Assembly: GCF_000719135.1 (NCBI RefSeq)
Contig: NZ_JOEK01000001.1
Coordinates: forward strand, 806,001-870,000
Direction: 5' to 3'
From: Streptomyces avicenniae
GTDB taxonomy: Bacteria; Actinomycetota; Actinomycetes; Streptomycetales; Streptomycetaceae
Length of the DNA: 64,000 nucleotides
Shown here: piece by piece, positions 1 to 64,000 of the stretch
How the letters are laid out: the number at the start of each line of letters is the position of its first letter
How positions within the stretch are numbered: position 1 is the first letter of the stretch
The notes under the pieces: model-generated
What the model was told of the DNA's origin: nothing
What the model saw: the letters and a program-made list of their open reading frames with translations, nothing else
Databases searched by the model: none
Translations under genes and position numbers: made by a program

Positions 1-26
1 TTCCGGGACCTGTACGCTGGGCTGCC

Positions 27-695
27 GTGATTCGACGGAGCACGCTGCGGGAGCAACTCGCCGACGCCCTAAGGGAAGAGATCCTGGCCGGGCGGCTCGG
101 CCCCGAGGGCGAGTTCACCGTCCGCGAGATAGCCGAGCACTACGGCGTCTCGGCCACCCCGGTGCGCGAGGCGCTGGTCGATCTGTCCGCGCAGGGCCTG
201 CTCGACGTCGAGCAGCACCGCGGCTTCCGCATCCGCCGCTTCTCGCCCGACGAGTTCCGGCACATGGTCGAGGCGCAGGGCATCGTCAGCGACGGCCTCC
301 TCGCCGCGGGCGCCGTCCTCGACCCCGACCGCGCGAACCCCGAGGCGTTCACCTCGGTACGCCGCCGCGCCGCCGCCGCCCGGCAGGCCGCCACGGCGGG
401 CGACCTCGACATCCTCATCGGCTACGACCTGCGGTTCTGGCGCGAACTCGACGCCCTCGTCGGCAATCCGCACATCGGCGAGTTCCTCGACCGCCTCCGG
501 GTGCGCTGCTGGGCCTTCACCGTCCCGTTCCTGCGCCGCGCCCCCGAACTCACCGCGCACCTGTGGGCGGGGCACCTCGAACTCGCCGACGCCGTCGAGC
601 GCGGCGACCGCGCCGAGACCGAACGCCTCCTCGCGAGCTACCGCGGCCACACCCTCGCGCTGGCCACCCGCCTCGCCGCGCACCCGCGGACCTGA
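27..695 (+). CDS. GntR-family transcriptional regulator with FCD domain
   Basis: 222 aa from a GTG start. Residues about 1-70 form a GntR winged helix (LREQLADALREEILAGRL, then the recognition segment YGVSATPVREALVDL). The rest is an all-helical FCD-type effector domain. FCD regulators are cytosolic dimers that bind small organic acids or sugar acids; the ligand here is unknown. Only 26 bases lie upstream in the window, so a longer N-terminus cannot be excluded. It is on the same strand as the hypothetical gene and purD that follow, but nothing shows that it controls them. Confidence 0.85.
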   Translation: MIRRSTLREQLADALREEILAGRLGPEGEFTVREIAEHYGVSATPVREALVDLSAQGLLDVEQHRGFRIRRFSPDEFRHMVEAQGIVSDGLLAAGAVLDPDRANPEAFTSVRRRAAAARQAATAGDLDILIGYDLRFWRELDALVGNPHIGEFLDRLRVRCWAFTVPFLRRAPELTAHLWAGHLELADAVERGDRAETERLLASYRGHTLALATRLAAHPRT

Positions 696-805
696 CCCGG
701 GCGCCAGGCCCTACCCTGGCCGTAACCGCTCGACACACCGCACCACCCCGTACCGCCCCGCACCCCACCGCGCCCGCGCCCTCGCGACCGAGAGTGAGCC
801 GTTAC

Positions 806-1456
806 ATGGCCTGTGACCTGTGGCTGGTCCCCCTCGTCGATGTGCTGTGCCACAGCCCCGACAACCCGTTCGCCGAGGAACTCGCCGTGTACGACCGGGC
901 TCTCACCGAGGCGGGCGCGCCGCCCGTACCGGTGTACGGCTACGTGCCCGGCATGTCGGGGACGGTCGCGCCCGTCGCGGGGTTCGACTACGCCGCGCTC
1001 CATCTCCTGCGCCGCGCCTACCTCCTGCACCTCAGCGGGCTGCCCGTCACCCCGGTGACCGACCTCGACGGCGACTACCAGCAACTGCTGGAGATGTTCG
1101 AGAGCGCGGCCCAACAGTCGCACCTCGTCTGGCACTTCGACCACGCGGGCGCCTACGTCCCCGTGGACTTCCCGCACCCGCTGGTGAACGAGACGCTGCT
1201 CTCAGGCGGCGGCCCCCTCGGGTCGAGCCACGGCCTCCTGCGCGAACTCGAGACCGTCGCCCCGCTGTTGGGCATCGACCCGCTGAACCCCCCGCCCCCG
1301 CCCGCGCCGCCCGCAGGACCGACCACGCTGGACGAACCGGCCGCCGCGCCCTCCCGCGCCGACGGCCCGTACGCGCGCGAGCGCCACGTCTGGCTCGGCC
1401 TCCACGCGGCGGCGACGCGCAGCCTCGCGCAGGGCTCGATGATCGTCTTCAGCTGA
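806..1456 (+). CDS. Conserved hypothetical protein upstream of purD
   Basis: 216 aa from ATG; a GTG four codons earlier (794) is an equally possible start. The sequence has no signal peptide or membrane segment. It shows a globular N-terminal part rich in aromatic residues and a short proline run near residue 155 (NPPPPPAPPAGP) acting as a linker to a C-terminal helix. I do not recognise a family. It sits about 90 bases before purD on the same strand, so co-transcription with purD is possible. Confidence 0.7.
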   Translation: MACDLWLVPLVDVLCHSPDNPFAEELAVYDRALTEAGAPPVPVYGYVPGMSGTVAPVAGFDYAALHLLRRAYLLHLSGLPVTPVTDLDGDYQQLLEMFESAAQQSHLVWHFDHAGAYVPVDFPHPLVNETLLSGGGPLGSSHGLLRELETVAPLLGIDPLNPPPPPAPPAGPTTLDEPAAAPSRADGPYARERHVWLGLHAAATRSLAQGSMIVFS

Positions 1457-1549
1457 CCGCCCACGGGGCGGCGCGTCCGTCAGCGCCCCGGCCTGCCCTG
1501 AATCACCCGAAAGAGTGACGTCGCTGCTGCCGCCGTTAGGCTGCCCTCT

Positions 1550-2800
1550 GTGAACATCCTCGTCATCGGCGGCGGCGCCCGCGAGCACGCCCTCTGCCAC
1601 GCCCTCTCCGCCGACCCGGCCGTCGGCGAACTCCACTGCGCCCCCGGCAACGCGGGGATCGCCGCCGTCGCCACCACCCACCCGGTGGACGCGCTCGACG
1701 GCGCCGCCGTCGCGGACCTCGCCCGCCGCCTCGGCGCCGGGCTGGTCGTCGTCGGCCCCGAGGCGCCGCTCGTCGCGGGCGTCGCCGACGCCGTACGCGC
1801 CGCCGGTATCCCGGTGTTCGGGCCGTCGGCCGAGGCCGCCCGCCTGGAGGGCAGCAAGGCGTTCGCCAAGGAGATCATGGCCGCCGCCGGGGTCCCCACC
1901 GCGCGGTCGTACGTCTGCGTCACCCCCGCCGAGTCGGACGCGGCACTGACCGCCTTCGGCCCGCCCTACGTCGTCAAGGACGACGGCCTCGCCGCGGGCA
2001 AGGGCGTCGTCGTGACCGGCGACATCGCCGTGGCCCGCGCGCACGCCCGCGGCTGCGACCGCGTCGTCATCGAGGAGTACCTCGATGGCCCCGAGGTCTC
2101 GCTGTTCGCCGTCACCGACGGGGAGACCGTCCTCCCCCTCCAGCCCGCGCAGGACTTCAAGCGCGCCCACGACGACGACGAGGGCCCCAACACCGGCGGC
2201 ATGGGCGCCTACACCCCGCTGCCCTGGGCCGACCCCAAGCTCACGCGGGAAGTCCTCGACACCGTCCTCCAGCCGACCGTGGACGAGATGCGCCGCCGCG
2301 GCACCCCCTTCTCCGGCCTGCTGTACGCCGGGCTCGCGCTGACGTCGCGCGGCATGCGGGTCGTGGAGTTCAACGCGCGCTTCGGCGACCCGGAGACGCA
2401 GGTCGTCCTCGCCCGCCTGCGCACGCCCCTGGCCGGCCTGCTGCACGCCGCCGCCACCGGCACCCTGGCCGACCTGCCGCCACTGCGCTGGAGCGACGGC
2501 GCCGCCGTCACGGTCGTCGTCGCCGCCGAGGGCTACCCCGACGCGCCGCGCGCCGGTGACCCGATCGAGGGACTCGACGAGGTCGCCGCGCAGGACGCCC
2601 CGCACGCGTACGTCCTGCACGCCGGTACGCGCCTGGACGACGCGGGCCGGGTGCTCAGCGCGGGCGGACGCGTCCTGTCCGTCACCGCCACGGGCGACGA
2701 CCTCGCGCAGGCCAGGGAGCGTGCCTACCGCGCCGTCGCCCGCATCCGCCTGACCGGCTCGCACCACCGCACGGACATCGCCGCCCGCGCCGCGCGCTGA
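1550..2800 (+). CDS. purD: Phosphoribosylamine-glycine ligase (GAR synthetase)
   Basis: 416 aa from GTG, the usual family length. It catalyses step 2 of de novo purine synthesis: ATP-dependent joining of 5-phosphoribosylamine and glycine to give GAR. Seen directly: the N-terminal nucleotide-binding start [15 protein letters not shown], an ATP-grasp core with [18 protein letters not shown], the [10 protein letters not shown] segment, and the metal-binding [13 protein letters not shown] motif. First of seven pur genes in this window, all on the + strand but in separate transcription units. Confidence 0.97.
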
Positions 2801-3052
2801 CCCCGGGCCCGCCGCCACCCGCACACCTGGCCTTCCCCAAAGCACCACCATCGAGTGACGTTCCGCTGAGCGACTGACGCGCCCCCTGTGCCCAACTAGG
2901 GTGCGGCGCAGGGTCATTCGGCAATCCTCACAACCGGCCTCGCGGCGTTCGGATCACCGCGCGTTGCGATGTCGGTGGGCGGTGCGACAGTGGGACACAG
3001 GTTCGGTGCGGTCAGGACAGTGGGTGCGGTCGGGACAGCGAAGGGCGAGGGC

Positions 3053-4636
3053 ATGGTGCGGTGTCGGACACGAACACCACGGGCGGGCCGCTCCGCGCGG
3101 GAGCACGCGCTGGCCGTGCTCCGCGTACGGAACGGCGCCCTCGCCCTCGCCCTCCTCCCGGCCGCCGTCGCCGTCGTCCTGTTCGCCACCGGCACCGGCG
3201 CCCCCGCCGTCCGCGCCGTGGTCACGGCGCTGGCCGCCGCGTCGGCCGCGCTCGGCGCGCTGACCGGCGCGCTCATCGCCCGCGCCCGCCCGGCCGTGAC
3301 GCCCACCGTCGCCGTCCCGGAACGCGCCGCCCCCGCGCTGCACCGGCTGATACGCGAGCTGGCCGCCCGGCTCGACGTCCCGGTCCCCGGCGGCATCGCG
3401 CTCACCCCCGACTGCGACAGCTGGCTTGAGGAGCCCACGCGCGGCGCGGCCCCGTCCGCGCCCGTCCTCGTCATCGGCTCGCCGTTCCTGTGGTGGCTGC
3501 GCGTCGCCGAGCTGCGCGCCCTGCTCGCCCCGGTCGTCGCGGGCACGGGCCCCGCCGCCCACCCCGACATCGCCGCGGCCCGCCGCTGCGTCCGCGCCTG
3601 GGACGCGGCTGCCGGCCCCGCCCCCGGGGCCGTACGCCACCCCGCCCGCGCCTACGCGGCGACCGTCGCCCGCGTCCTGCTGCGCCTGACCGGCGCGCAC
3701 GCCGCCGAGATGGAACGCGGCGTCGCCCAGGCCGCCGCCGCCCGCGCCCGCGACGTGGACCAGGCGCTCCGCCAGGCCGCGCAGGAGCAGGTCGGCCTCG
3801 CGTACGCGGGCTGGGACCGGCTGCTCACCCGCGTCGCGCTGCCCGCCTGGCGCATCGGCCGCTGGCCGCGCGGACTCGACGCCGGGGTGGTCGCCGCCCT
3901 CACCGAACTGTCCCGCCGCGACCGGCTCGCCGACTCCCTGGCCACCCGCCTCGACGGCCGCCCCGCGTGCGACCTGCTGGAGGAGCCCGGCGCGATGGAC
4001 GAGGCCGTCTCCCTCCTGGCCGCGCGGCTCTTCCACGGCATACCCGCCCCGGCACCCCCCGCCGACACGGCGCCGCCCGCCGACGACCAGGGCAGTTCGG
4101 GCGGCTGGACGCCCGTGGACTGGTCCGGCTACGCGGACGAGGTCGTGGACCGCATCTGGCGCGACCGCGCCGCCCGGCTCTTCCTCGCCCTGGACGCCAT
4201 CGAGACCCCCACCCTCGCCTGCGCCCTCCAGCGGCTCACCGAGGCCGCCACCCTCGACGGCACCGACGCCCTCGCCGCCCGCCTCAGCGCCGACACCGCG
4301 CGCGCCGAGGCCGCCCACACCGGCGGCGGCTCCCCGCCCGGCACCGCCGTCCTCCCGGCCCCGCCGCCCTGGCACCTGCCCCGCGCCGACCGCGAACTGC
4401 TCGCCGAGCACGTCACGGCCGCCGTCTGCTGCGCCGCCGCCGACACCACGGGCGCCGCCCCCGGCCTCGACTGGCTCGACGGCCCCGTCCTGCTCACGGC
4501 GGGCCAGGGCGGACGCCGCGGCCCCGACCTGGCCACCCCCGTGCAGCGGCTCCTCGACGACGGCGACCCCGGCCCCCTGCGGGACTGGCTGGCCCGCGCC
4601 GGGGTCCGCTCGGACAAGCCCGTCCGGCTCGTCTGA
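3053..4636 (+). CDS. Membrane protein with degenerate M48-peptidase-like domain
   Basis: 527 aa from ATG at 3053, preceded by the purine-rich AAGGGCGAGGGC. An in-frame ATG at 2969 is less convincing. Two hydrophobic segments lie at about residues 25-50 and 55-80. The following part reads like the M48/HtpX fold: a domain start RELAARLDVPVPGGIAL, then LRVAELRALLAPVVAG where a functional member has VDELRAVLAHELGH, and later LSRRDRLADSLATRLDGRP resembling the segment with the third zinc ligand. At the HExxH position (residues 160-164) it reads PVVAG, so zinc peptidase activity is not expected. Assignment to M48 is by pattern only. Role unknown. Confidence 0.65.
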   Translation: MVRCRTRTPRAGRSAREHALAVLRVRNGALALALLPAAVAVVLFATGTGAPAVRAVVTALAAASAALGALTGALIARARPAVTPTVAVPERAAPALHRLIRELAARLDVPVPGGIALTPDCDSWLEEPTRGAAPSAPVLVIGSPFLWWLRVAELRALLAPVVAGTGPAAHPDIAAARRCVRAWDAAAGPAPGAVRHPARAYAATVARVLLRLTGAHAAEMERGVAQAAAARARDVDQALRQAAQEQVGLAYAGWDRLLTRVALPAWRIGRWPRGLDAGVVAALTELSRRDRLADSLATRLDGRPACDLLEEPGAMDEAVSLLAARLFHGIPAPAPPADTAPPADDQGSSGGWTPVDWSGYADEVVDRIWRDRAARLFLALDAIETPTLACALQRLTEAATLDGTDALAARLSADTARAEAAHTGGGSPPGTAVLPAPPPWHLPRADRELLAEHVTAAVCCAAADTTGAAPGLDWLDGPVLLTAGQGGRRGPDLATPVQRLLDDGDPGPLRDWLARAGVRSDKPVRLV

Positions 4637-4834
4637 CCCGGCCCCCGACAGACGTCGAAACGTCCGCCATTTCTGGCTGATTTCCGTCTCGGGAGGGCTC
4701 GACACACTTCACGCTGAGCGCCACTATCAGGCAACCGCCTCCGGTCAACCACGCGAACGAACGGTGATCGGGCGCTTGCCGGATGTGATGTGCTGAGGAC
4801 GGCACGGAACAGGCGGAGGTGCAGGGAGGGGAGC

Positions 4835-6274
4835 TTGAGAGAAGCCACGGAACGCATCCGGCGCTGGGAGTCCGGCGCGCTCGCGCACGCGGTCTCCGAC
4901 CCGTACGGCCAGGGCCCGTTGCCCTGGCTGCGGGGCAACGGCCACTACCGCCCCAGCGCGCACGCCGTCCCCGGCAGGCCCGCGGGGCCCGACACCGCCG
5001 ACGACGTGAACTGCCAGATCAAGGGCTTCGTCTCGGACGGCGCGGTCGCGCCGGGCGACCCCCTCGACTTCCGCGTGACGGTCAACCCGCCGCAGGAATT
5101 CACCATCGACATCTACCGCATCGGCCACTTCGACGGCGCCGGGGCCCGTCTCCTCCTGCGCAGCCCCAAGCTGATGGGCATCCGCCAGCCGCCCCCGATG
5201 GTCGCCGGACGCGCCGTGTCCTGCCACCACTGGTGGCTGTCCTGGCGCACGCAGGTGCCCGCCGACTGGCAGCCGGGCGCGTATGTTGCCGTACTCACGA
5301 CGGCGGACGGCCGTTTCCGGTCCCATGTGCCGTTCACCGTGCGGGACGACCGCCCCGCCGACCTGCTCCTCGTGCTGCCCGACGTCACCTGGCAGGCGTA
5401 CAACCTCTTCCCCGAGGACGGCCGCCACGGCGCCAGCCTCTACCACGCCTGGGAGCCCGGCGGCAGGCTGCTGGGCGAGCCCGACGCGTCCACCGCCGTC
5501 TGCTTCGACCGCCCCTACGCGGGCGCCGGGCTGCCCCTGCACGCGGGCCACGTCTACGACGTCATCCGCTGGGCGGAACGCGAGGGTTACGACCTCGCCT
5601 ACGCCACCGCGCGCGACCTGCACGCGGGCCGCGTCGATCCGGCCCGCTACCGCGGCCTGGTCTTCCCCGGCCACGACGAGTACTGGTCCGTGCCGATGCG
5701 CCAGGCCGCGGAACGCGCCCGCGACGAGGGCACCTCGCTCGTCTTCCTGTCCGCCAACACCATGTACTGGCAGGTCATCCTGGCCCCCCTCCCCGCCGGG
5801 GCCCCCGACCGGCTCCTCACCTGCCGCAAACGCCAGGGCCCCGGCCGCGCCGTCCTGTGGCGCGACCAGGGGCAGCCCGAGCAGACGCTGCTGGGCATCC
5901 AGTACTCCGGCCGCGTCCCGCGCCCCCAGCCCCTGATCGCGCGCAACACCGGCCACTGGCTGTGGCAGGGCACCGGCCTGGCCGAGGGCGAGGAACTGCC
6001 CGGCCTCGTCGCGGGAGAGGCCGACCGCTACTACCCGCGCACCGCCCTGCCCGACCACGACGAACGCGTCCTCCTCGCCCACTCGCCCTACCACGACGAC
6101 TCCGGCGTCCGCCGCCACCAGGAGACGTCGCTCTACCGCGCGCCGAGCGGCGCCTGGGTGTTCGCCTCGGGCACCTTCGCCTGGTCCCCGGCCCTCGGCC
6201 GCCCGGGACACACGGACGAACGGGTCCAGCGCGCGACCGCCAACCTCCTCGACCGCGTCTGCAAGCGCGACTGA
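4835..6274 (+). CDS. N,N-dimethylformamidase beta-subunit-like protein
   Basis: 479 aa from TTG at 4835, chosen because GGAGGGGAG (4825-4833) is directly upstream. A GTG at 4790 in frame has no such site. The protein starts REATERIRRWESGALAHAV. It then carries an Ig-like beta domain (VSDGAVAPGDPLDFRVTVNP, then IDIYRIGHFDGAGARLL) and an alpha/beta domain with GLVFPGHDEYWSVPMRQAAE and SLVFLSANTMYWQV, the signature of the family named after the dimethylformamidase large subunit. No signal peptide is visible. The substrate of the streptomycete members is unknown, and amide hydrolysis is only suggested by family name. Confidence 0.75.
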   Translation: MREATERIRRWESGALAHAVSDPYGQGPLPWLRGNGHYRPSAHAVPGRPAGPDTADDVNCQIKGFVSDGAVAPGDPLDFRVTVNPPQEFTIDIYRIGHFDGAGARLLLRSPKLMGIRQPPPMVAGRAVSCHHWWLSWRTQVPADWQPGAYVAVLTTADGRFRSHVPFTVRDDRPADLLLVLPDVTWQAYNLFPEDGRHGASLYHAWEPGGRLLGEPDASTAVCFDRPYAGAGLPLHAGHVYDVIRWAEREGYDLAYATARDLHAGRVDPARYRGLVFPGHDEYWSVPMRQAAERARDEGTSLVFLSANTMYWQVILAPLPAGAPDRLLTCRKRQGPGRAVLWRDQGQPEQTLLGIQYSGRVPRPQPLIARNTGHWLWQGTGLAEGEELPGLVAGEADRYYPRTALPDHDERVLLAHSPYHDDSGVRRHQETSLYRAPSGAWVFASGTFAWSPALGRPGHTDERVQRATANLLDRVCKRD

Positions 6275-6281
6275 CGGAGAC

Positions 6282-7127
6282 TCAGGAAGCGGCGCGCGTG
6301 CCCGGCGCCATGGCGTACGCCGCCCGCACGAGGTCCGGGCGGCGCCCGTCGTTGAGCTGCCGGTCCCACTGCGCGTCGAGCTGCGCCCGGGTCGCGGGCT
6401 CCGTCCCGGCGGGCAGCAGGTTCCGGTAGCGGCGCTCCTCGCCGAGGAGGACGCGCACGGTCCGCTCGACGACCGGCTCCGGGTCGTACTGCTCGTGCGG
6501 GAAGGCCAGCGCGGCGTGGTCGTGGAGCCGGGCGGCGGGGTCGTCGCGCCATTCCTTCCACGTCTCGAACATGGTGTCGTTGAACCCGGTCAGGAAAGGA
6601 CCCGGATTGATCGTGGCCACCGTGACGCCGAACTCGGCGAGCTCCTGGTCGAGGGCGTCGGCGAACGCCTCCACCGCGTGCTTGGAGGCCGCGTACGCCC
6701 CGGTGAACGGATCGACGGTGAGCCCGGCGACCGAGGACATGAACACGATCCGGCCGCTCCGGCGCGCCGCCATCCGCCGGGCGACGCCCTGCGTGAGCAG
6801 GATCGGCCCGAACACGTTCACCTCGAACTGGCGGCGCAGCCGCTCCTCCGGGATGTCGGCGGTGGCGCCGCCCTCGGAGACGCCCGCGTTGTTGAGCAGG
6901 GCCTCGGCGTCCCACGCCCACGCACGCTCCCGGTCGCCCGCGTCCGTGACGTCCAGCTTCTCCACGCGCAGTTCGACGCCCCGCTCGCGCGCCTCGGCCC
7001 GGACCGCGCTCACCTGGGCGACGATCTCCACGCCCGCGATCACCCGGTGCCCCGCCCCCGCGAGGCGAAGCGCGACCTCCTTGCCGAAGCCGGTGCCCGC
7101 GCCGGTGATGAGGATCGGTCCCGCCAT
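6282..7127 (-). CDS. SDR-family oxidoreductase
   Basis: 281 aa from ATG. A classical short-chain dehydrogenase/reductase: cofactor motif TGAGTGFG at the N-terminus, LLNNAG, and the catalytic Ser and YxxxK (SSVAGLTVDPFTGAYAASK). A C-terminal extension of about 90 residues (DDPAARLHDHAALAFP onward) makes it longer than a minimal SDR. Substrate unknown; most close members are annotated as NAD(P)-dependent oxidoreductases. It is convergent with the dimethylformamidase-like gene, 7 bases apart, and its start faces purC. Confidence 0.9.
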   Translation of the reverse strand: MAGPILITGAGTGFGKEVALRLAGAGHRVIAGVEIVAQVSAVRAEARERGVELRVEKLDVTDAGDRERAWAWDAEALLNNAGVSEGGATADIPEERLRRQFEVNVFGPILLTQGVARRMAARRSGRIVFMSSVAGLTVDPFTGAYAASKHAVEAFADALDQELAEFGVTVATINPGPFLTGFNDTMFETWKEWRDDPAARLHDHAALAFPHEQYDPEPVVERTVRVLLGEERRYRNLLPAGTEPATRAQLDAQWDRQLNDGRRPDLVRAAYAMAPGTRAAS

Positions 7128-7323
7128 GTCGCCTCGCCTCCCTGTACGCGCGGGCCGCCCGGGGCCCGCGCCGCCCGCAGGACGACGGTAGGCCGCCCGT
7201 CACCGCGCCGCCGCCCGCCGCGCGCACCCGGGTGAACGGCGGGCGCGCGGCCGGTCGGGGCCGCTCCGGCGCCTGCGGGAGAATGGGCGGCGCCCCTCAA
7301 CCGCCGAGCCGCCAGGAGGCACC

Positions 7324-8235
7324 GTGCCTGGATTCGTCGAGCAGCCCGAGCCCGTGCAGGTCCCGGGCCTCGTGCACCTGCACACCGGGAAGGTCCGCGA
7401 CCTCTACCGCAACGAGGCCGGCGATCTCGTCATGGTCGCCAGCGACCGCGTCTCCACCTACGACTGGGTGCTGACCACCGGGATCCCCGACAAGGGCCGC
7501 ATCCTCACGCGCCTGTCCCTGTGGTGGTTCGACCAGCTCGCCGATCTCGTGGACAACCACGTGCTGTCCACGGAGCCGCCGCCCGGCGCCCCCGCCGACT
7601 GGGAGGGACGCACCACCGTCTGCCGCGACCTCGACATGATCCCCGTCGAGGCCGTCGCCCGCGGCTACCTCACCGGCTCGGGGCTCGCGGAGTACGAACG
7701 CGACCGCACCGTCTGCGGCCTCGCCCTGCCGCCCGGCCTCAGCGACGGCTCCGAGCTGCCCGCCCCGCTCTTCACCCCCGCCACCAAGGCGGCCGTCGGC
7801 GACCACGACGAGAACGTCTCCTACGAGGAGGTCGCCCGCCTCGTCGGCTCCGACACGGCCACCCAGCTGCGCCAGGCGACCCTGGCCGTCTACGGCCGCG
7901 CCCGCGAGATCGCCCGCGACCGGGGCATCATCCTGGCCGACACGAAGTTCGAGTTCGGCCGCCCCAGGGGCGCGGGCGAGGAGGCGCCGCTCGTCCTCGC
8001 CGACGAGGTGCTGACCCAGGACTCCTCGCGCTTCTGGCGCAAGGACGAGTGGGAGCCGGGCCGCCCGCAACGCTCGTACGACAAGCAGTTCCTCCGCGAC
8101 TGGCTGCGGAACGAGTCCGGTTGGGACCCGACCGGCAGCACCCCGCCGCCCGAACTGCCCGCCGAGATCGTCGAGGCGACGCGCGCCGCCTACACCGAGG
8201 CGTACCGGCTGCTCACCGGGATGCCCTGGGACTGA
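7324..8235 (+). CDS. purC: Phosphoribosylaminoimidazole-succinocarboxamide synthase
   Basis: 303 aa from GTG with AGGAGG about 7 bases upstream. It catalyses the ATP-dependent ligation of CAIR and aspartate to SAICAR, step 8 of purine synthesis. Visible family marks are HTGKVRDLYRN near the N-terminus, VASDRVSTYDWVL, the EAVARGYLTGSG segment, and DTKFEFG followed by LADEVLTQDSSRFW. The length matches the longer, eukaryote-like bacterial SAICAR synthetases common in actinobacteria. A strong hairpin (8244-8268) follows the stop. Confidence 0.97.
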   Translation: MPGFVEQPEPVQVPGLVHLHTGKVRDLYRNEAGDLVMVASDRVSTYDWVLTTGIPDKGRILTRLSLWWFDQLADLVDNHVLSTEPPPGAPADWEGRTTVCRDLDMIPVEAVARGYLTGSGLAEYERDRTVCGLALPPGLSDGSELPAPLFTPATKAAVGDHDENVSYEEVARLVGSDTATQLRQATLAVYGRAREIARDRGIILADTKFEFGRPRGAGEEAPLVLADEVLTQDSSRFWRKDEWEPGRPQRSYDKQFLRDWLRNESGWDPTGSTPPPELPAEIVEATRAAYTEAYRLLTGMPWD

Positions 8236-8243
8236 CGGACTCC

Positions 8244-8268
8244 GGGGCGCACGGCCGCCGTGCGCCCC
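8244..8268 (+). terminator. Hairpin downstream of purC
   Basis: Eleven-base perfect inverted repeat GGGGCGCACGG / CCGTGCGCCCC with a 3-base loop, 9 bases after the purC stop. No U-run follows, as is usual in streptomycetes. Confidence 0.65.
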
Positions 8269-8294
8269 CGGGCCCTTTCCGGGGCGAACATGAC

Positions 8295-8329
8295 GAAGAG
8301 GCCACCTCCCGAGGGGAGATGACCTCTTC
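8295..8329 (-). terminator. Hairpin downstream of the tRNA-Gly pair
   Basis: Interrupted inverted repeat (GAAGAGG / CCTCTTC outside, CTCCC / GGGAG inside) directly after the 3' end of tRNA-Gly(GCC) on the minus strand. Likely its terminator. Confidence 0.5.
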
Positions 8330-8335
8330 CGAACG

Positions 8336-8408
8336 AGCGGACGACGAGATTCGAACTCGCGACCCTCACCTTGGCAAGGTGATGCTCTACCAACTGAGCC
8401 ACGTCCGC
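8336..8408 (-). tRNA. tRNA-Gly(GCC)
   Basis: 73 nt on the minus strand. Acceptor stem GCGGACG/CGTCCGC, D arm GCTC/GAGC with GG in the loop, anticodon stem TCACC/GGTGA with loop TTGCCAA (anticodon GCC), canonical T arm CGAG-TTCGAAT-CTCG, discriminator U, CCA not encoded. It is the downstream partner of tRNA-Gly(UCC), 45 bases away, and the two were probably transcribed together. Confidence 0.95.
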
Positions 8409-8453
8409 AGTGCCCCCACTGTACCCGATCGTCTCGATCGGTCCAGCGGTTGG

Positions 8454-8525
8454 AGCGGGTGACAGGAATCGCACACTGCGCCTCCCCCTTGGAAAGGGGG
8501 TGTTCTACTACTGAACTACACCCGC
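8454..8525 (-). tRNA. Atypical tRNA-Gly(UCC), possibly non-proteogenic
   Basis: 72 nt on the minus strand. Acceptor GCGGGTG/CACCCGC, D stem GTTC/GAAC, anticodon stem CCCCC/GGGGG with loop TTTCCAA (anticodon UCC), discriminator U. Two invariant features are missing. The D loop is AGTAGTA, so G18-G19 is lost. The T region reads CAGTG-TGCGATT-CCTGT, with GTGC in place of GTTC and a T stem that hardly pairs. Acceptor, D and anticodon stems are intact, so this is not random decay. Staphylococcal tRNA-Gly used for cell-wall interpeptides shows the same two changes. It may serve FemX-type glycyl transfer to lipid II; that role is inference. Confidence 0.85.
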
Positions 8526-8633
8526 GCGACCCGGGGTTCGGACCTTTCGGTTCCTTGCCCTTCGGCGTGCTCCAGACTCTAGCCGATCACCTGGGGTGGA
8601 TGGCAAATCGAGGGGCGACGCCCCGGGAGGCGG

Positions 8634-8963
8634 TCAGGCGACGGTGGCGTGCGCCTCGTTGAACGCGTCGTAGACCCGCTTCGGGATGCGTCCCCTGGCG
8701 GGCACGCCGAAGCCGTTGGAGTCGGCCCAGGCGCGTACCGCGCGCGGGTCGGGGGCCACGGCGGTGTGGGTGAAGGTGCGCCCCGAGCGTGACCGCTTGC
8801 GGCCCGCCTCGACGAACGGCGCGAGCGCCGAGCGGAGTTTGGCCGCGTTGCCCGGGCTGAGGTCGATCTCGTACGTCTTCCCGTCGAGCCCGAAGGCGAC
8901 CGTCTCCGACGCCTCCCCGCCGTCGATGTCGTCGGCGAGGGTCACCACTACACGCTGTGCCAC
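8634..8963 (-). CDS. lsrL: Lsr2-family nucleoid protein (LsrL paralogue)
   Basis: 109 aa from ATG, the standard Lsr2 length. The N-terminal oligomerisation part has VVVTLADDIDGGEASETVAF. The C-terminal DNA-binding part ends FGVPARGRIPKRVYDAF, whose RGR is the AT-hook-like element that enters the minor groove of AT-rich DNA. Lsr2 proteins silence AT-rich, horizontally acquired genes. Streptomycetes have Lsr2 and a second copy, LsrL. The location next to purSQL fits LsrL (SCO4076 in S. coelicolor, from memory). Whether this copy silences the low-GC genes in the window is not shown. Confidence 0.93.
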   Translation of the reverse strand: MAQRVVVTLADDIDGGEASETVAFGLDGKTYEIDLSPGNAAKLRSALAPFVEAGRKRSRSGRTFTHTAVAPDPRAVRAWADSNGFGVPARGRIPKRVYDAFNEAHATVA

Positions 8964-9313
8964 GGGATATCGGTCCTTCCGGGAGGATCGCCCGCCATGA
9001 CCGGGGGTGGCACCAGGAGGGTCACCGCGGAATCACGCGAGGCGATGCTGCTACTCCCATTGATCGCAGAGTCGGGTTCTTTTATTTGTACCGTGCTCGG
9101 CTCGGTAATGCGAAGGGGGAATTTCCGCCGCATGTACGCCGCTCCGGGAACCCTACTTTTTCTTTCCCGTTTACAGGAGGGGTTTGTGTCCTCGATACCT
9201 TAACGTGACCGCCCCCCTTCCCGCTACCCGCGTAGACTTTTGCGCCCGGTAGGCTTGCCGTGCGTTCAGCGGACGCACCGACACAGCACCGCACCACACC
9301 ACCGGGAGTACCA
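8964..9313. other. Divergent intergenic region lsrL / purSQL
   Basis: 350 bases without a gene. It contains unusually AT-rich patches for this genome (around 9078-9093 and 9152-9172), which could be targets of Lsr2-type proteins, including autoregulation of lsrL (inference). At the right end lie two sigma-70-like -10 elements for purS. I see no PurR-box or riboswitch structure that I can support. Confidence 0.5.
9233..9255 (+). promoter_or_regulatory. Two candidate -10 elements for purSQL
   Basis: TAGACT (9233-9238) and TAGGCT (9250-9255) match the HrdB-type -10 consensus TANNNT. A start near 9262 would give a leader of about 50 bases before purS. No good -35 is evident, which is common in streptomycetes. 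Confidence 0.4.
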
Positions 9314-9574
9314 GTGGCTCGCGTCGTAGTTGACGTCATGCTCAAGCCGGAGATCCTCGACCCGCAGGGACAGGCGGTCCAGCGCGCCCTGCCGCGGCTC
9401 GGGTTCGAGGGCGTCTCCGACGTCCGGCAGGGGAAGCGTTTCGAGCTCGAAGTCGCCGATCCGGTGGACGAGGCGGCTCTGGAACGGGTCCGTGAGATGG
9501 CCCGCACCTTTCTGGCCAACACCGTGATCGAGGACTTCCACGTCCGTATCGAGGAAGTCGAGGCGGCCCGGTGA
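9314..9574 (+). CDS. purS: Phosphoribosylformylglycinamidine synthase subunit PurS
   Basis: 86 aa from GTG, the normal PurS size. It starts [21 protein letters not shown] and contains the family segment [12 protein letters not shown]. PurS bridges the glutaminase PurQ and the synthetase PurL in the three-part FGAM synthase (step 4 of purine synthesis). It overlaps purQ by 4 bases (GTGA), so the subunits are translationally coupled. Confidence 0.96.
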
Positions 9575-10244
9575 CCACTCGTGTAGGAGTCGTCACATTT
9601 CCCGGATCTCTCGACGACCGGGACGCGCAGCGCGCGGTAAAGCTGGCGGGCGGGGAGCCCGTCGCCCTGTGGCACGGCGATAAAGATCTGCACCAGGTCG
9701 ATGCCGTGATCCTTCCGGGCGGATTCAGTTACGGCGACTATCTGCGCTGCGGCGCGATCGCCCGTTTCTCGCCCGTCATGGAAACGATCATCGACCAGGC
9801 ACGCGCCGGCCTCCCGGTCCTCGGCATCTGCAACGGCTTCCAGGTGCTGTGCGAATCCCACCTGCTGCCCGGCGCCCTGACGCGCAACGACCATCTCCAC
9901 TTCATCTGCCGCGACCAGCGCCTGCGCGTCGAGAACGCCGCGACCGCCTGGACCGCCGACTACACGGCGGGCCAGGAGATCACCGTCCCGCTGAAGAACG
10001 GCGAGGGCGGCTACGTCGCCGACGAGCGCACGCTCGACGAGCTGGAGGCCGAGGGCCGCGTCGTCTTCCGCTACCTGGGCGGCAACCCCAACGGCTCCCG
10101 CCGCGACATCGCGGGGATCACCAACGAGGCGGGCAACGTCGTCGGCCTCATGCCCCACCCGGAGCACGCGGTGGAGGCCCTGACCGGCCCCACCATCGAC
10201 GGCCTGGGGTTCTTCACCTCGGCTCTCAGGAAGCTGGTCGCCTG

Positions 10245-10245
<1 letters not shown>
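9571..10245 (+). CDS. purQ: Phosphoribosylformylglycinamidine synthase subunit PurQ
   Basis: 224 aa from GTG. Class I glutamine amidotransferase that supplies ammonia to PurL. The nucleophile Cys is in [13 protein letters not shown], and the His-Glu pair is in [11 protein letters not shown]. The start codon overlaps the purS stop, and the stop TGA shares one base with the purL ATG. Confidence 0.97.
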
Positions 10246-12494
<2,249 letters not shown>

Positions 12495-12508
12495 GCCTGG
12501 AACGCCCC

Positions 12509-12546
12509 GTGGGGGCCGACCGCCTGTCCTGGCGGTCGGCCCCCAC
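12509..12546 (+). terminator. Terminator of the purSQL operon
   Basis: Perfect 16-bp inverted repeat with a 6-base loop, 14 bases after the purL stop, between convergent genes. It could serve both directions. Confidence 0.8.
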
Positions 12547-12591
12547 GGCGGTTCCCCGGGGGGAGCCGGGGAGTTCGGGGGAGGGGGAGTG

Positions 12592-13107
12592 TCAGGAGGC
12601 GGCGGCCTCCACCGGGTCGTCGTCCGGCTCGTCACCGGCGCGCAGGGCCGCCGTCCAGAGCGGCAGCAGCCAGTGGACCGCCGCGAGGGCGACGACGACG
12701 CCCGCCGTCGTCACCCCGTCCGGCAGGCCGTCCCCGAGCAGCAGCACGAGCGCCACGGCGAGCAGCACGGCGAGCTGCGTCCGGTGCGCGGAGGTGTGGA
12801 CGTGCGCGCGCTCGGCGAGCTGCCGCTCGTCCAGGGCGCGCGAGCGCAGTTCGAGGAGCCCGCGGGTCGCCGAGTTGAGGGCGCCCGCGCACACGCACCA
12901 GGCGAGCAGCAGCGGCACGACGAGCGCCAGCAGCAGTGCGCCGCCGTCCGCGAGCGCGAACGTGGCGAGCAGGCCCGCGGTCAGCGCCACGTGCGCCGCC
13001 GTCCAGGCGCGGCGCTGCCCGCGGCGCGCGTGCCAGCGGCGCCCCTCGTCCCGGTTCATCAGGCGGGACATCCTGCGGTCGTAGTCGGTGGGTTGTGCTG
13101 CGGTCAT
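12592..13107 (-). CDS. Small multi-pass membrane protein paired with a HTH regulator
   Basis: 171 aa from ATG. A basic N-terminus (MSRLMNRDEGRRWHARRGQRR) is followed by two hydrophobic segments (about residues 37-75), a cytosolic helical stretch with ARALDERQLAERAHVHTSAH, then two more hydrophobic segments (about 112-155) and an acidic tail. Probably four membrane helices. It overlaps the upstream HTH gene by 4 bases (ATGA), forming a two-gene operon. HTH-plus-membrane-protein pairs of this shape are common in actinobacteria, but their job is not established. I do not recognise a named family. Confidence 0.8.
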   Translation of the reverse strand: MTAAQPTDYDRRMSRLMNRDEGRRWHARRGQRRAWTAAHVALTAGLLATFALADGGALLLALVVPLLLAWCVCAGALNSATRGLLELRSRALDERQLAERAHVHTSAHRTQLAVLLAVALVLLLGDGLPDGVTTAGVVVALAAVHWLLPLWTAALRAGDEPDDDPVEAAAS

Positions 13108-13355
13108 GACGTCGTCGTCCTTCCGTACACCTCGTCCGTGAGCGGCCGGAACGGTTCCAGCGAGAACACCGCCTCCACCGGCAGCCGGAAGTAGGCGGCG
13201 ATGCGGAGTGCCAGGTCCAGGCTGGGGTTGTACTGCCCCCGCTCGATGTGCCCGATCGTCTGGTAGTGCGCGCCGACGGCATCGGCCAGCGCTCGGCGTG
13301 TCACGTTCCGTTCCGCGCGCACCATGGACAATCTGTTGTGCACCTGCTCAGCCAT
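13104..13355 (-). CDS. XRE-type (YozG/Cro-like) transcriptional regulator
   Basis: 83 aa from ATG. Almost the whole protein is one HTH: RAERNVTRRALADAVGAHYQTIGHIERGQYNPSLDLAL, followed by IAAYFRLPVEAVF. It is a compact single-domain DNA-binding protein, probably a dimer acting on its own operon. It is translationally coupled to the membrane protein downstream. A -10-like TAGTAC (13365-13370, minus strand) ends 9 bases before the ATG and no ribosome binding site is visible, so a leaderless or nearly leaderless mRNA is likely. Confidence 0.9.
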   Translation of the reverse strand: MAEQVHNRLSMVRAERNVTRRALADAVGAHYQTIGHIERGQYNPSLDLALRIAAYFRLPVEAVFSLEPFRPLTDEVYGRTTTS

Positions 13356-13523
13356 ATATAAGAAGTACTACAGCCGGGAGTGTTCCGGCAACCCCCCTGC
13401 TGCCCGCGTACCGATCCCTTACGCGGAACGAACACCCCTTTGTCCATGCTGGACGTGGCCGGATTCGGCACGGTGATCGGCCCGCTCGACCTGACGGCGT
13501 GAGCGGCCGGGGGAGGGGGAGCG

Positions 13524-14747
13524 ATGAGCGGTCGGGGCAGGGCCCGCGCCAGGGCGCGGCTGCTCCTCGGCGACCTGCGCGTCCGGCTCGCCCTGCTCGG
13601 CGCCGGTCTCTTCCTGCTCACCGGCACGGTGCTCATCGCCGTCACCCACACCCTGCTGCGCCGCCCGGCACCGGAACCGCCGCCGGTCGAGGCCGAGCCG
13701 GGCGCGCGGGGGCGGCTGACCCTGCTGGACAGTGAGAGCGGTCCTGTCACCGCCCTGCCCGCCGAGACGACCGGCGCCGCCACCTCCGCGCATCCCGTCC
13801 TGATACCCGGCGTGCTGGCCCTCGTCCTGACGGTGCTCGCCGCCGCCCTCGCGGGCTGGCTGCTCGCGGGCCGGGTGCTGCGCCCGCTGCGGCGGGCGAC
13901 CGAGACCGCGCGCCGCGCGTCCCGGGGTGGTGGGGGCGGCGGCACGGTGCCACCCACCTGGCCACCCTCCATACCCCCAGGGGCGCCGCCCGGGGACGGC
14001 GTCCGCGACCTGACCGCGGCCCTGGACACCCTGGCCGACCGGCTCGCCAGGTCCACCGACACCCCGCGCCGCTTCGCGGTCCACGCGGTCCGCGAACTGG
14101 CCGAGCCGGTCGCGGAGCACCGCTCCCGCATCGAGACCGTCCTGCGCGACGCCCCGCCGTCCGCCGGGATACACGGGCTCGGCGAGCAACTGCTCGACGT
14201 CGCGGCCCGCCAGGAGCACGTCCTCGCCGGACTCCTGCTGCTCGCCCGCACGGGGGAGCGGGCGCCCGCGCGGGGACCGGTGGACCTCGCCCCGCTCGCC
14301 GACCGCGCGGTCGCGCGGATGGAACGGGAGGCCGCCGCGTCCCGCGTCACCGTGCACCTGGCGGCGCGTCCCGCCCCGGCCTGGGGCGACATGTCGCTGC
14401 TCGAAGCGCTCGTCGCCCACCTCGTGGCCAACGCCGTCCGGCACAACACCCGGGACGGCCTCGGCTGGGTCCGCGTGCGCACCGGCACGGCGCCCGACGG
14501 TCAGGCCGAGATCGAGGTGGGCAACAGCGGCCCGCTGATACCGGTGGACGCGGTGCCCGACCTGTTCGAGCCGTTCCGCAGGCTGACCCGCGACCGCGTC
14601 GGCTCCGCCTCGGGCCCCGGCCTCGGCCTGGCGATCGTCGGCTCCGTGGCCCGCACCCACACGGCCGTCCTGACCGCACACCCCCACCCGGAAGGCGGCC
14701 TCACGATCACCGCAACCCTCCCCGCCAGCCCCCACCCCCGGCGCTGA
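13524..14747 (+). CDS. Orphan HAMP/HATPase sensor-kinase-like protein lacking the phosphoacceptor His
   Basis: 407 aa from ATG. Membrane helix at about residues 22-42, an extracellular loop of about 50 residues, a second helix at about 92-113, then a HAMP-like linker. The dimerisation helix reads RFAVHAVRELAEPV (from residue 183) where active kinases have RFVADASHELRTPL, so Arg190 sits at the phospho-His position. The ATP-binding half is recognisable: N box AHLVANAVRHN, F box DLFEPFRRL, G box GPGLGLAIVGSVA. No response regulator is adjacent. It may be a pseudokinase or an accessory of another two-component system. His187, three residues earlier, is a possible substitute. Confidence 0.8.
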   Translation: MSGRGRARARARLLLGDLRVRLALLGAGLFLLTGTVLIAVTHTLLRRPAPEPPPVEAEPGARGRLTLLDSESGPVTALPAETTGAATSAHPVLIPGVLALVLTVLAAALAGWLLAGRVLRPLRRATETARRASRGGGGGGTVPPTWPPSIPPGAPPGDGVRDLTAALDTLADRLARSTDTPRRFAVHAVRELAEPVAEHRSRIETVLRDAPPSAGIHGLGEQLLDVAARQEHVLAGLLLLARTGERAPARGPVDLAPLADRAVARMEREAAASRVTVHLAARPAPAWGDMSLLEALVAHLVANAVRHNTRDGLGWVRVRTGTAPDGQAEIEVGNSGPLIPVDAVPDLFEPFRRLTRDRVGSASGPGLGLAIVGSVARTHTAVLTAHPHPEGGLTITATLPASPHPRR

Positions 14748-14863
14748 CCACCCACCACAGCACCGCCCTGACCAGCACTTCTGCACGACCGGAGGATCAC
14801 TGCACCCACACCACCCCCACCCCACCACAAACCCCCCACGACCAGCGGCTTCACCCTCGGGCC

Positions 14864-15090
14864 GTCATCACCCCTGAGAGGGTTCGCAACTCCGGAGTGA
14901 CCCCCGGGATTCGCTCCCAAAAAGCGTCGCCATCAGCTCTGGAGAGCGTTCATAACGCCAGGGGGGAAGCGGGCGTGCTGTCCGGGCGGGTCGTCATCAG
15001 CCCTCGGTGGGTTCCCCATCCCAGAGCCATCACTGCCGTCCGCGGATCAGACACCCTCGTGATCACCCCCGCTGTGTGGGAGCGCGACCG
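14864..15090 (+). repeat. Array of 3-4 degenerate ~30-bp hairpin repeats, ~65-bp period
   Basis: Units start at 14864, 14929, 14993 and, more weakly, 15059 (spacing 65, 64 and 66). Units 1-3 share GYCATCA, a short palindrome (CCCT..AGGG, GCTCTGGAGAGC, CCCT..TGGG), then TTC and a CC end about 30 bases in. The sequences between are unrelated. The palindrome changes in a compensating way between units 1 and 2. The layout recalls a CRISPR array with decayed repeats, or iterated binding sites. No cas genes are in the window. Confidence 0.5.
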
Positions 15091-15140
15091 GGGCAGGCCC
15101 AACGTGCTTTCCGGCGCCTTCGCCTCTGCCCCTCACCACC

Positions 15141-15180
15141 ACGGCGCGGCTCCCGGGCCGTAGCCCGGGAGCCGCGCCGT
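15141..15180. terminator. Strong hairpin between kinase-like gene and 15216-15677 gene
   Basis: Perfect 18-bp inverted repeat with a 4-base loop (15159-15162). It lies 35 bases past the stop of the minus-strand gene and also terminates + strand read-through. Bidirectional terminator. Confidence 0.75.
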
Positions 15181-15215
15181 GTGCTGTCTGCCGCCGTGTG
15201 CCGTGACCGTTCCGG

Positions 15216-15677
15216 TCAGCGGCCCGGCTTGGTCTCGTAGCGCGGGCCCATGTCCGGCCGGTCCGTGCCCTGCAACTCGGTGACGAGCCGGTGCACCGTC
15301 ACGAGGTCGTGCAGCGCCAGTCGCGTGCGCTCGTCCGGCAGCCCGGCCGTCCGCGCCACTTCCGTCGCGAACACCGCCTCACCGCCGTGCCGTCGCTCGG
15401 CCTCGCCCAGCGCGCCGAACACCCGCGCGTGGTCCGCGCCGTACTCGCCGTGCTGCCGCCCGGAGAACGTACGCCCCGGCGGCGGCTGCGGCGGCGCCTC
15501 GCGGTCCTCGGCCAGCTCGGCGGCCATCTCGCGCTGCTTGCCCCGGTGGATACCCGCGCCCCGCTGCTTGGAGGCGCCCGTCGTCGCCTTCCACTCGCTC
15601 GGGCGCTCCCCGGAGCGCTCGGCCTGCCGGGCGGCCATCCGCCGCTGCTCCTCGTTCCCCTCGACCTTCTTGCCCAC
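15216..15677 (-). CDS. Hypothetical charged protein
   Basis: 153 aa from GTG at 15677, chosen because AGGAGG (15686-15691) lies 8 bases upstream; a GTG at 15686 would overlap that site. The N-terminal 70 residues are highly charged and Gln/Arg-rich (EEQRRMAARQAERSGERPSE), probably disordered. The C-terminal half has FATEVARTAGLPDERTRLAL and a helix HDLVTVHRLVTEL, reminiscent of a small winged-helix-like module. I do not recognise a family. Confidence 0.7.
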   Translation of the reverse strand: MGKKVEGNEEQRRMAARQAERSGERPSEWKATTGASKQRGAGIHRGKQREMAAELAEDREAPPQPPPGRTFSGRQHGEYGADHARVFGALGEAERRHGGEAVFATEVARTAGLPDERTRLALHDLVTVHRLVTELQGTDRPDMGPRYETKPGR

Positions 15678-15708
15678 GTGGGTCACCTCCTCTGATGCCG
15701 GTACAGCT

Positions 15709-16161
15709 CTACCGCTGGTACAGGCCCGTCAGCGTGCCGGTCGCCAGTCCCTCCGTGTCCAAGACCCGGCGCGCGTCCGCCACCGTGACCTTCTCGGGCA
15801 GGGACACGCCCTCCGGCAGCGCGTAGAGCCGGAAAAGGTAGCGGTGCGCCGGTTCGCCCTGGGGCGGCTCGGGGCCGTCCCAGCGCCGGTCACCGAAACC
15901 GTTCGGATGCGCCTTCCCGCCGTCGGGCAGCTCCCCGGCGCCCACGCCCGGGCTGGTCGGATCGATGTCCGTGACCAGCCAGTGCAGGAACGTCCCGGAG
16001 GGCGCGTCGGGGTCCTCGCACAGCAGCGCCATCGAGCGCGTGCCGGGCGGGGGCCTCGACCAGTCCAGCGGCGGGGACACGTTCTCGCCGTCCCGGGCGT
16101 AGCGCGCCGGGACCGGTTCGCGGTCCTCGAATGCGGTGCTTCGCAGTTCCATAGCGGTCAT
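15709..16161 (-). CDS. YbhB/YbcL-family (PEBP, Raf-kinase-inhibitor-like) protein
   Basis: 150 aa from ATG at 16161; a second ATG at 16152 is possible. Family marks are LCEDPDAPSGTFLHWLVTDI (the conserved DPDxP and HW ligand-pocket segment) and GEPAHRYLFRLYALP (the HR motif of the anion pocket). PEBP proteins bind phospholipid head groups or small anions. Bacterial members have no agreed function. No signal peptide is visible, so it is cytosolic. Confidence 0.92.
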   Translation of the reverse strand: MTAMELRSTAFEDREPVPARYARDGENVSPPLDWSRPPPGTRSMALLCEDPDAPSGTFLHWLVTDIDPTSPGVGAGELPDGGKAHPNGFGDRRWDGPEPPQGEPAHRYLFRLYALPEGVSLPEKVTVADARRVLDTEGLATGTLTGLYQR

Positions 16162-16335
16162 GCGGAACGGGGTACCCGACGCCTCCCCGGCCCATTCGAG
16201 CCGTTCACGGCGGGTTCGCGGAGATTCGTCCCCTACGGGGCGGCCCGGCCGGAACGCCCCGCCCGACATCCGGTGCCGTAACCGAAACCTCCTGGTCATC
16301 CCCTTCGGAAGGATCTTCGTCGTAAGCTCCCTGCT

Positions 16336-17085
16336 ATGTCTGGCCCCGTCCGGCGCAAGCCCCGCGCCTATCACCCCGACCGGGTCCGCGACGCCGTGCT
16401 CGCGCAGGTGGAATTCGTGCGGCTCGCGGCGCACGAGCTGAGCGACGAGCAGCGCGCGAAGGCCCGGGAACTGCTCGGACACCTCGCCCGGCAGATCGAC
16501 GCGCTGCCCCGCCTGCTGGCCGAGCCGGTGCCACGGGCCGCCCGCCCGCAGCTCGACATCAGCGGCTGGGTGATCGCCACCGTCCACGAGGAGCGTGACG
16601 CCGCCCCCGTGGACGCCATCGACGCCGCCGCCGAGGAGCTGGAGGCCGTCCTGGAGACGGGCGTCCGCGAGGACGCGCTCGTCCCCCACCACCTCGGGGC
16701 GATGCGCGCCGTGGACTTCACCGTCACCCGTGTGGTCGAGCTGACCCTGCACAGCGACGACCTGTCCCGCGCCACAGGTCACCAGGTACAGCTGGACCGC
16801 GCCGCCATGGCGATCTCCACCCGCGTCCTCACCGACGCGCTGGCGGTCAAGGCCCCCGGCTCCTCCACCGAGCTGCGCGTCCCGCCGTTCGCCGCCGTCC
16901 AGTGCCTCGCCGGGCCCCGGCACACACGGGGGACGCCGCCGAACGTCGTCGAGACCGATCCGCTCACCTGGCTGCGGCTGGCGGCCGGGCGCACCGGCTG
17001 GGACGCGGCGACCGCGAGCGGGCGGCTGCGCGCGAGCGGGGAGCGCGCCGGTGCCCTCGCGGCGGAACTGCCCGTGCTCGCCTGA
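16336..17085 (+). CDS. Maleylpyruvate-isomerase-like / sterol-carrier-family protein
   Basis: 249 aa from ATG. Residues about 15-150 look like the DinB/mycothiol-dependent maleylpyruvate isomerase N-terminal bundle, with HLGAMRAVDFTVTRVVELTLHSDDL carrying the conserved HxxD-type metal pocket helix. The C-terminal 90 residues resemble the SCP2-like domain these proteins often carry (VPPFAAVQCLAGPRHTRGTPPNVVETDP). Many members use mycothiol, the actinobacterial thiol; the substrate here is unknown. It precedes purF by 80 bases on the same strand. Confidence 0.8.
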   Translation: MSGPVRRKPRAYHPDRVRDAVLAQVEFVRLAAHELSDEQRAKARELLGHLARQIDALPRLLAEPVPRAARPQLDISGWVIATVHEERDAAPVDAIDAAAEELEAVLETGVREDALVPHHLGAMRAVDFTVTRVVELTLHSDDLSRATGHQVQLDRAAMAISTRVLTDALAVKAPGSSTELRVPPFAAVQCLAGPRHTRGTPPNVVETDPLTWLRLAAGRTGWDAATASGRLRASGERAGALAAELPVLA

Positions 17086-17152
17086 CCGCGCACGGCTCGC
17101 TATGGGGCATGTCTCACCTTCCGGGGGTTCTCCCCGCCCCCGTCACCTGGCC

Positions 17153-17168
17153 TAGACTCGGGGTCGTG
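17153..17168 (+). promoter_or_regulatory. -10 element placing purF as a likely leaderless gene
   Basis: TAGACT (17153-17158) ends 7 bases before the GTG of purF, the distance expected between a -10 hexamer and a transcription start. No Shine-Dalgarno sequence precedes that GTG, so a leaderless mRNA is the simplest reading. Confidence 0.5.
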
Positions 17169-18698
17169 CGTGGTGACGGACGACTCAGCCACGACCTCGA
17201 CCCCGGTGGGAAGGGCCCGAAGGACGCCTGTGGCGTCTTCGGTGTCTGGGCCCCGGGCGAGGAGGTCGCCAAGCTCGCCTTCTTCGGGCTGTACGCGTTG
17301 CAGCATCGCGGGCAGGAGTCCGCGGGAATCGCGGTGAGCGACGGCTCCAAGATCCTGGTGTTCAAGGACATGGGGCTGGTCCCCCAGGTCTTCGACGAGA
17401 CCTCTCTCGGTTCCCTGCCCGGCCATATCGCCGTCGGGCACAACCGCTACTCGACCACGGGTGCTCCCACCTGGGAGAACGCCCAGCCCACCTTCCGTGC
17501 CACCGGGCACGGCTCGATCGCCCTCGGCCACAACGGCAATCTCGTCAACACCGCCGAACTGGCCCACCTCGTCGCCGCCCTCCCGGGCGGCCGGGGCCCC
17601 CGGCACCGTGTGGCGGCGACCAACGACACCGAGCTGGTCACCGTCCTGCTCGCCGGGCAGACCGACGAAAAGACCGGCGCGCCGCTCACCCTGGAGGAGG
17701 CCGCGCCCCGCGTGCTGCCCCAGGTGAAGGGCGCCTTCAGCTTCGTCTTCATGGACGAGGAGACGCTCTACGCCGCCCGCGACCCCCAGGGCATCAGGCC
17801 CCTGGTCCTCGGCCGCCTGGAGCGCGGCTGGGTGGTCGCCTCCGAGACGGCGGCCCTGGACATCGTCGGCGCCTCCGTCGTACGCGAGGTGGAGCCGGGC
17901 GAACTGATCGCGATCGACGAGCACGGCCTGCGGTCCACACGCTTCGCGGAAGCGAAGCCGAAGGGCTGCGTGTTCGAGTACGTCTACCTCGCCCGTCCCG
18001 ACACGGACATCGCCGGGCGCAACGTCTACCTCTCCCGGGTGGAGATGGGCCGCAGGCTGGCGGCCGAGGCACCGGCCGACGCCGACCTGGTGATAGCGAC
18101 GCCCGAGTCCGGCACCCCGGCCGCCATCGGCTACGCCGAGGCGAGCGGCATCCCGTACGGCTCCGGGCTCGTCAAGAACGCCTACGTCGGCCGTACCTTC
18201 ATCCAGCCGAGCCAGACCATCAGGCAGCTCGGCATCCGTCTCAAGCTGAATCCCCTCAAAGAGGTCATCAGGGGCAAGCGCCTCGTCGTCGTGGACGACT
18301 CCATCGTCCGGGGCAACACGCAGCGCGCCCTGGTGCGCATGCTCCGTGAGGCGGGCGCGGCGGAGGTCCACGTCCGCATCAGCTCCCCGCCGATCAAGTG
18401 GCCCTGCTTCTTCGGCATCGACTTCGCGACCCGCGCGGAGCTGATCGCCAACGGCCTGACCGTCGAGGAGATCGGCGCCTCGCTCGGCGCCGACTCGCTG
18501 GCGTACATCTCCCTGGACGCCATGGTCGAGGCCACCACGATCGACAAGCCCGACCTGTGCCGCGCCTGCTTCGACGGCGAGTACCCGATGGAGCTGCCCG
18601 ACCCGTCCGTCCTCGGCAAGGACGTGCTGGAGCAGCCGGGCACGTCCCTGCCCCTTCTCACCGGCCCCGGCGCGGCCGACGCGCTGCGGCGCCCGTGA
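17166..18698 (+). CDS. purF: Amidophosphoribosyltransferase
   Basis: 510 aa from GTG at 17166. First committed step of purine synthesis: PRPP plus glutamine to 5-phosphoribosylamine. A short propeptide precedes the N-terminal nucleophile Cys22 in KDACGVFGVW, so self-processing is expected as in Bacillus PurF. The glutaminase domain has LYALQHRGQESAGIA and GHNRYSTTG. The PRPP loop is VVVDDSIVRGNTQ near residue 375. Cysteines in GCVFEYVY, KWPCFFGID and LCRACFDG match the ligands of the oxygen-sensitive 4Fe-4S type. An in-frame ATG at 17109 lies upstream of the -10 element and is unlikely to be used. Confidence 0.96.
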   Translation: MRGDGRLSHDLDPGGKGPKDACGVFGVWAPGEEVAKLAFFGLYALQHRGQESAGIAVSDGSKILVFKDMGLVPQVFDETSLGSLPGHIAVGHNRYSTTGAPTWENAQPTFRATGHGSIALGHNGNLVNTAELAHLVAALPGGRGPRHRVAATNDTELVTVLLAGQTDEKTGAPLTLEEAAPRVLPQVKGAFSFVFMDEETLYAARDPQGIRPLVLGRLERGWVVASETAALDIVGASVVREVEPGELIAIDEHGLRSTRFAEAKPKGCVFEYVYLARPDTDIAGRNVYLSRVEMGRRLAAEAPADADLVIATPESGTPAAIGYAEASGIPYGSGLVKNAYVGRTFIQPSQTIRQLGIRLKLNPLKEVIRGKRLVVVDDSIVRGNTQRALVRMLREAGAAEVHVRISSPPIKWPCFFGIDFATRAELIANGLTVEEIGASLGADSLAYISLDAMVEATTIDKPDLCRACFDGEYPMELPDPSVLGKDVLEQPGTSLPLLTGPGAADALRRP

Positions 18699-18759
18699 CC
18701 TGGGCGGACCGCCGACCCGCCCCCGGAGCACCGGGGGCCCACCCGAGCAGGAAGATCCG

Positions 18760-19845
18760 ATGAGCACCGACAACGCGCCCGTGGCGGGCGGCGTCAGCTA
18801 TGCCTCGGCAGGCGTGGACATCGAGGCGGGCGAGACCGCCGTCGAGCTGATGAAGAAGTGGGTGGCCAAGGCGCAGCGGCCGGAGAGCGTCGGGGGCCTC
18901 GGCGGCTTCGCCGGCCTGTTCGACGCCTCGGCGCTGCTGCGCTACCGCCGCCCCCTCCTCGCCTCGGCGACGGACGGCGTCGGTACGAAGGTGGCCGTCG
19001 CGCAGCGCATGGACATCCACGACACCATCGGCCACGACCTGGTCGCCATGGTCGTGGACGACCTGGTCGTCTGCGGCGCCGAGCCGCTGTTCATGACCGA
19101 CTACATCTGCGTCGGCAAGGTCAACCCCGAGCGGGTCGCCTCGGTCGTCAAGGGCATCGCCGAGGGCTGTGTCCTGGCGGGCTGCGCCCTGGTCGGCGGC
19201 GAGACCGCCGAGCACCCGGGGCTGCTCGGCCCGGACGAGTACGACGTGGCGGGCGCGGGCACCGGCGTGGTCGAGGCCGACGCCGTCCTGGGCGCCGACC
19301 GCATCCGCGCGGGGGACGCCGTCGTGGCCATGGCCTCGTCCGGCCTTCACTCCAACGGGTACTCGCTCGTCCGCCATGTCTTCTTCGAGGTGGCGGGCTG
19401 GACGCTGGAGCGGGAGGTCCCCGAGTTCGGCAGGACCCTTGGCGAGGAGCTGCTGACCCCGACCCGGATCTACTCGCTGGACTGCCTCGCGCTGCTGCGC
19501 GCGACGGAGGTCCACGCGTTCGCCCATGTCACGGGCGGTGGGCTGGCGAACAACCTGGCCCGCGTCGTCCCCGAGGGGCTGCACGCCCGCGTGGACCGCG
19601 GCACGTGGTCGCCCGCCCCGGTCTTCGGCACGGTCGGCGCCGCGGGCGGCGTGGCGCGTGCCGAGCTGGAGAAGACGCTCAACATGGGCGTCGGCATGAT
19701 CGCCGTCGTGCCCCAGGAGTCCGTGGGCGCCACGCTCGCCACACTGGCCGACCGGGGTGTCCCCGCCTGGGTCGCGGGGGAGATCACGCGCGCAGCCGAC
19801 GACACGCCGGGCGGCGGCGCCTCCCTCACGGGGGACTACGCCTGA
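18760..19845 (+). CDS. purM: Phosphoribosylformylglycinamidine cyclo-ligase (AIR synthetase)
   Basis: 361 aa from ATG with GCAGGAAG upstream. It catalyses ATP-dependent closure of the imidazole ring (step 5). Family motifs: SYASAGVDIEAGE, LASATDGVGTKV, DLVAMVVDDLVVCGAEPLF, GGETAEHPGLL, ASSGLHSNGYSLVR and HVTGGGLANNL. It lies 61 bases after purF and is probably co-transcribed with it. A hairpin at 19935-19961 ends the unit. Confidence 0.97.
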   Translation: MSTDNAPVAGGVSYASAGVDIEAGETAVELMKKWVAKAQRPESVGGLGGFAGLFDASALLRYRRPLLASATDGVGTKVAVAQRMDIHDTIGHDLVAMVVDDLVVCGAEPLFMTDYICVGKVNPERVASVVKGIAEGCVLAGCALVGGETAEHPGLLGPDEYDVAGAGTGVVEADAVLGADRIRAGDAVVAMASSGLHSNGYSLVRHVFFEVAGWTLEREVPEFGRTLGEELLTPTRIYSLDCLALLRATEVHAFAHVTGGGLANNLARVVPEGLHARVDRGTWSPAPVFGTVGAAGGVARAELEKTLNMGVGMIAVVPQESVGATLATLADRGVPAWVAGEITRAADDTPGGGASLTGDYA

Positions 19846-19934
19846 CCCGGTGGTGCCCCGTGCCCGAGCGGTGGCCGCGACCGTCCGCCCGGCCGTACCT
19901 CTGCGGACGGCCGGGACGCGGGCGACAGCACAGA

Positions 19935-19961
19935 ACCCGGTCCGGGGCGCCCGGACCGGGT
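19935..19961. terminator. Hairpin between purM and the DUF3073 gene
   Basis: Perfect 11-bp inverted repeat ACCCGGTCCGG / CCGGACCGGGT with a 5-base loop, between convergent genes; likely bidirectional. Confidence 0.7.
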
Positions 19962-20037
19962 CATGCCGTCAACCGTCGTGTCCGCCGTCGTCCGTGCGAT
20001 CGATCGCAGCCGCCGGTGAGGACCGTGGCGCGGCGCC

Positions 20038-20313
20038 TCAGGCGCGGCGCCGTTTCGCCGGGGAATCGGACGATGGCTCTCCGTCGTCGTCATCGTCCTC
20101 GTCGCCGTACATCTCCGCGTACCGCGTGTACACGTCGTCGTCCAGCTGTTCGTCCAGCTCTTCGCTGTCCTCGAACCGTTCACCGTTCGGTGAGCGGTCC
20201 TGCTGCGATGCACCCAGCTCTTCGGCCAGACGAGAGAGGTCCGTCCCGCCGCTGTTGTACTTCAGCTGGCGGGCGACCTTCGTCTGCTTGGCCTTGGCCC
20301 GGCCGCGCCCCAT
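20038..20313 (-). CDS. DUF3073 protein
   Basis: 91 aa from ATG. It starts MGRGRAKAKQTKVARQLKY, the invariant basic head of DUF3073, followed by DLSRLAEEL, a long acidic stretch (DEQLDDDVYTRYAEMYGDED) and a basic tail KRRR. Small, charged and conserved across actinobacteria. The function is unknown; the basic head could contact nucleic acid. Confidence 0.93.
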   Translation of the reverse strand: MGRGRAKAKQTKVARQLKYNSGGTDLSRLAEELGASQQDRSPNGERFEDSEELDEQLDDDVYTRYAEMYGDEDDDDDGEPSSDSPAKRRRA

Positions 20314-20380
20314 TGGCTCGACCCCCTCAACGACGGGACCCGACGGCCCCGGTGTGTTGACATCCGTTCATGATCGAGAG

Positions 20381-20402
20381 CGGGCTCTCGGTCGAGAGCC
20401 CG
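20381..20402 (-). terminator. Hairpin downstream of vdh
   Basis: Nine-base perfect inverted repeat CGGGCTCTC / GAGAGCCCG with loop GGTC, 158 bases past the vdh stop and upstream of the DUF3073 gene on the same strand. Confidence 0.5.
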
Positions 20403-20560
20403 GCCCACCGGACTTCAACCGTACCTGCTTCCACGGGCCTACGGTACGCCGTCCGCAGGACCGGAGCCGCGAGCATGGCGTCCGATGACCCTCTCTTTGC
20501 TGGTCAGCGGCGATTTTACCTTCTTTCTCGACACACCTCGCACGAGGGGGGTGACATGTC

Positions 20561-21712
20561 TTACGCGGATGGCGCAGTCGCGCCCGCTCCGGCGGTCGTG
20601 GCGGCTGCCATGCGCTGCTCGGCGATCCGGTCGGCGGCCACGGCGGGGGGTACGCCCTCGGCCGTCGCGCGTTCGAAGATCTCCCGCGTGGTGCCGTGGA
20701 TCTCGGCCGCCTTTGCCTTCGCTCGTGCGAAGTCGAAACCGTGCAGCTCGTCGGCCACCTGGATGACGCCGCCCGAGTTCACCACGTAGTCGGGCGCGTA
20801 GAGGATGCCCCGGTCGGCGAGGTCCTTCTCGATGCCCGGGTGGTCGAGCTGGTTGTTGGCCGCGCCGCAGACGACGGAGGCCGTCAGGACGGGGACCGTC
20901 AGGTCGTTCAGCGCGCCCCCGAGGGCGCAGGGGGCGTAGACGTCGAGGCCGGGGAGCGCGATCAGCGTCTCCGTGTCCGGCACGGCGGTGACGCCGGGGT
21001 GGTCGGCCAGCACGCGGCGCACGGCGTCCTCGCGCACGTCCGTGACGACGACGTGCGCGCCCGCCTCCCGCAGGTGCCCGACCAGCAGGTGCCCGACCTT
21101 CCCGACGCCCGCGACGCCGACCGTACGGCCCGTCAGGTCCTCGGTGCCCCACCGGTGCGCGGCCGAGGCCAGCATGCCCTGGAAGACGCCGAAGGCCGTG
21201 AGGACCGACGAGTCGCCCGCCCCGCCGTTCTCCGGCGAGCGGCCGGTGGTCCAGGGGCAGGCCCTGGCGATCACGTCCATGTCGCGGACGTACGTGCCGA
21301 CGTCGCAGGCCGTCACGTACCGGCCGCCGAGGGAGGCGACGAGGCGGCCGTACGCGAGCAGCAGCTCCTCGGTCTTGAGCGTGTCCGGGTCGCCGATGAT
21401 CACGGCCTTGCCGCCGCCGTGGGACAGCCCGGCCATGGCGTTCTTGTAGCTCATGCCGCGCGCGAGGTTCAGCGCGTCGCGGACGGCGGCCTCCTCGGGG
21501 CGCGGCTGCCCGGGGTAGGCGTGGAAGCGGGTGCCGCCGAGGGCGGGGCCCAGGGCGGTGGAGTGGACGGCGATCACGGCGCGCAGGCCGGTGGCCCGGT
21601 CCTGCCCGAGCAGGACCTGCTCGTGGCCGCCCTGGCCTGAGTGGAACAGAGTGTCCAGAACGCTGGTCTCGACCGTGCTGTCTGCGCTGACAGCGGGACG
21701 TACATCGGTCAC
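20561..21712 (-). CDS. vdh: Valine (Leu/Phe/Val-type) dehydrogenase
   Basis: 383 aa from GTG at 21712, set by AGGAGT 6-7 bases upstream; longer open frame upstream is antisense noise. It deaminates branched-chain amino acids with NAD+. The catalytic region shows [36 protein letters not shown] (substrate and catalytic lysines) and [14 protein letters not shown]. The NAD fold has [10 protein letters not shown]. In streptomycetes Vdh supplies branched acyl-CoA starters for polyketides and fatty acids and is induced by valine. Position between DUF3073 and bldC fits SCO4089 (from memory). Confidence 0.95.
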
Positions 21713-21934
21713 GGTGGTGACTCCTGCGGAACGGTGCGGTGCCCTCGTGCGGGTCGGGAGGGCTGCTGATGAGATGAGCGTACGGCGGCGCGCGGGTCCG
21801 GGCTGCGGTCGGGTCCGCCCCACTGACACGATCGGGGTAGACACCGGGGGAGGCGACATCGTGGCCGCGCGGTGTGGCAGGAGACCTCGGGGCCGCGCGG
21901 GAGCGCCCGTGGGAGCGGCAGGACGGGAGGGTCC

Positions 21935-22765
21935 GTGACGAAGGTGCCGTACGCGGCGTATCTGAGGGTCTACGAGCCGCTGGCGGCCTTTCCCGAACGG
22001 GAGCGGGCCCACTGGGCCGCGTACGCGCGGGGCGGGCGGCTGCCGACCGCGCAGGACGAGGTGCGCGCGGCGCTGGCCGCGCTGGCGGCGGTGCCCGCCC
22101 GGGTCGTCCCGGCCGGGGAGAGCCCGGACGCGTTCGTGGCCGAGGTGGACGGCGAGCCGCTGGTCTGCCCGTGGCGTACGCGGCTGCGGTCCTGGCAGGC
22201 GCTGGACGAGGTGGGCGAGTGGCTGATGCCGCAGCCGGTGCTCGACGCGGCGCTGCCGCCCGAGGCGCGACGCCGGGCGGCCGAGGAGTACGCGGACTGG
22301 CGGGAGCGGAACGCGGACGCGCGGCCGTGGATCAGGTCGGCGTTGTGGCACGTGCCGGTGCGCTGGTTCGTCCTGTTCGCCGACGAGGAAAGGGAGTTCA
22401 GGCCCGCGGATGCGGCTCTGGGCGCCGAACTGCGCTACCGTACGCCGATGGTCCAGGCCAGGCGGCGGGTTGCGCGCGGGCTGCGGACGGTCCGGCGGGC
22501 CATGCCGGCCAGTCCGCTCGCGGAGGCGCTGACCGATGTCGGGCGCTGGATCGAGCAGTTCCATCCGAAGTCACTCGTCGAGCTGGACTACGGCGGTCTC
22601 GTGCACGCCGTGCCGGGCGACCAGTTGGCCGCCGACCGGTCGGCGGCCGACGTGACCGCCGGGCTCACGGCGCTCGCCGCGGGCGATCTGCGCGGCGCCG
22701 GGGCGCTCTACGAAGAGCTGACCGAGCGCTGGACGGCGGTGCGGGAACGGCAGTTCGCCAACTGA
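21935..22765 (+). CDS. Conserved hypothetical protein upstream of bldC
   Basis: 276 aa from GTG at 21935 with GGGAGG 5 bases upstream. Soluble, rich in Trp and Arg, mostly helical. Recognisable stretches are [39 protein letters not shown], a central [17 protein letters not shown], and [22 protein letters not shown] near the end. Conserved next to bldC in Streptomyces (SCO4090, from memory) but without an assigned function. No signal peptide or known catalytic motif. A small hairpin (22767-22784) overlaps its end. Confidence 0.8.
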
Positions 22766-23231
22766 TGTGGGACCAAAGTCCCACGTCAAGGGGCTAAAGC
22801 CCGCAAGCGTGATGGATGGCACGGAAGGAACCTCTTGCCAGCAAGCAGTCCCCTCGTGTCAAAATAGGACAAGGAGCCCGTGAAGGGTCCTTCTGTCCGC
22901 TCGGCGATGTACGTCGATGGGGGGACAGATCGGTATCGCGTTCCTCGGCGGGGCGGGTGCCCGGTCATCGCTGCGTGACTGATCGTGAGGGCCGAGTGAC
23001 TGTCCGCTATGGCATGGTCCAGTCGGCTTCCGCCGAGGTTGAACACCTGAGAGGGCAATTCCATCGGTTTGGCCGACCCGGCTGGACGGATGGTGTAGTT
23101 GTAGTGCCGAGGACATGCCGTTCGTCCTATAACCGACTCGACTCGCGCCTGCCATTTCGGGCAACGCGGGTCAAGGTGCAGAATTTAGAGGAAAGAACCG
23201 TGATGGTTCGGTTCTCCCGAGGAGGCCGCTC
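22766..23231 (+). promoter_or_regulatory. Long bldC upstream region with leader hairpins
   Basis: 466 bases without a supportable gene and with lower GC than the surroundings. At 22767-22784 is a 7-bp hairpin ending the preceding gene. TATAAC at 23128-23133 is a possible -10, which would give a leader of about 90 bases. In that leader GAACC (23195-23199) can pair with either of two tandem GGTTC copies (23205-23209, 23210-23214), next to the GAGGAGG ribosome binding site. Confidence 0.45.
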
Positions 23232-23438
23232 ATGACCGCTCGCACCCCTGATGCCGAGCCGCTGCTGACCCCGGCTGAGGTTGCCACGATGTTCCGCGTT
23301 GACCCGAAAACGGTCACACGCTGGGCAAAGGCGGGCAAGCTCACGTCTATCCGCACGCTCGGCGGGCACCGTCGCTACCGTGAGGCGGAGGTGCGCGCGC
23401 TGCTCGCGGGCATCCCGCAGCAGCGCGGCGAGGCCTGA
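23232..23438 (+). CDS. bldC: BldC, MerR-type developmental regulator
   Basis: 68 aa from ATG after GAGGAGG. The protein is essentially one winged HTH: LLTPAEVATMFRVDPKTVTRWAKAGKLTSIRTLGGHRRYREAEVRALL. BldC is known to bind cooperatively as head-to-tail oligomers on AT-rich direct repeats and to time the switch from vegetative growth to sporulation. It lacks the coiled-coil dimerisation arm of classical MerR proteins, consistent with its short length here. Flanked by a long 5' region and by a strong terminator at 23504-23537. Confidence 0.97.
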   Translation: MTARTPDAEPLLTPAEVATMFRVDPKTVTRWAKAGKLTSIRTLGGHRRYREAEVRALLAGIPQQRGEA

Positions 23439-23503
23439 GCTACGCAGCATCAGCACGGCACGGCCCAGGCTCCGGGGCCCCCACCCCGGTCCCCCTGGTA
23501 TCT

Positions 23504-23537
23504 GATCGCGCCGGACTCCGCCGAGTCCGGCGCGATC
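23504..23537 (+). terminator. Terminator of bldC
   Basis: Perfect 15-bp inverted repeat with loop CGCC, followed by TCTTT. One of the clearest intrinsic terminators in the window. Confidence 0.85.
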
Positions 23538-23864
23538 TCTTTGTGTCGCGGGGGGCTCACGGGAACGCACGACGGCCGGTCAACGGGTCGTGCAATTGCA
23601 CATATTAAATTGGCGGGTGTCTCTACGGGGTCGGATGAGCTCATGGTGCTATCGAGTTCCGTGACTCCCGTCACATCCCCGTTCCCTTGCCTCTCCCGAT
23701 GATCTTGCGGTAGAGGGTGCCGACTTCGGTGTCGGCGCACTGGCACGCTACCCGCTGGCGCCGCCGCGCCCCGGGTGCGCTCCCCGGCGTGTCCCGGGGC
23801 TCGGCGGGCGCCGTCGTACGGCGACGCCGTCCGCGCGGGGTGGTGGCCCACGGCCCGCACGACA

Positions 23865-23896
23865 AAGCCCGGACCCCTGTGTGGGGGTCCGGGCTT
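23865..23896 (-). terminator. Terminator of tRNA-Asp (23936-24010)
   Basis: 13-bp perfect inverted repeat with a 6-base loop, 40 bases beyond the tRNA 3' end on the minus strand, followed by TTTG in that direction. Confidence 0.75.
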
Positions 23897-23935
23897 CTGG
23901 AGTCCGATGCCGCAGAATCTGCGGCGGAAACTATG

Positions 23936-24010
23936 CGGTCCTGACGGGATTTGAACCCGCGGCCTCCACCTTGACAGGGTGGCGAGCACTCCAAGCTGCT
24001 CCACAGGACC
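23936..24010 (-). tRNA. tRNA-Asp(GTC), copy 1
   Basis: 75 nt, minus strand. Acceptor GGTCCTG/CAGGACC, anticodon stem CCACC/GGTGG with loop CTGTCAA (anticodon GTC), T arm GCGGG-TTCAAAT-CCCGT, discriminator G, no CCA. It differs from the second copy at 31985-32059 by one base in the D loop. Confidence 0.95.
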
Positions 24011-24082
24011 ACGTCGCGAGCGCGACTCTACCCCAGATGGGGGCACGCGCACCAATCGGCCGCCGCGCCCCCTCCCGCCCGC

Positions 24083-27000
24083 TCAACCGGCGGGCGCCAG
24101 GGCGTCGATCGCCTTCACGATCCGCTTGTCGGACACCGGGTAGGCCGTGCCCAGCGCGTGCGCGAAGTAGCTCACCCGCAACTCCTCGATCATCCACGGG
24201 ATCTCCGCCGCCGCGGCGGGCACCGGACGTCCCGCGGGGAACTGTTCGAGCAGCCAGGCGTACTCGTCCCGCATCTCGTGGACCTTCGCCATCCGCGCCG
24301 CGTCGCGCTCGGCCTGGTGCGGCAGTTGCTGGAGCCGCCGGTCCACGGCCGTCAGGTAGCGCAGCAGGTCCTGGAGCCGCCGCGCGCCGTGCGCCGTCAC
24401 GAAACCGGGCCGCACGAGCGCGTCGAGCTGCTGGCGTACGTCCGCGCGCGCCGGGAGCAGGACCTGGCTCGTCAGCGACCGCAGCCGCCGTTCGCACGCC
24501 TGCCACGCCGACAGGACCTCCCGCACCTGCCTGCCGACGCGGACCGTCAGGTCCGTGATGTCGGCCCGCACCGAGTCGAACAGCTTGGTGAAGCCCTCCT
24601 CGTCCCACGCCGGTCCGCCGTGCGCCGCGATCAGCCGGTCGGCCGCCGCGCTCACGCAGTCGTCGAACAGCGCCTGCACGCTGCCGTGCGGGGTCGAGGA
24701 GAGGGCGAGCTTCGCCGTGTTGTCCAGCTGCCGCTGCGCGAACTTCCCCGGGTCCGACGGCAGGTTCAGCAGGATCAGACGGCGCGTGCCCAGGGCCATC
24801 GCCCGCGCCTGCTCCGCCTCGGTGTCGAACAGCCGCACCGCGACGCTCGTCCCGGTGTCCACGAGCGCCGGGTACGCCTTCACCGGCTGGCCGCCGCGCC
24901 GCGTCTCGAAGGTGCGCGCGAGCGTGCCGACCGTCCAGGACGTCAGCCCCTCGGCGCCCGCCGTGAACGCCCGGTCGAGCGCCTCCCGCGCCTTCGGCCG
25001 CATCCGCGCGCGCAGGGCCGTCAGATCCTTGCTCTCGGCGTCCCCCGGCACGCGGCGGCGCCGCTCGTCCACCACGCGGAACGTGATCCGCAGGTGCGCC
25101 GGGACGCGCTCCTCGTCGAAGTCCTCGGGGGCCACCCGTACGCCCGTCAGGCGCGTCAGCCCGCGCGCCAGCGCCGCGCGCAGCGGCTCGCCGGTCGGCT
25201 CGGGCGTCGCGGCCAGGAAGCGCCGCGCGACGTCCGGCGCCGGGACGCAGTGCCGCCTGATCGGTTTGGGCAGGGAGCGGATCAGTTCGGTCACCAACTG
25301 CTCGCGCAGGCCCGGGATCTGCCAGTCGAAGCCGTCCTGCGTGATCTGGTTGAGCACCTGGAGCGGCACGTGCACGGTCACGCCGTCCGCGTCCGTCCCC
25401 GGCTCGAACTGGTACGTCACGTGCAGGGACAGCCGCCCCTGCCGCCAGGTGTCCGGGTACGCCTCCTTGGTGACCCGCGCCGCCTGCTCGTTGATGAGCA
25501 TGGACTTCTCGAAGTTGAGCAGATCCGGCTCTTCGCGCCGCTTCTGCTTCCACCAGGCGTCGAAATGGGCACCGGAGACGACGTCTTCCGGCACCCGCTG
25601 GTCGTAGAAGTCGTAGAGCGTCTCGTCGTCCACCAGGATGTCGCGCCGCCTGGCCCGCTCCTCCAGCTCCGCCACCTCGGCCAGCAGCCTGCGGTTCTCG
25701 GCGAAGAACTGGTGCCCCGTACGCCAGTCGCCCTCCACCAGCGCGTTCCTGATGAGGAGGTCACGGCACGTCTCCGGGTCGATCCGCCCGTAGTTGACCT
25801 TGCGCTGCGCGACGACCGGGACGCCGTAGAGCGTCACCCGCTCGAACGCCATCACCGCGGCCTGCTTCTGCTCCCAGTGCGGCTCGCTGTAGGCGCGCTT
25901 CACCAGATGCCCGGCCAGCGGCTCGATCCAGTCCGGGTCGATCCTGGCGTTCACGCGCGCCCACAGCCGCGACGTCTCCACCAGTTCGGCCGACATCACC
26001 CAGCGCGGCGGCTTCCTGAACAGCGCCGAGCCGGGGAAGACGGCGAACTTCGCGCCCCGCGCGCCCAGATACTCGTTCTTCTCGGTGTCCTTCAGCCCCA
26101 GGTGGGACAACAGGCCGGCCAGCAGCGACTGGTGGACGCGCGCCGGGTCCGCCGCCTCCCCCTCGCGCGGCGCCGCGGGCTCGATCCCCAGCGTCCTTCC
26201 CACCGACCGCAGTTGCGCGTAGATGTCCTGCCACTCGCGTATCCGCAGGTAGTTGAGGAACTCGGTGCGGCACATACGGCGGAACGCCGAGGACGACAGC
26301 GCCCGCTGGCGCTCGCGCACGTACTCCCACAGGTTGAGGAACGCCAGGAAGTCCGACTCCTCCGCCGGGCCCTCCCTGAACCGCTGGTGCTTCGCGTCCG
26401 CCTGCTGCTGCTTGTCGCTCGGCCGCTCACGCGGGTCCTGGATCGACAGGGCGGCGGCGATCACCATCACCTCGTGCGCGACGCCGTTGCGCTCCGCCTC
26501 GACCACCATCCGCGCCAGCCGCGGATCGACGGGCAGCTGGGAGAGCTTGCGCCCCATGTCCGTCAGCTTGTCGCCCGCCAGCGCGCCCAGTTCCTCCAGG
26601 AGCTGCACGCCCGCCTTGACCGACCGGTGGTCGGGCGGATCGATGAACGGGAAGCGCTCCACCTCGCCGAGCCCGGCCGCGTTCATCTGGAGGATGACGG
26701 ACGCCAGGTTCGTCCGCAGGATCTCCGCGTCGGTGAACTCGGGGCGGGAGAGGAAGTCGTCCTCCGAGTAGAGCCGGATGCAGATGCCGTCGCTCGTCCG
26801 CCCGCAGCGGCCCTTGCGCTGGTTCGCGCTGGCCTGCGACACGGGCTCGATCGGCAGCCGTTGCACCTTCGTGCGGTGGCTGTAGCGGGAGATCCGGGCC
26901 GTGCCGGGGTCGATCACGTATTTGATGCCGGGGACCGTGAGCGAGGTCTCCGCCACGTTCGTCGCGAGCACGACGCGCCGCCCCGGGTGCTGCTGGAAGA

Positions 27001-28051
27001 CGCGCTGCTGCTCCCCGTGCGACAGGCGCGCGTACAGCGGCAGGATCTCGGTGTGGCGCAGCCGCCGCTTCTCCAGGGCGTCCGCCGTGTCGCGGATCTC
27101 GCGCTCGCCCGACAGGAAGACCAGGATGTCGCCAGGACCCTCGGCCTGCAGCTCGTCCACCGCGTCGCAGATCGCCGTGGTCTGGTCGCGGTCGGCGCCC
27201 GCGCCCTCGGTCTCGTCCCCGTCCCGGCCCTCGTCGCCCGGCTCTTCGAGCAGCGGCCGGTAGCGCACCTCCACCGGGTACGTGCGCCCCGACACCTCGA
27301 TGACCGGCGCCGGGCGTCCCTGCGCGTCCGCGAAGTGCCGGGCGAAGCGCTCCGGGTCGATCGTCGCCGAGGTGATGACGACCTTCAGGTCGGGGCGGCG
27401 GGGCAGGAGCTGGGCGAGGTAGCCGAGGAGGAAGTCGATGTTGAGGCTGCGCTCGTGCGCCTCGTCGATGATCAGGGTGTCGTACTGCCGCAGCTCGCGG
27501 TCGTGCTGGACCTCGGCGAGCAGGATGCCGTCCGTCATCAGCTTGACGAGCGTGTCGTCGCCCGCCTGGTCGGTGAAGCGCACCTTGAAGCCCACCGCCC
27601 CGCCCAGCGGCGTCCGCAGCTCGTCGGCCACGCGCTGCGCCACCGTACGGGCCGCCAGCCGCCGGGGCTGGGTGTGGCCGATCAGGCCCTTCACGCCGCG
27701 CCCCAGCTCCAGACAGATCTTGGGCAGCTGCGTCGTCTTCCCCGAGCCCGTCTCGCCCGCGACGATCACGACCTGGTGGTCGCGTATCGCGGCCAGGATC
27801 TCGTCCTTCTTCTGGCTGACGGGCAGTTGCTCGGGATACGTGACGGCGGGCACGGCGGCCACGCGCCGCGCCACGCGCCGCTCGGCGGTCTCGATCGCGG
27901 CGGTGATCTCGGCGAGCACCGCCTGCTGGGCGGCAGGCTTGCGGACACGGCGCGCGCCGTCGAGCCGGCGGCCGATCCGCTGCTGGTCCCGCAGGCTCAG
28001 TTCGGGCAGCCGGGCGGCCAGCTCGGAGAGGGGGGAGGGGTGTGTAGGCAT
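24083..28051 (-). CDS. hrpA: ATP-dependent RNA helicase HrpA
   Basis: 1322 aa from ATG, normal for HrpA. DEAH-box helicase: Walker A AGETGSGKTTQLPK near residue 100, DEAH box IIDEAHERSLNIDFLLGYL near 195, motif III VITSATIDPERFA, motif V ATNVAETSLTVPGI and motif VI QRKGRCGRTSDGICIRLY. Winged-helix and ratchet regions follow, then the OB fold and a large C-terminal DUF3418 region (LHVTYQFEPGTDADGVTVHVP). HrpA-type helicases act in RNA processing and in rescuing stalled ribosomes. Gene order next to bldC is conserved in streptomycetes. Confidence 0.96.
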   Translation of the reverse strand: MPTHPSPLSELAARLPELSLRDQQRIGRRLDGARRVRKPAAQQAVLAEITAAIETAERRVARRVAAVPAVTYPEQLPVSQKKDEILAAIRDHQVVIVAGETGSGKTTQLPKICLELGRGVKGLIGHTQPRRLAARTVAQRVADELRTPLGGAVGFKVRFTDQAGDDTLVKLMTDGILLAEVQHDRELRQYDTLIIDEAHERSLNIDFLLGYLAQLLPRRPDLKVVITSATIDPERFARHFADAQGRPAPVIEVSGRTYPVEVRYRPLLEEPGDEGRDGDETEGAGADRDQTTAICDAVDELQAEGPGDILVFLSGEREIRDTADALEKRRLRHTEILPLYARLSHGEQQRVFQQHPGRRVVLATNVAETSLTVPGIKYVIDPGTARISRYSHRTKVQRLPIEPVSQASANQRKGRCGRTSDGICIRLYSEDDFLSRPEFTDAEILRTNLASVILQMNAAGLGEVERFPFIDPPDHRSVKAGVQLLEELGALAGDKLTDMGRKLSQLPVDPRLARMVVEAERNGVAHEVMVIAAALSIQDPRERPSDKQQQADAKHQRFREGPAEESDFLAFLNLWEYVRERQRALSSSAFRRMCRTEFLNYLRIREWQDIYAQLRSVGRTLGIEPAAPREGEAADPARVHQSLLAGLLSHLGLKDTEKNEYLGARGAKFAVFPGSALFRKPPRWVMSAELVETSRLWARVNARIDPDWIEPLAGHLVKRAYSEPHWEQKQAAVMAFERVTLYGVPVVAQRKVNYGRIDPETCRDLLIRNALVEGDWRTGHQFFAENRRLLAEVAELEERARRRDILVDDETLYDFYDQRVPEDVVSGAHFDAWWKQKRREEPDLLNFEKSMLINEQAARVTKEAYPDTWRQGRLSLHVTYQFEPGTDADGVTVHVPLQVLNQITQDGFDWQIPGLREQLVTELIRSLPKPIRRHCVPAPDVARRFLAATPEPTGEPLRAALARGLTRLTGVRVAPEDFDEERVPAHLRITFRVVDERRRRVPGDAESKDLTALRARMRPKAREALDRAFTAGAEGLTSWTVGTLARTFETRRGGQPVKAYPALVDTGTSVAVRLFDTEAEQARAMALGTRRLILLNLPSDPGKFAQRQLDNTAKLALSSTPHGSVQALFDDCVSAAADRLIAAHGGPAWDEEGFTKLFDSVRADITDLTVRVGRQVREVLSAWQACERRLRSLTSQVLLPARADVRQQLDALVRPGFVTAHGARRLQDLLRYLTAVDRRLQQLPHQAERDAARMAKVHEMRDEYAWLLEQFPAGRPVPAAAAEIPWMIEELRVSYFAHALGTAYPVSDKRIVKAIDALAPAG

Positions 28052-28143
28052 ACGTACCCAAGAGTCTCACCCGCGCGCGGTGGGCGGCGAGCCGATATCG
28101 CGGTGCGCGTGTTTCGTCCGAGATGTACCTCTAGGGTGCCTTT

Positions 28144-29172
28144 GTGAGTGGATGGTGGCGGAGGGCGCGGCGGTCGGTGTACTTCCCGGCGGTCGTGGTC
28201 GCGGTGATCGCCGCGGGGGCCGCCGCGCTGTTCGCCGGTTCGTACACCTACGCCATGGCGGACCCGGCGCCGCGCCATGTGCCGGTCGCCGTCGTCGGCG
28301 AGCCGCAGTCGCGCGGCCGGACGGACGTGTTCGTCGGGGAACTGGAGCGGCGGCTCCACGCGTCGCTGCGCGTCCACCGCTTCCGTACGTATCCACAGGC
28401 TGTGGACGCCGTCGAGCGGCAGCAGGTCTTCGCGATCTTCCGCAACCGGGGCGGCGACCGCGTCGAGCTGAAGCTCGTGAGCGCGGCGGGGGCGTCGGTC
28501 GCCATGCTCCTCCAGCAGGACGCGCCCGCCGCCGCCAAGGCCGCGGACATCCGGCTGACGGTCACCGACATCAAGCCGCTCGCGCAGGGCGACCCGCGGG
28601 GTCTCGCGATCTTCTACATCTCGATCGCCGCCGTGATCATCGGCTTCCTCGGCACGGTGCAGCTCAGCGTGAACGCGCCCGCGCTCAACCCCGGCGAGCG
28701 CGTCGCGTTCACCGCCGGGTACGCGCTCCTCGGCGGGCTCGCGATCATCGCGACGGTGGACTGGTGGCTGGACGCGCTGCCGCTGCCGTTCGTCCAGTCC
28801 TGGGGGACGCTGGCGCTGACCATGTTCACCTCGGGCATGGTCTTCAGCATGTTCACCGTCCTCGTCAGGCGCTGGGCGATCCTCCCGACGTGGGTGCTGA
28901 TGGTGATGCTGGGCAACCCGTCGTCGGGCGGCGCCGTCTCCTGGCCGCTGCTGCCGTCCGTGCTCGGCGAGGTCGGGCGCTGGCTGCCGCCCGGCGCGTC
29001 CGTCAACGCGCTGCACACGGCCGTGTACTTCCGGGGGCACCAGCACTGGCAGCCGTACCTCGTCCTCCTCGGCTGGTCGGCGCTGGCCTGTGCCGTCTTC
29101 TGGATCTGGCGCCGCCGCCATCCCGGGGGCCGCCCGACCGGTGAGGCCGCGGCGGCGCGTGCGGCTGCCTGA
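28144..29172 (+). CDS. ABC-2-type / YhgE-like membrane protein
   Basis: 342 aa from GTG. One N-terminal helix (FPAVVVAVIAAGAAALFAGSYTYAM), an extracellular domain of about 140 residues (including VPVAVVGEPQSRG and LERRLHASLRVHRF), then five hydrophobic segments from residue 160 on and a basic tail. This topology is that of ABC-2 permease-like DUF3533/YhgE proteins, which move lipid-linked or small substrates across the membrane. No ATPase gene is adjacent, so it may work alone or with a distant partner. It starts 92 bases from divergent hrpA. Confidence 0.75.
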   Translation: MSGWWRRARRSVYFPAVVVAVIAAGAAALFAGSYTYAMADPAPRHVPVAVVGEPQSRGRTDVFVGELERRLHASLRVHRFRTYPQAVDAVERQQVFAIFRNRGGDRVELKLVSAAGASVAMLLQQDAPAAAKAADIRLTVTDIKPLAQGDPRGLAIFYISIAAVIIGFLGTVQLSVNAPALNPGERVAFTAGYALLGGLAIIATVDWWLDALPLPFVQSWGTLALTMFTSGMVFSMFTVLVRRWAILPTWVLMVMLGNPSSGGAVSWPLLPSVLGEVGRWLPPGASVNALHTAVYFRGHQHWQPYLVLLGWSALACAVFWIWRRRHPGGRPTGEAAAARAAA

Positions 29173-29185
29173 CCAGGCGCGCCGC

Positions 29186-29974
29186 TCAGCGCGCCCCGCG
29201 TGCGCGCGCCTCCTCGACGGCGGCCCGCGGACCGCCCGGAAACGGGCGCCCGTGTCCGGGCAGCAGCAGCGGGGCGCCCTCCGCGCGGCCTCCGTCGCCG
29301 AGCGCGGCGAGGCGTTCCAGGGCGGCGAGGGCCGCCCGGGCGTCGTGCGTGAAGCCGCGGCAGACGATGCCGGGCCCCGCGTGGCCGGTCAGCCCGTCGT
29401 ACGTGACCAGCGCGTCGCCCGTGAACAGCAGCCCGCGCTCCTCCCACAGGTAGGCGACGCTTCCCGGCGTGTGCCCGGCGAGCGTGATCACGCGGGGCCC
29501 GCCCGGCACCTCGGCGAGCACGCCGTCGCCGCCGAACGTGCGCGCGCCGGGCACGGGCCTGGCCGTGAACGCCCCCGACCGTCCCAGGTGCGCCAGCGTG
29601 CCGAGGGCGGCCGGGCGCCGCAGCAGGTAGGGCAGCGGCGAGCGCTCCGGGCCGCCGTGCCGGAAGGCGCTGCGGGGTCCTTCGGCGAGGACGGGCGCGT
29701 CCCGTTCGTGTACCCAGATCTCCGCGCCCGCGCGGCGCAGGGCGCCCGCCATGCCGGTGTGGTCGGGGTGGGCGTGGGTCAGGAGGACGTGCCCGACGTC
29801 CCCGGGCGACAGGCCGGCCGCCGCCAGATGTGCGCGCAACTGCCCTGTGTGCGAGGGCAGTCCGGCGTCCACGAGGACCAGCCCCTCCGGTGAGTGGACC
29901 AGATACGCGTTGACGCTGTCGTCCCCGAGACGATCGACGCCGGGGGCGACCCGCTCGGGCGCGCGACGGGACAC
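29186..29974 (-). CDS. MBL-fold metallo-hydrolase
   Basis: 262 aa from GTG at 29974, with GGAGGA 5 bases upstream. The zinc-binding motif THAHPDHTGMAG (HxHxDH) is complete, with the further His in TLAGHTPGSVAYL, Asp in LLFTGDALVTYDG and the final His in LLPGHGRPFPGG. Glyoxalase-II-like hydrolase of unknown substrate. It is divergent from a TetR gene, and the 80 bases between contain a perfect 10-bp inverted repeat, so it is very probably the TetR target. Confidence 0.92.
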   Translation of the reverse strand: MSRRAPERVAPGVDRLGDDSVNAYLVHSPEGLVLVDAGLPSHTGQLRAHLAAAGLSPGDVGHVLLTHAHPDHTGMAGALRRAGAEIWVHERDAPVLAEGPRSAFRHGGPERSPLPYLLRRPAALGTLAHLGRSGAFTARPVPGARTFGGDGVLAEVPGGPRVITLAGHTPGSVAYLWEERGLLFTGDALVTYDGLTGHAGPGIVCRGFTHDARAALAALERLAALGDGGRAEGAPLLLPGHGRPFPGGPRAAVEEARARGAR

Positions 29975-30000
29975 GGTTCCTCCTTCGACGGGGCGGCGAA

Positions 30001-30028
30001 TATTCGATACGGTTGACTGTATCGAATA
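30001..30028. promoter_or_regulatory. TetR-type operator in the MBL/TetR intergenic region
   Basis: Perfect inverted repeat TATTCGATAC - 8 bases - GTATCGAATA, AT-rich against a very GC-rich background, midway between the divergent starts (29974 and 30055). Size and placement fit a TetR operator governing both genes. Confidence 0.8.
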
Positions 30029-30054
30029 CTGCCACACCCCGGGGAGACGCCACC

Positions 30055-30699
30055 GTGCCCGCGCCCGACACACCCCGCAGGCCGTACGACGCGAGCCGCC
30101 GCCAGGAGGCGGCCCGCCGCAGCCGCACCGCCGTCCTCGCGGCCTGGCGTGACCTGCTGCTGCGCGACGGCTACCACGCCGTGACCGTCCGCGCCGTCGC
30201 CGACCGCGCGGGCGTCTCGGCCGAGACCGTCCACAAGGCGTTCGGCGGCAAGGCGGGCCTGATGAAGACCCTGTGGGACGTCACGCTCGCCGGGGACGAC
30301 GAACCCGTCCCCATGGCCGCCCGCCCCGCGCTCCAGGAGGTCCTGCGCACCCGCGACCCGCGGCGCAAGCTCCGGCTCTACGCCGCGTTCGTGCGCGACG
30401 TCCACGAACGGCTCGCCCCGCTCTTCCTCTTCATGAGCCAGGCGGGCCCCGAGGCGGCGCGCGTCCTCGCCGCGGGGGAGGCCGAACGGCTGGCGGGCGT
30501 CACCGCGTTCGTCACCCACCTCGCCGACGAGGGGCTGCTGCGCGCCGGGACGGACACGGCGCGCACGGCGGACGCCTGCTGGGCCCTCACGGGCCCGCAG
30601 CTCCACCAGCAGCTGACGAAGGAACGCGGCTGGCCCCCGGCGGCGTACGAGGACTGGCTCACCACCACCCTGACGACGACCCTGCCCCTGGCGCCGTGA
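30055..30699 (+). CDS. TetR-family regulator
   Basis: 214 aa from GTG at 30055 after GGGGAG; an upstream in-frame start at 30013 lies inside the operator and is rejected. The N-terminal HTH is SRTAVLAAWRDLLLRDGYHAVTVRAVADRAGVSAETVHKAFGGKAGLMKTLWD. The helical C-terminal half is the ligand-binding and dimer part, with no recognisable ligand signature. It probably represses itself and the divergent MBL hydrolase through the 30001-30028 palindrome and is released by a compound that the hydrolase detoxifies (inference). Confidence 0.92.
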   Translation: MPAPDTPRRPYDASRRQEAARRSRTAVLAAWRDLLLRDGYHAVTVRAVADRAGVSAETVHKAFGGKAGLMKTLWDVTLAGDDEPVPMAARPALQEVLRTRDPRRKLRLYAAFVRDVHERLAPLFLFMSQAGPEAARVLAAGEAERLAGVTAFVTHLADEGLLRAGTDTARTADACWALTGPQLHQQLTKERGWPPAAYEDWLTTTLTTTLPLAP

Positions 30700-30721
30700 C
30701 CCGCCGCCCGGCCGGGGCGCG

Positions 30722-31369
30722 TCAGCGCGTCCGCGCCGGGGCGGACATCAGCGCGGCGACGGCGGCCGGTGTCCAGTGTCCCGCCGCGCCGGGGCAGCTG
30801 GCGAGGTAGGCGGCGATCTCGTCCTCGCGCCAGGCCCCGGACTCCGCGAGACCGGCCGCCAGATGGCGCAGGTAGGGCGCGGACGGCGGGCGGAGTCGCA
30901 CGTCAGTCATGCGCCAGGGGGCGGTGAACGTGAGGACGGGCAGCCCGTCGAGTGCCCCGAGACGGACCAGCGTCTCGTACCTGCCAGGACCGAGCCGCGC
31001 GCGGCCGGTGGTCAGCACGGCGGTCAGATCCAGGTCGGCCCCCGGCGTGCGGTACATCTCCTGCGCGGCGATGTCGGCGAACTGCTCCGTCGTCACGAGG
31101 TGGGCGAGGCACCATGCCGTGCCCTCCGCCTCCGGGTCGTAGAAGCCCCTGCCGCCCGTCCACACGGGCGACTCGGTCGCGAAGTAGACGCTGCCCGGCA
31201 CCACGACGGCGGCCGAACGTCCGGGCAGCGCCCTGTCCCGGCACCCCGGATACACGCGCCGCGCACCGGAGGGCGCGCCGCCGACGATGTAGTGCCTCAG
31301 CCGGGAGGCGTGCATGTTGGAGCCGTACGACGCGTACCAGACGTGCGACGGCGGAACGACGTCGGCCAT
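30722..31369 (-). CDS. Gamma-glutamylcyclotransferase/AIG2-like protein
   Basis: 215 aa from ATG at 31369 with GGAGGAAG 7 bases upstream. The N-terminus has WYASYGSNMHASRLRHYI: YGSNM is the substrate-loop signature of the cyclotransferase (BtrG/AIG2) fold. The segment SVYFATESPVWTGGRGFYDPEAEGTAWCLA includes acidic residues that could be the catalytic glutamate. Streptomycete homologues are sometimes annotated as histone deacetylase, which the sequence does not support. Substrate unknown. Confidence 0.75.
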   Translation of the reverse strand: MADVVPPSHVWYASYGSNMHASRLRHYIVGGAPSGARRVYPGCRDRALPGRSAAVVVPGSVYFATESPVWTGGRGFYDPEAEGTAWCLAHLVTTEQFADIAAQEMYRTPGADLDLTAVLTTGRARLGPGRYETLVRLGALDGLPVLTFTAPWRMTDVRLRPPSAPYLRHLAAGLAESGAWREDEIAAYLASCPGAAGHWTPAAVAALMSAPARTR

Positions 31370-31481
31370 GCCCGCTTCCTCCCGTTCAGGAACGATGGAA
31401 GGCCCCGGTGCGGGCCCGCTGGGATACGTGGTGGCGCACTGGTCGAGGTGCGCCACCGAGCGAACGAACCGATGAAGCCGT

Positions 31482-31631
31482 TTACGGTCGCATCACACTG
31501 TGCAGCAAGGCAACCACTGCGGTACTCACGACCATCGCCGCTCCTGCTTGCGGGTCCTTGTAGGCCACATAGCCCGCGAATGCTCCTGCCATCAGCAACA
31601 CGATGGCGCTCAGGTTCCCTTGGTGGTCCAA
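31482..31631 (-). CDS. Small single-helix membrane protein (49 aa)
   Basis: 49 aa from TTG at 31631, with an excellent GGAGGAG ribosome binding site 7-9 bases upstream. It reads MDHQGNLSAIVLLMAGAFAG then YVAYKDPQAGAAMVVSTAVV, ending in a short basic tail. It shows one long or two short hydrophobic segments and a DxxxG turn between. Small proteins of this look occur on actinomycete plasmids and integrative elements as transfer-associated or holin-like genes, but I cannot assign one. The surrounding DNA (31380-31900) has lower GC and lies beside a tRNA operon, so acquisition is possible. Confidence 0.6.
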   Translation of the reverse strand: MDHQGNLSAIVLLMAGAFAGYVAYKDPQAGAAMVVSTAVVALLHSVMRP

Positions 31632-31848
31632 GGTGAGACTCCTCCTCGGTGGCTCAGGGGCACGCTGCGTGGACGACTTGGCGGAAGCGCACGGCGGGCC
31701 CCACTGCCCATCGCTGTTGCGATGAGCCCTCTACCTGTAGGGGGAAGGGCTCTGGTGTGCTGGGGCTCTGCCCGGGCAGTGGCGGAGAAGAAGTGCTCGA
31801 ACTCTTGTGCCATGGGGCATACGGCAGAGGAGCATCTCGGGATATCGA

Positions 31849-31893
31849 CGACGAAACGGCCTCAGTAAGCAGCTCACTGAGGCCGTTTCGTCG
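31849..31893 (-). terminator. Terminator of the tRNA Glu-Asp-Phe operon
   Basis: Perfect 18-bp inverted repeat with a 9-base loop, starting 14 bases past the 3' end of tRNA-Phe on the minus strand. Confidence 0.85.
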
Positions 31894-31906
31894 AACGAAG
31901 AGAAGG

Positions 31907-31980
31907 TGGCTGGGGCCGGGGTCGAACCGGCGACCTTCCGCTTTTCAGGCGGACGCTCGTACCAACTGAGCTACCCAGCC
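31907..31980 (-). tRNA. tRNA-Phe(GAA)
   Basis: 74 nt, minus strand. Acceptor GGCTGGG/CCCAGCC, anticodon stem TCCGC/GCGGA with loop CTGAAAA (anticodon GAA), T loop TTCGACC, discriminator A. Last gene of the Glu-Asp-Phe cluster. Confidence 0.95.
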
Positions 31981-31984
31981 ACAG

Positions 31985-32059
31985 CGGTCCTGACGGGATT
32001 TGAACCCGCGGCCTCCACCTTGACAGGGTGGCGAGCACTCCAAACTGCTCCACAGGACC
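31985..32059 (-). tRNA. tRNA-Asp(GTC), copy 2
   Basis: 75 nt, minus strand, identical to the copy at 23936-24010 except for one D-loop base. Only 4 bases separate it from tRNA-Phe. Middle gene of the cluster. Confidence 0.95.
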
Positions 32060-32085
32060 TTGCTGTGCGACACCGAGGTGACGCG

Positions 32086-32158
32086 TACCCCCGACGGGAT
32101 TCGAACCCGCGCTACCGCCTTGAAAGGGCGGCGTCCTGGGCCACTAGACGACGGGGGC
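32086..32158 (-). tRNA. tRNA-Glu(TTC)
   Basis: 73 nt, minus strand. Acceptor GCCCCCG/CGGGGGT, anticodon stem CCGCC/GGCGG with loop CTTTCAA (anticodon TTC), T arm GCGGG-TTCGAAT-CCCGT, discriminator A. First gene of the Glu-Asp-Phe operon. Confidence 0.95.
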
Positions 32159-32293
32159 CCGGCGGCCCGCCTCGGCACCGTGTGATGCCGTCGGGGACGT
32201 GTGAAGCATAGGGGATGCCGGGACCGATCGCCAAAACGGTTCCGTCCGGCGCCGTTCTGGCCGTCCGGCAGGTCGCGCGGCGAGAATGGCCGG

Positions 32294-32662
32294 GTGCTGG
32301 AGATGACACGCGAGGAGTTCGAGGAGCTGGTCGGCGAGGCCCTGGACCGGGTGCCGCCGGAGCTGACACGGCTGATGGACAACGTCGCGGTGTTCGTCGA
32401 GGACGAGCCGCCCGCCGACGCGGACGACCCCGAGCTGCTCGGGCTCTACGAGGGCGTGCCGCTCACCGAACGCGGCGAGTGGTACGCGGGCGCCCTGCCG
32501 GACCGGATCTCCGTCTTCATGGGCCCGACGCTCCGGATGTGCGAGCGGGAGGGGGGCGGTCGCGACCTGGTGGTCGAGGAGGTCGAGATCACCGTCGTGC
32601 ACGAGATCGCGCACCACTTCGGCATCGACGACGACCGGCTGCACGCACTCGGGTACGGCTGA
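32294..32662 (+). CDS. Minimal zincin-like metallopeptidase family protein
   Basis: 122 aa from GTG at 32294; ATG at 32303 is the alternative. The N-terminal helix EMTREEFEELVGEALDRVPPEL is followed by DNVAVFVEDEPP and LLGLYEGVPLTERGEWYAG. The C-terminal VEITVVHEIAHHFGIDDDRLHALGYG contains HExxHxxGxxxxxL, a complete zincin motif. Members of this DUF1025/minimal zincin family have no established substrate. It lies between the tRNA cluster and a lipoprotein gene. Confidence 0.88.
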   Translation: MLEMTREEFEELVGEALDRVPPELTRLMDNVAVFVEDEPPADADDPELLGLYEGVPLTERGEWYAGALPDRISVFMGPTLRMCEREGGGRDLVVEEVEITVVHEIAHHFGIDDDRLHALGYG

Positions 32663-32739
32663 CGCGTGTCCTGCCCGGTGGCGCGGGAGTTGAACGGGGG
32701 AAGCCCGCCCCGCCGTACGTCACCCGGAGGTCCGCCCCC

Positions 32740-33330
32740 GTGCCCCACCGCCGTCACCGTCGCCCCGGACCCGCCGCCCTGGCGGGGGTGGCCGCCCTCG
32801 CCGCCGTCGCGTTGACGGGCTGCGTCACCGTGGACCCGGAGAAGACCGCCCAGCAGAGCGAGCCCGACGGCGGCGGGCACGGCGCCGCGGACGCGGACGC
32901 CCGGCAGGGTCCTGACGGCGCGCCGCCAGGACCCGGTGGCGCCACGGACGCCGACGGCCCCGAGCCCAGCGGCGGGCGCGCCGAGGACGCGGCGGATCTC
33001 GGCCGCGGCGGCGACGGCGACGGCAGGCGTGCCGACCGGAGCGGCGACGGCGACCCCGCCGCGCCCGCCGACGAGTCGGCGGCCCCGTCCCGCCCCACGC
33101 CCCGTCCCGACACCCCCCGCGCCCCGGCGCCGCCGCACGGTCCCGGCGCGCCGGTGCCCGTGCCCGAGGCGCCGCACCCCGAGCCACCAGGCCCGGAACC
33201 CGCCGACCCCGACCCCGAGCCGGGGACGGAGGAGCCGCCGCCCCCGGCGCCCGACCCCGAGCCGGGGACGGAGCCCCCGCAGGAGCCCGCGCCCGTCCCC
33301 GAGGAGCCCGCACCCGGGGGGACGAGCTGA
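32740..33330 (+). CDS. Proline-rich putative lipoprotein
   Basis: 196 aa from GTG with CGGAGG 8 bases upstream. A basic head (MPHRRHRRPGP) and a hydrophobic stretch end in VALTGC, a good lipobox, so it is probably anchored outside the membrane through Cys28. The remainder is low-complexity Gly/Asp then Pro/Glu (EPGTEEPPPPAPDPEPGTEP), suited to spanning the cell wall. No domain is recognisable. Its base composition is uniform with the neighbours. Confidence 0.7.
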   Translation: MPHRRHRRPGPAALAGVAALAAVALTGCVTVDPEKTAQQSEPDGGGHGAADADARQGPDGAPPGPGGATDADGPEPSGGRAEDAADLGRGGDGDGRRADRSGDGDPAAPADESAAPSRPTPRPDTPRAPAPPHGPGAPVPVPEAPHPEPPGPEPADPDPEPGTEEPPPPAPDPEPGTEPPQEPAPVPEEPAPGGTS

Positions 33331-33335
33331 CCCGT

Positions 33336-33365
33336 TTGCGTATCACCGCGCCGCGTGCGTATGCT
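33336..33365 (+). promoter_or_regulatory. Promoter of the DEAD-box helicase
   Basis: TTGCGT (33336-33341) and TATGCT (33360-33365), 18 bases apart. A start near 33372 would leave a 5' leader of about 150 bases, long enough for post-transcriptional control as known for cold-induced RNA helicase genes. Confidence 0.5.
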
Positions 33366-33523
33366 TGTAGATCGTTTGATCCCACTTGCCCGGCGCCCCG
33401 AAGCAGCGCGCCGTGTGGCGCGTTCCTCACCTCGCCGTGGCTGATCGCATACAGGCGGTCAAGAGCACCTACGGAGCACAGGCGCGTGCCGACCCCACAA
33501 ACTCCGGAAGGTTCTCACTTCGC

Positions 33524-35443
33524 ATGACCGTGACCACGCCTGAGGTTCTTCTTCCGCTGGAGGACGAGCCCACCATGACGTTCGCCGATCTGGGCCTGCC
33601 CCCGGACATCGTGCGGACGCTCGCAGAGCACGGCGTCACCACCCCGTTCCCCATCCAGGCCGCCACCATCCCGGACGCGCTGGCCGGACACGACATCCTC
33701 GGCCGCGGCCGTACCGGCTCCGGCAAGACGCTGAGCTTCGGCCTCCCGACCCTGGCCCGCCTCGCCGGTGCCAGGACCCGCGCCAAGCACCCGCGCGCCG
33801 TCATCCTGACCCCCACCCGCGAGCTGGCCATGCAGGTCGCCGACGCGCTGGAGCCGTACGGGCACGTGCTCGGCCTCCGGCTCAAGGTGGTCTGCGGTGG
33901 CACCTCCATGGGCAACCAGATCTACGCCCTGGAGCGCGGCGTGGACATCCTGGTCGCCACCCCCGGCCGCCTCCGTGACGTGATCGGCCGCGGCGCCTGC
34001 TCGCTGGACGACGTCCAGGTGGCCGTGCTGGACGAGGCCGACCAGATGGCCGACCTGGGCTTCCTGCCCGAGGTCACCGAACTGCTCGACCAGGTGCCGC
34101 CCGGCGGCCAGCGGATGCTGTTCTCCGCGACGCTCGAACGCGAGATCGACACGCTGGTCAAGCGCTACCTGGTGGACCCCGTCAGCCACGAGGTGGACGC
34201 CGCCCAGGGCGCCGTCACCACCATGAGCCACCACGTGCTGATCGTGAAGCCGCGCGACAAGGCGCCGCTGACCGCGGCCATCGCGGCCCGCGACAGCCGC
34301 ACCATCGTCTTCGTCCGTACGCAGCTCGGCGCCGACCGCGTCGCCGGGCAGCTGCGCGAGTCCGGTGTGCGCGCCGACGCCCTGCACGGCGGCATGACGC
34401 AGGGCGCCCGTACGCGGACGCTGGCGGACTTCAAGGACGGCCGTGTCAGCGTGCTGGTCGCGACCGACGTCGCCGCGCGCGGCATCCACGTGGACGGCAT
34501 CGACCTGGTGCTGAACGTGGACCCGGCCGCTGACCACAAGGACTACCTGCACCGCTCGGGCCGTACGGCGCGGGCGGGGCGCTCCGGCACCGTCGTGTCG
34601 CTGGCGCTGCCGCACCAGCGGCGGACGATCTTCCGCCTGATGGAGGACGCGGGCGTCGATGCGTCGCGTCACGTCATCGGGCGCGGCGACCTGTTCGACC
34701 CGGACGTCGCCGACATCATCGGCGCGCGGTCGCTGACCGAGGTCCAGGCCGAGGCGGCGACGGGCGCGGTGCAGCACGCCGAGCGCGAGGTCGCGCGGCT
34801 GGCGCGTGAGCTGGACCGGGCCAAGGAGCGCGCGGGCGAGCTGCTGGACGAGGCCGACCGGCTGACCGGCCGCGCGGCGCGTGAGCGCGGCGACGACCCG
34901 GCCGAGGCCATCGCCGCGGCTGCCGAGGTGCGGGCGCAGGCCCTGGCCGAGGCGGAGCGTGAGGCCGAGCTGGAGGCGCAGCGCGAGGCGCGGCGTGCCG
35001 AGAAGGCCGCGCGTGCCGAGGCGGCCCGTGAGGAGCGTGGCGAGCGCGGCGGTGACCGTGGCGGCTACCGCGGTGGCGCCGGTGGCGACCGCCGTCCTTA
35101 CGGTGGCGGCGGCGGGCACGGTCGGCGTGAGGGCGACCGTGGCGGTTACCGCAGGGACGACCGGCGTGACGACCGGCGCGGAAGCGGCGACGACCGGCGT
35201 CCGTTCGCCCGCCGCGACGGCGAGCGGCGTGACACCGGCACCGGCACCGGTGGCGGCTACCGTCGCGACGACTCCGGTGGCGGCTACCGGCGTGACGCCG
35301 AGCGCCGTGACGGCGGCGGCTACCGCGGCGGCACCGGCGGCACCGGCACCGGTGACCGCGGCGGCTACCGCGACCGTGACCGTGACGACCGCGGCGGTTT
35401 CGACCGTCGCGCCGAGAAGCCGCGCTGGAAGCGCAACGGCTGA
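33524..35443 (+). CDS. DEAD-box ATP-dependent RNA helicase with RGG-like tail
   Basis: 639 aa from ATG at 33524. Q motif region LAEHGVTTPFPIQAATIP, Walker A GRGRTGSGKT, Ia PTRELAMQV, DEAD box in VAVLDEADQMADLGF, SAT in MLFSATL, and motif VI HRSGRTARAGRSGT. After the core comes an Ala/Glu/Arg helix (residues about 425-510), then about 130 residues of Gly/Arg/Asp repeats (GGYRGG, DDRRDDRR, GGYRRD) like the RNA-binding tails of RhlE/CsdA helicases. Probably acts in RNA remodelling, ribosome assembly or cold adaptation. Confidence 0.95.
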   Translation: MTVTTPEVLLPLEDEPTMTFADLGLPPDIVRTLAEHGVTTPFPIQAATIPDALAGHDILGRGRTGSGKTLSFGLPTLARLAGARTRAKHPRAVILTPTRELAMQVADALEPYGHVLGLRLKVVCGGTSMGNQIYALERGVDILVATPGRLRDVIGRGACSLDDVQVAVLDEADQMADLGFLPEVTELLDQVPPGGQRMLFSATLEREIDTLVKRYLVDPVSHEVDAAQGAVTTMSHHVLIVKPRDKAPLTAAIAARDSRTIVFVRTQLGADRVAGQLRESGVRADALHGGMTQGARTRTLADFKDGRVSVLVATDVAARGIHVDGIDLVLNVDPAADHKDYLHRSGRTARAGRSGTVVSLALPHQRRTIFRLMEDAGVDASRHVIGRGDLFDPDVADIIGARSLTEVQAEAATGAVQHAEREVARLARELDRAKERAGELLDEADRLTGRAARERGDDPAEAIAAAAEVRAQALAEAEREAELEAQREARRAEKAARAEAAREERGERGGDRGGYRGGAGGDRRPYGGGGGHGRREGDRGGYRRDDRRDDRRGSGDDRRPFARRDGERRDTGTGTGGGYRRDDSGGGYRRDAERRDGGGYRGGTGGTGTGDRGGYRDRDRDDRGGFDRRAEKPRWKRNG

Positions 35444-35477
35444 CCGTATGCCTTCGAGCGCGGCCCCGCCCCCGGGC

Positions 35478-35483
35478 TATGCT
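35478..35483 (+). promoter_or_regulatory. -10 element of tRNA-Lys
   Basis: TATGCT 8 bases before the mature tRNA, with TTCGAG 18 bases upstream as a weak -35. Transcription would start at or just before the tRNA 5' end. Confidence 0.4.
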
Positions 35484-35491
35484 TCCCCTGA

Positions 35492-35564
35492 GGGCCGTTA
35501 GCTCAATTGGCAGAGCAGTGGACTTTTAATCCATTGGTTGTGGGTTCGAGTCCCACACGGCCTA
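35492..35564 (+). tRNA. tRNA-Lys(TTT)
   Basis: 73 nt. Acceptor GGGCCGT/ACGGCCT, D arm GCTC/GAGC, anticodon stem GTGGA/TCCAT with loop CTTTTAA (anticodon TTT), T arm GTGGG-TTCGAGT-CCCAC, discriminator A. It marks the left border of the accessory-looking block 35.7-41.8 kb. I found no repeated copy of its 3' end within that block. Confidence 0.95.
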
Positions 35565-35605
35565 CGGCGGAAAGGTCCCTGGCAAAGGGGCCGCTGACCT
35601 GTGGG

Positions 35606-35639
35606 GGTGCCCCGGTCGTCTCACGACGACCGGGGCACC
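35606..35639 (+). terminator. Terminator of tRNA-Lys
   Basis: Perfect 15-bp inverted repeat with loop TCAC, 41 bases after the tRNA. Confidence 0.75.
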
Positions 35640-35728
35640 GTCGTGTCGGGGGCCGTGTCCGGGCGGCCGTGCCTGCGACGAGGGCGGCGGCTTCGTCCCC
35701 CGGCCCGTACGAGAGGGGGTGAGGTAAC

Positions 35729-37042
35729 TTGGCGCGTGTGACGGAACAGGGAATCTCCGAGGTTCGCTTGACCGCGTTCAAGAGCTTCCGGGACCAGGTC
35801 CTGCCCCTGTCCTCGCTGACCACCCTCATCGGCCGCAACAGCAGCGGGAAGTCGAACGCTCTCGACGGACTTGAGGTCCTCTCGCGGCTCGCCCGCGGCG
35901 AGGACATCACGGAGGCCCTGGAGAGCCGTCGTGGACCGGAGGGCGCCGTACGCGGTGGTCTGGCCGGGTGCGTCCCCCACGGCTCCGACCGTTTCTCGCT
36001 GGGATGCAGTGTGCGGACGCCCCGGGGGCCGATCCGTCTCGACGTGACCGTCCAGGTCGAGCCCGAGGTGCAGATCATCGCCGAGAGTCTCTCCGGGCCC
36101 ACGGTGAAAGGGCCTCAGCAGCTGTTGCAGAGCGGCGAGGCGAACCCTCAGGTGGGTGACCTCTGGGCGACCTGGCACAACGGGAAGAGAGGCCGCGACC
36201 CGAGTGTGCGGTTCCGCGGTTCCCGTCTTCTCACCTCCCAGCTTCCGCTCCGCGTCGTGCCGGAGACCGAGAGCGGGAAGGACGCCGTCCGGTGTGCCGA
36301 GACCATGATCGCGACGCTCGGCGGTGTCTTCCACCTCGATCCCGTCCCTCACCTGATGCGCCAGTACGTGCCCTCCCGCGACAGCAATCTGCGGCGCACC
36401 GCGGAGAATCTGTCGGCCGCGGTGGGAAGCGTCCAGCGGACGGACGTGGCGCTCTTCCGCCGTCTGATCGACCTGCTCCGGGGGCTCGCCGACCACGACA
36501 TCGAGACGCTGGCGGTGACCCGTTCCGAACTCGGCGACGTCATGCTCGCGTTGGACGAGGGCCGGCTCGGCCTCACCCCGGCCCGCGAGATGAGCGACGG
36601 GATGCTGCGCTTCCTCGCCATCGCCACCTCGCTGCTCACCGGCGGTGGCGGCCTGGACCTGGGCCCCTCGAACGCCGAGCGGGCCGAGCAGTCCCTGATG
36701 CTGGTGATCGAGGAACTGGAGAACGGCCTGCATCCGTCACAGGCGTCCGAAGTCCTCGAACTGGTGCGGCAGGCGGGCGCGGAGAACGACACCCAGGTGC
36801 TGATCACCACGCACAGCCCGGCGCTCCTGTCGGCGCTGGCCGCGGAGGACCACGAAGGTGTCGTGGTCTGCCGACGTGAACGCGCGTCGGGCACGAGTCG
36901 GCTCACGCGTCTGACCGAGCTCGACGGATACCCCGCAGCCATGGCGGCGGGCTCACTCGGAGACGTCGTGACGCAGGGGCGGCTGAACGACCGCCGGGAA
37001 GGTGATTACACCGAGTTCAACCGGCTGCTCGGGATCGGGTGA
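35729..37042 (+). CDS. AAA (ABC-like, AAA_21/OLD-type) ATPase, partner of PIN protein
   Basis: 437 aa from TTG at 35729 with GAGGT 4 bases upstream; GTG at 35738 is an alternative. SMC/RecF-like ATPase head: LTAFKSFRDQVLPL, Walker A LIGRNSSGKSN (residues 33-43), a signature-like SDGMLRFLAIATSLL, Walker B LMLVIEELENGLHPSQ (about 323-338), and the D/H-loop VLITTHSPALL. This architecture is that of the AAA_21 and OLD-type ATPases found in many phage-defence modules. It is 3 bases upstream of a PIN-domain gene whose ribosome binding site overlaps its stop codon, so the two are made together. Likely an ATP-driven sensor controlling the nuclease (inference). Confidence 0.85.
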   Translation: MARVTEQGISEVRLTAFKSFRDQVLPLSSLTTLIGRNSSGKSNALDGLEVLSRLARGEDITEALESRRGPEGAVRGGLAGCVPHGSDRFSLGCSVRTPRGPIRLDVTVQVEPEVQIIAESLSGPTVKGPQQLLQSGEANPQVGDLWATWHNGKRGRDPSVRFRGSRLLTSQLPLRVVPETESGKDAVRCAETMIATLGGVFHLDPVPHLMRQYVPSRDSNLRRTAENLSAAVGSVQRTDVALFRRLIDLLRGLADHDIETLAVTRSELGDVMLALDEGRLGLTPAREMSDGMLRFLAIATSLLTGGGGLDLGPSNAERAEQSLMLVIEELENGLHPSQASEVLELVRQAGAENDTQVLITTHSPALLSALAAEDHEGVVVCRRERASGTSRLTRLTELDGYPAAMAAGSLGDVVTQGRLNDRREGDYTEFNRLLGIG

Positions 37043-37045
37043 GGC

Positions 37046-37519
37046 GTGGCACGCAGAGTGGAGTTCGTTGACACGTCGGTCCTGTGCAACCTCCTGGAGA
37101 TCCCCGGCAAGTCCCAGCACCGTGACAAGGTCCAGGAACAGCTCAGGCAGAAGCTCGCCGCGCGGGACTGCGATCTGCTGCTGCCGATGACCGCGGTGAT
37201 CGAGACGGGCAACCACATAGCCCAGCTCGCCGACGGCCGGGTGCGGCGGAGTTGTGCGGATCGCTTCGCCGCCGTGCTGCGCATGGTCGCGGACGGGAGG
37301 GCTCCCTGGGTGCTCAACGAGGTGGAGTGGGACGCCGGGCATCTCCGCCTGCTCGTCGAGGGCGGTCGTACCGGCAGCAGCCTCGTCGAGCACGCCTGCA
37401 ACAGGCTCGGTTGCGGTGACCTGAACATTCTTGTCGAGCGCGACCGTTACCTCGCCCGCACCTCCGGAGTGCAGGCCGCCATCTGGACGCTGGACGAGTT
37501 GCTGTCCTCCTACGCGTAG
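37046..37519 (+). CDS. PIN-like nuclease domain protein coupled to AAA ATPase
   Basis: 157 aa from GTG; its GAGG site overlaps the stop of the ATPase gene. PIN-type features: VEFVDTSVLCNLL (Asp9), MTAVIETGNHIAQL (Glu53) and GCGDLNILVERDRYLA (Asp125, Asp133), which together can form the acidic metal site of a PIN ribonuclease. It lacks a separate antitoxin gene; the ATPase is the only partner. I infer an effector nuclease unleashed by the ATPase, perhaps as anti-phage or stress defence. The PIN assignment is by motif, without structure prediction. Confidence 0.75.
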   Translation: MARRVEFVDTSVLCNLLEIPGKSQHRDKVQEQLRQKLAARDCDLLLPMTAVIETGNHIAQLADGRVRRSCADRFAAVLRMVADGRAPWVLNEVEWDAGHLRLLVEGGRTGSSLVEHACNRLGCGDLNILVERDRYLARTSGVQAAIWTLDELLSSYA

Positions 37520-37678
37520 TCAGGCCGTGGGTGCGGTGGGCAGCTACGGCCGACCGGCCGATCGGCCTGACGGCGTCGGGCCTGCCGGGGTGCTTCGGAC
37601 CGGCAACGCCCGCTTGTCGCAGGTCGAGTTGGTGTTCGGGTGGGGTGCGTGTGGCCGAGGGGGGCGGTCGCCGGTCGT

Positions 37679-37684
37679 TAGACT
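37679..37684 (+). promoter_or_regulatory. -10 element upstream of glyS
   Basis: TAGACT 77 bases before the glyS GTG. The leader in between shows no recognisable T-box specifier loop or antiterminator. Confidence 0.4.
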
Positions 37685-37761
37685 CGGGCCACCCACCGGT
37701 TGCCGTCCGGGCCGGTCCCGGGGCTCGGCAGGCGGGCCGCCCACGTGGAGGAAAACCCTCA

Positions 37762-40731
37762 GTGTTGACGATGCAAGGTGCCCTGCTGGCGCTGAACGAC
37801 TACTGGACGCGCCAGGGCTGTCTGATCGTGCAGCCGATGAACACCGAAGTGGGCGCCGGCACGCTCAACCCCGCGACGTTCCTCCGCGTCCAGGGCCCCG
37901 AGCCGTGGCGGGTCGCGTACACCGAGCCCAGCGTCCGCCCGGACGACTCGCGCTACGGCAAGAACCCCAACCGGCTCCAGACGCACACCCAGTACCAGGT
38001 CATCCTCAAGCCCGAGCCGGGCGACGCGCAGCAGCTCTTCCTCGGCAGCCTGCGGGCGCTGGGCATCGACGTGGCCGCGCACGACGTCCGCTTCGTGGAG
38101 GACAACTGGGCCTCGCCCGCGCTCGGCGCCTGGGGGCTCGGCTGGGAGGTCTGGCTCGACGGCTTGGAGATCACCCAGTTCACGTACTTCCAGCAGTCGG
38201 GCGGCATCACGCTCGACCCGGTCTCGGTCGAGATCACGTACGGCATGGAGCGCATCCTCATGGCGCTCCAGGGCGTCGGCCACTTCAAGGACCTGGCCTA
38301 CGCCCCCGGGATCACGTACGGCGAGGCGTTCGGCCAGGCCGAGTACGAGATGAGCCGCTACTACCTCGACGACGCCGACCTGGACACGCAGCGCGCGCTC
38401 TTCGACAGCTACGCGGCGGAGGCGGCGCGCCTGATCGAGGCGGAGCTGCCCGTACCGGCGTACTCGTACGTCCTCAAGTGCTCGCACACCTTCAACGTGC
38501 TGGACGCCCGGGGCGCGATCTCCACGACGGAGCGCGCGCGTTCGTTCGCCCGGATGCGGAGGCTGGCGCACCAGGTCGCCGAGCTGTGGGGCGCCCGCCG
38601 TGCGGAGCTCGACCACCCGCTCGGCCGGGTCACGCCCGGCGCCGCGCCGACCGTCCAGGCGGCCGTGCCGCCCGCCGGTCCGGCGGACCTGGTGTTCGAG
38701 ATCGGCGTCGAGGAGATGCCGCCCGCCGAGGTCACGCGGACGCGGGAGGCCGTGGAGCGGGCCCTGACCGAGCGGCTGTCCGCCGCGCGCCTCGGGCACG
38801 GGGCGATCCGGGTCGTGGCGTCGCCGCGCCGGGTGGTCGCGACCGTCGAGGCGGTCGCCCCGTACGAGGAGGACGCGGAGCGGACGGCGCGCGGTCCGCG
38901 CGTGTCGGCCGCGTTCGTGGACGGCGTGCCGACGAAGGCCGCGGAGGGCTTCGCGCGCGGGCAGGGCGTCGAGGTGGCGGAGCTGGGGCGCGTGACCTTC
39001 GGGGAGCACGAGCACGTGGCCGTGACCCAGGTCGTGAAGGGGCGCCCGGCGACCGAGGTGCTGGCGGAGATCCTGCCCGAGGTCGTCACCGGGCTGCGCG
39101 CCGACAAGAACATGCGCTGGAACGCCCCCGGGCTGGCCTTCACGCGGCCGATCCGCTGGCTGCTCGCGCTGCTGGGCGACGCGGTGGTGCCGTTCGCCGT
39201 CTCGACGCTGGCCGCCGGGCGCGTCACGCAGGTGCACCGTGACGCGGCCGAGCCGGAGGTCGAGGTGGCGTCGGCGACGGGCTACCTGGACCTGCTGGAG
39301 CGCCACGGCGTCCTCGCCGACGCCGACCGGCGCCGTGAGCTGGTCGTCTCGGGCGCGCGGCGGCTGGCCGCCGAGGCCGGAGGCACCGTGGACACCGACC
39401 TGCACGCCGGGCTCGTGGACGAGATCACGAACCTGGTCGAGCAGCCCACGCCGCTGCTCGGCCGCTTCGACGAGCGCTACCTGGACCTGCCGGCCGACGT
39501 CCTCGTCACGGTGATGCGCAAGCACCAGCGGTACCTGCCGGTGGTGGACGAGACGGGCGCGCTGCTGCCGTACTTCGTCGCGGTGGCCAACGGCTCCTGC
39601 GACCACGACGTCGTCCGCGCGGGCAACGAGGCGGTGCTGCGGGCGCGTTACGAGGACGCGGCGTTCTTCTGGCACGCCGACCTGGAGACCGACCTCGCCG
39701 CGATGCGGGACAAGCTGGGCCTGTTGACGTTCGAGGAGCGCCTCGGCTCGATGGGGGGCCGGGCGCGCCGGATCGCGGCGATCGCCGGGCGGCTGGCCGA
39801 CGCGATCGGCCTGGCCGGTGACGAGCGGCTCACGCTGGACCGCGCCGCCGGGCTGGTCAAGTTCGACCTCGGCTCGCAGATGGTCACCGAACTGTCCAGC
39901 CTGGCCGGTGTCATGGCCAGGGAGTACGCGGTGCGGGCGGGGGAGGGGGCCGAGGTCGCGCAGGCGATCTTCGAGACGGAGCTGCCCCGTTCGGCGGGCG
40001 ACGCCCTGCCCGCCGGGCTGCCCGGCGCGCTGCTGGCGCTGGCCGACCGGTTCGACCTGCTGGCCGGGCTGTTCGCCATCGGGTCCGAACCGACCGGCAG
40101 CTCGGACCCGTTCGGCCTGCGCCGCTCGGCGCTCGGGCTCGTGAACATCCTGCGGGACCAGCCGCGTACGTCCGCCCTGACGGTCCGGGCCGGACTGGAG
40201 ATCGCGGCGGTCGAGCAGGAGGTGGCGGTCGAGGAGAAGGCGCTCGACGCGGCGTACCGGTTCGTCGTCCGCCGCTTCGAGCAGCAGCAGTTGGAGGCGG
40301 GCCGTCCGGTGGCGGACGTGCGTGCCGTGCTGCCGCTGGCGGACGCCCCGCCGCTGGCCGAGCGGACGTTGGCGGAGCTGGGTGAGCTGGCCGGTGACGA
40401 GGACTTCGCGGCGCTGCTGGCGGCCGTGCAGCGTGTGCGCCGCATCGTGCCCGAGGGGGTCGCGCCCGGTTACGACGCGGGTCTGTTCGGCGAGTCGGCC
40501 GAGCACGACCTGAGCGCGGCCCTGGTCAAGGCGCGGGAACTGCTGCGCGGGGACGTCACGTTGCACCACTTCCTGGCCGCGACCCGTGAACTGGTGGGCG
40601 CGGTCAACCGGTTCTTCGACGACGTCCTCGTGATGGCGGACGACCCGGCCGTCAGGGCGAACCGCCTGGGGCTCCTCGCCTCCGTGCACGGCCTGGCGGA
40701 CGGCGTCCTGGCCTGGGAGGCGCTGGACTGA
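37762..40731 (+). CDS. glyS: Glycine-tRNA ligase, alpha-beta fusion
   Basis: 989 aa from GTG at 37762, set by GGAGGA 9 bases upstream. Residues about 4-285 match the bacterial GlyRS alpha chain: LALNDYWTRQGCLIVQPMN, RYGKNPNRLQTHTQYQVILK, FVEDNWASPALGAWGLGWEV and TQFTYFQQSGG. After a short linker, residues about 310-985 match the beta chain: LVFEIGVEEMPPAEVTRTRE, DKNMRWNAPGLAFTRPIRWL, VMRKHQRYLPVV and an anticodon-binding end. Streptomycetes normally rely on the unrelated alpha2-type GlyRS, from memory, so this may be a second enzyme. It may serve resistance, backup, or charging of special tRNA-Gly. Confidence 0.95.
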   Translation: MLTMQGALLALNDYWTRQGCLIVQPMNTEVGAGTLNPATFLRVQGPEPWRVAYTEPSVRPDDSRYGKNPNRLQTHTQYQVILKPEPGDAQQLFLGSLRALGIDVAAHDVRFVEDNWASPALGAWGLGWEVWLDGLEITQFTYFQQSGGITLDPVSVEITYGMERILMALQGVGHFKDLAYAPGITYGEAFGQAEYEMSRYYLDDADLDTQRALFDSYAAEAARLIEAELPVPAYSYVLKCSHTFNVLDARGAISTTERARSFARMRRLAHQVAELWGARRAELDHPLGRVTPGAAPTVQAAVPPAGPADLVFEIGVEEMPPAEVTRTREAVERALTERLSAARLGHGAIRVVASPRRVVATVEAVAPYEEDAERTARGPRVSAAFVDGVPTKAAEGFARGQGVEVAELGRVTFGEHEHVAVTQVVKGRPATEVLAEILPEVVTGLRADKNMRWNAPGLAFTRPIRWLLALLGDAVVPFAVSTLAAGRVTQVHRDAAEPEVEVASATGYLDLLERHGVLADADRRRELVVSGARRLAAEAGGTVDTDLHAGLVDEITNLVEQPTPLLGRFDERYLDLPADVLVTVMRKHQRYLPVVDETGALLPYFVAVANGSCDHDVVRAGNEAVLRARYEDAAFFWHADLETDLAAMRDKLGLLTFEERLGSMGGRARRIAAIAGRLADAIGLAGDERLTLDRAAGLVKFDLGSQMVTELSSLAGVMAREYAVRAGEGAEVAQAIFETELPRSAGDALPAGLPGALLALADRFDLLAGLFAIGSEPTGSSDPFGLRRSALGLVNILRDQPRTSALTVRAGLEIAAVEQEVAVEEKALDAAYRFVVRRFEQQQLEAGRPVADVRAVLPLADAPPLAERTLAELGELAGDEDFAALLAAVQRVRRIVPEGVAPGYDAGLFGESAEHDLSAALVKARELLRGDVTLHHFLAATRELVGAVNRFFDDVLVMADDPAVRANRLGLLASVHGLADGVLAWEALD

Positions 40732-40737
40732 GGGGGA

Positions 40738-40766
40738 AGGCCGGGCCGGTACCACCGGCCCGGCCT
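40738..40766. terminator. Bidirectional terminator glyS / toxin
   Basis: Perfect 13-bp inverted repeat with loop ACC between the convergent glyS and DUF5615 genes; its right arm touches the toxin stop codon. Confidence 0.75.
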
Positions 40767-41205
40767 AGCGGGGCCAGTAGTTCGGGGGCGACCGGGTCGG
40801 ATCGACCAGCTCGAAGCGGTGCCTGTCCACGGGATTCAGGCCCTTGATGTGCACGAGCTGCTGCGTGTCCGTCCCCTCCAGCGCGCGGACGACCAGCGGC
40901 ATCGCGGCGATCACCGCACCCATGGCCAGGCCCAGTCCCGCCATGCCCTTGTGGCCGTGGCTGAACCGTATGTGGTGCATCCCCGACTTCTTGATCGCGG
41001 CGGTCTCCGAGGGGACCTCCAACTGGCGGTCGTCCTTGGTCAGGAAGGCGTGGAAGCCCTTGCGCGCGGCGTCGGGCAGCAGGGCCAGGTCCTTCTTACC
41101 GGCCCACTTCAGGCCGCTGACGTGGCACACCTCGTGCCCGGGCAGCAGCCGCCCGAGGATCTCCACCATCTGCACGGGGACGTTCTCGTCGATGAGGAGG
41201 CGCAT
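40765..41205 (-). CDS. DUF5615 PIN-like putative toxin
   Basis: 146 aa from ATG. It begins MRLLIDENVPVQMVEILGRL, then PGHEVCHVSGLKWAGKKDLALLPDAARKGFHAFLTKDDRQL: the DEN near the N-terminus, GHEV, D..LLPDA and T.DD are the acidic framework of the DUF5615/Mut7-C PIN-like toxins. It is longer than the usual ~115 aa because of a C-terminal extension (MAGLGLAMGAVIAAMPLVVRALEG). The antitoxin gene ends on its start codon. Expected to be an RNase restrained by its partner. Confidence 0.8.
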   Translation of the reverse strand: MRLLIDENVPVQMVEILGRLLPGHEVCHVSGLKWAGKKDLALLPDAARKGFHAFLTKDDRQLEVPSETAAIKKSGMHHIRFSHGHKGMAGLGLAMGAVIAAMPLVVRALEGTDTQQLVHIKGLNPVDRHRFELVDPTRSPPNYWPR

Positions 41206-41837
41206 CAGGCGGCGCGTGTCACCGGGGTGTAGCTGTTGACGTAGCGGGCGAACGACAGTGCGTCGCGCGCCGCTTCCGCGGTCACGCCCGGGAAGTAGTC
41301 GCCGATCCGCTCGGGCGGGACGCCGTCCCCGACGAGGTCGGCCACGGCGTCGAAGGGCACCCGGGTCCCGGCGATGACCGGCTGCCCGCCCTGGGTCTCC
41401 GGATCGACGCTGACATGTGGCTTGGGGTGCAGCAGGCGCGGCACCACCACGCCGGGCCGGGGCGTGAACTCCTCAAGGATGTCGGCCATCGTGGCGATGA
41501 CGCGCTGGCCGGGACGCGTCACGAGGTCCGTCGCGTGGTCGTCGCCGACGAGCACGACCGAACTGCCGTCGGCCACCAGCGAGTAGTTCGACAGGTGGGC
41601 GATCTCGCCGAAGCTCTTGAGGGTCGCCAGGGCCTTGCGGATCTTCTGGAGCGACACGTCCTGGCGCAGCTGCGCGAACGCGCGGAGCGCCAGGACGTCG
41701 CGGAACGAGTAGAGCGCGGGCCTGGCTGCCAGCTCCGGGCGGAGGATCGGCCCGTTCCCCCGGTCGTGGCGCCAGGACCTGAGCTGGCCCACGGTCGCGC
41801 CGGAGAGGGCGGCGGCCATGCGCGTCGAGTAGGCCAC
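41205..41837 (-). CDS. DUF433-type antitoxin with MerR-like HTH
   Basis: 210 aa from ATG. The N-terminus resembles a MerR helix-turn-helix (MAAALSGATVGQLRSWRHDR, then LYSFRDVLALRAFAQLR). The C-terminal 65 residues are DUF433: HVSVDPETQGGQPVIAGTRVPFDAVADLVGDGVPPERIGDYF. This two-domain design is that of VapB54/MbcA-neighbour-like antitoxins paired with DUF5615 toxins. It stops on the first base of the toxin ATG (TGATG). Likely represses its own promoter and binds the toxin through its C-terminal end. Confidence 0.85.
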   Translation of the reverse strand: MAYSTRMAAALSGATVGQLRSWRHDRGNGPILRPELAARPALYSFRDVLALRAFAQLRQDVSLQKIRKALATLKSFGEIAHLSNYSLVADGSSVVLVGDDHATDLVTRPGQRVIATMADILEEFTPRPGVVVPRLLHPKPHVSVDPETQGGQPVIAGTRVPFDAVADLVGDGVPPERIGDYFPGVTAEAARDALSFARYVNSYTPVTRAA

Positions 41838-41982
41838 GGAGCGGCACCGCCTTCCGGGTCGTTCCTGCTGCGTCCTTCGTACGGCTCAGCATTCCAGCTC
41901 CGGGTCCGGTGGCGCCAGCCGGACGTCAGGAGGGGAAGTCGCTACGCCCGGACGGGTGACCTGGGCCCCCGGCGCGCCCAGC

Positions 41983-43644
41983 CTAGGTGGGGTGTCCGCC
42001 GACCGCTGCGCGGGCTCGGAGTGTTGTCCAGTGCAGGAGGGCTGCGGCGAGGGGCCAGCAGAGCAGCAGGGCGACGATCGGTGTGGGGGAGTCGCCGGTC
42101 AGGGCGGGGGCCGCCGCGAGGGCGACGCCGAGCACGGCGAGGGCCTGCCCGGCGCTCTGCCACAGCACGATCAGCACCGCCCCTGACGGGCTGGCCAGGG
42201 CGCGGTACAGCAGCCATGCGGGGGGCGGCGGGCGGTGGGCGGCGAGCAGTCGGCCAGCCACCAGCGGCGGCACGGCGGCAGCCACCAGGGTCACGGCCGG
42301 TGCGTCCGTGAGCACGTGGAGGGGGACGGCGACGGCCAGCCCGGTGAGCAGCAGCGCCAGGGTGGGGATCACGGCGTGTGCGAGGGCCAGGGAGGGCGTG
42401 GAGTGTGGCCACCACAGCAGGCTGCGGCGTGGGTCGTCGGCGTCCAGCCGGGCGGGTTCCAGCAGCGCGCCCGCCGCCGCGTCGCCGAGGGCGGCGGTGA
42501 GGACGAGGAGGAGGAGCGGGGTGACGCCCGTCGTGCCCGTGACGGTGGCCGCGGTCAGGAAGGCGCCGCACAGCAGCAGGAGCGCGGTCGCCGCCTGGCG
42601 GGGACGGCTCGCGAGGCCGAGCGCGTCGCGCCACAGCAGGGCGGTGAACGGGCGGCGGGGAACGCGCAGTCCGCGCCAGGCGCGGGGCGGGCGTCCGCCG
42701 GACGCGTCGCCCATGGCCTGACGCGCTGCGCGCAGATCGAAGGACGCCAGCCCTGCCACGGCACGGCCGGCCGCGTGGGAGTGCGTGCGCAGTACCGCGG
42801 CCGGGAGGGAGCTGACCATACGGCGCACGGGCAGCAGCGCGGCCACAGTGCAGCAGACCAGCAGCGCGGTCGCCACCTGCCAGCCGGGGGCGGGCAGTCC
42901 TGCGGCGGCCTGGAGCGGCTGGGCGGCCCAGCCCCAGGGACCCGACCACAGCACGGCCGTGCGTAGCGGCGCGGCAGGGGATTCGCCGCGCAGTGTGAGC
43001 GTCATCAGCAGGAGTACGGCCAGCAGTGCGGGGCCCGTGCACAGCCGCACGATGCGGGCGGCGGACGTGTGGCGTTCCACCGCCACCGCAGCCGCGGCCG
43101 TCAGCAGGGCGAGGCATACGGCGGCCGGTATGCAGGCGAGCAGCAGCGTGCCGAGCCCCGCGAGCCGGGCGGCGGCCACGACCAGGGCGGTGGCGAGGCC
43201 CGCGAGCAGGCCGCCGAGGGACAGCAGCCCGGTGGACAGCAGCAACCACGGGCGCAGCAGCGGCCAGCGGGGCAGGGGCATGGGGAGGAGCCAGTCGGCG
43301 TCGGCCCGCGGCAGGGTGACGGGCCCGCGCCACAGCGCGTCGGCCAGGACGAGGGAGACGGCGGCGAGCGCGAGGGCGGGCACGGCGAGCGGGAGGGCGT
43401 CGCGGATCTGGTCGGCGTGGTCGGCGAACGGGCCGCCCCTGTCGATCTGCGCGACCAGTCCCGCGCCGTAGAGGCCGAACCAGCTGCCGAGCAGGATCGT
43501 CGTGACGTAGGCGCCGTAGCCGAAGCGGCGTCGGCGCGCGGAGCCTCGGCGGGCGCGCAGCCAGGTCAGTGCCTCGGTGCCGTCGGTGCCGTCGGTGCCG
43601 TCGGTGCCGTCGGTGTCCTCGGTGGTCGGGTGCCGGGTCGTCAT
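41983..43644 (-). CDS. ABC-2-type exporter membrane protein
   Basis: 553 aa from ATG, overlapping the ATPase gene by 4 bases. A short N-terminal tail with five GTD-type repeats (encoded by tandem 9-mers) and a basic stretch precede about 12 hydrophobic segments, for example YVTTILLGSWFGLYGAGLVA, LLACIPAAVCLALLTAAAAV and LLLLVLTAALGDAAAGALL. It is probably the permease half of a two-gene ABC exporter. Substrate unknown. The four-base overlap implies translational coupling. Confidence 0.85.
   Translation of the reverse strand: MTTRHPTTEDTDGTDGTDGTDGTEALTWLRARRGSARRRRFGYGAYVTTILLGSWFGLYGAGLVAQIDRGGPFADHADQIRDALPLAVPALALAAVSLVLADALWRGPVTLPRADADWLLPMPLPRWPLLRPWLLLSTGLLSLGGLLAGLATALVVAAARLAGLGTLLLACIPAAVCLALLTAAAAVAVERHTSAARIVRLCTGPALLAVLLLMTLTLRGESPAAPLRTAVLWSGPWGWAAQPLQAAAGLPAPGWQVATALLVCCTVAALLPVRRMVSSLPAAVLRTHSHAAGRAVAGLASFDLRAARQAMGDASGGRPPRAWRGLRVPRRPFTALLWRDALGLASRPRQAATALLLLCGAFLTAATVTGTTGVTPLLLLVLTAALGDAAAGALLEPARLDADDPRRSLLWWPHSTPSLALAHAVIPTLALLLTGLAVAVPLHVLTDAPAVTLVAAAVPPLVAGRLLAAHRPPPPAWLLYRALASPSGAVLIVLWQSAGQALAVLGVALAAAPALTGDSPTPIVALLLCWPLAAALLHWTTLRARAAVGGHPT
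43574..43627. repeat. Tandem 9-bp repeats in the exporter N-terminus
   Basis: Four perfect copies of TCGGTGCCG (43574-43609) followed by two degenerate copies. They keep reading frame and encode Gly-Thr-Asp repeats, so copy number can vary without frameshift. Confidence 0.85.
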
Positions 43645-44282
43645 GAGGCGGGCGTCAGGGTTCCGTCGGCCAGGAGGTACGTGCGGTCGGCGAGCGCGGC
43701 GGCCAGTTCGCGGTGGTGGGTGACGAGCAGCATCGCGGTGCCGGTGCGCCGGTGGTCGGCGAGGACGGTGGCGAGGCGCGCGCGGGCGTCGGGGTCGAGG
43801 CGTTGCTCGGGCTCGTCCAGGAGCAGCAGGTCGGTGGGGCGCAGGAGGGCCGCGGCGAGGAGGAGTTCCTGCGTCTGCCCCGAGGACAGTTCGGCGGGCA
43901 GGGCGTCGGCGCGGGCGGTGAGCCGGTGGGTGGCGAGGGCGGCGGTGATGCGCGCGTCGACGTCGGGGACGCGGTGTCCCGCGGCGACGAGTTCGAGGTG
44001 CTGGCGGACCGTGAGGTCGGGGTAGCAGGTGAGGCTGTCGCCGACGAGGGCGACGCGGGCGCGCGTGCGGGGGTCGTCCTCGCTCAGGGGGCGTCCGTCG
44101 AACGTGACGCTGCCGGTGGTCGGCCGGTCGCGTCCGGCGGCCAGCCGCATCAGGGTGGACTTGCCCGCGCCGTTGTGGCCGAGCAGCGCGACGCACTCGC
44201 CCGCGTCCACGTCCAGGTCGAGCGGGGCGAGGATCCTCCGGTCTCCGTGCGTACGGCTCACGCCACGTAGCCGCAGGAGCAC
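43641..44282 (-). CDS. ABC transporter ATP-binding protein
   Basis: 213 aa from GTG at 44282, placed by GGGAGG (44291-44296) 8 bases upstream. Walker A LLGHNGAGKSTLMRL, Q-loop region VALVGDSLTCYPDLTV, signature ELSSGQTQELLLAAAL (an SSGQ variant), Walker B DLLLLDEPEQRLDPDAR, and the switch His in LLVTHHRELA. Soluble partner of the downstream permease; typical of CcmA-like two-gene exporters. Confidence 0.93.
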   Translation of the reverse strand: MLLRLRGVSRTHGDRRILAPLDLDVDAGECVALLGHNGAGKSTLMRLAAGRDRPTTGSVTFDGRPLSEDDPRTRARVALVGDSLTCYPDLTVRQHLELVAAGHRVPDVDARITAALATHRLTARADALPAELSSGQTQELLLAAALLRPTDLLLLDEPEQRLDPDARARLATVLADHRRTGTAMLLVTHHRELAAALADRTYLLADGTLTPAS

Positions 44283-44402
44283 GCGCGCCACCTCCCAGGT
44301 CCGCGGGCCCGCGGGGTCGGGATGACCCCGCACCGTGCCCGTACGACCATCATATGGACGCCTGATCGGCCCGGTTTGCCCCGTAGAATCGCCGGGCCGG
44401 TC

Positions 44403-44431
44403 GGTGGCCCCGCGTGCAGGGCGGGGCCACC
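44403..44431 (-). terminator. Terminator of the sugar ABC operon
   Basis: Perfect 11-bp inverted repeat with a 7-base loop, 15 bases beyond the stop of the last permease gene. Confidence 0.7.
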
Positions 44432-44445
44432 GGCCGGTGCGGCGC

Positions 44446-45363
44446 TCACTCCTTGACGGAGCCCGCGTTCGCGCCGCGCACGAACTGCCGCTGGAAGCAG
44501 AAGAACAGCACGGCCACCGGGATCGTGGAGAGCGCGGCGGCTGCCAGCTTCAGCGGATACTGCGAACCGCCGCCGAGCCCGCCCGCGACGAAGCGCGCCA
44601 GGCCGGTCGTCAGCGTCTCGTACTGCCCGGACTGCGTGGACACCAGGAAGTGCGTGAACTCGTTCCACGACCCCTGGAACGACAGGATCGTCAGCGTGAT
44701 CAACGCCGGGCGCGCCATGGGCAGGACGACCGACCAGTACGTGCGGAACACCCCGGCGCCGTCGATCCGCGCCGCCTCCTCCACCTCGCGCGGCACCGAG
44801 TCGAAGAACTGCTTCATGATGAAGATGCCCGCCGCGTCCACCACCAGCGGGATGATCATCCCGGCGTAGGTGTCGAACATCCCGAACGAGTTGAGCACCA
44901 GGAAACGCGGGATCAGCAGCACGACGTTCGGCACGGCCATGACCGCGAGCAGCAGGACGAACAGGACGCGACGGCCCCAGAAGTCCAGCCGCGCCAGCGC
45001 GTACCCGGCCATGGAGTCGAACAGCACGCGGCCGACCGTCACCACGACCGTGACCAGCGCCGAGTTCCCCAGCCACCGCAGGAACGGCACGCTCGTGCCG
45101 TGGTCGCCCACGCCGAACAGCCGCTCGTACGCGGCCGTCGTCGGCGTCGTCGGCCACAGCGCCAGGGGGTTCGCGGCGGCGTCGGGCTCCGTCTTGAAGC
45201 TGGTGACCACCTGGAGCACGAACGGCGCCAGGTACAGCAGCGCCATCCCCACGACCACGGTGTAGCCGACGACGCGCCACGGAGCGGGCACCCGCCCCAG
45301 GGCGGGCGGCGTACGGGAGGCGCCCGTACGGGAGGCGCGCGTGCGGACAGGGTGCGTGCTCAT
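44446..45363 (-). CDS. Carbohydrate ABC permease (MalG-type)
   Basis: 305 aa from ATG at 45363, overlapping the upstream permease stop by 4 bases. Six hydrophobic segments and the EAA loop VPREVEEAARIDGAGVFRTYW, the docking site for the ATPase. It imports an oligosaccharide or sugar together with the neighbouring permease and lipoprotein. No ATPase gene is in the operon. In streptomycetes such importers share MsiK, which is probably the case here. Confidence 0.94.
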   Translation of the reverse strand: MSTHPVRTRASRTGASRTPPALGRVPAPWRVVGYTVVVGMALLYLAPFVLQVVTSFKTEPDAAANPLALWPTTPTTAAYERLFGVGDHGTSVPFLRWLGNSALVTVVVTVGRVLFDSMAGYALARLDFWGRRVLFVLLLAVMAVPNVVLLIPRFLVLNSFGMFDTYAGMIIPLVVDAAGIFIMKQFFDSVPREVEEAARIDGAGVFRTYWSVVLPMARPALITLTILSFQGSWNEFTHFLVSTQSGQYETLTTGLARFVAGGLGGGSQYPLKLAAAALSTIPVAVLFFCFQRQFVRGANAGSVKE

Positions 45364-46439
45364 CGGACGGCCTTCCTGGACGTGCGGGCGGTGCGCTCCC
45401 GCAGCAGCAGGCGCTGGGCGCCCGTGCACAGCAGGATGATCGCGAAGAGGATGAACGCGATCGCCGCGCCCTGCCCGTAGTCCGCCTCGCCGAAGCCCGA
45501 CTGGTAGGACAGGAACGCCGGGGTGAGCGTCGTGTTGCCCGGCGCGCCCTGGCCCATGACGTACACCATGTCGAACACCTGCCAGCTGCCGATCAGCGCG
45601 AGCGTCAGCACCAGGAACAGCACCGGACGCAGCGCGGGCAGCGTGACGTGCCACAGCATCTGCCGCCGCGTGACGCCGTCGAGCGCGGCGGCCTCCTCCA
45701 GCTCGCGCGGCACGTCCTGGAGCGCGGCCAGGAAGATCAGCATGAACGTGCCCGAGCTGGTCCATATGGCGAGGAACAGCAGCGTGCACATCGCCACCGA
45801 CGGGCCCGACAGCCACTCGAACCAGGACAGCCCGAGGAAGTCGTGCTCGGCCAGCAGGCCCGACGGGTGGTCCGGGTCCACCAGACCCAGCCCGCCGAGC
45901 ACGACCCACACCACGCCCCGCGCGTCGGCGAACCAGTTGGGCCCCTTCATCCCGAACCACGACAGCACGCCGTTCACGGCGCCGCTGCCCTGGAAGAGGA
46001 AGAGGAACACCGTCGAGACGGCGACCGTGCTCGTGACCGAGGGGAAGTAGAACGTGGTGCGCAGCGCGCCGCGCCCGCGCAGCAGCCGTTGGTTGACGAC
46101 GAGCGCGAGCGTCAGCGCGAGGCCGGTCGCGAGGGGCACGAAGAACAGGACGTAGTACGCGTTGTTGCGCAGCGACGTCGCGAAGAGCGTGCGGTCCAGG
46201 CCGTCCCGCGTGAACAGTTCCCGGTAGTTGTCGAGCCCCACGAAATCGGTCTCGCCGCCGGTGAACGGGTCGGACTGCCCGTCCCAGTGCAGCAGGCTCA
46301 CCCACAGCGCCATGAGGATCGGCAGCAGCAGGAACAGCCCGAGGACGAGCGTGGCGGGGCTGACGAACAGCCAGCCCCACACGCCCTGCCTGCCGGAGCG
46401 GCGGGACCGGCGGGGGCCGGTCTCGACGGCTCGGCTCAC
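45360..46439 (-). CDS. Carbohydrate ABC permease (MalF-type)
   Basis: 359 aa from GTG. A basic N-terminus is followed by WLFVSPATLVLGLFLLLPIL and five further helices. An extended periplasmic loop lies around residues 135-200 (WFGMKGPNWFADARGVVWV), longer than in most family members. The EAA motif is DVPRELEEAAALDGVTRRQM. Overlaps the solute-binding-protein gene by 4 bases and the MalG-type gene by 4 bases, so the importer is one tightly coupled operon. Confidence 0.94.
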   Translation of the reverse strand: MSRAVETGPRRSRRSGRQGVWGWLFVSPATLVLGLFLLLPILMALWVSLLHWDGQSDPFTGGETDFVGLDNYRELFTRDGLDRTLFATSLRNNAYYVLFFVPLATGLALTLALVVNQRLLRGRGALRTTFYFPSVTSTVAVSTVFLFLFQGSGAVNGVLSWFGMKGPNWFADARGVVWVVLGGLGLVDPDHPSGLLAEHDFLGLSWFEWLSGPSVAMCTLLFLAIWTSSGTFMLIFLAALQDVPRELEEAAALDGVTRRQMLWHVTLPALRPVLFLVLTLALIGSWQVFDMVYVMGQGAPGNTTLTPAFLSYQSGFGEADYGQGAAIAFILFAIILLCTGAQRLLLRERTARTSRKAVR

Positions 46440-47683
46440 TGGTTCTCCTCCAGCGCGGCCTCTCCGTACCGCTGGAGGTCCGAGAGGATCGCTTCCGGGT
46501 CACCGGTGCGCAGCGACTCCAGGTCCGTGTTGAACTGGGCCAGGACGCGGTCGAAGCCGCGCGCCGTCACCGGCCCCTGCACGCCCTCGCCGGACGCGCC
46601 CCACGCCTCGTCCTCCGGGTGCGCCGCCAGGTACTCGGCCGCCGCGCTCTGCCGCGACGGGATCGCGCCGAACGCCTCGCCCATCGCGATCTGCTGCTCG
46701 CCCTGCGTCAGGAACTCGACCAGCTCGACGGCGCTCTCGCGGTGCGCGCTGTCCTGCGCGACGCCCCAGCAGTTGGTGAACGCGAGGGTGCCAGGCCCGG
46801 CCGGGCCCTCGGGGAGCGGGAGGACGGTGTAGGCGATGTCGGGGAAGTCCAGCTCCATGGCACCGGCGAGCCAGCTGCCCTCGATGGTCATCGCGGCCCG
46901 GCCCTTGCCGAACGCCTCACCGGCCCAGCCCGCGTCCACGTCGGCCGCGAAGCGCATCGAGCCGTCCGCCAGCATGCCCTGGACGAACTCCAGCGCCTCG
47001 GTGTTCTCGGGCGAGGCGGCGGTGACCTCGGTCTGGGTCTCGTCGGTGACCCAGCCGCCCGCCTGCTTCATGAACGCGCCGAGCCGCTGGTACTCGTTGC
47101 TCGTCACCAGGCCGGTCACGTCGCCGCCGGTCAGCTGCGCGGCGACGGCGCTCAGCTCGTCCCAGGTCGTCGGGTAGTCGGCCTCGGTCAGCCCGGCCTC
47201 CTGCCACAGCCCGGTGTTCACGACCAGGCCGAGCGACGAGGTGTCCTTGGGGACGCAGACGAGCTGGTCCTCGTACGTGAACGACTGCCGCAGCGACGGC
47301 GAGAAGTCGTCCACGTCGGTTATCTCGTCGCCGTACGGGTACAGCGAGCCGCCGTGGGCGTAGTTGGCGAACTGGCTGGAGTCCACGTAGAAGACGTCCG
47401 GCGGCTCGCCGCCCGCGAACGCCTGGCCGAGCTGCTGGTTCATGTCCTGGGCGACCTGGACCTCGACCGTGTTGCCCGACTCCGCCTCGTAGGCGTCGGC
47501 GGCGGCCTGCACGGCGGCGGTCTCGGCCTCGCCCGAGGTGGCTATGAGGACGGTCAGCTTCTGGCTGCCGCCGCCCTCGTCCTGCGGGGCGTCCGCCTCG
47601 TCGTCGTAGCTCGACCCGCAGCCGGCGGCGGCCAACAGGGCCATGCCGCAGGCAGCGGCGGTGAGGGCTCTTCGGGTACGCAT
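46436..47683 (-). CDS. Sugar-binding lipoprotein of the ABC importer
   Basis: 415 aa from ATG. Signal peptide with lipobox (RRALTAAACGMALLAAAGCG), so it is anchored outside the membrane. The remainder is a type-1 extracellular solute-binding protein: KLTVLIATSGEAETAAVQAA, EPPDVFYVDSSQFANYA, and KGRAAMTIEGSWLAGAMELD typical of maltose/oligosaccharide binders. The ligand is probably an alpha-glucan or related saccharide, given the amylo-1,6-glucosidase across the LacI gene (inference). Confidence 0.94.
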   Translation of the reverse strand: MRTRRALTAAACGMALLAAAGCGSSYDDEADAPQDEGGGSQKLTVLIATSGEAETAAVQAAADAYEAESGNTVEVQVAQDMNQQLGQAFAGGEPPDVFYVDSSQFANYAHGGSLYPYGDEITDVDDFSPSLRQSFTYEDQLVCVPKDTSSLGLVVNTGLWQEAGLTEADYPTTWDELSAVAAQLTGGDVTGLVTSNEYQRLGAFMKQAGGWVTDETQTEVTAASPENTEALEFVQGMLADGSMRFAADVDAGWAGEAFGKGRAAMTIEGSWLAGAMELDFPDIAYTVLPLPEGPAGPGTLAFTNCWGVAQDSAHRESAVELVEFLTQGEQQIAMGEAFGAIPSRQSAAAEYLAAHPEDEAWGASGEGVQGPVTARGFDRVLAQFNTDLESLRTGDPEAILSDLQRYGEAALEENQ

Positions 47684-47763
47684 GGGATGTCGTTCCTCCA
47701 GGGGTGGCGCGGCTCTTCAGGGGATCGGGTGGTCAGGGGGTCGGGGGTCAGGGGGGCAGGGGG

Positions 47764-48828
47764 TCAGGTGGCGCGGGGCGGGCGCGTGCTGTCGCGGAGG
47801 ACGAGCGCCGGTGCGAGCAGCAACTGCTCGTGCGGGCGCTCCGGATCGGCGATCCGTTCCATCAGCAGCCGCACGGCCTCGCGCCCGATGGACGCCATGG
47901 GCTGGTCCACGCTGGTGAGGCCGGGGGTGACGACGGTGGCGGCGGGCGAGTCGTCGAAGCCGGTGACGGACACGTCCTCGCCGGGCGACAGGCCCCGCTC
48001 GCGCAGCGCGCGGTAGCAGCCCATCGCCAGGGTGTCGCTCGCGGCGACCACGGCCGTCACGCCCGTGTCCAGCAGCGTCCCGGCGGCGGCGCTCGCCTGC
48101 TCGGCGTCGTCCTCGCTGGCGGCGCGGCGCCCGCGGACGGACAGGCCGTGGCGCTGCATCGCCCGCTTCCAGCCCGTGGCTCGGTCGTCACCGGCGCCTG
48201 AGCCGCGTGGCCAGCCGAGGAAGCCGATGCGCTCGTGCCCGAGCGCCACCAAGTGGTCCACGACGGCCTCGATACCGGCGGCGCCGTCCACGTCCACCCA
48301 GTCGCCGATCTGCCGCCCCGACCAGACCCGGCCGAACGCGGCGAACGGCACACCGTGCTTTTCCAGCCACGCCTGGCGGGGGTCGCCGCGGTCGGTGTCG
48401 CTCAGGACGAAGCCGTCCACGTCGTACGTGCCGAGCAGTTCTTCGTACGCGGCCAGCGGCCCGCCGGGACCGTCGTCCGCCGGGGTGGCGACGAACAGGA
48501 GTATCCGGTGGCCCGCCTCCTGGGCGGTCTGCGACAGGGCGTGCAGGAAGCGGTCCATCACCGGCGTCGAGCGGTCCACGTCCACCGGCTGCACCGCGTA
48601 GCCGATCAGCCTGCTGGACCGTGTCCGCAGGGCCTGCGCGGCCCGGTGCGGGCGGTAGCCCATGGCATCGACGGCCTGACGGACCCGGGCCAGCGTGTCG
48701 GGCCGCAGCAGCTCGGGGGAGTTCAGCGCGTTGGAGACCGTCTGCGGGGAGACCCCGGCACGGCGCGCGACCATCGCGAGGGTCACACCGCTGCCCCGTG
48801 CCGCCGGACGTCCGGGCGTCGTCGCCAA
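47764..48828 (-). CDS. LacI-family repressor of the sugar locus
   Basis: 354 aa from TTG at 48828 with GGAG 8 bases upstream; the start is somewhat uncertain. HTH: VTLAMVARRAGVSPQTVSNALNSPELLRPDT, followed by the hinge helix AVDAMGYRPHRAAQALRTRSS and a ribose-binding-protein-like effector domain (AASEDDAEQASAAAGTLLD, VSVTGFDDSPAATVVTPGLT). It sits between the importer operon and the divergent glucosidase gene. Two matching palindromes (48895-48908 and 48945-48958) lie in the divergent region, so it probably represses itself, the importer and the glucosidase. Confidence 0.92.
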   Translation of the reverse strand: MATTPGRPAARGSGVTLAMVARRAGVSPQTVSNALNSPELLRPDTLARVRQAVDAMGYRPHRAAQALRTRSSRLIGYAVQPVDVDRSTPVMDRFLHALSQTAQEAGHRILLFVATPADDGPGGPLAAYEELLGTYDVDGFVLSDTDRGDPRQAWLEKHGVPFAAFGRVWSGRQIGDWVDVDGAAGIEAVVDHLVALGHERIGFLGWPRGSGAGDDRATGWKRAMQRHGLSVRGRRAASEDDAEQASAAAGTLLDTGVTAVVAASDTLAMGCYRALRERGLSPGEDVSVTGFDDSPAATVVTPGLTSVDQPMASIGREAVRLLMERIADPERPHEQLLLAPALVLRDSTRPPRAT

Positions 48829-48894
48829 GGTGTCTCCAAGTGAGAGGCGCCGGACCGGGGTTCGGCGCGATGTCGGGTCGTGGTCCTGTCGTTC

Positions 48895-48908
48895 TTGGAG
48901 CGATCCAG
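48895..48908. promoter_or_regulatory. LacI-type operator 1
   Basis: TTGGAGCGATCCAG, near-perfect palindrome with the central CG typical of LacI-family sites. 50 bases from operator 2, between the divergent lacI-like and glucosidase genes. Confidence 0.7.
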
Positions 48909-48944
48909 AGGGCTTGCCAGCGCTGTGAACAGCCCTTACGGTCT

Positions 48945-48958
48945 TTGGAACGCTCCAA
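48945..48958. promoter_or_regulatory. LacI-type operator 2
   Basis: TTGGAACGCTCCAA, palindromic except for the bases flanking the centre, same consensus as operator 1, 28 bases before the glucosidase ATG. Confidence 0.75.
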
Positions 48959-48985
48959 TGGCTGGAAAGATTGGTATCTGCGCCC

Positions 48986-51085
48986 ATGACTGTCAAGACC
49001 CCGGACGGAAGAAACCCGGCGGCGGACACGTCCGAGCCCCTGGCCGGACTGCAGCCGTTCCTCCACGGCGCCTGCGTCACGCTGTACGCGCCGAGCTTCG
49101 CCGTCTCCCGCCCCGACGGGCGGTTCGACGGGGGCGCGGACGGCTTCTACCACGCGGACCGGCGCGCCCTGGCGCGGCTCGACATCACGGTGGAGGGTGT
49201 GCCGCTCGTCACCGTGGGCGGCGGCCCGGTCGGCGCGGACACGGCCGTGTTCCGGTCGGTGCTGCGCGGCGTCGCGGAGGCGACCGCCGACCCCGCCGTC
49301 ACGCTGACGCGGACCCGCGCCGTCGCGCCCGGCGCGCTCACCGAGACGCTGGAGATCGTCAACGCCGGTTCGCTGCCCGCCCGTTTCGTCCTGACGGTCG
49401 CGCCGGGCACGGACCTCGCGACGATGGACCACGTCAAGTCGGGCCTCCCGCCCGCCCCCGTACCGGCCGGGCGCGACGGCGGCGCCCTCACCTGGGCGGG
49501 CGACGGTGTCACCGTCACGTTCGCCGCGACCCCCGCGCCCGACACGTACGGCCCCGGCGGCGCACACCGCTGGACCCTCGCCCTCGCCCCGGGCGACCGC
49601 TGGACGGCCCGTCTCACCTGCGCCGCCGAGGAGTCCGCGCCGCCGCTCTTCCCCGCCCCGGCCCCCGGCACCGCCACCCCCTGGCACACGCCGCGCCTGC
49701 GCAGCGCCGACCGCCGCCTCGACCGCTGGGTGAGCCAATCCCACGACGACCTCGAACGGCTGCTCCTCGCCGACCCCGAGGCCCCCGGCGACCTGTTCCT
49801 CGCGGCGGGCGCGCCCTGGTTCGCGACCCTCTTCGGCCGCGACTCCCTGTGGGCCGCACGGATGTTGCTGCCCCTCGGCACCGAACTCGCCGCCGGGACA
49901 CTGCGGGTGCTCGCGCGCCGCCAAGGCACCGCCGTGGACCCCGAGTCGCAGGAACAGCCGGGCAAGATCCTGCACGAGATACGCCACGTGGGCCTCAACC
50001 AGCCGAAACTCTCCCTGCCGCCGCGCTACTTCGGCACCGTGGACGCCACCCCGCTGTGGGTCAGCCTGCTGCACGACGCCTGGCGCTGGGGCCTGGCCGA
50101 CGAGCAGGTCGAGGCGCTGCTGCCGTACGCCGAGGCCGCCCTCGGCTGGATGCGCGACCACGGCGACGCGGACGGCGACGGCTTCCTGGAGTACATCGAC
50201 ACCACGGGCCGCGGCCTGGCCAACCAGGGCTGGAAGGACTCGGGCGACAGCATCCGCTTCCGCGACGGGCGGTGCGCGCAGGCGCCCATCGCGCTGTGCG
50301 AGGTGCAGGCGTACGCGTACGAGGCGGCGCGCGGCGGCGCGGCACTGCTGCGGGCGTTCGGACGGCCGGGCGCCGACGCGTGGGACGAGTGGGCCGCGCG
50401 CATGGCGGACCGGTTCCGCGCCCGCTTCTGGGTCGAGGACGAGCGCGGCGCCTACCCGGCCGTCGCGCTGGACGCCGGGAAGCGGCCGGTGGACTCCGTC
50501 ACGTCCGGCTTCGGGCACCTGCTGGGCACCGGGCTGCTGAACGCGGAGGAGAGCGCGCTGCTCGCGGCGCGCCTGTCGTCACCCGACCTCGACTCCGGCT
50601 TCGGGCTGCGGACGTACAGCAGCACGTCGGGCGGCTTCAACCCGCTGGGCTACCACGTCGGTTCGGTGTGGCCGCACGACACGGCGATCGCCGTGCACGG
50701 GCTGGCGCGCGCCGGATTCCCGGCGGAGGCGGCGTCGCTCGGGGCCGGACTGGTGCGCGCGTCCGACGCGTTCGCCGCGCGGCTGCCCGAACTCTTCGCG
50801 GGCTACGGCACGGACACCGACCCGGCGCCGATCCCGTACCCGGCGTCCTGCTTCCCGCAGGCGTGGGCGGCGGCGGCGTCCGTGCACGTCCTGCGGTCGG
50901 TGCTCGGCCTGGAGGCCGACGTGCCGGGCGGGACGGTGACGGTCGCGGCGCGCGCCGCGCTGGACGTTGGGCCGCTGCGGCTGTCGGGCGTGACGGTCGG
51001 GGGCCGGGCGCTCGGCCTGTCGGTGACGGCCGAGGGCCGGGTGGAGGCGACGGCGCCCGAGGGGCTGACCGTGCGGGTGCGGTGA
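48986..51085 (+). CDS. Amylo-alpha-1,6-glucosidase / glycogen-debranching-type hydrolase
   Basis: 699 aa from ATG at 48986. The N-terminal beta domain (residues about 15-240) is of the GDE N-terminal type: FLHGACVTLYAPSFAVSRPDGRFDGGADGFYHADRRAL is split by the characteristic Asp-Arg region. The C-terminal (alpha/alpha)6 barrel has APWFATLFGRDSLWAARML, KILHEIRHVGLNQ, DGFLEYIDTTGRGLANQGWKDSGDS and SVWPHDTAIAVHGLARAGF. No signal peptide, so it acts in the cytosol on imported branched oligosaccharides or glycogen. Under the two LacI-type operators with the divergent importer. Confidence 0.88.
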   Translation: MTVKTPDGRNPAADTSEPLAGLQPFLHGACVTLYAPSFAVSRPDGRFDGGADGFYHADRRALARLDITVEGVPLVTVGGGPVGADTAVFRSVLRGVAEATADPAVTLTRTRAVAPGALTETLEIVNAGSLPARFVLTVAPGTDLATMDHVKSGLPPAPVPAGRDGGALTWAGDGVTVTFAATPAPDTYGPGGAHRWTLALAPGDRWTARLTCAAEESAPPLFPAPAPGTATPWHTPRLRSADRRLDRWVSQSHDDLERLLLADPEAPGDLFLAAGAPWFATLFGRDSLWAARMLLPLGTELAAGTLRVLARRQGTAVDPESQEQPGKILHEIRHVGLNQPKLSLPPRYFGTVDATPLWVSLLHDAWRWGLADEQVEALLPYAEAALGWMRDHGDADGDGFLEYIDTTGRGLANQGWKDSGDSIRFRDGRCAQAPIALCEVQAYAYEAARGGAALLRAFGRPGADAWDEWAARMADRFRARFWVEDERGAYPAVALDAGKRPVDSVTSGFGHLLGTGLLNAEESALLAARLSSPDLDSGFGLRTYSSTSGGFNPLGYHVGSVWPHDTAIAVHGLARAGFPAEAASLGAGLVRASDAFAARLPELFAGYGTDTDPAPIPYPASCFPQAWAAAASVHVLRSVLGLEADVPGGTVTVAARAALDVGPLRLSGVTVGGRALGLSVTAEGRVEATAPEGLTVRVR

Positions 51086-51117
51086 GCGGCCGGGCGGGGG
51101 CCGCCGTCCGGCCGCTC
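51084..51117 (+). terminator. Hairpin at the end of the glucosidase gene
   Basis: 10-bp perfect inverted repeat GAGCGGCCGG / CCGGCCGCTC beginning within the stop codon; 14-base loop. Confidence 0.55.
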
Positions 51118-51331
51118 GAAGGTGCGTGCTCTCTCGTCGGCGGGGCGCTGTCGATTTCCTTTCGGAACCGCGGGCTTTCTCCCGAGAATGCGCACCGCAT
51201 TTCCGTCCGCCCGCAATTCCGCCGCGCGGCATCAATGGCTTGACCTGCGGATTCCGGCCAGCGGCTTTTCCGCGGGCGATTCCGCCGACCGCCCCCCGTC
51301 CTCGCCCGCCGGGCGGAATCCGCCGCCCCGC

Positions 51332-52252
51332 TCACCAGCCCAGTTCGTCACACCCCTCGTGCCCCGACGGCTCCACCTGGAGCGTGGCGTGCGCCACGCC
51401 GTGGCGCCGCCGCAGCACGTCGCGCGCCCGGTCGAGGACGGCGTGCGGGTCGGCGTGCTCGGTCGCCACCAGGTGGGCGGTCGCGACCGGCATGCCGGAC
51501 GTCAGCGTCCACAGGTGCAGGTCGTGCACGTCCGCCACGCCGTCGATCGCCGCGAGGTCGCCCGTCACCTGGTCGAGGTCCATGCCCTCCGGCGCGTGCT
51601 GCGCCAGCACAGCCAGCACCTGCCGCCCCAGCAGCAGCGCCCGCACCACCACGAAGCAGCCGATGGCCAGCGCGACCACCGTGTCCCACACCGGGTTCCC
51701 CGTTGCGGCCACCAGCCAGCCCGCCGCGATCACGCCGACCGACCCGGCCGTGTCGGCGACGACCTCCAGATAGGCGCCCTTCACGTTCAGGCTCTCCGCC
51801 GCCCCGGCCCGCAGCAGCAGGAGCACGGCGACGTTCACGGCCAGCCCGAGGGCGCCGACGACCACCATCGGCCCGGTCTCCACCTCGGCGTCGCCGCCCG
51901 CCCGCAGCGCGGCCTGCACGACGATGTAGACCGCCACGCCCAGCATCAGCAGGACGGCGAGCCCCGAGGCGAAGACCTCGGCGCGGTAGGACCCGTACGT
52001 ACGGCGCCCCGTGGAGTCGGGGCGGGCCGCGATGCGCGTGGCGACGAGGGCGGCGGCGAGCGTCACCACGTCGGCCGCCATGTGCCCGGCGTCGGACAGC
52101 AGCGACAGCGAGCCGGACAGCACGCCGAAGACCAGCTCGACGACGAAGAAGGCCGCGATCAGCACGAAGGAGACGGCGAGGCGCCCGCGGTGCCTGCCGG
52201 TGGCCGACGTGCCGCCGCCGTGACCGTGGCCGTGCGCGTGTCCGTGGCCCAT
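51332..52252 (-). CDS. CDF-family metal (zinc-type) exporter
   Basis: 306 aa from ATG. His-rich N-terminus (MGHGHAHGHGHGG) that can bind metal, six hydrophobic segments and a C-terminal cytosolic domain (VADVHDLHLWTLTSGMPVATAHLV). The first half of the transport site, DAGHMAAD in TM2, is canonical. In TM5 the site reads YLEVVAD, with Glu where many zinc CDFs have His, which may alter metal choice. Cotranscribed with and probably controlled by the ArsR gene, whose stop overlaps this start by one base. Confidence 0.94.
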   Translation of the reverse strand: MGHGHAHGHGHGGGTSATGRHRGRLAVSFVLIAAFFVVELVFGVLSGSLSLLSDAGHMAADVVTLAAALVATRIAARPDSTGRRTYGSYRAEVFASGLAVLLMLGVAVYIVVQAALRAGGDAEVETGPMVVVGALGLAVNVAVLLLLRAGAAESLNVKGAYLEVVADTAGSVGVIAAGWLVAATGNPVWDTVVALAIGCFVVVRALLLGRQVLAVLAQHAPEGMDLDQVTGDLAAIDGVADVHDLHLWTLTSGMPVATAHLVATEHADPHAVLDRARDVLRRRHGVAHATLQVEPSGHEGCDELGW

Positions 52253-52665
52253 CAGCGCGGCCCGCCCGTCCGCTCGGGGTGGATCGCGTCGGTGTGGCCC
52301 GTGTGGGCCACGGCGAGGTCGAGCAGCATCCGCACGTGCGCGTCGTCCAGCCGGTAGTACGCCACCCGCCCCGCCCGCCGCGCCGCGACGACGCGGTGGG
52401 CGCGCAGCAGCCGCAGGGCGTGCGACGTGGCCGACTCGCTCATGCCGGTCACGGCGGCCAGGTCGCAGACGCACAGCTCCCCGTCCAGGAGCGCGACGAG
52501 CAGCCGCAGGCGGCCCGGGTCGGACATCAGGCCGAAGACGTCGGCGGTGTCCCCCAGGTCGCGCTCCGCGGGCATCCGCGACCTGACGGCGTGCACGCGC
52601 TCCGGATCCACGAGCCGCACGGCACAGCCGTCGGCGGGGACCAGCTCATCTGAAGACCTCTTCAT
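52252..52665 (-). CDS. ArsR/SmtB-family metal-responsive repressor
   Basis: 137 aa from ATG at 52665; no ribosome binding site is visible, so it may be leaderless. Winged HTH: VFGLMSDPGRLRLLVALLDGELCVCDLAAVTGMSESATSHALRLL. Two metal sites are apparent: the alpha3 site ELCVCDL (two cysteines) and the alpha5 site DDAHVRMLLDLAVAHTGH, matching the Asp-x-His ... His-x-x-His pattern of zinc/cobalt/nickel sensors. It sits directly before the CDF exporter, so it most likely represses export until metal is in excess. Confidence 0.94.
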   Translation of the reverse strand: MKRSSDELVPADGCAVRLVDPERVHAVRSRMPAERDLGDTADVFGLMSDPGRLRLLVALLDGELCVCDLAAVTGMSESATSHALRLLRAHRVVAARRAGRVAYYRLDDAHVRMLLDLAVAHTGHTDAIHPERTGGPR

Positions 52666-52990
52666 ACATGCAGCGTGGCGGCACTCCCGCGGCGCTGTCA
52701 AAGGCTGCCGTGGTAACCGTTGTCGTTCCCGCGCGCCGCCGCCGGTACCGCTTCCGACCCTTACCGATCGTGAACGAGGGAGCGCGCTCCGCATAACAAA
52801 TGACACTCCGTCAGATGCGATGTGCAGCACATCACCTCCGCGAGATGCCCGTTTTGATCAACTTGAGGCGAGATTTTCCGTGCCCCGTTCCCGCGTCTTT
52901 TCCGCGGACACTTGGAATCTCGCGCCGACTTCTATTAACGTTCGATAACGCAGCGCGGTCGTCACTGTCGTCGCTAGGACGGCACCGTGC
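52666..52990. other. Upstream region of arsR-like gene and M23 peptidase
   Basis: 325 bases with no gene. It contains the perfect inverted repeat GATGTGC-A-GCACATC (52819-52833), which looks like a regulator site but has no identified owner. An AT-richer stretch (52840-52960) presumably carries the promoter of the riboswitch RNA. I cannot place -35/-10 elements with confidence. Confidence 0.4.
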
Positions 52991-53150
52991 TCTGTCGCTT
53001 AATCCTGTGTGCGGGAACACCCGCACCCGAGGAACCGGGGAACCACCATCTGGGGTGAATCGGACAGCCGCAGGCCACCACCGCCTTCGGCCGCCCGTAG
53101 GAGACCTTCCTGCTCCGAACCCGTCAGCTAACCCGGTAGGCGAAGGAAGG
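52991..53150 (+). ncRNA. ydaO/yuaA-type (c-di-AMP) riboswitch
   Basis: The RNA between about 52991 and 53150 carries the conserved blocks of this riboswitch in order: GCTTAATCCTG, GGGAACAC, CCCGAGGAACCGGGGAACCA, GGGGTGAATCGG, GTAGGAGACCTTCCTGCTCC, GAACCCGTCAGCTAACCCGG and a closing TAGGCGAAGGAAGG. The class binds c-di-AMP. In streptomycetes it is known upstream of cell-wall hydrolases (rpf and M23 genes), where c-di-AMP turns expression off. It ends 16 bases before the M23 peptidase GTG, right against the AAAGGAG ribosome binding site. Confidence 0.9.
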
Positions 53151-53166
53151 AAAGGAGAGCGCCTCC

Positions 53167-54294
53167 GTGGCGTCGAACCGGCATGCCTCTTTCGAGGACA
53201 CGCGCCAGGGCGCGCAGCAGCTCCTCGGCTCGCACGACCCCCATGACAGCCCGTACGGCGCTTACGGCACGCACCCCGACGCGACCGAACTCCCGCAGCC
53301 CGGCGTCTACTTCGGCCCCAAGGCCGACGACGACGAGCCGCGCACGGAGTGGAACCCGAGCGAGGACACCCTCCGGCCCGTCCGCGGTCGCCACCGCGTC
53401 GCCCGCAAGGGCGGCGGCACCTTCGCCCGCAGCCGCGCCGTCCTCGGCGTCGGCGTGATCGCCGCCGTGGGCGCGGGCGGCATGGCCTCGGCCGACGAGG
53501 GCTCAGGCACCGTCCCCGGCATGGACGCCGCGGCCGACAAGCTGCGTGACATCCCCGGCCAGCTCCCCGTCGTCGGCGGCCTGTTGTCCGCCGAGGAGGC
53601 CGCGCCGACCGCCGCCCCCTTCACCGAGGCGGGCGTCACCGAGGAGGACGTCGAGGCCGGGCGCACCGACGCCGGTGAGGCCCTGCGGGCCCGCATCCTC
53701 CAGCAGGCCGACCACCAGACCACCAGCGCCGACACGCAGACCGTCGATGCCGCCCTCGCCGCCGCCGAGGCCGACGCCGCCACGGAGGCCGCCGAGGCCG
53801 CCGAGGCGGAGCGTCAGGCCCTGGAGGAGCAGCGCGAGCGCGAGGAGGCCGAGCGCCGCCGCGCCGAGGAGGAGCAGCGCCGCCGCGAACTGGCCGCCAG
53901 CTACGTCCTCCCGCTGTCGGACTACCGCCTCAGCTCCAGCTTCGGCCAGGACGGCGCCATGTGGCAGTCCAACCACACCGGCCAGGACTTCGCCGCCTCC
54001 ACCGGCACCCCGGTGAAGAACATCCACACCGGCGTCGTCACCGAGGCGGCCTGGGCCGGGTCGTACGGCTACCGCGTGATCGTCCAGCTGGAGGACGGCA
54101 CCGAGATCTGGTACTGCCACCTCTCCTCGATGAGCGTCTCGGCCGGGCAGGAAGTCGTCACCACCGACCAGATCGGCCTCGTCGGCTCCACCGGCAACTC
54201 CACGGGCGCCCACCTGCACGTCGAGGTCAGGCCCGGCGGCGGCGACGCCGTTGACCCCCTGGCGTGGCTGCGTGACAAGGGCCTCACGGTCTGA
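53167..54294 (+). CDS. M23-family peptidoglycan peptidase under riboswitch control
   Basis: 375 aa from GTG with AAAGGAG 9 bases upstream. An unusual N-terminal cytosolic tail of about 80 residues precedes a hydrophobic stretch (RAVLGVGVIAAVGAGGMASA), then a linker and a long Ala/Glu/Arg coiled coil (about residues 195-245). The C-terminal LytM domain has NHTGQDFAA (HxxxD) and TGAHLHVEV (HxH), so all zinc ligands are present. It probably trims cross-links in the cell wall during growth or spore germination. The riboswitch links its level to c-di-AMP. Confidence 0.94.
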   Translation: MASNRHASFEDTRQGAQQLLGSHDPHDSPYGAYGTHPDATELPQPGVYFGPKADDDEPRTEWNPSEDTLRPVRGRHRVARKGGGTFARSRAVLGVGVIAAVGAGGMASADEGSGTVPGMDAAADKLRDIPGQLPVVGGLLSAEEAAPTAAPFTEAGVTEEDVEAGRTDAGEALRARILQQADHQTTSADTQTVDAALAAAEADAATEAAEAAEAERQALEEQREREEAERRRAEEEQRRRELAASYVLPLSDYRLSSSFGQDGAMWQSNHTGQDFAASTGTPVKNIHTGVVTEAAWAGSYGYRVIVQLEDGTEIWYCHLSSMSVSAGQEVVTTDQIGLVGSTGNSTGAHLHVEVRPGGGDAVDPLAWLRDKGLTV

Positions 54295-54315
54295 AGGACC
54301 GCGTCCCCCCGCACC

Positions 54316-54357
54316 CCGGCGGCCCTGATGACGACCCCCCGACATCAGGGCCGCCGG
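54316..54357 (+). terminator. Terminator of the M23 peptidase gene
   Basis: Perfect 15-bp inverted repeat with a 12-base loop, 21 bases after the stop. Confidence 0.8.
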
Positions 54358-54359
54358 AC

Positions 54360-54365
54360 TACGCT
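54360..54365 (+). promoter_or_regulatory. -10 element of the aldo/keto reductase gene
   Basis: TACGCT ends 8 bases before the ATG at 54374 and no ribosome binding site is present; a leaderless transcript is likely. Confidence 0.4.
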
Positions 54366-54373
54366 TGGCCGCC

Positions 54374-55324
54374 ATGACCATACCCACGCGTGCCCTCGGT
54401 GACCTGCGGGTCTCCCCGCTCTGCCTCGGCGGGAACGTCTTCGGCTGGACCGCGGACGAGGCGCAGTCGTTCGCCGTCCTCGACGGCTACGCCGACGCAG
54501 GCGGCACCTTCCTCGACACGGCGGACGTCTACTCGGCCTGGCACGACGGCAATTCGGGCGGCGAGTCGGAGACGCTCATCGGCCGCTGGCTGGCCCGCCG
54601 CGGACGGCGGGACGACGTCGTCGTCGCCACCAAGGGCGGCGGCCACCCGGAGCTGCGGGGCCTCGCCGCGTCCACGATCAAGCGCGCCGCCGAGGAGTCC
54701 CTGCGCCGCCTCGGCACCGACCACATCGACCTGTACTACACGCACTTCGACGACGAGACGGTCGAGGTCTCCGAGATCATGACCGCGCTGGACGACCTGG
54801 TCCGCGCCGGGAAGGTCCGCGCCCTCGGCGCCTCCAACCTCTCGCCCGCCCGCCTGGAGGCGTCCCTCGCCTTCGCCGCCCGCGAGGGCACCACCCCGTA
54901 CGTCGCCCTCCAGCCGAAGTACAACCTCGTCTCGCGCGACACGTACGAGGGCGAACTCGCCGCCGTCGCCGCCCATCACGGGCTCGGGGCGCTGCCCTAC
55001 TCCGGCCTCGCCTCCGGCTTCCTCACCGGCAAGTACCGGGCCGACACGACGATCGACAGCCCCCGCGCGCCCGTCGCGGCGGGACACCTCGCCACCGAGC
55101 GGGGGCGGCGCGTCCTGGCCGCGGTCGAGACGGTCGCGGACGCGCACGGCGTGCCGATGGCGAGCGTCGCCCTGGCCTGGCTCGCGGCCCGCCCGACCGT
55201 CACGGCCCCGATCGCCAGCGCCCGCACCACCGACCAACTGCCCGCGCTCCTCGCCGCGGCGACGCTGACCCTGACCGACGCGGACCTGACGACCCTCACC
55301 GAAGCCTCGGACACGGCGGCCTGA
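54374..55324 (+). CDS. Aldo/keto reductase
   Basis: 316 aa from ATG at 54374. (Beta/alpha)8 reductase using NADPH. Catalytic residues are visible: Asp and Tyr in FLDTADVYSAWHDG, Lys in VVVATKGGGHPEL, His in DLYYTHFDD. The C-terminal cofactor segment is TAPIASARTTDQLPALLAA. Of the YajO/Tas-like AKR group. The physiological substrate is unknown. It stands alone between the M23 gene and the convergent SRA nuclease gene. Confidence 0.93.
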   Translation: MTIPTRALGDLRVSPLCLGGNVFGWTADEAQSFAVLDGYADAGGTFLDTADVYSAWHDGNSGGESETLIGRWLARRGRRDDVVVATKGGGHPELRGLAASTIKRAAEESLRRLGTDHIDLYYTHFDDETVEVSEIMTALDDLVRAGKVRALGASNLSPARLEASLAFAAREGTTPYVALQPKYNLVSRDTYEGELAAVAAHHGLGALPYSGLASGFLTGKYRADTTIDSPRAPVAAGHLATERGRRVLAAVETVADAHGVPMASVALAWLAARPTVTAPIASARTTDQLPALLAAATLTLTDADLTTLTEASDTAA

Positions 55325-55348
55325 AGGGTCTCTTCTTGCGCCAGGCCC

Positions 55349-56287
55349 TTACACGCCTGCTGAGCCGTACGTGCCCTCGCTGCCGAGGGGGAACGGGCTC
55401 TTTGCGACGAACGCATTGCCCTCCGGCCACATGGCGGCGATGTGAATGGCCGCGCAGAGATCGAGGAGGTCTTTGCGCGGCTGCTCGGGCAACAAAATGG
55501 CACAGTCGGGGGATGGTGTGAGGAAACGCCGGTAGTCCAGGAGCTGGCCGATCGCCATTCTTATGGCGTCACGCGTCACGCTGCCCTTTGCCTCGACAAG
55601 GACATTGTCGGTCTTATCGAAGAGGTCGGTTCGGAGAGCCGAGAGCTCGCCAGCGGGAATGATGCGATTGCGTAGGACTTCATGGCCTGCCGCCTCCAGA
55701 TAAGCCCCCAGGCGCTGCACGAGTTCGCTTTCGCGGCGCTGGGCGACGTAAGGCTCCTTTGTTGCAGGGTTGATCGTGCTGGACGGCGTTTTATGCTGCT
55801 CAAGTGGCGCGTACTCGACGCGTAGTTCGGGCGAGTCTTCGAAGGACGTCTTGCTGGAGAAGGGCGCCGTCTCGCCAAGGGGCCGCAGTCGGAAGATGAT
55901 CATCTTCCTGAGCTCCTTGTTGCGGTCAAGTGCATCTACTTCGCGCCACGGGCCAACTTCGGTGAGGACGAACTCGCCCACATGCTCAACAATGGTGGGC
56001 TTTACCGTGCGGAACAGATGGAGTGGCCGGCCGCTCTTCGCGTGGGTGAGTACAGCCCGATTTCCTCGCTTCATGACTTGGTCGCCCGTTTGGCCTTCGC
56101 CGCTGTAGTAGAACAGCCCGTCGAGTCCCCAGCCATCCTCATACCCGTTCTCTTCGCCGCCTTCAGGATCGGTGAAGAGGAGAATCGGCCCTCCCTTGGT
56201 GGGGGCGATGCCCGATTGGGAATTTCCGCCGAGTTGCTGATGTACCTCTCGCCTGCTCAGCTGCTTACCCACTGGAATGCTTATCAT
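55349..56287 (-). CDS. Putative type IV (modification-dependent) restriction enzyme: SRA-like + PD-(D/E)XK
   Basis: 312 aa from ATG at 56287, with GGAGGGGG 8 bases upstream; a TTG at 56305 overlaps that site. The N-terminal half resembles an SRA (YDG) base-flipping domain: GYEDGWGLDGLFYYSGEGQT (49-68), then GDQVMKRGNRAVLTHAKSGR and LHLFR. The C-terminal half has a PD-(D/E)XK core: Asp221, then VEAKG (Glu232, Lys234) and RMAIGQLLDYRRF. SRA domains read 5-methylcytosine; fused to a nuclease they cut modified DNA. GC is clearly lower than on either side, indicating recent acquisition. No methylase is adjacent. Confidence 0.8.
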   Translation of the reverse strand: MISIPVGKQLSRREVHQQLGGNSQSGIAPTKGGPILLFTDPEGGEENGYEDGWGLDGLFYYSGEGQTGDQVMKRGNRAVLTHAKSGRPLHLFRTVKPTIVEHVGEFVLTEVGPWREVDALDRNKELRKMIIFRLRPLGETAPFSSKTSFEDSPELRVEYAPLEQHKTPSSTINPATKEPYVAQRRESELVQRLGAYLEAAGHEVLRNRIIPAGELSALRTDLFDKTDNVLVEAKGSVTRDAIRMAIGQLLDYRRFLTPSPDCAILLPEQPRKDLLDLCAAIHIAAMWPEGNAFVAKSPFPLGSEGTYGSAGV

Positions 56288-56351
56288 CGCGTGCGCCCCC
56301 TCCAAGCCAGTGCAGGGGAGAAACTGTACGGAGCCGGGGGAGCGGATGTCA

Positions 56352-56924
56352 TCACCCTGCCGCGCGGGTCAGGAGGGTCAGGGTCGTGCCCGTCGCTATC
56401 GCCAGCGACGTCCCGGCCGGGGAGAAGCCCGCCGCCCGCAGGTCGGCGTGCGCCGTGCGGTGGATCAGCCACCAGTCGCCGCCCGCCGGCCCGTGGCACA
56501 GGCCGCCGTCGCGCGAGAGGAGGACGCGGTGGTGCGGCCAGTCCGGCGCGACGACGTCCACCGTCCAGCCGTCGCCCGTCGTCATGTGCAGCCCGCCGCC
56601 GTAGACGCCCGCGATGCGGACCGGGTTGCCGGTCAGCGGGCCGAGGCCGGGGCAGGTGAGGTGGGGTCCGGCCGGTTCGCTGACGTCCGGGTCGGGGTCG
56701 CGGTCGCGCGCGAGCAGCGCGCCGGTCGCCGCGTCGATGACGCCGTGCCCCGTCAGGGAGACGACCATCAGCAGCTCCCGCCCGGTGTCCGGCTCGGTGG
56801 CGAAGCCGACGCCGAGCAGCCCGCCGATCGCCATGGCCAGGACCTGGCGCCACGGCCGCGGCGCGGGGGAGACGGGGGCCGCGAGGAAGCGTTCGCGGAG
56901 CTGCTGCTGGTGTTCGGTGAACAT
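56352..56924 (-). CDS. Hypothetical WD-like/beta-rich protein
   Basis: 190 aa from ATG. N-terminal amphipathic helix EHQQQLRERFLAAP, then repeated beta strands with Asp and Trp (GDGWTVDVVAPDWP, GGDWWLIHRTAHADL, GTSLAIATGTTLTLL), suggesting three or four blades of a small beta-propeller-like fold. No signal peptide. Composition returns to the high GC of the chromosome. Function not recognised. Confidence 0.65.
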   Translation of the reverse strand: MFTEHQQQLRERFLAAPVSPAPRPWRQVLAMAIGGLLGVGFATEPDTGRELLMVVSLTGHGVIDAATGALLARDRDPDPDVSEPAGPHLTCPGLGPLTGNPVRIAGVYGGGLHMTTGDGWTVDVVAPDWPHHRVLLSRDGGLCHGPAGGDWWLIHRTAHADLRAAGFSPAGTSLAIATGTTLTLLTRAAG

Positions 56925-57062
56925 GACACCGTCCTACGACGAAGCGCGAGGCGTGCAGGAGACGTTACGGACCGTGCGCTCCGAGCGCTAGACAGGGAAC
57001 GTTCACCTGTCCGGTGCTCACGGGTCACGTGGACCACCCCCGCGCCGGGGCACTCTCGGATC

Positions 57063-58250
57063 ATGAAGTTCAGACTGCGGCCCGGCAGCGTCGCGCGCGC
57101 CGAGGATCTGTTCACCGCATGTGTACGGGAGTGCGCCGCGTACGTGGCCGCCGGGGACGGCGACCCCGCGCTCGTCACGGCCGTCGGCGCGCTCGTCGTC
57201 GAGCACTCCGCCCACGAGCCCTCCGCCGAGCGCGCCTTCGACGCGCTCCTGCGGACCGGTCAACTCGCGCTCGACGCAGGGGAGATACGGCTCGCCCGGC
57301 GCATCGCCGACTCCGCCGTGGCCCTGCGCAGCCGCTCCAAGGGCGCCTGGCGCCTGCGTGGGGGTGCGCTGGAGGCGGACGGACGTGAGAGCGAGGCCGT
57401 GGAGGCGTACGAGCGCTACCAGTCGCTCGCCGCGGGCGGCACCGACGACGTCGCGCGCCGTGTGGCCGTTCTGCGTGCCAAGCACGCCGCCCTCCTCGCC
57501 GCCGACGGCGTCGCGCCCGGTGCCCGCCTGCGCGAGCGTCCGCGCGAGGAGGTCCGCGCCGTCCTCACCGAGGAGATGGAACGCCGCCTCGCCTCCCACG
57601 GCGCCGCCGATCCCGGCACCCGGGTGCTCGCCGAGGCGTTCGGCACGTACAGCCGCCTCGCCGTGGACGGCGCGATGGCCGACCCGCTGCTCGGCGGCGC
57701 CACGCCGCTCGGCGTGGGCGATCTGCGCGGCCAGGTCGAGGGGCGTACAGTCTGCGTCGTCGCGAACGGCGAGGCCGTCGCGGAGAGCGGGCTCGGCGGG
57801 GAGATCGACGGGTACGACGTCGTGGTGCGCGTGGACTCCTTCCGCCCGCACGCGCCCGGCACCGGCGAACGCGCCGACGTCCACGCCGTCTCGCACCGCA
57901 GCGGCGGCCCCGGCTGGCGACGGAGCGTGACGACGCGCCTGGTGTTCGGCGAGAAGCCGTCCGAGTGGCGCGCCGCCGTCCGCGAGCGGCTGGTGCCCGG
58001 CGCGCAGCGCTGGGTCGGCGACCGTACGCTGGCCCGCCCGCTGCGCGACCCGGCGCTCATCGGCGAGGCGCGCTGGGCGGCGGACGCGAGCACCGCGTTC
58101 ACCGTCGCGCGGCTGCTGGACTTCCTGGACGTCAGCGAGCGCGTCGATCTGGTCGGGTTCGGCCTGCCGGGGCAGCTGCGCGAGGAGGAGCGGCAGTGGG
58201 TGCAGGCGCACGCCCGGCGGACCGACGGCCTGCGGATCGTGCTGCGCTGA
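57063..58250 (+). CDS. TPR-like protein with GT29 (sialyltransferase)-like domain
   Basis: 395 aa from ATG. The first 180 residues are helical, with TPR-like stretches (ALDAGEIRLARRIADSAVAL, RLRGGALEADGRESEAVEAY). The C-terminal 180 residues resemble family-29 glycosyltransferases: TVCVVANGEAVAESGLGGEIDGYDVVVRVDSF corresponds to the large sialylmotif (VGNSG..L...GEEID.HDVVIR), followed by ADVHAVSHRSGGPGWRR. A bacterial relative of sialyltransferases acting on an unknown acceptor is plausible; the match is by pattern only. Its 3' end overlaps the convergent PrsW gene by 119 bases. Confidence 0.7.
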   Translation: MKFRLRPGSVARAEDLFTACVRECAAYVAAGDGDPALVTAVGALVVEHSAHEPSAERAFDALLRTGQLALDAGEIRLARRIADSAVALRSRSKGAWRLRGGALEADGRESEAVEAYERYQSLAAGGTDDVARRVAVLRAKHAALLAADGVAPGARLRERPREEVRAVLTEEMERRLASHGAADPGTRVLAEAFGTYSRLAVDGAMADPLLGGATPLGVGDLRGQVEGRTVCVVANGEAVAESGLGGEIDGYDVVVRVDSFRPHAPGTGERADVHAVSHRSGGPGWRRSVTTRLVFGEKPSEWRAAVRERLVPGAQRWVGDRTLARPLRDPALIGEARWAADASTAFTVARLLDFLDVSERVDLVGFGLPGQLREEERQWVQAHARRTDGLRIVLR

Positions 58251-59400
58251 GGATGGTCGCCGCGGCCACGTCGCGGTGGCGCCACATGCGGGCGAGGAGG
58301 TCGCGTTCGTGGGCCGGGAAGTCGTCGCCCGCGACGCCCTGGTCGGCGCGTTCGCGCAGCAGCGCGAGGGACGTGGCGGCGGCCTGGTAGTCGGCGACGG
58401 CGCGCGCGCCCGCCGCGCCGTGCCGCCGCCGCGCGAGCCGCCGGGAGGCGCCGCGCGCCTGGAGCGAGCCGAGCGCGTCGGGCTCGCCGTCGCTGAGCCA
58501 GCCCGCCTCCGTGTAGACGGGCAGGGTGCGGCGGACGCTGCGCAGCTGCCGCCGTCGTTCGCGCAGGGCCCAGCGGCTCAGCAGCGCGAAGACCGGCAGC
58601 ATCACGAGGACGTAGACCGCCGCGAAGCCGAAGAACGACAGGGCGGTGGAGGCGTTCCACACCGAGTGCAGCGCGATGGCGGCGGCGAGGCCGAGCACCG
58701 GCAGGCCGCGGCGCCAGCGGCGTGCCTCGGGCGGCAGGGTGGCGGCGAGGCCGATGGCGGCGCCGGTCAGCGCGGTGAACACCGGGTGCGCGAAGGGCGC
58801 GACGAGGATGCGGACGACGAACGTCACCACTGCCGTGGAGTTGATCATGCCCGCCGTCCCCGCCATGCGGTCCTGCGTGACGGCGCTGCCGAGGTAGAGG
58901 ACGTTCTCGGTGAACGCGAAGCCCGTCGCGGACAGCCCGGCCGTCACGAGCCCCGCGAGCACGCCGTGGAAGACGACAGGACGGTAGAGGAAGAGCAGCA
59001 GCACCACAGCGCCCTTCCCCACCTCCTCCACCACGGGCGCCAGGAGGACGATGCGCAGCATGTCGTCGTGCGCGGGCGTGACGGTGTCGGATGCGCCCGT
59101 TATCCAGCGCAGCAGCACCCCGTTCATCACGAGGGCGAGGAACGTCGCCGCGCACGCGCCCCAGACGAACGCGAAGAGGAGGGCGCGCGTCGGCTTGGGC
59201 GCCACCGCGTCGAGCCGCGCGAAGATCAGGGCGATGAACGGCAGCGGCAGCAGGGCCAGCCCCACGCCGGACGCGAATCCCTCGGCGCCCGCTTCGTGCC
59301 GGATCACCAGGGCGACGATCAGCGCGCACCCGGCCAGTGGGCCCCAGATGAGCACGGGGGACGGTGAGAACGCGGGGCGTGGGGCGAGCGCGTGGGGCAC
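58132..59400 (-). CDS. PrsW-family intramembrane metalloprotease
   Basis: 422 aa from GTG at 59400. Seven to eight hydrophobic segments and the three family motifs: VVEEVGKGAVV (EExxK), GFAFTENVLYL (FxxxEN) and FAHPVFTALTG / LHSVWNAST (His metal ligands). PrsW proteases cut membrane proteins such as anti-sigma factors. The last ~40 residues (SAGRRSAGRAPAPTAAPPRA) are low-complexity and antisense to the 3' end of the neighbouring gene, suggesting that an earlier stop codon was lost. Confidence 0.9.
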   Translation of the reverse strand: MPHALAPRPAFSPSPVLIWGPLAGCALIVALVIRHEAGAEGFASGVGLALLPLPFIALIFARLDAVAPKPTRALLFAFVWGACAATFLALVMNGVLLRWITGASDTVTPAHDDMLRIVLLAPVVEEVGKGAVVLLLFLYRPVVFHGVLAGLVTAGLSATGFAFTENVLYLGSAVTQDRMAGTAGMINSTAVVTFVVRILVAPFAHPVFTALTGAAIGLAATLPPEARRWRRGLPVLGLAAAIALHSVWNASTALSFFGFAAVYVLVMLPVFALLSRWALRERRRQLRSVRRTLPVYTEAGWLSDGEPDALGSLQARGASRRLARRRHGAAGARAVADYQAAATSLALLRERADQGVAGDDFPAHERDLLARMWRHRDVAAATILSAARSAGRRSAGRAPAPTAAPPRAAAPAGRTRPDRRAR

Positions 59401-59474
59401 CCGCCCGACTCTACGGGCTCCCCGGCCGCCCGGCACAGTGCGGGCCCGGGGGGTGACGCCGTGTGGTGGGCGCG

Positions 59475-60239
59475 TCAGGCGGTGCGGCGGAAGAGCAGAT
59501 CGCGGACGACGTGACCCTTCGCCAGCCCCTGCCGTTCGAACCGCGTCGCCGGTCTGCCCGCGGCGCGTTCCGGCGCCCAGCCGCCGTCGGGGGCGGTGTT
59601 GACGAACGACCGACTCGCCGTCAGCACGTCGAGCATCCAGGCGGCGTACGGCTCCCAGTCGGTGGCGCAGTGCAGCAGGGCGCCCGGTGCCATGCGCGAG
59701 GCGGCCAGCTCCACGAACTCGTCCTGCACGATGCGGCGTTTGTGGTGACGGGTCTTCGGCCAGGGGTCGGGGAAGAACACCCGTACCCCGGCGAGCGCGC
59801 CCGGCGGGATCATCTCGCGCAGGAGGATGAGGGCGTCGCCGTTGGCCACGCGTACGTTGGTCAGGCCGCGCTCGTCGGCGAGGCGCAGCAGGTTGCCCTG
59901 GCCGGGGGTGTGGACGTCGCAGGCGAGCACGCCGGTGCCGGGGTCGGCGGCGGCCATGGCTGCGGTCGCCTCGCCCATGCCGAAGCCGATCTCCAGGACG
60001 ACGGGCAGGCCGTCGAAGAGGGCGCCGAGGTCGAGGGGGGCGCGGCCGTCCACCTCCAGGCCCCAGCGGGGCCACAGCCGCAGGAGCGCGTCGCGCTGGG
60101 CGGCGGTGACGCGGCTGCGGCGCGGCTGGAAGCTGCGGATGCGGCGGTCGAAGCGGTCCCCGGCCGGGTCGGCGGCGGGGCCCGCGCCTGGCGGGAACAT
60201 CGTTCCGGGGATGCCGGAACCGTCGGGGTGCTCGGTCAC
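59475..60239 (-). CDS. trmB: tRNA (guanine46-N7)-methyltransferase
   Basis: 254 aa from GTG at 60239. SAM-binding motif VVLEIGFGMGEATAAMA, the NGDALILL strand, and the catalytic/tRNA-binding FFPDPWPKTRHHKRRI. It methylates G46 in the variable loop of tRNAs. The N-terminal 45 residues before FDRRIRSFQPRRSR are a variable extension. From memory this is SCO4111 in S. coelicolor. Confidence 0.95.
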   Translation of the reverse strand: MTEHPDGSGIPGTMFPPGAGPAADPAGDRFDRRIRSFQPRRSRVTAAQRDALLRLWPRWGLEVDGRAPLDLGALFDGLPVVLEIGFGMGEATAAMAAADPGTGVLACDVHTPGQGNLLRLADERGLTNVRVANGDALILLREMIPPGALAGVRVFFPDPWPKTRHHKRRIVQDEFVELAASRMAPGALLHCATDWEPYAAWMLDVLTASRSFVNTAPDGGWAPERAAGRPATRFERQGLAKGHVVRDLLFRRTA

Positions 60240-60515
60240 AATGCGTCCGATTTTACGGTCGTCGGCGTGCGCCGGGCGCGTCGCGTGCGGTCGGTACGGG
60301 GCGGGCGCGTGGTGGTGCGGCTGACGTGGTGTCATGGGCGCATCGCACGTGCGGAATCCGTGCGGGACCGGGGAACCAGGACGACACCCTGGTTCGTCGG
60401 ATGATATGACGTGCAGAGGGCACACGCCGGGCCACACCCGGCGGGACGGCCACCGAACGGTGGCCCGAGTGGACGCCGTACCGCCACGGACGGCGCACGG
60501 GAGAGGACGCGAGGC

Positions 60516-61856
60516 ATGTCGGACGGCGATGGCCGCATCGGGCTCGTGGCCACGGTCGGCGTACTCCTGTTCGGTCTCCTGACCGTCGCGGTCGTCTTCT
60601 TCACCCGCGAGGACGCCACCGCCGACGAGGAGGAGGCCCGCGCGCTCGTCGCCGAGGCGGAGGCCGAGGCCACCAGCACCGAGGCCGCCCCGCCCGCCGC
60701 GCTCGGCCGGATCTGGCAGACGCCCGCCGTCCCGTCGGGCGAGGACGACGGCGGGGCCGATGGGCCGTCCACCGACACCGGCGACCCCGCGCCCCCGATC
60801 CGCCTGTGGGTCCACGACAACGCCCTCGCCACCGTCGCCCCCTCGGGCGTCACCGGCTACGGCACGCTCGACGGCACCGCGCTGTGGACCGCGCCGCCGC
60901 CGCCGGAGGCCGGTCCCCTGTGCGCGGCGGGCCAGGGCGTGAACGGCTCGGGGCTCGGCGCGGTCCTCCACACGGCCACGGGCGGCGGCTGCTCGCTCCT
61001 CAGCGTCATCGACATCGACACCGGCACCACGGTGTGGACCGCCGACCTGACCGACCCCGACGCGCCGCCCGCCGACCCGGCCGGGGTGACCGTCACGACC
61101 GGGGACGCGACCGTCACCGTCAACCTCGACGCCGCGGGCACCCCCACCGCCTTCCACCGGTTCGACGCCCCCACAGGCGACCCCCTGCCCCCGCCCGCCC
61201 CGCCGCAGGACGAGCCGCTCTGCCCGGACGCCGCCGAACCCCAGGCCATCCGCCACGCGGGCTCCCGCATCGTCGAGCTGACCCGCTGCGTCGGCACCGA
61301 CGACCTGCTGCTCAACGCCTACGTCACGGACACGGGCGAACTGGAGTGGACCCACCCGGCGGACGACCCCGCGTTCGCCTTCTCGGGGCTCGCCGCCGGT
61401 GACCCCGTCGTCCTGCGCCAGGGCCGCCAGCTCGTGGCCTACGCCGAGACGGGCGACGAGCTGTGGCGCATGCCCGAGCCGGTCGCGTCCCACGTCACGG
61501 GCACCGTCCTGTGCGTCCAGGACGGCCCGGCCGCCGCCGGGCTGCTCCCGCTCGCCGGGTACGACCTGGCCACCGGCCGCCGCCTGTGGAGCGAGGAGGC
61601 CGAGCCGGGCACCCAGCTCTTCGGCGAGGACGACACGGGCGCGCTGCTCACCGGCCGCGTCACCGGCGACGCGCTGTGGCTCGAATCCCGCGACCCCGCC
61701 ACCGGCGAGATCACCACGGGCCCCGTCGCCGAACTCCCGGGGCGCCGCCTCCACGACGGCCTGGTCCTGGCCTACGACGAGTACCAGCTGTACGTCATGG
61801 CGTCCGTCGAGACCGACGAGGGCCCGGCGCTGCGCCTGCGCGCCTACGAGCGCTGA
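60516..61856 (+). CDS. Membrane-anchored PQQ-like beta-propeller protein
   Basis: 446 aa from ATG after GAGAGGACGCGAGG. One N-terminal helix (IGLVATVGVLLFGLLTVAVVFF) anchors the protein, followed by an acidic helical linker and a beta-propeller with repeated blades: ALATVAPSGVTGYGTLDGTALWTA, VIDIDTGTTVWTADL, ELEWTHPADD, QLVAYAETGDELWRM, DLATGRRLWSEEAEPG. The D-T-G-x-x-x-W pattern is that of PQQ-type blades, but no PQQ-binding residues are evident. Probably an extracellular binding or scaffolding protein. Confidence 0.85.
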   Translation: MSDGDGRIGLVATVGVLLFGLLTVAVVFFTREDATADEEEARALVAEAEAEATSTEAAPPAALGRIWQTPAVPSGEDDGGADGPSTDTGDPAPPIRLWVHDNALATVAPSGVTGYGTLDGTALWTAPPPPEAGPLCAAGQGVNGSGLGAVLHTATGGGCSLLSVIDIDTGTTVWTADLTDPDAPPADPAGVTVTTGDATVTVNLDAAGTPTAFHRFDAPTGDPLPPPAPPQDEPLCPDAAEPQAIRHAGSRIVELTRCVGTDDLLLNAYVTDTGELEWTHPADDPAFAFSGLAAGDPVVLRQGRQLVAYAETGDELWRMPEPVASHVTGTVLCVQDGPAAAGLLPLAGYDLATGRRLWSEEAEPGTQLFGEDDTGALLTGRVTGDALWLESRDPATGEITTGPVAELPGRRLHDGLVLAYDEYQLYVMASVETDEGPALRLRAYER

Positions 61857-61862
61857 CCGCCG

Positions 61863-63089
61863 TCACGCCCCTGCCAGCGCCCGCAGGGCACGGCCCGCGA
61901 TCTCCTCGCCGATCGGCAGGCACGCCGTCGCGGCGGGCGACGGCGCGTTGAGCACGTGCACGGTGTGCGGCCCGGAGGCGAAGCGGAAGTCGTCCGCCGG
62001 CGTCCCGTCCGGCAGCACCGCCTGCGCCCGCACGCCCGCGGGGGCGGGCAGGAGGTCGTCCGCCGTCACGGCGGGCAGCAGCCGCCGCACCGCCCGCGCG
62101 AACGCGTCGCGCGACCAGGAGCGCCGCAGCTCGCCCGCGCCGTACCGCCAGTGCCGCCCGGCCATCCGCCACGCGCCGCCGTACGCCAGCGTCCCGGCCA
62201 GCTCACCCCAGCGGACCGTCCGCCGGTCGTACCCCTCGCGCGCGAGCGCCGGGACCGCGTTCGGGCCGACGTGCACCTCGCCGTCGAGCCCCGCCGTCAG
62301 GTGGACGCCGAGGAACGGCAGCGAAGGATCGGGCACCGGATACACCAACCCCCGCACGAGATGCGTCCGTTCGGCCCGCAGCCGGTAGAACTCGCCGCGG
62401 AACGGCACCACCCGGAGCCCCGGCTCGTCCCCCGCCAGCCGCGCCACGTGATCGGCGTACAGGCCCGCGCAGTTGACGAGCGCCCGGGCCCGCAGCACCT
62501 CGCCGCGCCCCGTCCGCACCGCCACGCCCACGCCGGGGCGCCGGTCGATCGCGACGACCTCGGCCGACCGCCGTACGTCGGGCCCTGCCGCCCGCGCCAG
62601 CGCCCGCGCCACCGCGCCGAAGTCGCACTGCCCGGTCGTCAGCACGCGCAGCGCCGCCAGCCCGCGCACGGCGGGCTCGAACTCCTCGATCTGCGCCGCC
62701 CCCAGCTCCCGCACCGGCACCCCGTTGCGCCGCGCGCGCTGCGCCAGGTCGTGCAGCCTGGGGAGTTCCGCGGGCCGCGTCGCGACGATCAGCTTGCCCG
62801 GCACCGCGTGCGGGATGCTGTGCTCCGCGCAGAAGTCCACCAGCGCCGCGGCGCCGCGCGCCGCGAGACGCGCCTTCAGCGACCCGGGCCGGTAGTACAC
62901 GCCGCTGTGGATCACCCCGCTGTTGCGGCCGGTCTGATGGCTCGCCAGGGCCGGTTCCTTCTCCAGGACCGTCACGGCCACGCCGGGCCGCGCGGCACGC
63001 AGCGCGTACGCCGTCGCCAGCCCCACGATCCCGCCGCCCACGACCAGCACATCACAGTCGTACGACACTCCCGTACGCGCCCGCGTCAT
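61863..63089 (-). CDS. lhgO: L-2-hydroxyglutarate oxidase
   Basis: 408 aa from ATG. FAD-binding N-terminus DVLVVGGGIVGLATAYAL and the family signature HQTGRNSGVIHSGVYYRPGSLKA. Further marks: VPGKLIVATRPAELPRL, FRGEFYRLRAE, VYPVPDPSLPFLGVHLT and the C-terminal NAPSPAATACLPIGEEIA. Oxidises L-2-hydroxyglutarate to 2-oxoglutarate, feeding electrons to the membrane quinone pool in E. coli LhgO. Convergent with the propeller gene, 6 bases apart. Confidence 0.94.
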   Translation of the reverse strand: MTRARTGVSYDCDVLVVGGGIVGLATAYALRAARPGVAVTVLEKEPALASHQTGRNSGVIHSGVYYRPGSLKARLAARGAAALVDFCAEHSIPHAVPGKLIVATRPAELPRLHDLAQRARRNGVPVRELGAAQIEEFEPAVRGLAALRVLTTGQCDFGAVARALARAAGPDVRRSAEVVAIDRRPGVGVAVRTGRGEVLRARALVNCAGLYADHVARLAGDEPGLRVVPFRGEFYRLRAERTHLVRGLVYPVPDPSLPFLGVHLTAGLDGEVHVGPNAVPALAREGYDRRTVRWGELAGTLAYGGAWRMAGRHWRYGAGELRRSWSRDAFARAVRRLLPAVTADDLLPAPAGVRAQAVLPDGTPADDFRFASGPHTVHVLNAPSPAATACLPIGEEIAGRALRALAGA

Positions 63090-63096
63090 GCGGCCA

Positions 63097-64000
63097 TCAT
63101 GCCGGAGCGGCGAGCAGCACGCGTGCCTGCTCCTGCAACTCCCGCACCGACGGCTCGTGCCCGTACGGCGCGAGGCGGTGCAGCAGGTCCCGCACGTAGT
63201 CGGTGGTCCGCGCCGACGAGATGCGGCCCGCCACCTCCACGGCGCGCGCCCCGACCGCGCACGCCTTGTCGAGATTCCCCGACTCCAGCTCCGCCACGGC
63301 CGCGACCACCAGCCGCAGGCCGTGCGACCTGACGAACTCCTCCGTCGGCTCCGACAGCGCCCGCTCGGTAAAGTGCCGGACCTGGCCTGGCAGTTTGAGG
63401 TCGATGTAGCACTCGGCCGCGTCGGCGGCCAGCCGGTCGTGCGCGTAGAAGTCGAGCCAGCTCGGGTCGTCGTCGCCGTCGCGCGAGCGCTCCAGGAAGC
63501 TCTCCGCCGCGGCGAGCGCCCGCCCGCAGCCCGGCGCGTCGTGCGCCTTCGCCAGGGCGCGCGCCTCGATCAGGTGGAAGAAGCTCATGGTCCGCGCCGT
63601 GGCCAGCGACCTGTTGCGCTCCAGCGCCGCCTGCGCGAGGTCCACACCCTCCTCGGCGAAGCCCCGGTACGTCGCCTGGAGCGACATCGACGCGAGCACG
63701 TAGCCGCCGAGCGGCGCGTCCGCCGCCGCGCGGGCCAGCCGCAGCGCCTGGATGTAGTACCGCTGCGCGGCCTCCTGCTGGCCGGTGTCGAACGCCATCC
63801 AGCCCGCGAGCCGCGTCAGTTCGGCCGTCGCGCGGAACAGCTGGCGGCCGACCTCGTCCGTGTAGCCGCGCTGGAGCAGCGGCGCCGCGTCCGTCCGCAG
63901 GCACTCCGGCACCATCGAGGAACGCCAGTCGCCGCCGCCGTACTTGGAGTCCCAGCGGCGGGCCTCCTCGGCGGCCTCCCGCAGCTTCGCCACATCCGAA
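63097..64000 (-). CDS. TPR-type regulator (NsdA/sporulation-associated family), 5' end outside window
   Basis: At least 300 codons; the frame stays open to the right edge, so the N-terminus, expected to contain a helix-turn-helix, is missing. The visible part is a helical TPR-like array: [80 protein letters not shown]. This is the C-terminal half of the large actinobacterial XRE-TPR regulators that influence sporulation and antibiotic production (SCO4114-like, from memory). Confidence 0.8.

Follow-up and report, generated by a model that had tools for sequence, protein, structure and literature searches.

The split of aminoacyl-tRNA between protein synthesis and cell wall synthesis is clear in few bacteria. 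Staphylococcus aureus possesses non-proteinogenic (cell-wall) tRNA-Gly isoacceptors, which Giannouli is said to have reported in 2009. These tRNAs also have the UCC anticodon and the replacement of U55 by G that are described below. A specialized S. aureus tRNA-Gly is described as serving translation poorly and being favored for peptidoglycan synthesis (PMC4810233), and the A51-U63 and A49-U65 pairs are given as features of the staphylococcal tRNAs that make for weak EF-Tu binding (PMC4052509). The string GUGC does not occur in the accessible text of PMC4810233. The FemX and VanK enzymes of Streptomyces coelicolor are listed as users of aminoacyl-tRNA (PMC4052509). A different kind of tRNA-like gene is the Bacillus cereus pseudo-tRNA tRNA-Other, which lies outside translation, alters gene expression, is poorly aminoacylated, and adjoins a pathogenicity island; its deletion alters cell wall morphology (PMC3399842).

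We analyzed a 64,000-nucleotide stretch of DNA, referred to here as the window, that contains an unusual tRNA-Gly(UCC) gene (the odd tRNA). Unlike tRNA-Other, the odd tRNA has a constant chromosomal neighborhood in the tested loci and intact glycine identity letters. Among the matches listed in open PMC papers, a collection that leaves subscription literature mostly outside its scope, no paper on the odd tRNA was found.

Anatomy of the odd tRNA-Gly(UCC)

The sequence running from 8525 to 8454 on the minus strand matched the tRNA family model RF00005 with 56.6 bits (gathering score, 29; E value, 1.5e-9). Together with an NCC anticodon, U73, and a C2-G71 pair, this score places it among tRNA-Gly genes, and it retains undamaged acceptor, D, and anticodon stems, as an earlier note made from the sequence had claimed. 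ARAGORN called six tRNAs in the window, and the odd tRNA was not one of them; the variants of some relatives are called by the same program. A core tRNA can escape a standard gene finder. From its 5' end, the gene reads as acceptor GCGGGTG, TA, D stem GTTC, D loop AGTAGTA, GAAC, and A, followed by anticodon stem CCCCC, loop TTTCCAA, GGGGG, and variable region AGGC, and then by T arm GCAGTG-TGCGATT-CCTGT, acceptor CACCCGC, and U73. Its parts are as follows.

8454..8525, minus strand: odd tRNA-Gly(UCC), 72 nt including discriminator U73, with no encoded CCA
8506..8512, minus strand: D loop AGTAGTA, with A for G18 at 8509 and G19 retained at 8508 (from the sequence)
8491..8493, minus strand: anticodon UCC (from the sequence)
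8474..8479, minus strand: T stem 5' strand GCAGTG, with a bulged U at 8475 (from the stem-pairing comparison)
8467..8473, minus strand: T loop TGCGATT, with G for U/pseudouridine 55 at 8472 (from the sequence)
8462..8466, minus strand: T stem 3' strand CCTGT, present in 47/47 distinct family sequences (its first two letters were fixed by the pattern that collected them, and TGT was free)

Two of the departures from a standard tRNA had been overstated. G18-G19 was said to be gone; compared with the 7-nt D loop of the canonical tRNA-Gly(UCC), AATGGTA, position 18 is indeed A, but G19 is still present. The T stem was said hardly to pair, which is true of a straight five-by-five stem, whereas a stem with one bulged U, GCAG-(U)-G / C-CUGU, has five pairs and leaves the odd tRNA one nucleotide longer than the canonical UCC isodecoder. 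In 26 distinct family sequences, a subset of the 47, 99.2% of T-stem cells were paired with the bulge, compared with 40.0% in the unbulged stem, and the straight stem was rejected on this basis. The claimed change of the T loop from GTTC to GTGC was borne out: T54-U55-C56 reads T-G-C, so that position 55 is G and C56 is retained. The minimum-energy fold of the single strand has a different T-arm pairing. One of its pairs is lost in the 7 of 16 same-genus sequences that carry A at position 57, and a further pair in the 5 of 47 sequences with U55, so this fold was not adopted, though it may still form.

The earlier note had also likened the gene to the staphylococcal cell-wall tRNAs. The odd tRNA does resemble them in several respects, but it keeps G19 where they have lost G18 as well as G19, and the bulged T stem is its own. 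As in S. aureus, there is an extra glycine isoacceptor, redundant with a canonical tRNA-Gly (149/150 same-genus genomes), that has a changed G18 and an A51-U63 pair and is accompanied by a FemX-type enzyme. Given the bulged pairing, A51-U63 occurs in 47/47 distinct odd-tRNA sequences and A49-U65 in 6/47; position 49-65 is G.U in the other 41, in contrast to the A49-U65 of the staphylococcal tRNAs. The GG of the D loop is replaced by UU or CU in S. aureus, whereas here G18 is A in 42 of the 47 and G19 is kept. The T-stem bulge, and with it the extra nucleotide, is a feature of the odd tRNA that has no counterpart in the accessible text on S. aureus in PMC4052509. S. aureus also belongs to a different phylum, and the matched states at positions 18 and 55, considered below, are a feature of the odd tRNA.

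Conservation, redundancy, and genomic setting

Searched by BLAST, the odd tRNA had, among the matches listed, a counterpart in 150/150 genomes of the window's genus (g1, by far the largest genus drawn, which we read as Streptomyces). We built a covariance model, R1, from 16 distinct same-genus sequences, that of the window among them; its scores were 105.8 bits for the odd tRNA of the window and 65.8 bits for the canonical UCC isodecoder. The order-wide search bore out that the changes in the D loop and T arm are conserved throughout Streptomyces, the point on which the earlier note had wanted homologues aligned, with the odd tRNA found in 104/104 same-genus genomes (all at least 92.9 bits) and in 0/15 genomes of two sister families (best, 74.4 bits). 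Class-wide, R1 found it in 44/44 same-genus genomes (at least 93 bits) and in 0/349 genomes of 42 other families (best, 75.6 bits, a 71-nt match); the filters of both searches were stricter and may drop weak matches, and because R1 is trained on one genus, an unlike odd tRNA could escape it. A pattern for GCGG-type tRNAs with a GTGC T loop matched the same 44/44 genomes and 2/349 other genomes of the class, and one further chance match was seen in G411; the reversed-pattern control matched in 19/393 genomes. The two matches (L178 and L179) were not tRNA-like by eye, and a class-wide GTGC tRNA-Gly was rejected.

Within the family, R1 found the odd tRNA in 64 of 81 genomes, the 17 without it being all 13 of genus g135, all three of g132, and G559. 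A pattern left free at positions 18 and 55 matched 221/297 family genomes, representing 15/17 genera and including Streptacidiphilus, which retains the odd tRNA. The 76 unmatched genomes were g135 (70/70), g132 (3/3), G559, G673, and G711. G673 does have the odd tRNA, one base shorter (90.4 bits). The locus is missing from the assemblies of G559 and G711, the latter being 71% complete, and neither counts as a clear loss; since G559 has only a weaker Lsr2-like paralogue in place of the orthologue and lacks the neighboring tRNA-Gly(GCC) as well, its case is likely an assembly gap. A search of plasmids with the odd-tRNA region returned 220 records, none of which spanned 80% of the query, and the best 20 of the 220 matched the neighboring tRNA-Gly(GCC).

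The odd states are fixed in the 16 distinct same-genus sequences, in which the D and anticodon stems vary with compensatory changes. In the 26-sequence set, eight pairs are altered on both sides (37 cells), a figure reached in 0/500 shuffles. No T-stem pair is altered on both sides in this set, and the 5' strand of the T stem among the 47 distinct sequences is GCAGTG in 41, ACAGTG in 4, ACATGG in 1, and ACAGCG in 1. G71, C72, and U73 are invariant in the 47, for which G1, C2, and the anticodon were preset by the pattern; since that pattern demanded UCC, the constancy of the anticodon there is no test. The absence of purifying selection and the decaying stems that mark a tRNA pseudogene were not seen in the odd tRNA. 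The gene is real and, given the genus-wide conservation of its unusual D loop and T arm, is not decaying.

The 6.48-Mb, 65-contig assembly contains 54 tRNA genes by RF00005 search. A second, canonical tRNA-Gly(UCC), for which the earlier note had proposed to look, is present at G000:C11:165658-165588 (RF00005 and ARAGORN) and, by exact pattern, in 149/150 same-genus genomes, G092 being the exception. It has the amino acid, anticodon, U73, and similar acceptor and D stems in common with the odd tRNA and differs from it by its G18-G19, its GTTC, its length of 71 nt, and a T stem of five regular base pairs (GCGGG/CCCGT). The remaining tRNA-Gly genes of the genome are one CCC and two GCC species, and all four, the canonical UCC gene included, have GG and GTTC. 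When the genome was searched by BLAST with the odd tRNA, only the gene itself and one 20-base match were returned. Of 1176 glycine codons counted in a rough selection of 27 genes from the window, 65 are GGA. A separate observation is a second, divergent tRNA-Cys(GCA) of this genome (L033), additional to that of the Gly-Cys-Val cluster.

The surroundings of the odd tRNA comprise the following features.

8335..8408, minus strand: canonical tRNA-Gly(GCC), neighbor (ARAGORN; RF00005, 71.8 bits)
8634..8963, minus strand: Lsr2-like gene, the constant upstream neighbor (tblastn across relatives)
7324..8235, plus strand: purC-like gene, the convergent neighbor (reading frame)
8576..8581, minus strand: putative -10 box TAGAGT of the odd tRNA's own promoter (pattern test and alignment of 59 upstream regions)
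8601..8606, minus strand: putative -35 box TTGCCA, with a 19-nt spacer (pattern test and upstream alignment)

The products of 8634..8963 and 7324..8235 are taken by us, from their protein sequences, to be Lsr2-like and purC-like, respectively. Neighbors were compared at 30 loci (L049 and L051-L079), the best matches of the BLAST search with the odd tRNA. The Lsr2-like gene adjoins the odd tRNA in 30/30 of these (63-100% identity by tblastn), and a tRNA-Gly(GCC) lies beside it in 29/30; that of the window is canonical, as had been claimed. The purC-like gene is also at the locus in G556 and G558, both of which are without the odd tRNA. In 3/3 examined genomes that lack the odd tRNA (G556, G594, and G558), a second tRNA-Gly(GCC) stands next to the Lsr2-like gene in its stead. 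At the corresponding loci (L266, L270, and L271, respectively), the region upstream of this second gene is unlike that of the odd tRNA. G556 also has an extra tRNA-Gly(UCC), at L279:1499-1573, with canonical loops and the anticodon stem AAACC/GGTTT. Several genomes contain two or three odd-tRNA copies; in L060, L063, L066, and L074 these lie close together beside the Lsr2-like gene, and in G120 two copies are about 4 kb apart and point in opposite directions.

The promoter-like pair TTGCCA-19-TAGAGT ends 50 bases upstream of the odd tRNA. A loose -35/-10 pattern matched 61 of 93 distinct family upstream regions, whereas 200 single-letter shuffles averaged 0.66 matches and never exceeded 3, and a stricter one matched 14/93, compared with 0.1; the pattern was written after the pair had been noticed, and the 93 regions are related by descent and so are not independent. 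The 50-nt leader (8526-8575, minus strand) is itself conserved in 59 same-genus loci and contains a GGCCGAAAGGCC-like hairpin and a ACGCCGAGGGG block. Binding of DasR has been described at a tRNA-Gly upstream of SCO3679 (PMC4398421); no connection between that tRNA-Gly and the odd tRNA was established.

Matched states at positions 18 and 55

In the elbow of a standard tRNA, position 18 is in contact with position 55. Of the 47 distinct 72-nt family sequences, 42 are A18/G55 and 5 are G18/U55, and none is mixed. The D loop of the A18 forms is AGTAGTA (29), AGTAGCA (11), or AGCAGTA (2), and that of the G18 forms is AGTGGCA (2), AGTGGTA (2), or AATGGCA (1). G19 was constant in the sequence sets that did not demand it, as the 47-sequence pattern did. 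The five G18/U55 forms come from g123, from g126 (read as Embleya), and from contigs of Yinghuangia, Embleya, and Streptomyces sp. SID3343, and all five retain the bulged T stem. The odd tRNA of SID3343 is identical to that of Embleya scabrispora, and that of G537 (g126) is identical to that of Embleya hyalina.

Because E. scabrispora has been placed outside the Streptomyces-Kitasatospora-Streptacidiphilus clade (PMC6113628), the T-stem bulge probably arose first and the elbow switch later. The matched states are suggestive of coevolution between positions 18 and 55, rather than proof of it, since they may stem from one or two events. Three natural states thus exist: a bulge with a normal elbow (Yinghuangia and Embleya), a bulge with a switched elbow (Streptomyces and most other sampled genera), and absence (two genera). 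The odd tRNA is a natural test of what may replace the contact between G18 and pseudouridine 55.

The strict matching of states is what a maintained contact predicts, and it is an argument for regarding the odd tRNA as an ordinary translating isodecoder, in which A18/G55 forms an alternative elbow contact roughly equal in performance to G18 and pseudouridine 55, the bulge is tolerated, and a second gene for GGA/GGG is beneficial. The retention of G19 and C56 points the same way, as does the occupation of its slot by a translating-type tRNA-Gly(GCC) in the three examined genomes of the lacking genera. We nevertheless think such a role rather unlikely. Nearly every same-genus genome (149/150) already has a canonical UCC isodecoder, GGA is rare, the other four tRNA-Gly genes of the genome keep GG and GTTC, and the T arm of the odd tRNA hardly ever departs from its unusual form.

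A candidate glycine donor and FemX

Our preferred reading, which we hold tentatively, is that the odd tRNA may be a specialized second tRNA-Gly(UCC) that supplies a glycine pool outside translation, with FemX most likely its main client. G1-C72, C2-G71, U73, and C35-C36, which we take to be the glycine identity letters, are kept in the odd tRNA, and on this ground we infer that glycyl-tRNA synthetase would charge it normally. The weak, bulged T stem (A51-U63, with the bulge beside pair 52) and the A18/G55 elbow may leave it less used by EF-Tu and by the ribosome, so that the charged odd tRNA would form a non-translational pool of glycine. FemX, in attaching the glycine bridge to LL-diaminopimelate, would then draw on this pool, as has been suggested for the cell-wall tRNA-Gly of staphylococci. 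The FemX step in LL-Dap-Gly walls uses glycine and is tRNA dependent; FemX is put forward as the most likely client because its genes, which serve such a step, occur in every tested genome of the family. The specialized-donor reading is favored by the canonical isodecoder in 149/150 genomes, the rarity of GGA, the odd form in 104/104 genomes, the unmixed states at positions 18 and 55, the compensated stems, the promoter-like element, and A51-U63 in 47/47 sequences.

FemAB genes (PF02388) were found in 34/34 family genomes and in 3/14 named control genomes, and all 34 encode a protein that shares 66.7-100% identity with the best FemAB protein of the window's genome. In the FemX tree, Embleya groups with Yinghuangia; 20 of 41 inner branches are well supported, and the rooting is not settled. 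Eleven of the 34 FemAB-bearing genomes, eight of g135 and three of g132, lack the odd tRNA. A strict link between the odd tRNA and FemX is therefore not supported, and no genomic link between the odd tRNA and femX was seen. The persistence of FemX-type orthologues in g135 and g132 counts against the specialized-donor reading and means that FemX does not need the odd tRNA everywhere; the absence of the odd tRNA from these genera shows that they can replace its function or do without it.

Wall chemistry also bears on this reading. The walls of Streptomycetaceae are described as containing LL- or DL-A2pm, and those of Nocardioidaceae as containing LL-A2pm and glycine (PMC6113628). Yinghuangia and Embleya are described as LL-A2pm organisms (PMC6113628); they have the bulged T stem with a normal elbow, which is a further point against the odd tRNA as a specialized donor. 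The genomes of sister families and of the class that are without the odd tRNA probably include some with LL-Dap-Gly walls, which argues in the same direction. Both DL- and LL-A2pm are reported for Kitasatospora and Streptacidiphilus (PMC6113628) and for Kitasatospora sp. SUK42 (PMC8545861). We infer that g135 is Kitasatospora, since it is the second-largest genus drawn from the family; if so, mixed LL/DL walls may explain its missing odd tRNA through a lower need for glycine bridges. Against this idea, Streptacidiphilus is reported to have the same mixed trait and yet retains the odd tRNA.

In its evolutionary form, the specialized-donor reading would make the odd tRNA a second class of cell-wall tRNA with an origin of its own: the Streptomycetaceae would have diverted one tRNA-Gly(UCC) from translation through a T-stem bulge, followed by the swap of the G18-pseudouridine 55 contact for A18-G55, so as to supply FemX with glycine. 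We regard this as conceivable but somewhat doubtful. If true, a core gene of the most studied antibiotic producers would offer a handle on the split between protein and wall synthesis.

The odd tRNA may instead be off translation for a purpose other than the wall, for instance as a supplier of FemAB-like natural-product enzymes, as a regulatory tRNA, or as a source of tRNA fragments. There are precedents in DhpK and Orf11, FemX-like users of Gly-tRNA in Streptomyces secondary metabolism (PMC12945691), and in the B. cereus pseudo-tRNA that alters gene expression from outside translation (PMC3399842), and such a role would fit with FemX-type genes that persist where the odd tRNA is absent. Presence in 104/104 same-genus genomes is ill suited to a pathway of a few strains, however, and we consider a non-wall role unlikely. 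That the odd tRNA is a decaying pseudogene is highly improbable, the lost consensus letters of the T and D loops and the silence of ARAGORN in the window being outweighed, throughout the genus, by its fixed odd positions, its compensated stems, the promoter-like element, and the conserved gene order.

Elsewhere in the window, a c-di-AMP riboswitch (ydaO/yuaA leader) was identified at 52986-53157 on the plus strand (RF00379, 81.9 bits).
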